A stretch of 20,895 nucleotides of DNA from a virus: the IMG/VR virus record IMGVR_UViG_3300023176_003548, positions 1 through 20,895 of that record; one strand, given 5' to 3'. Shown here piece after piece: positions 1 through 20,895 of the stretch (position 1 is the stretch's first letter; every line of letters starts with the position of its first letter). The notes under the pieces are model-generated. The model worked only from the letters and a program-made list of their open reading frames with translations, was not told where the DNA came from and made no database searches. The translations under genes and the position numbers were made by a program.

Positions 1-272
1 ACATCGACCCATACGCAACTGTTGATTACATCACAGTTGGTTATAAAGGTACTAACCCTTATGACGCTGGCGTATTCTACTGCCCATACGTTCCACTAAC
101 AATGGTGCGTGCGGTTGGTGAAGATAACTTCCAGCCAAAAATTGGTTTCAAAACTCGTTACGGTATGGCGTCAAACCCATTCGTAGGCAACACACCAGCA
201 GATGGTCTTGCAGCAGCGAAATCAAACCAGTACTACAGAATCTTCCGCGTAGACAACATTTTGGGTGCATAA
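1..272 (+). CDS. 23: Major capsid protein gp23, C-terminal end (partial)
   Basis: Open from the window's left edge (first full codon at base 3) to TAA at 270-272, giving about 89 C-terminal residues. The segment contains YVPLTMVRAV, FQPKIGFKTRYGM and YYRIFRVDNI, which I recognise as the conserved C-terminus of T4-like gp23. This is the hexamer-forming major capsid protein, normally cleaved near its N-terminus by the gp21 protease. Codon use is richer in C- and G-ending codons than in the next genes, as expected of a very highly expressed late gene. A strong terminator follows immediately, so gp23 transcription probably ends here. T4 has the vertex gene 24 next; none is seen here. Confidence 0.93.
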   Translation, partial: IDPYATVDYITVGYKGTNPYDAGVFYCPYVPLTMVRAVGEDNFQPKIGFKTRYGMASNPFVGNTPADGLAAAKSNQYYRIFRVDNILGA

Positions 273-295
273 ACCAAGAGTTACGGAAATTACTA

Positions 296-320
296 GGGGG
301 CTTAACGGCCCCCTTTTTTT
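296..320 (+). terminator. Rho-independent terminator of gp23
   Basis: A perfect 6-bp GC stem GGGGGC (296-301) / GCCCCC (308-313) with a 6-nt loop is followed directly by seven T residues (314-320). It lies 23 nt after the gp23 stop codon, with no competing ORF. Confidence 0.93.
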
Positions 321-321
321 G

Positions 322-329
322 TATAAATA
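322..329 (+). promoter_or_regulatory. T4-type late promoter upstream of the tail-tube-fold gene
   Basis: The octamer TATAAATA is an exact match to the T4 late promoter consensus, recognised by RNA polymerase carrying gp55 with gp33 and the gp45 clamp. It is intergenic, right after the gp23 terminator and 24 nt before the next ATG, so virion genes downstream of gp23 can be transcribed late despite the terminator. The octamer is expected by chance a few times in AT-rich DNA; the position is what makes this copy credible. Confidence 0.75.
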
Positions 330-353
330 AACTATATTAAAATAGGTTTATCG

Positions 354-875
354 ATGGCTACAAACATTTCACAACAAACTAGTTTTACAGATAACTTTAA
401 TTATTTGAAACCTACTAATTTTTCTATAAAAATTGATAATAAAAGGTTTCGTAATTTACAGTTTTTTGCTAGTACTGTTTCGCATCCAGGAGTCTCTGTA
501 CAAGCTCCTACTATAGCTATACCAAGATTACAAAACCTCTCAGTGCCCGGTGACACGTATACTGTTGATGAATTATCAATGGACATATTGCTAGACGAAG
601 ATATGGCCTGTTATATAGAAATGTATAACTGGCTCAATACAACAGTTCAACATAACTATGAATCGCAGATTGATAGATTAGGAGACGGCTATATACCAGA
701 AACTGATATAGTTGTTAGTATTCTTTCTAGCCATAATAACACTGTCAAAAAAATAAAATATGTAGATTGCGTTCCTACTTCTATAGGAGCTCTCACATTA
801 CAATCATCTTTAGCTGATGATTCACCAATCACCTTTCCCATAACATTTAGAACGAGTTATTTCGAGATTTTATAG
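354..875 (+). CDS. Tail-tube-fold virion protein (gp3 tail terminator candidate; gp19/gp54 family-like)
   Basis: 173 residues. The core runs from SIKIDNKRFRNLQFFASTVSHPGV through LSMDILLDEDMACYIEMYNW to a C-terminal FPITFRTSYFEIL. This order (N-terminal strand, DELSMDILLDED, aromatic helix, VDCVPTSIGAL, final beta strand) matches the T4 tail-tube fold as I recall it from gp54, where the equivalents are LVISFRMDSEACNYRAMQDW and TGCIPISV. Marine T4-like phages often have tail terminator gp3 directly after gp23, and its T4 length (about 176 aa) matches. I therefore favour gp3, with a gp19/gp54 paralogue as the alternative. A late promoter lies just upstream. The Shine-Dalgarno is weak (AGG at 344-346). 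The stop is 1 nt before the next ATG. Confidence 0.72.
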   Translation: MATNISQQTSFTDNFNYLKPTNFSIKIDNKRFRNLQFFASTVSHPGVSVQAPTIAIPRLQNLSVPGDTYTVDELSMDILLDEDMACYIEMYNWLNTTVQHNYESQIDRLGDGYIPETDIVVSILSSHNNTVKKIKYVDCVPTSIGALTLQSSLADDSPITFPITFRTSYFEIL

Positions 876-876
876 T

Positions 877-1710
877 ATGTTAAATGATAATGATAGTATT
901 GAAAAAAGTGTAAGAAAACATAGAGCTTTAATTTTATTTGCAAATAAACGAACTGGCAGTAAATCATTAATTAAATGGTTTTACAACGGCCATAAAATTT
1001 ATGTTGACTATGATCGTCTTATTGAAGCTGTTAAATCTTTAGGATATATTGTAAACGAAGAAGCTGAAAGATATAATCTTTTTGGTAAAGACGGTTTGTT
1101 TTGGGACGTAACAAATCAATTTTTAAAAGATAATAATCGTGAAAAATTAGATTATGCTGTAAAAGTTATTTTATCTTATAGAGCTAGTCACCGAACATTA
1201 TTAGAAGACATTCCGTTAGAGTTAGTAGATTCTATTACTAAACAAACGAACGAGTTTCATTCAAGTATATTATTGCTTACAAGAAGAAAATCTATTGAAC
1301 GTCTTACTTCTCTTTGGTACACACAACAAGCGAAGTTGAAAGAATTTGAAGATGTAAAAACATTTGATCCAGAAAAATTTAAGCCTAAAAGAATGGATTT
1401 AGATTATTTAGTTGATCAAGAAAAATATGCTAGATATTTAAATGCTGAAACATGGAAAATTTTACATCGCTATAAACCTAGGTTTGTACATTTATCCTAT
1501 GAAGATTTCTATAGAAGTTCAGATGTTACAATATTAAACTTAGCTTTGAAATGGTTATTCTATAACATTTGGGATTTTCAAAAGTTGCATGAAACCGGCC
1601 ATTTTAATTTAAATAAATATTACATGGATCAGAAAAATATTGATAAGCTTGAAAACATGTTAAAGGATATTGAGCGTCCTACATTTTCAAATGTTCATGT
1701 TGATATATGA
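877..1710 (+). CDS. Sulfotransferase-like protein (PAPS-type fold)
   Basis: 277 residues. Near the N-terminus, LILFANKRTGSKSLIKWF (residues 18-35) fits the 5'-phosphosulfate-binding loop of the sulfotransferase fold, with RTGS in place of the usual RSGST. ILLLTRRKSIERLTSLWYTQQ-like residues at 131-151, with paired arginines at 136-137 and a serine at 145, fit the 3'-phosphate-binding helix, especially in the Stf0/LPS-type families. LSYEDFY (206-212) resembles the late conserved YED element. The expected reaction is transfer of sulfate from PAPS to a hydroxyl on a glycan or other acceptor; the acceptor is unknown. The gene sits 1 nt after the tail gene and just before uvsY, so it may be transcribed late with virion genes. 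Composition is more AT-rich than gp23. Motif recognition only; no overall homologue was confirmed. Confidence 0.68.
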   Translation: MLNDNDSIEKSVRKHRALILFANKRTGSKSLIKWFYNGHKIYVDYDRLIEAVKSLGYIVNEEAERYNLFGKDGLFWDVTNQFLKDNNREKLDYAVKVILSYRASHRTLLEDIPLELVDSITKQTNEFHSSILLLTRRKSIERLTSLWYTQQAKLKEFEDVKTFDPEKFKPKRMDLDYLVDQEKYARYLNAETWKILHRYKPRFVHLSYEDFYRSSDVTILNLALKWLFYNIWDFQKLHETGHFNLNKYYMDQKNIDKLENMLKDIERPTFSNVHVDI

Positions 1711-1721
1711 TGGAGCATTGA

Positions 1722-2168
1722 TTGTTAAATATAGAAAATGTATTGAGTGAGTGGCAAAATGATAGTGTTATTAATCAGTCACAATTAGATAAGTCATCAG
1801 TAGATACTGCAAAATTACATGCTAAATATTTGCAATGGCTTTCTCTAGCAAAACTTCATTTAAAAAAAGCGCAGATGAATCAAAAAACACTTTTAAAAGA
1901 AAAGTGGTTGTACTATAATGGAAAGATGTCACAAGAAGAAATAGAGTCTAGAGGATGGGATTATGATCCATTTGACGGATTAAAAGTTATGAAAGGTGAT
2001 ATGGATTATTATTATGATTCAGATAAAGATATTCAGCAGAGCGAAGAAAAAATAACCTATTACAAAACCTTAGTAGAAACTTTGCAAGAAATAGTAGAAA
2101 CGCTGCGCTGGAGACATCAAACAATTGGAAACATAATAAAATGGAAGCAGTTTGAAGCCGGTGGATAA
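1722..2168 (+). CDS. uvsY: UvsY recombination mediator
   Basis: 148 residues (T4 UvsY about 137). UvsY loads the UvsX recombinase onto gp32-covered single-stranded DNA. Shared features are an N-terminal QSQLDKSSVDTAKLHAKYLQWL helix, a KEKWLYYNGKMSQEE segment like T4's KARLDYYSGR, and a C-terminus KWKQFEAGG resembling T4 RAFEAGK. The start is TTG at 1722 with TGGAG at 1711-1715. It overlaps uvsW by 17 nt, so the two recombination genes are probably translationally coupled. UvsX is not in this window. Confidence 0.9.
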   Translation: MLNIENVLSEWQNDSVINQSQLDKSSVDTAKLHAKYLQWLSLAKLHLKKAQMNQKTLLKEKWLYYNGKMSQEEIESRGWDYDPFDGLKVMKGDMDYYYDSDKDIQQSEEKITYYKTLVETLQEIVETLRWRHQTIGNIIKWKQFEAGG

Positions 2169-3666
2169 ATTAATACTTCAAAAGAAAAATGAAGCAACTA
2201 TGTTGGTAGGTTGTGATTATGGTATAGGTGCAGAACTTTCAGAATTTTTCTCGTTCTTTGTGCCTGGCTACAAATTCATGCCTAGCTATCGAAATAAAGT
2301 ATGGGATGGTAAAATAAGATTATTTAATCAAGCATCTCAAGAAATGCCATTAGGTTTACTTCCATATGTAAATGAATTTTGTGAAAAAAGAAATTATGAA
2401 ATAGATTATGAAGATAGTGAGTATGGCTATCCGCACCAAGTAAATGAAGTAAATCCAAAAGAAATAATGTCTTTCATCGAAAGCTTAGACTTGCGTAGTA
2501 GAGGTGAATCTATAAAAATTCGTGATTATCAGTTTGATGCTATATGTGAAGGAATTAAACGTAAAAGAGCGGTATTACTTTCGCCTACAGGATCAGGAAA
2601 ATCACTTATCATTTATGTAATAATGAGATGGTTTCTAGAACACCATGATCAAAAAGCTCTTGTTATTGTACCAACCACATCATTAGTAAGACAAATGTAT
2701 TCTGATTTTGAAGACTATTCTTCTCATGACCAGTCATTTATATCAAATGAAGAATGCCATGTGATTTATTCTGGCCAGCCAAAAACAAATATACAAGAAC
2801 GGGTTTTTATTAGTACTTGGCAATCTATTTACAAATTGCCAGTAACATGGTTTGAACAATTTGGTGTAGTGTTTGGCGATGAATGTCATGGGTTTAAATC
2901 TAAATCATTAACTTCAATTATGAATAAAGCGCGTAAAGCATCATACCGTTTTGGAACTACCGGCACTCTTGATGGAACTCAGACCCACCAGCTAGTACTC
3001 GAGGGACTTTTTGGTAAGGTGTTTAAAGTTACTACAACCAAGACATTGCAGGATAATGACACGTTAGCACCTCTAAATATTTTAATGGTTGTACTTGATT
3101 ATGATGAAGAAACGAAAAAAGTTTTCGGCAGTAAAACATATCATGATGAAATTGATTTTATTGTAAAGAATGAAAAAAGAAATAATTTTATACGTAACTT
3201 GGCACTAGATCAAACTGGTAATACGCTTGTATTATTTCAATTTGTTGAAAAGCATGGTAAAGTTTTATTTGATTTAATTGAATCTAAAGCTGATATAAAT
3301 AGAAAGGTATTCTTCGTTTCAGGTAATACCGAAGCCTCAGATAGAGAAGCTATTAGAAAAATAACAGAAGGCCAAAAAGATGCGATTATCGTCGCTAGTC
3401 TTGGGACTTTTAGTACTGGGATTAATATTCGCAATCTTCATAACATTATCTTTGCTAGTCCATCCAAGTCTCAAATTAAAGTCTTGCAGTCAATTGGCCG
3501 GGGACTTAGAAAATCAGAAGATGGTAGGACTACGCAGCTCTTTGATATTGCAGACGACTTGCACTGGAAATCAAGAAAAAACTATGCCTTAGTTCATGCC
3601 GAGGAAAGATTAAGGATATATAAAAATGAGAAATTTAAATGCAACGTGTACAAAGTAAAAATGTAA
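2152..3666 (+). CDS. uvsW: UvsW RNA-DNA and DNA helicase
   Basis: 504 residues, matching T4 UvsW (about 503). It is an SF2 helicase that unwinds R-loops and recombination intermediates and shuts off origin-dependent replication. The N-terminal domain ends with VWDGKIRLFN (near residue 50-59). Walker A is SPTGSGKS (144-151), the DExH box is DECH (243-246), motif III is GTTGTL (268-273), and motif VI near the C-terminus reads QSIGRGLRKS. The start is uncertain: TTG at 2152 (GGAAG at 2143-2147) or GTG at 2161; both overlap the end of uvsY. A TATAAATA octamer at 3294 inside the gene is probably coincidental. Confidence 0.95.
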   Translation: MKPVDKLILQKKNEATMLVGCDYGIGAELSEFFSFFVPGYKFMPSYRNKVWDGKIRLFNQASQEMPLGLLPYVNEFCEKRNYEIDYEDSEYGYPHQVNEVNPKEIMSFIESLDLRSRGESIKIRDYQFDAICEGIKRKRAVLLSPTGSGKSLIIYVIMRWFLEHHDQKALVIVPTTSLVRQMYSDFEDYSSHDQSFISNEECHVIYSGQPKTNIQERVFISTWQSIYKLPVTWFEQFGVVFGDECHGFKSKSLTSIMNKARKASYRFGTTGTLDGTQTHQLVLEGLFGKVFKVTTTKTLQDNDTLAPLNILMVVLDYDEETKKVFGSKTYHDEIDFIVKNEKRNNFIRNLALDQTGNTLVLFQFVEKHGKVLFDLIESKADINRKVFFVSGNTEASDREAIRKITEGQKDAIIVASLGTFSTGINIRNLHNIIFASPSKSQIKVLQSIGRGLRKSEDGRTTQLFDIADDLHWKSRKNYALVHAEERLRIYKNEKFKCNVYKVKM

Positions 3667-4103
3667 TGCTAAGACAAATTAAATTAACTAATGGTGAAGA
3701 AATTATTTGTAAGCTTTTGAATACAGAAGATAGTAAAGAAACCGGTGAGATTTTAGTTAATGATTGTTTACGTTTGCATAAAGTAGAGATAAATCGAAAT
3801 ATCCAATATCATACTTTTAGACCTTGGATGATAATGAAAGATGAAGTTCAAGATGTTATATCAATAAACACTATGCATATTGTAGCGATGTGTATACCAT
3901 CTATTGAATTAAAAACACAATTTAAATTAGCTTTAAGAGATATAAAAGAATCAGCTAATGAAAAAGAACATTATTCTTTAGACGATTGGATGAAAAAATT
4001 AGATGAAATGCAAACCGCGACTGAATATGATATGATTGACGATGGCGATTCTAATGGTAAAGTAATTTCGTTAGCAGAATATAATAAAGACAAGTTACAC
4101 TAG
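3666..4103 (+). CDS. Conserved phage protein of unknown function between uvsW and gp55
   Basis: 145 residues from ATG 3666, which overlaps the uvsW stop in a TAATG junction. An in-frame ATG at 3639 would add nine residues. The N-terminal LRQIKLTNGEEIICKLL reads like the first strands of an Sm-like beta barrel, and the middle contains FRPWMIMKDEVQDVISI. The C-terminal third is charged and helical (MKKLDEMQTATEYDMIDDG). I do not recognise a named T4 gene. Its place between the recombination and late-transcription genes suggests a nucleic-acid role, but that is inference. An early promoter on the opposite strand points back into this gene from 4135-4162. Confidence 0.7.
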   Translation: MLRQIKLTNGEEIICKLLNTEDSKETGEILVNDCLRLHKVEINRNIQYHTFRPWMIMKDEVQDVISINTMHIVAMCIPSIELKTQFKLALRDIKESANEKEHYSLDDWMKKLDEMQTATEYDMIDDGDSNGKVISLAEYNKDKLH

Positions 4104-4134
4104 TATCTCCACCCACCACAAAAGGTACTCTATT

Positions 4135-4162
4135 ATTATACCATATCTGGCGCGAGTGTAAA
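4135..4162 (-). promoter_or_regulatory. Minus-strand early promoter (antisense to the upstream genes)
   Basis: Read on the minus strand, -35 is GTTTACA (TTTACA at 4162-4157), the spacer is 16 nt, and -10 is TATAAT (4140-4135) preceded by TGG, an extended -10. This has the same elements as the plus-strand early promoters in the window, with one base less spacing. It fires leftward into the 3' end of the gene ending at 4103, where no convincing minus-strand ORF exists. Confidence 0.65.
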
Positions 4163-4196
4163 CCCCTAAAATGCAATATTATGAAAAAAAAAGTTG

Positions 4197-4225
4197 TTTA
4201 CATTTGCTAATTTTTATGATAGAAT
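4197..4225 (+). promoter_or_regulatory. Early promoter of gp55
   Basis: GTTTACA (TTTACA 4197-4202), 17-nt spacer, TGA then TAGAAT (4220-4225). Expected transcription start is near 4232, leaving a leader of about 17 nt with GGAG at 4240-4243. This supports ATG 4249, not the in-frame TTG at 4234, as the gp55 start. Confidence 0.8.
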
Positions 4226-4248
4226 ATAATTAATTGATTGGAGTGATT

Positions 4249-4839
4249 ATGGCAAAAAAATCTAAGAATGTACATTATGTGAATAATAGTGAATTTTCTC
4301 TCGCTATTGTGGAATATGTAAAATCAGTAAACCTTGCTAAAGAACAAGGCACAGAATTACCAATTGTTCCTGATTACATTGCAATGTGTTTTCTAAAAAT
4401 TGCTGAAAATCTTTCTCATAAATCAAACTTTATTCGTTACACTTATAGAGAAGAAATGGTAATGGATGCTGTTGAAAACTGTCTTAAAGCTGTAGAAAAT
4501 TATAATATTAATGCTACAACAAGAACAGGTAAGCCGAATGCGTTTGCTTATTTTACACAAATTATTTGGTATGCTTTCTTAAGAAGAATTCAAAAAGAAA
4601 AGAAACAACAAGAAATCAAACAAAAATATATGTCACAATCAGGCGTAGAAGCATTTATTATGCTAGGCGATGAAGAAGGTGGCGGAATTGTTGCTTCTCA
4701 TTTTGTTGATGTACTTAAAGATCGTATTGAAAAAGTTAAAATATACGATACTGAAATTAAAGAATTTACTAAAAAAGAAAAAGTTAAAAAGAAAAATAGA
4801 TTAGCTGATTCTAATCTAGAGGAATTTTTTGAAGAATGA
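4249..4839 (+). CDS. 55: gp55 late-transcription sigma factor
   Basis: 196 residues (T4 gp55 about 185). gp55 is a minimal sigma factor that directs host RNA polymerase to TATAAATA late promoters, activated by the gp45 clamp and gp33. The N-terminal VHYVNNSEF matches T4 YNYVNNKEL. The sigma-2-like helices follow: AMCFLKIAENLSHKSNFIRY, EMVMDAVENCLKAVENYN, FAYFTQIIWYAFLRRIQKEKK. The acidic/aromatic tail SNLEEFFEE parallels T4's SLDFLYE clamp-binding motif. ATG 4249 has GGAG at 4240-4243. It ends in an ATGA overlap with gp47. gp33 is not in this window. Confidence 0.93.
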   Translation: MAKKSKNVHYVNNSEFSLAIVEYVKSVNLAKEQGTELPIVPDYIAMCFLKIAENLSHKSNFIRYTYREEMVMDAVENCLKAVENYNINATTRTGKPNAFAYFTQIIWYAFLRRIQKEKKQQEIKQKYMSQSGVEAFIMLGDEEGGGIVASHFVDVLKDRIEKVKIYDTEIKEFTKKEKVKKKNRLADSNLEEFFEE

Positions 4840-5897
4840 AAATAGCTATCTTGAATGATACGCACTGCGGAATACGTAACAGTTCCGAAGTGTTTCTAAA
4901 TAATGCTGCTAAATTTTATGATGAAATATTTTTTCCATACTGCAAAGAACATGATATTAAGCAAATCGTTCACTTGGGCGATTACTATGATCATCGTAAG
5001 TTTGTTAATTTTAAAGCTCTCAATCATAACCGTAAACATTTCTTAGATAAATTAAGAGATTATGGCATGTCTATGGATATTATTCCAGGCAACCATGATA
5101 CATACTATAAGAACACAAATGACTTGAACTCTTTAAAAGAGCTTCTTGGTCATTTTATGAATGAAATTCATATTATTATGAAGCCAACAGTCATGGATTA
5201 TGACGGATTTAAATTGGCAATGCTCCCTTGGATTACTTCAGAAAATTATGATGAATCCATGAACTTTATTAAGAACTGTAAAGCCGATTGGCTAGGTGGA
5301 CATCTTGAACTCAATGGATTTGAAATGATGCGAGGTGTTCGAAATACTCATGGTATGGATCATAAGCTTTTTTCTCGTTTTGAAAAAGTTTTAACAGGTC
5401 ATTATCATGTCGGTTCAATACAAGATAACGTACATTATCTTGGTTCTCAAATGGAGTTTTTCTGGAGTGATGCGCATGACCCAAAATATTTTCACGTTCT
5501 TGACACATCTACAAGAGAACTGGAAAGAATACAAAACCCTCATACTTTGTTTCATCGTATTCGTTATGACGATGATGGGTATGACTACACTAATTATGAC
5601 GTATCTCAAGCTGATGGCAAGTTTGTAAAAATAGTTGTAGTAAATAAATCTGACCTATTTACATTTGATCGATTTGTTGATAGAATACAGAATAGGCCAA
5701 TACATGAACTTAAGATTGCTGAAAACTTTAGCGAGTTTGTTGGTGAAAATGTAGAAGATGAATCAGTTTCATTAGAAGATACAGAAACACTTCTTGATAG
5801 TTATGTTGATGCGGTGGAAACTGACTTAGATAAAGACCGTATAAAAATTAGTATGAAAAAATTATTGACAGAAGCACAGGCTCTCGAAATCGTATGA
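4836..5897 (+). CDS. 47: gp47 Mre11/SbcD-like recombination nuclease subunit
   Basis: 353 residues (T4 about 339). With gp46 it resects double-strand ends to give the 3' tails used for recombination-dependent replication. Metallophosphoesterase motifs appear in order: NDTHCG (7-12), GDYYDHR (near 48-54), PGNHDTYY (near 84-91), GHLELNG and TGHYHVG (mid-protein). It overlaps gp55 by ATGA (4836-4839) and gp46 by ATGA (5894-5897), so all three are likely coupled. An early promoter lies inside the gene at 5658-5686. Confidence 0.96.
   Translation: MKIAILNDTHCGIRNSSEVFLNNAAKFYDEIFFPYCKEHDIKQIVHLGDYYDHRKFVNFKALNHNRKHFLDKLRDYGMSMDIIPGNHDTYYKNTNDLNSLKELLGHFMNEIHIIMKPTVMDYDGFKLAMLPWITSENYDESMNFIKNCKADWLGGHLELNGFEMMRGVRNTHGMDHKLFSRFEKVLTGHYHVGSIQDNVHYLGSQMEFFWSDAHDPKYFHVLDTSTRELERIQNPHTLFHRIRYDDDGYDYTNYDVSQADGKFVKIVVVNKSDLFTFDRFVDRIQNRPIHELKIAENFSEFVGENVEDESVSLEDTETLLDSYVDAVETDLDKDRIKISMKKLLTEAQALEIV
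5658..5686 (+). promoter_or_regulatory. Intragenic early promoter in gp47, reading toward gp46
   Basis: TTTACA (5658-5663), exactly 17 nt, TGA then TAGAAT (5681-5686). Same geometry as the intergenic early promoters. Transcripts would start near 5693, about 200 nt before the gp46 ATG. Confidence 0.6.
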
Positions 5898-7642
5898 TTA
5901 CCTTTAAAACTTTACGTTGGAAAAATTTCCTAAGTACAGGAAATAATTGGACAACAGTCGATCTTAATAAATCTCGTTCCACACTTATTGTGGGTCAAAA
6001 TGGTGCTGGTAAATCTACTATGTTAGATGCCTTATCATTTGGTTTATTTGGACGAGCTCACCGTAATATTAATAAGCCTCAACTTGTTAATACAATTAAC
6101 AATAAAGATTGTAAAGTTGAAGTTGAGTTTACAATAGGTAAATCTATCTTTAAAGTCGTACGTGGTATTAAACCAAACATTTTTGAAATTTGGAAGAATG
6201 GTGACATGATTAATCAGTCATCTCATTCCAAAGAGTACCAGAAGGTCCTTGAACAAAACATCATTAAGCTTAATCATAAAAGCTTCCATCAGATTGTTGT
6301 ATTGGGCTCCTCCTCCTTCATTCCTTTCATGCAGCTACCAGCACAGCATAGACGGGATGTTATCGAGGACCTTCTGGACATTAATATTTTTTCAAAAATG
6401 AATATTATTGTCAAAGAAAAAAATATTTCTTTAAGAGATAAGTTAAAAGAGATTGGATACTCTTTAGAGCTAACAAAGGAAAAGATAGAGCTTCAGAGAA
6501 AATATATCCGTGAAGTAGAGGATTTAAGTAATGATCAGATTGAAAGTAAAGAAGCAGAAATCTCAACAGCAGAGGAAGAAATTAAATCCCTCAATGATGC
6601 TAATGTCATCCTTTCAGAAGAAATTGAACAGCTTTCCACCGGCCTCGAAGAAGGTCTCAAAAAGAACAACGATAAGAAGCAGACGCTATTACACTACAAA
6701 GCTGAGTTCAATCAAAAAATCAAGACCCTCGTCAAGGACTCGAAGTTTTACGAGGAAAATGATACATGCCCCACATGTTCCCAAGATATTGATTCAGAGC
6801 TTCGATCGGAGAAACTCGCCACCGCCAAATCCAAAGCATCAGAGATACAGAAAGCTTTGGATGATGTCGCTGAGCAGTCGACTATTGTGGAAGATGCTCT
6901 TGGACGGCTCAACACCTCCTCTGATGAAGTCAGAACAAAAACCGCATCTATATCTGGTAACAATAGAGAAATCGTACGGTTGCAAGGACAGATTCGAAAT
7001 CTCACCGATGCCATATCAAAAATACGCGGCAATGATGGTGATGTAGCAAAGTCAAGAACTGACTTACAGGAATTGAGTTCTGAAAAAGATAAATTACTAG
7101 AAGAAAAATTATCTGTAAATGAGGAATACTCTTACAACAATGTCATTAGTGAAATGCTAAAAGACACTGGTATTAAGACAAAAATCATTAAGCAATATCT
7201 TCCAGTTATTAATAAGTTAACAAATCAATATTTACAAGTGTTAGATTTTTTTGTCCACTTTAACTTAGACGAATCATTCCAAGAAACTATTCGTTCACGA
7301 CACCGTGATAGTTTTTCTTATGATTCTTTTTCTGAAGGTGAAAAGCAACGTATTGACTTAGCATTACTGTTCACTTGGCGACAAATTGCTAAAATGAAAA
7401 ATTCAGTATCTACAAATCTTCTTATTCTTGATGAAACATTCGATTCATCTCTTGATCATGACGGTGTAGATAACCTTATTAAAATTCTTTATACTTTAGA
7501 CGATGATACAAATGTATTTGTAATATCGCATAAAGGCGAAATACTTGATGGTAAATTTAAAGATAAGATAGAATTTTACAAAGATAAAAATTTCAGCAAA
7601 ATGAAATTTAATGGTTCCCAAATCGAAGAATCTGTGGTATAA
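5894..7642 (+). CDS. 46: gp46 Rad50/SbcC-like recombination ATPase subunit
   Basis: 582 residues (T4 about 560). This is the ATPase partner of gp47. Walker A is GQNGAGKST (34-42). Two charged helical stretches flank a zinc hook CPTC (292-295) that dimerises Rad50-type coiled coils. The ABC signature is FSEGEKQRIDLAL. Walker B is LLILDETFD (Asp near 513), followed by a terminal VISHKG. Codons for residues ~230-380 and a shorter part near 6300-6380 are much more GC-rich than the rest (about 46% in 6721-6960, against about 26% in 7141-7260 by hand count), hinting at a mosaic gene. The stop lies within the -10 box of the gp45 promoter. Confidence 0.96.
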   Translation: MITFKTLRWKNFLSTGNNWTTVDLNKSRSTLIVGQNGAGKSTMLDALSFGLFGRAHRNINKPQLVNTINNKDCKVEVEFTIGKSIFKVVRGIKPNIFEIWKNGDMINQSSHSKEYQKVLEQNIIKLNHKSFHQIVVLGSSSFIPFMQLPAQHRRDVIEDLLDINIFSKMNIIVKEKNISLRDKLKEIGYSLELTKEKIELQRKYIREVEDLSNDQIESKEAEISTAEEEIKSLNDANVILSEEIEQLSTGLEEGLKKNNDKKQTLLHYKAEFNQKIKTLVKDSKFYEENDTCPTCSQDIDSELRSEKLATAKSKASEIQKALDDVAEQSTIVEDALGRLNTSSDEVRTKTASISGNNREIVRLQGQIRNLTDAISKIRGNDGDVAKSRTDLQELSSEKDKLLEEKLSVNEEYSYNNVISEMLKDTGIKTKIIKQYLPVINKLTNQYLQVLDFFVHFNLDESFQETIRSRHRDSFSYDSFSEGEKQRIDLALLFTWRQIAKMKNSVSTNLLILDETFDSSLDHDGVDNLIKILYTLDDDTNVFVISHKGEILDGKFKDKIEFYKDKNFSKMKFNGSQIEESVV

Positions 7643-7643
7643 T
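7615..7643 (+). promoter_or_regulatory. Probable early promoter of gp45
   Basis: A perfect extended -10 TGGTATAAT (TATAAT 7638-7643) lies 17 nt after a weak -35 GTTCCCA (TTCCCA 7615-7620). The gp46 stop TAA (7640-7642) is inside the -10. Start near 7650 gives about 22 nt of leader with GGAG at 7662-7665 before ATG 7672. Confidence 0.6.
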
Positions 7644-7671
7644 AGCTACATATGTATTAATGGAGTATATA

Positions 7672-8346
7672 ATGGAATTAAGTGAAAATACAATTGGTAT
7701 TCTCAAAAACTTTGCATCAATAAATTCAAACATTGTTATTAAGCCTGGTAACAATATTTCTACTATCTCAGAAGCTAAAAATATTCTAGCCTCTGTTGAT
7801 TTACCAGAAGAATTTCCACAGGAAATTGGCGTTTATGACTTGAATGAATTTCTTGGCGTGTTAAGTCTTGTTGATACACCGAGATTAAAAATTAATGAGG
7901 ATCACGTCGTCATTGGAGATTCAACTGGACGATCAAAAATTCGTTACTTCTTTTCTGATAAAGAAATGTTGACGACTCCTACTAAGCCTGTAAACATGCC
8001 AGTATCTGATGTTCAATTTCATTTAGACAATGATACTTTAAATCGTATTAAACGAGCCGCTGCAGCTCTTGGCCATACTGAACTTTCTATTACACCAGGT
8101 AATGGATGCATTACGCTTACTGTAACAAGTTCAGATAACTCAACCGCAAATAGTTTTTCAATTGACGTAAATGGAGAATCTCAATCAGATAAATACAATT
8201 TTATTTTTAACATCTCAAACTTAAAAATGTTAGCTGGAAATTATGATGTTGAAATTTCATCTAAGCTAATTTCACAATTCAAAAAATCAGACGGTTCTTT
8301 AAAGTATTGGATCGCTCTTGAAAAAAATTCAAAATATGGAGAATAA
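7672..8346 (+). CDS. 45: gp45 sliding clamp
   Basis: 224 residues from ATG 7672, matching T4 gp45 (228). It is the trimeric DNA-encircling processivity clamp for gp43 and the mobile activator of late transcription through gp55/gp33. MELSENTIGILKNFASINS aligns directly with T4 MKLSKDTTALLKNFATINS. YDLNEFLGVLSLVD and FNISNLKMLAGNYDVEI are further matches. An in-frame ATG at 7660 is rejected because GGAG (7662-7665) serves 7672 and the family N-terminus begins there. It is the first gene of the clamp/clamp-loader run. Confidence 0.96.
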   Translation: MELSENTIGILKNFASINSNIVIKPGNNISTISEAKNILASVDLPEEFPQEIGVYDLNEFLGVLSLVDTPRLKINEDHVVIGDSTGRSKIRYFFSDKEMLTTPTKPVNMPVSDVQFHLDNDTLNRIKRAAAALGHTELSITPGNGCITLTVTSSDNSTANSFSIDVNGESQSDKYNFIFNISNLKMLAGNYDVEISSKLISQFKKSDGSLKYWIALEKNSKYGE

Positions 8347-8349
8347 ACT

Positions 8350-8547
8350 ATGGCAATGGACCATGATAAAGCATACGAAAAAATGAATCAAGTTGCACGC
8401 TCAACAATTGCAGTAATCGATACAATCGCTGCCCGTGGAGCTTTTAAAGGCGAAGAAATGTCAACAATTGGCCAGTTACGTGATAACTGCCAGCATGCTA
8501 TTCAGATTGTAGAAACGTATAAACAAGACGCTGCATCTGAATCTTAA
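8350..8547 (+). CDS. Small helical protein of unknown function between gp45 and gp44
   Basis: 65 residues, starting 3 nt after the gp45 stop, with GGAG at 8339-8342. A second ATG at 8356 is possible. It looks entirely alpha-helical: AYEKMNQVARSTIAVIDTIAA, then a FKGEEMSTIG turn, then QLRDNCQHAIQIVETYK. Overall mildly acidic, no membrane segment or metal motif. I do not recognise a family. Its place inside the clamp/clamp-loader operon suggests a replisome accessory role, but this is inference. Confidence 0.75.
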   Translation: MAMDHDKAYEKMNQVARSTIAVIDTIAARGAFKGEEMSTIGQLRDNCQHAIQIVETYKQDAASES

Positions 8548-8569
8548 TCTGTAAGGATAACTTTATATT

Positions 8570-9508
8570 ATGAATGATGACTTTCTGTGGGTCGAAAAAT
8601 ATCGTCCACAAACTATTGAACAAACTATCCTACCTACACAACTTAAAACAGTATTTCAAAAAATAGTCGAGTCCGGCGAAGTGCCTAATATGCTTTTTAC
8701 AGGCACTGCTGGTCTCGGCAAAACTACTGTAGCTAAAGCTTTATGCAATGAGCTTGATCTAGATTATATCTTAATTAATGGATCTGAAGAAGGAAACATT
8801 GATACTCTTCGTACGAAGATTAAACAGTTTGCTTCTTCTGTTTCCCTTGGCGGAGGATATAAAGTAGTTATTCTAGATGAGGCTGATTACTTAAATGCTC
8901 AATCTTTCCAACCAGCTCTTCGTGGTTTTATTGAAGAGTTTGCAAATAATTGTCGATTTATTCTTACTTGTAACTTTAAGAATCGCATTATTGAACCTCT
9001 TCATTCTCGGTGTTCTGTCTATGAGTTTAACACTGATCGTAAAACCCTAGCTCAACTTTCAATGCAAATGATGATTCGGTTAAAAGATATTCTACAAACT
9101 GAAAAGGTAGAATATGAAGAAAAAACTCTAGCTGAAGTCATTATGAAATATGGGCCAGACTGGCGTCGAGTTTTAAACGAATGTCAACGTTATGCAATTA
9201 GTGGTAAGATTGATGCTGGTATCCTTGTAAATCTAAGTGATACATCATATCAAAATTTAATGTCATATCTTAAAACTAAAGACTTTAAAAAAATGCGACA
9301 ATGGGTTGTCAATAATATTGACACTGATGCATCATCAATTTTTCGTGGTATTTACGATCGCATGTATGATAAAGTTAAGCCACAATCTATCCCTCAAATC
9401 GTTTTAATCTTAGCTGATTATCAATATAAGAATGCTTTTGTAGCAGACCATGAATTAAATGTTGTAGCATGTATGACTGAAATCATGGCCAACGTGGAGT
9501 TTCAATAA
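8570..9508 (+). CDS. 44: gp44 clamp-loader ATPase subunit
   Basis: 312 residues (T4 319). It is the AAA+ subunit that, with gp62, opens gp45 and loads it at primer-template junctions. WVEKYRPQTIEQ is the typical RFC/gp44 N-terminus. Walker A is GTAGLGKT (45-52), Walker B is VVILDEAD (99-106), sensor 1 is ILTCNFKNRI (from 131), and the arginine-finger motif is SRC (146-148). The ribosome binding site is AAGGA before ATG 8570. Its stop overlaps the next start in a TAATG junction (9506-9510). Confidence 0.97.
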   Translation: MNDDFLWVEKYRPQTIEQTILPTQLKTVFQKIVESGEVPNMLFTGTAGLGKTTVAKALCNELDLDYILINGSEEGNIDTLRTKIKQFASSVSLGGGYKVVILDEADYLNAQSFQPALRGFIEEFANNCRFILTCNFKNRIIEPLHSRCSVYEFNTDRKTLAQLSMQMMIRLKDILQTEKVEYEEKTLAEVIMKYGPDWRRVLNECQRYAISGKIDAGILVNLSDTSYQNLMSYLKTKDFKKMRQWVVNNIDTDASSIFRGIYDRMYDKVKPQSIPQIVLILADYQYKNAFVADHELNVVACMTEIMANVEFQ

Positions 9509-10113
9509 TGGCTGCATATGATGGTTTAAATAATGCGTGTATTTTTGACTTTGAAACGCTATCTCAAGAACAAACAAATGGCGTTGTTCTTTCAATGGCG
9601 ATGTTAAATTTTGCAGAGTCTAGATTTACTGGTGATATTCCATATACATTTGATGAGCTTGTGCAAAATACTAAAATGATTAAATTCAATGTTGAAGAAC
9701 AAGTTAAAAAATACAATCGTGAAATTAATAGAGACACTTTAACATGGTGGTCTGAGCAAGGAGAACTTGCAAAGCAGCAATTAAAACCAAGCGAAGATGA
9801 TGTTTCAATTGACCAGCTTTATAATTTCTTTATTGTAAATAAATCTGTAAATGTAAAAAAAGTTTACACACGTGGAAATACCTTTGATCCTATCTTCCTT
9901 GAATATATTATGAGACAAACAAATAGCCCTATGCCTTATGATTGGTGGGAAGTTAGAGATACACGGTCACTTATTGAAGGTTTATCTTGGGGGTCTGATT
10001 TAAAACATAGTTTTATTCCAGATGGTTGTGAAAATTTTATTGCTCATAATCCAAAGCATGATATTGCAATGGATGTTATGAGACTACAAGTATTAGTTCA
10101 AGCTATATCATGA
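9508..10113 (+). CDS. dexA: DexA-like DnaQ-fold 3'-5' exonuclease
   Basis: 201 residues (T4 DexA 227). DEDDh exonuclease motifs are complete: ExoI DFE (D14, E16), ExoII NTFDP (D127), ExoIII AHNPKHD (H184, D185). Matches to T4 DexA as I recall it include TFDELV, MIKFNVEEQ (T4 KIKFDLKSQ), DTLTWWSEQ (T4 STIEWWKNQ), LKPSEDDVS (T4 IAPSDEDVS) and VRDTRSLIEGL. DexA degrades single-stranded DNA 3' to 5'. It is overlapped at both ends (TAATG with gp44, ATGA with gp62), so it is cotranslated with the clamp loader. In T4, dexA lies elsewhere, beside dda. The name is by similarity; function in this position is inferred. Confidence 0.85.
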   Translation: MAAYDGLNNACIFDFETLSQEQTNGVVLSMAMLNFAESRFTGDIPYTFDELVQNTKMIKFNVEEQVKKYNREINRDTLTWWSEQGELAKQQLKPSEDDVSIDQLYNFFIVNKSVNVKKVYTRGNTFDPIFLEYIMRQTNSPMPYDWWEVRDTRSLIEGLSWGSDLKHSFIPDGCENFIAHNPKHDIAMDVMRLQVLVQAIS

Positions 10114-10490
10114 ATCATTTTGATTATTTAAATTCTATTAATTTAACAAAAACTGATATCATGGAAGATGATATTGCAGAAAAAGCATATAATTCTTTTA
10201 TGATTAATAGAGGTCTATCTTATTTCAACGACACGGTTCTTATGGCAAATGAAATGAACCTGTATTCACATCTAGACAAAAAGCTTCAATATCACTTTCT
10301 TATAAATATAGTACGAAAGCGGAAACGTTTTAGTAAATGGGCAAAGCCTGAAACTGAAAGTGATATTGAAGCGGTTAAAGAATATTATGGCTATAGTAAT
10401 GAAAAAGCCAAAGAAGCTCTAACCCTTCTGTCGCCTGAAAATATAAGTATAATAAAGAAAAAGGTGAGTAAAGGTGGAAGAAGAAAATAA
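10110..10490 (+). CDS. 62: gp62 clamp-loader small subunit (short form)
   Basis: 126 residues, clearly shorter than T4 gp62 (187). The conserved core is NRGLSYFNDTVLMANEMNLY, then HFLINIVRKRKRFSKWAKPE, matching T4 AMNLIG...NYLMAAVPRGKRYGKWAKL. A KEYYGYSNEKAKEAL helix and a basic tail KKKVSKGGRRK follow. Without gp62, gp44 cannot load the clamp. It overlaps the exonuclease by ATGA (10110-10113) and regA by 17 nt. Position and core motif make the call; the lost length is at the C-terminus. Confidence 0.87.
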   Translation: MNHFDYLNSINLTKTDIMEDDIAEKAYNSFMINRGLSYFNDTVLMANEMNLYSHLDKKLQYHFLINIVRKRKRFSKWAKPETESDIEAVKEYYGYSNEKAKEALTLLSPENISIIKKKVSKGGRRK

Positions 10491-10887
10491 GATTGTAGAG
10501 TGGAATCCAGATATGATGCTGGAAATAACTCTAAATGAGCCAGATGATTTTTTAAAAGTAAGAGAAACATTAACAAGAATTGGCGTAGCTTCACGCAAAG
10601 ATAAAAAGTTATATCAATCTTGTCATATTCTACATAAACAAGGTAGATATTTTATTGTTCATTTTAAAGAATTGTTTTTGTTAGATGGTAAAAAATCTAA
10701 TCTAGAAGAAAATGATATTGCACGTAGAAATACTGTTGCTACACTGATCAGTGATTGGGGTCTTATAGAAGTTGTTAATCCTTCTAAAATAGATTCAATT
10801 GCACCTCTAAGACAGATTAAAATTATATCTTTTAGAGATAAAGATCAGTGGGAACTTTGCCCTAAATATAATATTGGAAAAAAATGA
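10474..10887 (+). CDS. regA: RegA translational repressor
   Basis: 137 residues from GTG 10474, with GGTGAG at 10463-10468. RegA binds the start regions of early phage mRNAs, including its own and those of gp44/gp45 in T4, to repress translation. From residue 15, MLEITLNEPDDFLKVRETL aligns with T4 MIEITLKKPEDFLKVKETL. KLYQSCHIL, YFIVHFKE, SDWGLIEVV and CPKYNIGK also align. The first 14 residues are extra relative to T4. The true start could be ATG 10513 or 10516, but these lack a good ribosome binding site. An RNA-level autoregulatory site around the start is likely but cannot be defined here. Confidence 0.96.
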   Translation: MEEENKIVEWNPDMMLEITLNEPDDFLKVRETLTRIGVASRKDKKLYQSCHILHKQGRYFIVHFKELFLLDGKKSNLEENDIARRNTVATLISDWGLIEVVNPSKIDSIAPLRQIKIISFRDKDQWELCPKYNIGKK

Positions 10888-10922
10888 ATACCGGCTATTT
10901 AAAATTGTAATAGCTATAACTA

Positions 10923-10930
10923 TATAAATA
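10923..10930 (+). promoter_or_regulatory. T4-type late promoter of hsp20
   Basis: TATAAATA, an exact late-promoter match, lies in the gap between regA and hsp20. Transcription would begin near 10935-10937, which is exactly where a hairpin starts. Confidence 0.78.
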
Positions 10931-10935
10931 TTATC

Positions 10936-10957
10936 GGAGTGCGGATGGTCCGGCTCC
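10936..10957 (+). other. 5' leader hairpin of hsp20 mRNA
   Basis: GGAG (10936-10939) pairs with CTCC (10954-10957), and CGG (10942-10944) pairs with CCG (10950-10952). A T-G wobble (10940/10953) and one bulged G lie between, with a 5-nt loop. Placed at the predicted 5' end of the late transcript, it could protect the mRNA from 5'-end-dependent decay. The hsp20 Shine-Dalgarno (AAGGAG 10978-10983) is left free. Confidence 0.6.
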
Positions 10958-10989
10958 ACTTTTAATCTTGCTTGTAGAAGGAGATAACT

Positions 10990-11454
10990 ATGACAGGCGT
11001 ACAATCACTATTCCCACGTTCATCTTTTGTTGGCTTTGACCACTTATTAAACGAACTGGATTACGTAGCAAAACATTCACAAGATCATTACCCACCACAT
11101 AATATTTTAAGAACAGGTGAAACAGATTACCTGATCGAATTGGCAGTGGCTGGCTTTAGTAAAGACGAACTTAGCATTGAAGTTAAAGATCGTACTCTTA
11201 CTGTAAAGGGTGAACACGTGAGTAAAGGTCGCGAGTATATTCACCGTGGTATTTCCACTAAGAAATTCAAACGCACCTTCAGGCTGTCTGAGCACGTACA
11301 CGTAAACGGAGCGGATCTCATAGATGGAGTATTGTCAGTAGAACTGAAATACGAAATTCCACAGGAACTGCGTCCTCGTAAAATCGAAATCGGTCATTAC
11401 GAGGAATTAACAAATGACACAGACACTAAAGAGCTTCTTACAGAAGCTGATTAA
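10990..11454 (+). CDS. hsp20: Hsp20 / IbpA-like small heat-shock protein
   Basis: 154 residues. The alpha-crystallin domain spans about residues 38-135. ETDYLIELAVAGFSKDELSI is its opening strands, LTVKGEH is the mid-strand, FKRTFRLSEHVHVNGADLIDGVLSVEL is the dimer/strand region, and a C-terminal RKIEIG lies in the usual IxI position. It is an ATP-independent holdase; in phages it probably protects capsid or scaffold proteins. hsp20 genes near gp43 are known in marine T4-like phages. It has its own late promoter, a structured leader and a strong AAGGAG. Codon use is C/G-richer than its neighbours and resembles gp23, consistent with high late expression. The last 41 nt overlap the next gene. 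Confidence 0.94.
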   Translation: MTGVQSLFPRSSFVGFDHLLNELDYVAKHSQDHYPPHNILRTGETDYLIELAVAGFSKDELSIEVKDRTLTVKGEHVSKGREYIHRGISTKKFKRTFRLSEHVHVNGADLIDGVLSVELKYEIPQELRPRKIEIGHYEELTNDTDTKELLTEAD

Positions 11455-11638
11455 CAACTATCAGATGGCTAAAGCAATCAGACAAACAGAACATGAATTG
11501 CGTAAGCTAACTGATGCAGAATTGAACGATATTGGTATTAGCAGAGGCGATATCTACTCTATTGCTAGACAAGATGCAGATATGAAACAATCACATCTTA
11601 TCTCTCCTTTTAATCCTAATCTAAAAGGATTTGTCTAA
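11414..11638 (+). CDS. DUF1127-like small protein
   Basis: 74 residues. Residues about 22-50, IRQTEHELRKLTDAELNDIGISRGDI, match the DUF1127 pattern (R..L..L.D..L.DIG..R.DI), a small arginine-rich family abundant in Alphaproteobacteria and linked there to RNA and phosphate/arginine-related regulation. The start overlaps hsp20 by 41 nt, but GAGGA (11400-11404) supports ATG 11414. The stop overlaps the next start as TAATG. Carriage of a bacterial-type DUF1127 gene by a phage suggests acquisition from the host; its phage role is unknown. Confidence 0.8.
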   Translation: MTQTLKSFLQKLINNYQMAKAIRQTEHELRKLTDAELNDIGISRGDIYSIARQDADMKQSHLISPFNPNLKGFV

Positions 11639-11820
11639 TGGCTTTTTTAGTAGATACAGTCACTATCGATCATCGTTCATACTTCCAAAAACTTTGGGCC
11701 AGATTTTTAAGATGGACTGAAGTTGTTGGATATAGCAGAGCAGCTACTCATTTTGCAAGTCAAGGTCAATATGATCTAGCTAAGAATTGCATGATGCAAG
11801 TTGCAAAGCTGAAACGCTAA
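11638..11820 (+). CDS. Small host-like protein, partner of the DUF1127 gene
   Basis: 60 residues, starting in a TAATG overlap with the DUF1127 gene. The sequence YFQKLWARFLRWTEVVGYSRAATHFASQGQYDLAKNCMMQV resembles short alphaproteobacterial proteins with an aromatic/basic N-terminal helix and an A..LA..G.y.lAk..M pattern. Family assignment is tentative. The pair is likely cotranscribed with hsp20 from the late promoter. Confidence 0.68.
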   Translation: MAFLVDTVTIDHRSYFQKLWARFLRWTEVVGYSRAATHFASQGQYDLAKNCMMQVAKLKR

Positions 11821-11836
11821 CAGAAGAATCTTAGCG

Positions 11837-11857
11837 AAGGGGCTGTCATGGCCCCTT
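11837..11857 (+). terminator. Stable intergenic hairpin, weak terminator or processing site
   Basis: AAGGGGC (11837-11843) pairs perfectly with GCCCCTT (11851-11857) around a 7-nt loop. Only three T residues follow, so termination would be inefficient; an mRNA-end or processing role is equally likely. An ATG in the loop (11848) is in frame with the next gene but is not a plausible start. Confidence 0.6.
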
Positions 11858-11886
11858 TGATCACAACACAGACACAGGAGATTATT

Positions 11887-12117
11887 ATGTCTAATCCTTA
11901 TCAAATCCGTACAGACGTTCTAGCAATGGCAAAAGATATGCTAGACAAGCAATACGATACTCAAATGAAAATTGCTCAAACTATGTTTGAGGCTAACAAA
12001 GAGAACTTGGAACTAGCCACAGAAGCGTGGAACAGATATATCCCAAAAATGTATACGATGGAAGAGGTCATGGAAAAGGCCAATGAAATGTATTCATTTG
12101 TTTCAGAAAAAAAGTGA
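11887..12117 (+). CDS. Small helical phage protein of unknown function
   Basis: 76 residues from ATG 11887, with AGGAG at 11877-11881. The upstream in-frame ATG 11848 lies in a hairpin loop without a ribosome binding site. The protein is predicted helical: YQIRTDVLAMAKDMLDKQYDTQM, then TMFEANKENLELATEAWNRYIPK, then MEEVMEKANEMYSFVSEKK, with amphipathic spacing that resembles phasin-like proteins only loosely. Similar short proteins occur in marine T4-like phages to my memory, without an assigned function. No confident family. Confidence 0.72.
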   Translation: MSNPYQIRTDVLAMAKDMLDKQYDTQMKIAQTMFEANKENLELATEAWNRYIPKMYTMEEVMEKANEMYSFVSEKK

Positions 12118-12126
12118 AAAAAGGGG

Positions 12127-12155
12127 TTTACATTTAGTTTAAACTGTGGTAGACT
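12127..12155 (+). promoter_or_regulatory. Early promoter of the 62-residue gene
   Basis: GTTTACA (TTTACA 12127-12132), 17 nt, TGG then TAGACT (12150-12155). Start near 12162 is followed by AAGGAGG (12167-12173) and ATG 12181. Confidence 0.75.
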
Positions 12156-12180
12156 GATTCTATCATAAGGAGGAACTAAT

Positions 12181-12369
12181 ATGACTGCTGAATATACTTT
12201 TGATTGTGCTTGGGATTGTCCACTTGGTGATTTTCTTGAACTAATTGAAAAACACCAACTCACTCTTAAATCATTTATCGCAAATGGTCCTGGTGGTGGG
12301 AATCCAGAAATCACTGTAACTGGTGATCTCAACAACATCAATCTTTTTTCTAGAAAAATCAATGAATAA
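12181..12369 (+). CDS. Small protein of unknown function before gp43
   Basis: 62 residues with the strongest ribosome binding site in the window (AAGGAGG, 7 nt before ATG) and its own early promoter and terminator, so it forms a compact monocistronic unit. MTAEYTFDCAWDCPLGDFLE starts with two cysteines in a C-x3-C spacing. The middle FIANGPGGGNPEITVTGD is glycine-rich and followed by a predicted strand. The pattern (helix, GNPEITVTGD strand) might be a small alpha/beta fold. No family recognised. High early translation could suit a host-takeover function, but this is inference. Confidence 0.78.
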   Translation: MTAEYTFDCAWDCPLGDFLELIEKHQLTLKSFIANGPGGGNPEITVTGDLNNINLFSRKINE

Positions 12370-12375
12370 CAAATT

Positions 12376-12399
12376 AGGGGTGTACAACACCCCTTTTTT
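12376..12399 (+). terminator. Terminator that overlaps the gp43 promoter
   Basis: AGGGGTGT (12376-12383) pairs perfectly with ACACCCCT (12387-12394) across a 3-nt loop, and the T run extends 12394-12399. It ends the 62-residue gene. The promoter -35 TGTACA (12381-12386) is inside the stem-loop. Confidence 0.85.
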
Positions 12400-12409
12400 A
12401 TGTTAGAAT
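12381..12409 (+). promoter_or_regulatory. Early promoter of gp43, nested in a terminator
   Basis: TGTACA (12381-12386), 17 nt, TGT then TAGAAT (12404-12409). Start near 12416 gives a short leader carrying GGAGG (12423-12427) before the TTG at 12435. The spacer contains the right arm and T run of the terminator. Confidence 0.72.
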
Positions 12410-12434
12410 AGAATCCTAAGATGGAGGTAACACT

Positions 12435-14972
12435 TTGGCATTCTATACTTCTGTAAATCGTTATGGCAATTCTATTTTGTATCGTGGATACAATGATAGT
12501 GGCAAACCTATTTCAGATCGAATTAAATTTCAACCAACACTATTTGTAAAATCAAAAGATCCTAGTGAGTGGACCTCTTTCGATGGTGATGATATTAAAC
12601 CTGTATCCTTTGCAGATATGCGCGAAGCAAAAGACTTTCTTCAAACATATGAAGAAATGGATAACTTTAAAGCTTATGGTACTACAAACTATATTCATCA
12701 ATTTATTACAGAAAAGTTTCCAAACGATATTCAGTTTGAACGTAATCATGTAAACGTTGTCAACTTTGATATTGAGGTTGCAAGTGATGATGGATTCCCA
12801 ACACCAGAAGAAGCTGCATATCCTATTATCTCAATTGCTCTTAAGTCTAGTAAATCTACAATCTATCAGGTATGGGGTTTAGACTCCTACGATCCTGCTG
12901 AGACTGAACTGGACCTTGACGGAGCACTGATTCAATATCACCATTGTGAGTCTGAGGAAGATCTTCTAGTAAAGTTTATTAGTTATTGGTCTAAGAATTT
13001 TCCTGATGTAATTACAGGTTGGAATACTCGCTTCTTTGATATTCCATACCTTGTAAATCGTATTCGTTTGCTTGGATCCGAAGAAGCTGTTAAACGTTTA
13101 TCTCCTTGGAAACTTGTTAATCAACGTAATGTATTCAAAGGTGGTCGTGAATTACCTGGATATGAAATTGTTGGCATTCAACAAGCAGACTACTTAGAAT
13201 TATTTCAAAAGTTTGGATACTCATATGGTCCACAAGAATCCTATAAACTTGACCATATTGCTTACGTAGTGTTAGGTGAAAAGAAATTATCTTACGAAGA
13301 GTTTGGTAATCTATACACATTGTATAAAGAAAACCACCAAAAGTTTATTGACTATAACATTAAAGATGTCCAGCTTGTTGATCGTATCGATGAGAAAATG
13401 GGTTTAATTTCCTTAGCCTTAACTATGGCATATAAGGGTGGTGTTAATCTGAATGACACTTTTGGAACCACAAGTATTTGGGAATCAATTATTTATCGCA
13501 GATTGTTGAGTCAAAAGATTGTGTCGCCCATCAATCAAATTCAAAAAGTTCCTTATGCTATTGTCGGAAATCCAGAAAGTGATAATCGTCAATCCATTGC
13601 TGGTGGTTATGTAAAAGACCCGCAAGTTGGCGCACATGATTGGGTAGTGTCTTTTGATTTAAACTCACTATATCCTAACATTATTGTTCAATATAACATT
13701 TCACCAGAAACACTATTACGTAATCATAATATACGTTTTCCATCTGGTCCTGAAAAATATTTGAATAATCTTGATAAAATTGATGATACATATTCTGTTA
13801 CAGCATCAGGTGTACCATTTGTAAAAGACAAACAAGGTATCATTCCAGAATTGATTGTGGATTATTATGCTGAACGTTCACAAATCAAACGTAAGATGTT
13901 AGACGCTAAGTCTGAATATGAAAAGACGCATGCTAAACATCTTGAAGCTGAGATTAATCAGCTTGAAAATAATCAAATGGCAATTAAAATCTTGCTTAAC
14001 TCACTTTATGGTGCATTAGCTAACAAATACTTTAAGTATTTCGATAATGCTTTGGCTGAATCTGTTACCCTAACAGGCCAGCTTTCTATTAAGTGGGCAG
14101 AGAAAGCCATCAACGAAGAAATGAATAAGATACTAAAAACGGATAAAGATTATGTATTGGCTATTGATACCGACTCTGTTTATATTAACATGGGTCCTCT
14201 TGTTGATAAGTTAAAACCAAACAATCCAGTTCAAGCTCTTGATAAAATTTGTCAGGATCACTTTGAAAAAGTTATCGCGGCAGCTTATGATAAACTCTTC
14301 CATAAAATGAATGCCTTTACCCCTCGTATGGAAATGGGTCGTGAAGTCATAGCTGACCGCGGTATTTGGACTGCAAAGAAAAGATACATTTTGAATGTTC
14401 ATAATAATGAAGGGGTGCAATACTCTGAACCTAAACTAAAGATCATGGGTATTGAAGCAATCAAATCATCAACGCCTGAAGTTGTAAGAGATAAGTTCAA
14501 AGCTATCTTTAAGATTATGGTTACTGGCGATGAACATGAAACACGTAGATTTATTGATGAGTTTCGTGATTGGTTTAAAACGTTACCTCCAGAAAAAGTT
14601 TCTTTCCCTCGCGGTGTAAGCCAAATTGATAAATGGAAAGATCGAAAAAATATTTATTCTAAAGGTACACCTATTCATGTTAGAGGGGCTTTGCTTTATA
14701 ACCATGAATTAAAAGATAAAGCACTTGATAAACGTTATGGTTCAATTCAATCAGGAGAAAAGATTAAGTTTACATATTTAAATATGCCTAATCCTATTCG
14801 TGAAAATGTTATATCTTTTCCTGAATATCTTCCTCCAGAATTTAACCTTCATAAATACATAGACTATGACACACAATTTGAAAAAACTTTTATTGAACCA
14901 ATTACACCAATTCTTGATGCCGTAGGTTGGACATTAAAAGAAGAAGCAACCTTGGAGGATTTTTTCGCATGA
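12435..14972 (+). CDS. 43: gp43 family B DNA polymerase
   Basis: 845 residues (T4 898). Replicative polymerase with 3'-5' proofreading. ExoI is NFDIEV (D112, E114), ExoII is TGWNTRFFDIPYL (D202), and ExoIII is YNIKDVQLVD. Pol motif A is SFDLNSLYPNI (D408), motif B is KILLNSLYGALANKYF, motif C is AIDTDSVY (D578, D580), and KKRY follows. The C-terminal EEATLEDFFA corresponds to T4 KASLDFLFG, the gp45 clamp-binding tail. All catalytic acids are present. The start is TTG with GGAGG 7 nt upstream. The gene is uninterrupted (no intron or split as in some T4-like phages). It overlaps the next gene by ATGA. Confidence 0.97.
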   Translation: MAFYTSVNRYGNSILYRGYNDSGKPISDRIKFQPTLFVKSKDPSEWTSFDGDDIKPVSFADMREAKDFLQTYEEMDNFKAYGTTNYIHQFITEKFPNDIQFERNHVNVVNFDIEVASDDGFPTPEEAAYPIISIALKSSKSTIYQVWGLDSYDPAETELDLDGALIQYHHCESEEDLLVKFISYWSKNFPDVITGWNTRFFDIPYLVNRIRLLGSEEAVKRLSPWKLVNQRNVFKGGRELPGYEIVGIQQADYLELFQKFGYSYGPQESYKLDHIAYVVLGEKKLSYEEFGNLYTLYKENHQKFIDYNIKDVQLVDRIDEKMGLISLALTMAYKGGVNLNDTFGTTSIWESIIYRRLLSQKIVSPINQIQKVPYAIVGNPESDNRQSIAGGYVKDPQVGAHDWVVSFDLNSLYPNIIVQYNISPETLLRNHNIRFPSGPEKYLNNLDKIDDTYSVTASGVPFVKDKQGIIPELIVDYYAERSQIKRKMLDAKSEYEKTHAKHLEAEINQLENNQMAIKILLNSLYGALANKYFKYFDNALAESVTLTGQLSIKWAEKAINEEMNKILKTDKDYVLAIDTDSVYINMGPLVDKLKPNNPVQALDKICQDHFEKVIAAAYDKLFHKMNAFTPRMEMGREVIADRGIWTAKKRYILNVHNNEGVQYSEPKLKIMGIEAIKSSTPEVVRDKFKAIFKIMVTGDEHETRRFIDEFRDWFKTLPPEKVSFPRGVSQIDKWKDRKNIYSKGTPIHVRGALLYNHELKDKALDKRYGSIQSGEKIKFTYLNMPNPIRENVISFPEYLPPEFNLHKYIDYDTQFEKTFIEPITPILDAVGWTLKEEATLEDFFA

Positions 14973-15715
14973 ATTATATTTTTGATGTTGATGGAACGCT
15001 AACACCTAGTCGTGGTAAAATGGATAAAAAATTTGAGTCTTTCTTTGAACATTTCGCTACTCATAACGCATGCTATCTTGTTACAGGAAGTAATAGAGAA
15101 AAAACTCTTGAACAAATACCAGAACACATTTATAATTTATGTTTACGTGTTTATCAGTGTTCTGGTAATCATGTGTTTGAGCAAAATAAAGAAGTTTATG
15201 TGGATCCGTGGACTATTACCAATGATGTTAACATCTTTTTATTAGACGAATTAGACAATTCTCGTTTTTATCGTAAGACAGGATATCACTTTGATTATAG
15301 GCCAGGATTAGTAAACTTTAGTATTGTTGGCCGTCAATGTAATTTAGAAGATCGAGCTATGTACAAACAATGGGATGAACATAAATTAGAACGTCAAGGA
15401 ATAGCTGAAAGATTTAATAAAAAATTTGGTGAGACTATGCAAGCAACAGTTGCAGGAGAAACTGGAATCGATATTACAGAAATTGGTAAAGGTAAAGTAC
15501 AAATATTAAGAGACTTTAAAGACACAGATGAAATTACTTTTATTGGTGATAAAACAATGGAAGGCGGAAATGACCACGACATCGCTGAAGCTGTTAAGTT
15601 AAAAGGACAAACAAAGAGAGGCTGGGCCTTCCAAGTCGAAGATTGGGAAGATACTTATAGATTATTGTGGGCCTTACAAAATGCCGGTGTACATGAGCAT
15701 GTAGGTGTGGTATAA
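14969..15715 (+). CDS. Eukaryotic-type phosphomannomutase (HAD superfamily)
   Basis: 248 residues from ATG 14969 (ATGA overlap with gp43, GGAGG at 14954-14958); human PMM2 has 246. FDVDGTLTPSR (5-15) holds the nucleophile D6 and acid/base D8. NFSIVGRQC aligns with PMM2 NVSPIGRSC. GDKTMEGGNDHDI (from 193) aligns with PMM2 GDKTMPGGNDHEI. The cap region carries RFYRKTGYHFDYRPGLVNFS. The reaction interconverts mannose-6-P and mannose-1-P, feeding GDP-mannose for glycans. Bacteria usually use the unrelated alpha-D-phosphohexomutase enzymes, so this HAD form is notable in a phage. It could act on a different hexose phosphate. Confidence 0.88.
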   Translation: MNYIFDVDGTLTPSRGKMDKKFESFFEHFATHNACYLVTGSNREKTLEQIPEHIYNLCLRVYQCSGNHVFEQNKEVYVDPWTITNDVNIFLLDELDNSRFYRKTGYHFDYRPGLVNFSIVGRQCNLEDRAMYKQWDEHKLERQGIAERFNKKFGETMQATVAGETGIDITEIGKGKVQILRDFKDTDEITFIGDKTMEGGNDHDIAEAVKLKGQTKRGWAFQVEDWEDTYRLLWALQNAGVHEHVGVV

Positions 15716-15716
15716 T
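15688..15716 (+). promoter_or_regulatory. Early promoter at the end of the phosphomannomutase gene
   Basis: TGTACA (15688-15693), 17 nt, TGTGG then TATAAT (15711-15716). The mutase stop TAA (15713-15715) is in the -10. Start near 15723 excludes ATG 15715 from this transcript and favours ATG 15772 for the next gene. Confidence 0.72.
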
Positions 15717-15771
15717 GGGATGGTGGAAACAAAAAGAATTACTTTCTAAAAAATACGGAGAATTAAATAAT

Positions 15772-16182
15772 ATGTCTGATTGGGCAAATGATATCATGAT
15801 GATGCATCACAAATTTGGTGTACGCGAATGGTTTGAAAAAAATAAAGAAGATAAAGATCTTATGAATACGTATCTTCGCTTTCGTTTAAATATGGTTCGC
15901 GAAGAACTAGATGAAACATGCGATGCTATTGAAGCAAAAGATCCAGAAGAAATTGTTGATGGTCTTATTGATCTTTGTGTCTTTGCAATTGGTACATTAG
16001 ATGTGTTTGGCGTAGATGCAAATGCGGCATGGGATAAAGTCTATGAAGCTAATATGGTAAAATCTCCTGGTGTAAAAGAAGGACGCCCAAATCCATTTGG
16101 ATTGCCTGACTTAATTAAACCAGAAGGCTGGACTTCACCAACACATGAGGGTAATCATGGAGATCTCAATAACTGTTTTTAA
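15772..16182 (+). CDS. MazG-like nucleotide pyrophosphohydrolase
   Basis: 136 residues from ATG 15772 (GGAG 15757-15760); ATG 15715, in a TAATG overlap, would add 19. The all-alpha NTP-pyrophosphohydrolase signature is present: REELDET (E44, E45, E48), then VDGLIDLCVFAIGTL (D63, D67) and KVYEANMVKSP. These acids bind Mg and the nucleotide triphosphate. MazG-type enzymes hydrolyse noncanonical or regulatory nucleotides; phage MazG has been proposed to alter ppGpp or nucleotide pools, but its substrate is uncertain. The C-terminal GLPDLIKPEGWTSPTH is an additional tail. Confidence 0.85.
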   Translation: MSDWANDIMMMHHKFGVREWFEKNKEDKDLMNTYLRFRLNMVREELDETCDAIEAKDPEEIVDGLIDLCVFAIGTLDVFGVDANAAWDKVYEANMVKSPGVKEGRPNPFGLPDLIKPEGWTSPTHEGNHGDLNNCF

Positions 16183-17086
16183 ATCAGTTTTTGATAATAA
16201 AACACATCGAAGAATGGATTTCTCAAGCTTTAACGAGTTTGAGAAATTTCTATATGATTTATCTAAAGTACATAAGAAAGGTAAAAAAGATGCTCAACTT
16301 ATATCACCAGCTACTTATGAGCCTAACACAACACGGGCAAACAAGAATGTGGTTGATTGGGGAGGTTGGTGTGCTGTTGATGTTGACGACCATGAATTTA
16401 AGGGTGACTTAAAAAATGAGCTTATTAGTCGTTACGGTAAATACACTTTTATTTGTTATTCTACTGCAAGCAGCAAATCTGACTTTCCAAAGTTTCGTAT
16501 GGTCTTCCCAACTAAAACAAGAATTAGATCAGATAACATCAAACATTTCTGGTACGCACTCAACACAGAACTTGGATCCATTGGTGATAAGCAAACTAAA
16601 GACTTATCACGAATGTATTATATACCTGGTGAATACGCTGGCGCTTTCAACTTTATCTTTTCTAATTCTGGCGATTATATAAATCCAAAAGAATTGATGA
16701 GTAAACACGACTATGTTGAGAAAAAAGCAAGTTCTTCTTTCCTTGATCGTTTACCTGAAGATTTACAAACTCAAATTATAGAATATCGTAAAGCACAACT
16801 TGATAACACATCCATCACTTGGACTGGATATCGTGATTGCCCGTTCTTTCCTCGTAAACTTGAAGCTGAATATAAAACTATAAGTAATACAGGATGGTAT
16901 CATAAGATGTATCAAATCATGGTTGCAGTTGCAAGTAAAGCTTTGCAAAATAAGTATCCAATTACATCTAAAGAAATAGCAGATTTGTGTCGTGAACTTG
17001 ATGCTGAAACTGGAAATTGGTATGCCAATCGCCCGCTTGAAATAGAAGCAGATAGAGCTTTAGAATATGCATATAAAAATGCATAA
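16157..17086 (+). CDS. Archaeo-eukaryotic primase (AEP)-like protein, candidate
   Basis: 309 residues from ATG 16157 (GAGGG 16147-16151); ATG 16145 would add four. Overlaps the MazG-like gene by 26 nt. Features fit the AEP/RepB primase-type core: WCAVDVDDHEF with D75-x-D77 as metal ligands, FICYSTASSKSDFPKFRMVFP as the nucleotide-binding strand with a basic FR, then DKQTKDLSRMYYIPG with an acidic residue and aromatic strand. A C-terminal helical region (about 190-309) includes GWYHKMYQIMVAVASKAL and might be a primase C-terminal-like helical domain. T4-like phages use gp61 primase, so a second primase-fold protein would be accessory. This is pattern recognition; a replication-initiation or DNA-repair role is possible. 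Confidence 0.55.
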   Translation: MEISITVFKSVFDNKTHRRMDFSSFNEFEKFLYDLSKVHKKGKKDAQLISPATYEPNTTRANKNVVDWGGWCAVDVDDHEFKGDLKNELISRYGKYTFICYSTASSKSDFPKFRMVFPTKTRIRSDNIKHFWYALNTELGSIGDKQTKDLSRMYYIPGEYAGAFNFIFSNSGDYINPKELMSKHDYVEKKASSSFLDRLPEDLQTQIIEYRKAQLDNTSITWTGYRDCPFFPRKLEAEYKTISNTGWYHKMYQIMVAVASKALQNKYPITSKEIADLCRELDAETGNWYANRPLEIEADRALEYAYKNA

Positions 17087-17091
17087 AATGG

Positions 17092-17120
17092 TTTACATTT
17101 AAAAAGAAATATGGTAGTAT
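17092..17120 (+). promoter_or_regulatory. Early promoter of the GIY-YIG/ParB gene
   Basis: GTTTACA (TTTACA 17092-17097), 17 nt, TGG then TAGTAT (17115-17120). The next ATG (17127) is only 6 nt after the -10, so the transcript is probably leaderless. Confidence 0.78.
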
Positions 17121-17126
17121 TATATT

Positions 17127-18323
17127 ATGGATTATGAAGCATTTGTATATCTGTGGACAAACACAGTAAATAATAAGAAATATATTGGCTATCATACTGG
17201 TAGTGAATATGATGGATATGACACTTCTGCAACTTCTGAAGAAATGAATGAAGCTTTTGCTAAAGGAGAGTTAAAACGTGAAATAGTTGCCTACGGGACA
17301 ACGCAAGATATGATAGCTTTGGAGAGAAAAATGCTACTTGAAGTTGATGCCAGAAATAACTCTGAGTATTATAATAAATCTAATGGTGGAGGTAAAGATT
17401 TAAAAGGATTTATTAAGCCTTCACTTGATACGCTACAAGAACAAATTTTAAACAAGTCTTTTAATATTCAGTCTATTGAAAAAGATTCTGTCGCAGCTTA
17501 TGATAAATTTCAGGTGCGATTTAATGAGATTGACTCAAAGCATTTAAAAAATATTAAAGAAAAAATTGATGATTTAAACGGTGATACTAGTGAGTTTGAA
17601 CCAGTAAATGTTTTAGAAGATTATAATGGTAAAGGATTGCATTTAATTCTAGATGGAAACCATCGCATCACTGCTACAATGATGTCAAAACGAGCTAAAT
17701 ATATTCCTGTGCAATACATCCCAAAATCTGCTTATAAGGTGTACACTACTCTTGAATTAGAAGCTCTTGCTAATCGTTTGAATCCTTTACCTGATAAGCC
17801 TGCTTTGTCTGTAAATAAAGATGATGCCATTAAGTTTATTTTAAAACGTAATGAAGAAGGTTTAGAAATTAATTCTGAACAAAATATTCAAGAGCTTTTA
17901 AGCTGGGGCTTTACTAAAAAAGCTGCTACTGGTGTTATCACTACTGCACAAACACAAATAGAAAATTCTATTGCTATTCCTTCCGGAGCAGTTTGGATTA
18001 ACTGGAAAGATAAACGTAAAAAACAATTGGAAAGTATTGTTGAACAATATAGAGATAAAGATACAATTGCTATTCATGCATCATCAGGTGGTTTTCGTTT
18101 AGATCGTTTGTTGGAGACTTCTGCAGACTTTCCAAAGAAAATGAAAGCAGTAGTTGTAATGTATCATCCAACACCTGCAGCAGAGAAAAAATGGTTTAGA
18201 GAATATTTACCAAAACATGAAAAAACAATTAAAGCTCGTATTAGTATGAGAATTAATTTTATCTATCTTGAAACTATTGACTATAATGCTGGTTTACAAG
18301 ATTCATTAAATGTGGTAGAATAG
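17127..18323 (+). CDS. GIY-YIG endonuclease-like / ParB-like domain fusion protein
   Basis: 398 residues. The N-terminal 95 residues resemble a GIY-YIG nuclease: FVYLW (the GIY position is degenerate), KKYIGYHTGSEYDGY, a glutamate in ALERKMLLEVD and the terminal EYYNKSNGGG. Residues about 105-205 resemble a ParB/sulfiredoxin-like domain, including LILDGNHRITATMMS (D176, G177, N178, H179, R180). The remaining ~190 residues, including WINWKDKRKKQLE and KMKAVVVMYHP, are unrecognised. The product could be a homing-type nuclease, an anti-competitor nuclease or an enzyme with DNA-binding ParB domain. The gene has an early promoter with no Shine-Dalgarno and a predicted leaderless start; a second early promoter is at its 3' end. 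Confidence 0.75.
   Translation: MDYEAFVYLWTNTVNNKKYIGYHTGSEYDGYDTSATSEEMNEAFAKGELKREIVAYGTTQDMIALERKMLLEVDARNNSEYYNKSNGGGKDLKGFIKPSLDTLQEQILNKSFNIQSIEKDSVAAYDKFQVRFNEIDSKHLKNIKEKIDDLNGDTSEFEPVNVLEDYNGKGLHLILDGNHRITATMMSKRAKYIPVQYIPKSAYKVYTTLELEALANRLNPLPDKPALSVNKDDAIKFILKRNEEGLEINSEQNIQELLSWGFTKKAATGVITTAQTQIENSIAIPSGAVWINWKDKRKKQLESIVEQYRDKDTIAIHASSGGFRLDRLLETSADFPKKMKAVVVMYHPTPAAEKKWFREYLPKHEKTIKARISMRINFIYLETIDYNAGLQDSLNVVE
18293..18321 (+). promoter_or_regulatory. Early promoter at the end of the GIY-YIG/ParB gene
   Basis: GTTTACA (TTTACA 18293-18298), 17 nt, TGTGG then TAGAAT (18316-18321). It lies in the last codons of the upstream gene. Start near 18328 is followed by GGAG (18336-18339) and ATG 18347. 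Confidence 0.8.
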
Positions 18324-18346
18324 TTGAATAAGACTTGGAGTAATAT

Positions 18347-18697
18347 ATGAAAGAATCACTTAAAATCCTGCAAAAAGCTGCAGAAGTACAAACTAAAAAA
18401 GGTAATGATTACCAGAATCCTAACTCACGAGTTCGTCAAGCTGATTATTATCCTCGAGGTTGCGCAACTCTTCTTGATACAATGGCTGCAAAAGTATTAC
18501 GTATGCAATCAGTGCTTGAAGCTATGGAGCTTGATCCAAACTATTCACCAAACTTTGAATCACTTGAAGATTCATGCATTGATATTATTAATTATGCATC
18601 TTTCTTTGCTGCTTATATGAATGGTGGTATTGATGGCCAAGATCCTAACCGTGATTTTCTAAATCGCCCTAAGAAAGTATTAAATGATGAACAATAA
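18347..18697 (+). CDS. DUF1599-like all-alpha protein (nucleotide-modification/MazG-like)
   Basis: 116 residues with GGAG 7 nt before the ATG and its own early promoter. The pattern KKGNDYQNPNSRVRQADYYPRG, then DTMAAKVLRMQSVLEAM, then SLEDSCIDIINYASFFAAYM fits DUF1599, an all-alpha family that I associate with phage nucleotide-modification loci. The helix-rich acid pattern (K..R....ED...D..NY) recalls MazG-type pyrophosphohydrolases. Family call from motif memory; substrate unknown. It overlaps the next gene by 11-14 nt. Confidence 0.72.
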   Translation: MKESLKILQKAAEVQTKKGNDYQNPNSRVRQADYYPRGCATLLDTMAAKVLRMQSVLEAMELDPNYSPNFESLEDSCIDIINYASFFAAYMNGGIDGQDPNRDFLNRPKKVLNDEQ

Positions 18698-18911
18698 ATA
18701 TACACTTGAAGTACAAAAAGACGAAGAAAGTGGTGAGCTTTTCTTTGAATTTCCTGATGCTTTAATGAATCAAATGGGATGGGATGTGGGTGACACCCTT
18801 ATTTGGGAAGAATTACCTAATTCATCTTGGAGTTTAAGTTTAAAAAAGAAAGAAGAAAATGAAAATACTAATAATGGGACTTCCGGGATCGGGGAAGACG
18901 CACCTAGCTAA
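18684..18911 (+). CDS. AbrB/SpoVT-like small protein
   Basis: 75 residues from ATG 18684 (ATG 18687 adjacent). The core YTLEVQKDEESGELFFEFPDALMNQMGWDVGDTLIWEE fits the AbrB/MazE swapped-hairpin pattern (FP...L..lGW..GDtL.We), usually a dimeric DNA-binding domain. The last ~20 residues, rich in Asn/Gly/Glu, overlap the next gene by 53 nt in another frame and read as a low-complexity tail dictated by that gene's start. The Shine-Dalgarno is weak, so translational coupling to the upstream gene is likely. Could be a transcription regulator or antitoxin-type protein; no toxin is adjacent. Confidence 0.7.
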   Translation: MMNNKYTLEVQKDEESGELFFEFPDALMNQMGWDVGDTLIWEELPNSSWSLSLKKKEENENTNNGTSGIGEDAPS

Positions 18912-19278
18912 AAGATTGCACGTGCATTTAAACTGTGCGTGGTATAATGCTGATAAAGTTAGAGAAATGGCTAATGATTGGGACTTTACTGATGCTGGTC
19001 GTAGACGACAGTCTGAACGTATGAATACTATAGCTACCTTCGAAGCAGTACGTGGCCGTACTGTTATTTGTGATTTTGTGTGTCCAACTGGAGAAACACG
19101 TAAAGAGTTTAATGCAGATATCACTATTTGGATGAACACAATAGAAGCTGGACGTTTTGATAATACAAATAAAATTTTTGAAGAACCTACTAACTTTGAT
19201 TATATTATTGAATCGTTCCAAAGTGATGAATGGATTTTAGACTTAGCGAATAGAATGAAGGAAACATATAATGTTTGA
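18859..19278 (+). CDS. Adenylylsulfate-kinase-like P-loop kinase
   Basis: 139 residues (cellular APS kinases are about 200). Walker A is GLPGSGKT (7-14). YNADKVREMANDWDFTDAGRRRQSERM matches the APS-kinase region DGDnVR...L.FS..DR.enIRR. VICDFVCPTGETRKEF resembles the following strand and loop, and FEEPTNFDYII the C-terminal part. APS kinase phosphorylates adenylylsulfate to PAPS, the donor for sulfotransferases such as the one at 877-1710. A different small P-loop kinase is possible since the family is broad and this copy is short. It overlaps the AbrB-like gene by 53 nt and the next gene by 8 nt. Confidence 0.72.
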   Translation: MKILIMGLPGSGKTHLAKRLHVHLNCAWYNADKVREMANDWDFTDAGRRRQSERMNTIATFEAVRGRTVICDFVCPTGETRKEFNADITIWMNTIEAGRFDNTNKIFEEPTNFDYIIESFQSDEWILDLANRMKETYNV

Positions 19279-19681
19279 TTATAAAAAGCCCACTACACAA
19301 ATGCTTGGTCGCTGGCAGCCTTGGCACGACGGCCACTCTGCACTATTTAAAAAAGCTTTAGCTGAAACCGGACAAGTTGTGATTATGGTCCGAGATGTCG
19401 GTGGCATTATTGGTGATGATGCTGGTGGAGGTAGAACAGAAAATCAAAATGATAATCCTTTTAAATGGAATCAAGTAAGACAAAATATTGTTTTAGGTCT
19501 TGAAAAAGAGGGGTTTACAGAAGGTAAAGAATATGTTATAATGCAAGTACCAAATATTGTAGACATTAGTTATGGCCGTGGTGTTGGATACACTTTCACA
19601 CAGCATGATCTTGGGGAAGAAATTCATAATATTTCTGCTACTAAGATTCGTAAAAAAATGAGAGAAGAAGGAACATTATAA
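19271..19681 (+). CDS. HxGH nucleotidyltransferase (cytidylyl/adenylyltransferase-like)
   Basis: 136 residues. GRWQPWHDGHSALFKKAL holds the HxGH nucleotide-binding motif (HDGH), and ISATKIRKKMREEG matches the second signature (ISxTxIR) of the cytidylyltransferase, NMN adenylyltransferase and ATP sulfurylase superfamily. It transfers an NMP from an NTP; the substrate cannot be fixed. Neighbours suggest either nucleotide-sugar synthesis or APS formation for the adjacent kinase. It starts 8 nt inside the kinase gene and stops in a TAATG overlap with the next. An early promoter lies inside it. Confidence 0.82.
   Translation: MFDYKKPTTQMLGRWQPWHDGHSALFKKALAETGQVVIMVRDVGGIIGDDAGGGRTENQNDNPFKWNQVRQNIVLGLEKEGFTEGKEYVIMQVPNIVDISYGRGVGYTFTQHDLGEEIHNISATKIRKKMREEGTL
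19514..19542 (+). promoter_or_regulatory. Intragenic early promoter ahead of the coiled-coil/KdsA genes
   Basis: GTTTACA (TTTACA 19514-19519), 17 nt, TGT then a perfect TATAAT (19537-19542). Start near 19549 would give a transcript for the coiled-coil gene and kdsA independent of the genes upstream. Confidence 0.72.
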
Positions 19682-19860
19682 TGGACGATCGTAGAGATAA
19701 ACTTATTCGCGAATTAGAAAATAAAGTAACTATGTTAGAGAATAATGTTTATCAACTACAACAACAAGTTCAAAACGCCTATAAGCGTATTGCAGAACTT
19801 ACCGCCGATAATCGAGAGTCTATTCCTATTGATCGCAATTATACTGGTTTTAAAGAATGA
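19681..19860 (+). CDS. 59-residue coiled-coil protein
   Basis: ATG 19681 in a TAATG overlap with the nucleotidyltransferase, and TGA at 19858-19860 overlapping the kdsA ATG as ATGA. The product MDDRRDKLIRELENKVTML, continuing ENNVYQLQQQVQNAYKRIAEL, has leucine/valine heptad spacing of a two- or three-stranded coiled coil, followed by a short polar tail TADNRESIPIDRNYTGFKE. No family recognised. The exact fit between neighbours at both ends makes it a real gene. It may be an assembly partner of one of the adjacent enzymes (inference). Confidence 0.82.
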   Translation: MDDRRDKLIRELENKVTMLENNVYQLQQQVQNAYKRIAELTADNRESIPIDRNYTGFKE

Positions 19861-20633
19861 TAAGAATTATAGCAGGCCCATGTCAACACGAATCATTAGA
19901 GCAATCATTAGAAATTGCTAAAGAATGTAAACGGGTATGTGACTTATATGGTTTTGAATATTTTTTTAAAGCTAGTTACGACAAAGCTAATCGTACTCAT
20001 ATCGATGGAAAACGCGGACTTGGAATTAATGACACGCTACCAGACTTTCAAAAGATTAGAGACGAAGGTTTTAAAATATTAACTGATTGCCACACAGTTG
20101 GAGAAATTAATCGCTGTAAAGGCGTAGTAAATGTTATACAAATTCCTGCGTTTCTATGTCGTCAAACAGATTTGATACAAGCTGCTTGTAAAACAAATTG
20201 TATTGTTAATATTAAGAAAGGCCAGTTCCTTGCACCGTGGGATGTGAAAGGCATTCTAAGCAAAACAGAAGGTGCAAAAGAAGTTTGGATAACAGAGAGA
20301 GGTACTAGCTTTGGTTACAATACACTTGTTACTGACTTTACTGGCATCCAGTATATGCTTGACAATGCTGGTGTTCCTGTGGTATTTGACGTCACACACT
20401 CAGTCCAGAAGCCAGGAGGACAAGGTGACAGTTCTGGTGGTAATAGGGATTATGTTGGCCCTCTTAGCCGAGCTGCCGCTGCTATGGGTGTTACTAACTT
20501 CTTTTTAGAAGTTCATGCTGATCCAGATAATGCTCCTTCAGATGGACCTAATATGTTAAAGCTTGAAAATTTTGCAGAAACAATTAGACAAATGTATTTT
20601 ATTAATAAAACAATAAGAGGATTTGAAATATGA
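19857..20633 (+). CDS. kdsA: KdsA, 3-deoxy-D-manno-octulosonate-8-phosphate synthase
   Basis: 258 residues. It condenses phosphoenolpyruvate and arabinose-5-phosphate to Kdo-8-phosphate, precursor of the LPS inner-core sugar Kdo. AGPCQHES (6-13), FKASYDKANR (37-46), QIPAFLCRQTDL, VNIKKGQFLAPWD, TERGTSFGYN and FDVTHSVQKPGG are diagnostic. All four residues expected for the metal-dependent class are present (C9, H181, E218, D229 by comparison with the Aquifex enzyme), whereas the E. coli enzyme has Asn at the Cys site. The start is ATG 19857 inside the preceding stop. It overlaps the next gene by ATGA. kdsB and other Kdo genes are not in the window. Confidence 0.95.
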   Translation: MIRIIAGPCQHESLEQSLEIAKECKRVCDLYGFEYFFKASYDKANRTHIDGKRGLGINDTLPDFQKIRDEGFKILTDCHTVGEINRCKGVVNVIQIPAFLCRQTDLIQAACKTNCIVNIKKGQFLAPWDVKGILSKTEGAKEVWITERGTSFGYNTLVTDFTGIQYMLDNAGVPVVFDVTHSVQKPGGQGDSSGGNRDYVGPLSRAAAAMGVTNFFLEVHADPDNAPSDGPNMLKLENFAETIRQMYFINKTIRGFEI

Positions 20634-20895
20634 AAGTCGTTATGATGATTTTATGTTTTCTGCCAAGCGTACTATTAGCAAGTGAATCAAACAAAATGGC
20701 TAAATGGTGTGTGGAAAATACCGCAGACTGGAATGCCGCCGCAAGTTGCCACGCAAAGTATAGACAAAAAGTTCGCAAAGCGGAACTTGCTGAACTAAGA
20801 GACTTTCTCAAACACAATCCACGTTATAGAGTACCAGGCCAAAGCTTAAATAGTTGCTTCGGAAAACCTCGTGAAATGCCATTTGAAAATGCAGG
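20630..20895 (+). CDS. Secreted or periplasmic protein (partial)
   Basis: Starts at ATG 20630, overlapping the kdsA stop (ATGA), and stays open to the window end, giving 88 full codons. The N-terminus MKVVMMILCFLPSVLLASES is a typical Sec signal peptide with a likely cleavage after LLA; no lipobox is seen. The mature part has conserved-looking cysteines (KWCVEN, ASCHAKY, NSCFGK), a WNAAASCHAK helix and a basic KYRQKVRKAELAELRDFLK helix. The function is unknown. Being downstream of the sugar genes, it may act at the cell envelope. Confidence 0.78.
   Translation, partial: MKVVMMILCFLPSVLLASESNKMAKWCVENTADWNAAASCHAKYRQKVRKAELAELRDFLKHNPRYRVPGQSLNSCFGKPREMPFENA

Follow-up and report, generated by a model that had tools for sequence, protein, structure and literature searches.

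The gene at 17127-18323 is best explained as a free-standing homing-type endonuclease, in which a GIY-YIG domain is joined to a ParB/KorB-like module. It would move between phages as a bare open reading frame (ORF), is here predicted to be expressed without a leader from the +1 of a promoter (P1), and carries the predicted promoter of the next gene (P2) in its last codons. The probability of this reading is put at roughly 0.6. The window (the whole stretch of DNA analysed, 20.9 kb) is from a T4-like marine phage and encodes a polymerase, clamp, clamp loader, gp46/47, a gp55-like sigma factor and a primase-like gene. By polymerase the closest named isolate was phage C48C1 (58% identity to that of the window), and the only close DNA match among phage records was a short stretch of Pelagibacter phage HTVC008M. 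The features are as follows.

16145-17086, + strand: primase-like gene, upstream of the GIY-YIG–ParB gene (phrog_9765, E 1.6e-44)
17092-17120, + strand: promoter P1, predicted +1 at 17127 (TTTACA, 17-nt spacer, extended -10 TGG-TAGTAT)
17127-18323, + strand: gene for the GIY-YIG / ParB-like / alpha-beta protein, 398 aa; its ATG coincides with the predicted transcription start
17127-17396, + strand: GIY-YIG domain, aa 1-90 (phrog_314 homing endonuclease, E 1.8e-10; I-TevI catalytic domain)
17460-17786, + strand: ParB/sulfiredoxin-fold domain, aa 112-220, motifs QVR and DGNHR (ParB 6sdk; phrog_1033)
17787-17975, + strand: helical domain, aa 221-283, placed as in KorB (8qa9) and Noc (7nfu)
17994-18290, + strand: C-terminal small alpha/beta domain, about aa 290-388 (pLDDT 79 when modelled separately)
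18293-18321, + strand: predicted promoter P2, inside the last codons of the gene, TTTACA-N17-TAGAAT, encoding ...LQDSLNVVE; placed for the next gene
18347-18697, + strand: DUF1599 (nucleotide-modification-associated) gene, downstream; leadered, Shine-Dalgarno (SD) sequence GGAG, served by P2

Predicted structure of the protein

The structure was predicted with AlphaFold2 using 20 family members (contig rows only), giving a mean pLDDT of 79. The GIY-YIG nuclease fold was recovered, with the I-TevI catalytic domain matching aa 3-87 at Z 8.0, and was followed by a ParB fold, to which ParB 6sdk was matched over aa 112-220 (Z 10.3, rmsd 2.3, 94 residues). The domain order read from the sequence in the first-pass annotation thus held in the structure prediction that it had proposed as a check. 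The GIY-YIG assignment is supported at sequence level by phrog_314 (E 1.8e-10) and the ParB assignment by phrog_1033 (best E 1.8e-6, within the family), and the helical domain was placed from KorB 8qa9 (Z 9.8 over 112-282) and Noc 7nfu (Z 8.8 over 101-275); Z values of 8 to 10 for the GIY-YIG and ParB/KorB parts are moderate only. The remaining residues, about 190, had been called unknown. This no longer applies to aa 221-283, which are KorB/Noc-like and helical, and still applies to about aa 290-388, where the alpha/beta domain gave no clear fold match (best structural Z 5.4, best Foldseek E 0.069). Searches of Pfam and NCBIfam returned no family above cut-off for the whole protein, and a PDB sequence search with it returned chance matches only.

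The FVY and YIG motifs are conserved, and E66 and N83, at the positions of the catalytic Glu and Asn, are present in at least 90% of family rows. The basic residue of GIY-YIG helix 1 is Lys in proteins that have the GIY-YIG part only (L131, L132, L144) and is Ser/Thr or another residue in this family, so nuclease catalysis is not assured. The ParB-like part retains DGNHR and is at most a candidate CTPase. Comparison of the gene with its L011 copy gave dN 0.017 and dS 0.31, which is purifying selection.

In its predicted model the protein resembles I-TevI in the GIY-YIG catalytic fold. I-TevI differs in being intron-encoded and in carrying a zinc finger and HTH instead of a ParB-like DNA-binding part (PMC2988022, PMC10448857). 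The model also resembles the ParB, KorB and Noc CTPases, in which the N-terminal fold is followed by a helical domain (Z 8.5-10), but a nuclease is fused N-terminally, the C-terminal domain is another one and no ParA-like gene was seen among the window genes looked at. Cyanophage ParB/sulfiredoxin-domain proteins (SynMITS9220M01, P-SSM3, S-H9-1, MED4-213; about 340-370 aa) share the ParB-like and C-terminal parts and are without GIY-YIG, as checked in sequence for SynMITS9220M01 and by length and fold match only for the others.

Family distribution

Relatives were encoded by 40 marine viral contigs, most of them full-length and at 25-100% identity, and further ones by Methylophilales phage Melnitz and Marine virus AG-345-O18. 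Judged by sequence, the protein belongs to an uncharacterised marine-virus family and is not a one-off. No relative was found in the plasmids searched, or in bacterial and archaeal genome contigs by a single-protein search. The architecture is modular, because its parts also occur separately: the GIY-YIG part joined to other tails (in L016-L022, L131, L132 and L144), and ParB plus the C-terminal part without GIY-YIG in SynMITS9220M01 and, at the same genomic slot, in L091.

In the open-access literature no paper was found on a GIY-YIG–ParB fusion. The SNIPE paper, which contains both 'GIY-YIG' and 'ParB', was rejected as a precedent, ParB there being a fluorescent label. Two separate loci were recorded along the way. 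In L016 (6001-6624) and L017 (130-753) a GIY-YIG homing-like gene with Arg/Glu/Lys-rich repeats directly follows gp43, and in this type of locus a sugar epimerase comes after the primase. In L072 (6056-7108) a ParB-like protein with a DGRTRGS motif occupies the same slot and is perhaps a distant relative.

Transfer as a bare ORF

The interval between primase and DUF1599 (window 17087-18346; counterparts in L027-L102) varies in cargo. By eye from sequence, its cargo is a PEP carboxykinase-like protein in L027, a nucleotidyltransferase and a cupin in L028-L030, and restriction-like and other genes elsewhere. The gene is a stand-alone ORF, with both occupied and empty sites among relatives: it is absent from L027 and L028, whose polymerases are 85-88% identical, and present in the more distant L012 (60%). 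In the empty-site phages L041 and L071 the order is primase stop, promoter, DUF1599. The neighbourhood analysis called for in the first-pass annotation therefore gave both absence and presence of the gene in relatives, in a slot of changing content.

Transfer boundaries were read from the gene copies of L116 and L118, where 2411-3604 of the former and 3996-5192 of the latter share 93.4% DNA identity. This stretch begins at base 2 of the L116 ORF and extends to its last codons, so that it spans the ORF. The L118 primase is 55-56% identical to the L116 and L117 primases and the L118 polymerase 56% identical to that of L117; in L118 the right-hand neighbour gene differs and the P2 copy is retained but damaged. 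In every lineage pair the 100 nt upstream of the start were at the shuffled level, and the first 100 nt of the ORF were 49-90% identical. The pattern suggests, from sequence comparison, that the gene moves between diverged phages as a bare ORF without 5' signals of its own. A free-standing mobile homing-type endonuclease is proposed because of the ORF-bounded identity, the unrelated flanks and the patchy presence; unit transfer is not in itself proof of endonuclease-driven homing.

The 5' signals differ by lineage. A promoter at +1 is found in the window and L006-L011, an AGGTG SD in L012-L015, and a stop-start overlap in L116 and L117 (TAATG) and in L115 (ATGA). Leaderless expression would accordingly be a trait of this phage lineage, because the sister copies have no such promoter in front of them and rely on an SD or stop-start overlap instead.

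At the 3' end, AGLQDSxxVV is encoded by GGTTTACA...GTGGTA(T)AAT, which is P2 of the DUF1599 gene. The window, L012, L115, L116, L117 and L121 all have this element where the gene ends, and codon identity in the last 12 alignment columns was 70/80 against 1144/2057 (56%) elsewhere. The overlap of P2 with codons is shown by this conservation, and its activity as a promoter is predicted from the sequence. The DUF1599 promoter was also seen within the coding sequence of unrelated upstream genes in L038, L067, L083 and L091.

T4 HEGs likewise carry host promoters inside their coding regions (PMC2988022), and the gene shares with T4 SegA-SegG a stand-alone GIY-YIG ORF, an intergenic slot near replication genes, patchy presence and the embedded promoter of the next gene (PMC2988022). 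It is longer than SegA-SegG and has the ParB/KorB-like module and the extra alpha/beta domain in addition, an architecture absent from the known Seg proteins, as had been noted. The earlier statement that this architecture is not that of a recognised T4 homing endonuclease is right in that it is not a Seg protein, and needs amending in that the gene behaves as a mobile free-standing endonuclease gene and is homing-like.

Passage between phages could also reflect ordinary selection for a useful gene, were the protein an effector nuclease and not a homing enzyme: the ParB-like module would load on the DNA of the host or of a competitor, which the GIY-YIG domain would cut early in infection, for nucleotide scavenging or exclusion. 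We consider this somewhat improbable. The sigma-70-type promoter at the gene fits such a role, as does the adjoining nucleotide-modification-associated gene, and the proteins with ParB and C-terminal parts in the same slot (L091) and in cyanophages imply that the ParB module functions in its own right without GIY-YIG. The promoter is, however, absent from sister copies, the nearest GIY-YIG matches are homing endonucleases, and transfer with ORF-exact boundaries into unrelated flanks, with patchy presence, is typical of free-standing HEGs.

Promoter P1 and the start codon

P1 consists of a -35 TTTACA (17092-17097), a TG (17112-17113) and a -10 TAGTAT (17115-17120), the end of which is separated by 6 nt from ATG 17127. 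The same scan recovered the annotated T4 early promoter Pe133295. Its -10 ends at 133302 and its name marks 133295 as the start, 7 nt past the -10; this +7 rule therefore puts the +1 of P1 on the A of ATG 17127. From the promoter geometry and the T4 calibration, mRNA driven by P1 would begin with AUG at 17127. Inspection of the sequence just upstream of the ATG found no SD-like 4-mer, and the leaderless geometry claimed earlier on these grounds was reproduced. The ATG itself, also as first called, is secure as the start, because there is no alternative in-frame start near it, the next in-frame ATG being codon 61, and because the N-terminus MDYEAFVY is kept in sister copies.

A sigma-70 match of 9/12 means little alone, with 57 found in the window and 45 expected. 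With the extended -10 required, 11 sites were found on the gene-bearing strand and 4 on the other, against 4.5 expected per strand from shuffles. The 40-nt intergenic region between primase and ORF is identical in the related phage L011, and the four-fold degenerate sites of the gene differ there at 25/137 (18%). At that rate an unchanged region has a probability of 3e-4, and P1 is therefore probably a real promoter, although its -10 is among the weaker ones (4/6 matches). It is identical in L006, L008, L010, L011 and L024.

The consensus from 103 marine sites agrees with that of T4 promoters from the same scan, and P1 fits the T4 early-type consensus. 'Early' is applied to P1 by analogy, through its motif likeness to T4 early promoters, and the protein would be made at the very start of infection, as first proposed, when judged from promoter type only. 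An early-type P1 is atypical for such a gene, the HEG-specific promoters of T4 being middle or late and none early (PMC2988022); here the sigma-70 early-type promoter stands at the start codon, unlike in SegA-SegG. Read-through RNA from the primase gene, which ends 40 nt upstream, could be another route of expression.

P1 may have originated as the promoter of the DUF1599 gene, for which the evidence is moderate. Among 164 other promoter sites, the closest to P1 was the DUF1599 promoter of L028, which is without the gene (23/33 variable positions; mean 12.8, sd 4.2). Taken further, P1 could be a mere leftover of that promoter, the ORF having landed on its +1 and the protein being made, weakly or not at all, from read-through RNA. 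The similarity to the L028 site and the order of elements at the empty sites of L041 and L071 speak for this, but P1 is unchanged in L011 despite the 18% four-fold change, its placement recurs as a class in kin (below), and an origin from the DUF1599 promoter is compatible with present use. A P1 without present function is on balance quite unlikely.

A predicted leaderless class in related phages

Related contigs were scored for the distance d between the end of the -10 and the gene ATG, the class being defined at d=7. With a stricter promoter form, about 140 contigs gave 161 distinct sites on the gene strand and 4 on the other, and permuted -35 boxes gave 7-8 sites in the same contigs. A gene ATG was located at d=7 for 16/120 promoter sites and 0/234 controls, which were extended -10 sites without a -35 (Fisher 1.5e-8). 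P1 was outside the test set, its -10 matching at only 4/6 positions, and so the test is independent of the window site. The distribution of d was bimodal, peaking at 7 and forming a second, broad cluster at 18-36 whose members mostly have an SD; no distance of 14-17 occurred in the gene set. An SD was present in 50/60 genes with d of at least 15, and 19/21 genes at d 5-9 had neither an SD nor a later in-frame start with one.

Genes at d=7 included the gp43 polymerase (L033 2064, L046 2035, L058 1846, L076 582, L098 660) and primase-like genes (L070 2053, L073 4963, L081 1348). Conserved polymerase N-termini, e.g. MFYTSVVRYGNS, begin exactly at the d=7 start. Three long contigs (93, 153 and 91 kb) had leaderless placement in 1/16, 1/7 and 2/7 promoter-proximal genes. 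In HTVC008M (76441-76476; L152 26441-26476) the annotated endonuclease V gene begins where an extended -10 promoter, whose -35 is weak (TTGCCA), has its predicted +1. In T4, 0/12 promoter-proximal genes were leaderless in 100 kb, and C48C1 had few such promoters and zero leaderless cases. By sequence the d=7 layout in marine T4-like phages is a minority one but recurrent.

It is very improbable that ATG-rich stretches following the promoters, or wrongly called starts, produced the class as an artefact: the genomes are AT-rich, and one group at d=5 proved to be a chance in-frame match within a nucleotidyltransferase gene and was dropped from the histogram, but ATGs open genes in 16/18 cases at d=7 and in just 4/12 at d=8, the polymerase N-termini and the HTVC008M annotation share the d=7 start, and T4 has no case.

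In E. coli leaderless mRNAs are rare (PMC7566282), but alphaproteobacteria commonly have them, with 375 in Caulobacter and 171 in S. meliloti (PMC4117421). The class would fit an alphaproteobacterial-type host, which that of the window may be. Like the alphaproteobacterial mRNAs and that of lambda cI, the transcripts would have AUG at or near +1 and no SD (PMC4117421, PMC9031893); unlike them, they are predicted to come from a class of promoters of sigma-70 type, in T4-like phages that are lytic. A distinct sigma-70 leaderless class of this kind, including polymerase and primase, with the mobile GIY-YIG–ParB gene expressed by landing at +1, is suggested tentatively, at somewhat less than even odds. 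The polymerase and primase cases open leaderless expression to direct test in cultured phages such as HTVC008M.

Proposed mechanism

In the preferred reading, a mobile homing-type endonuclease would pass from phage to phage as a bare ORF that encodes a GIY-YIG cutter of I-TevI type fused to a DNA-binding module like those of ParB and KorB. At each landing it would borrow a translation signal from the flank, namely an SD in L012, a stop-start overlap in L116 and L117, and the promoter +1 here. In the window lineage host RNA polymerase would make mRNA from the AUG, on which ribosomes would initiate without an SD. P2 in the 3' codons would leave the DUF1599 gene with a promoter after insertion, and spread would occur by cutting of gene-less relatives and subsequent repair copying. 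This would bring together three subjects that are mostly treated separately: the expression of mobile endonuclease genes after landing, the pairing of a GIY-YIG cutter with a ParB-like DNA-binding module, and the regular use of leaderless translation by lytic phages of marine bacteria.

Neighbouring genes

For the DUF1599 gene, PF07659 exceeded its cut-off in the L012 and L116 homologues. At window positions 18859-19681, two overlapping ORFs, one kinase-like and the other nucleotidyltransferase-like, each match one half of the same PHROG (phrog_10255) and therefore represent a split or fused enzyme. A phage-borne DAHP-synthase-family gene and an Hsp20-like gene are located at 19857-20633 and 10990-11454, respectively.
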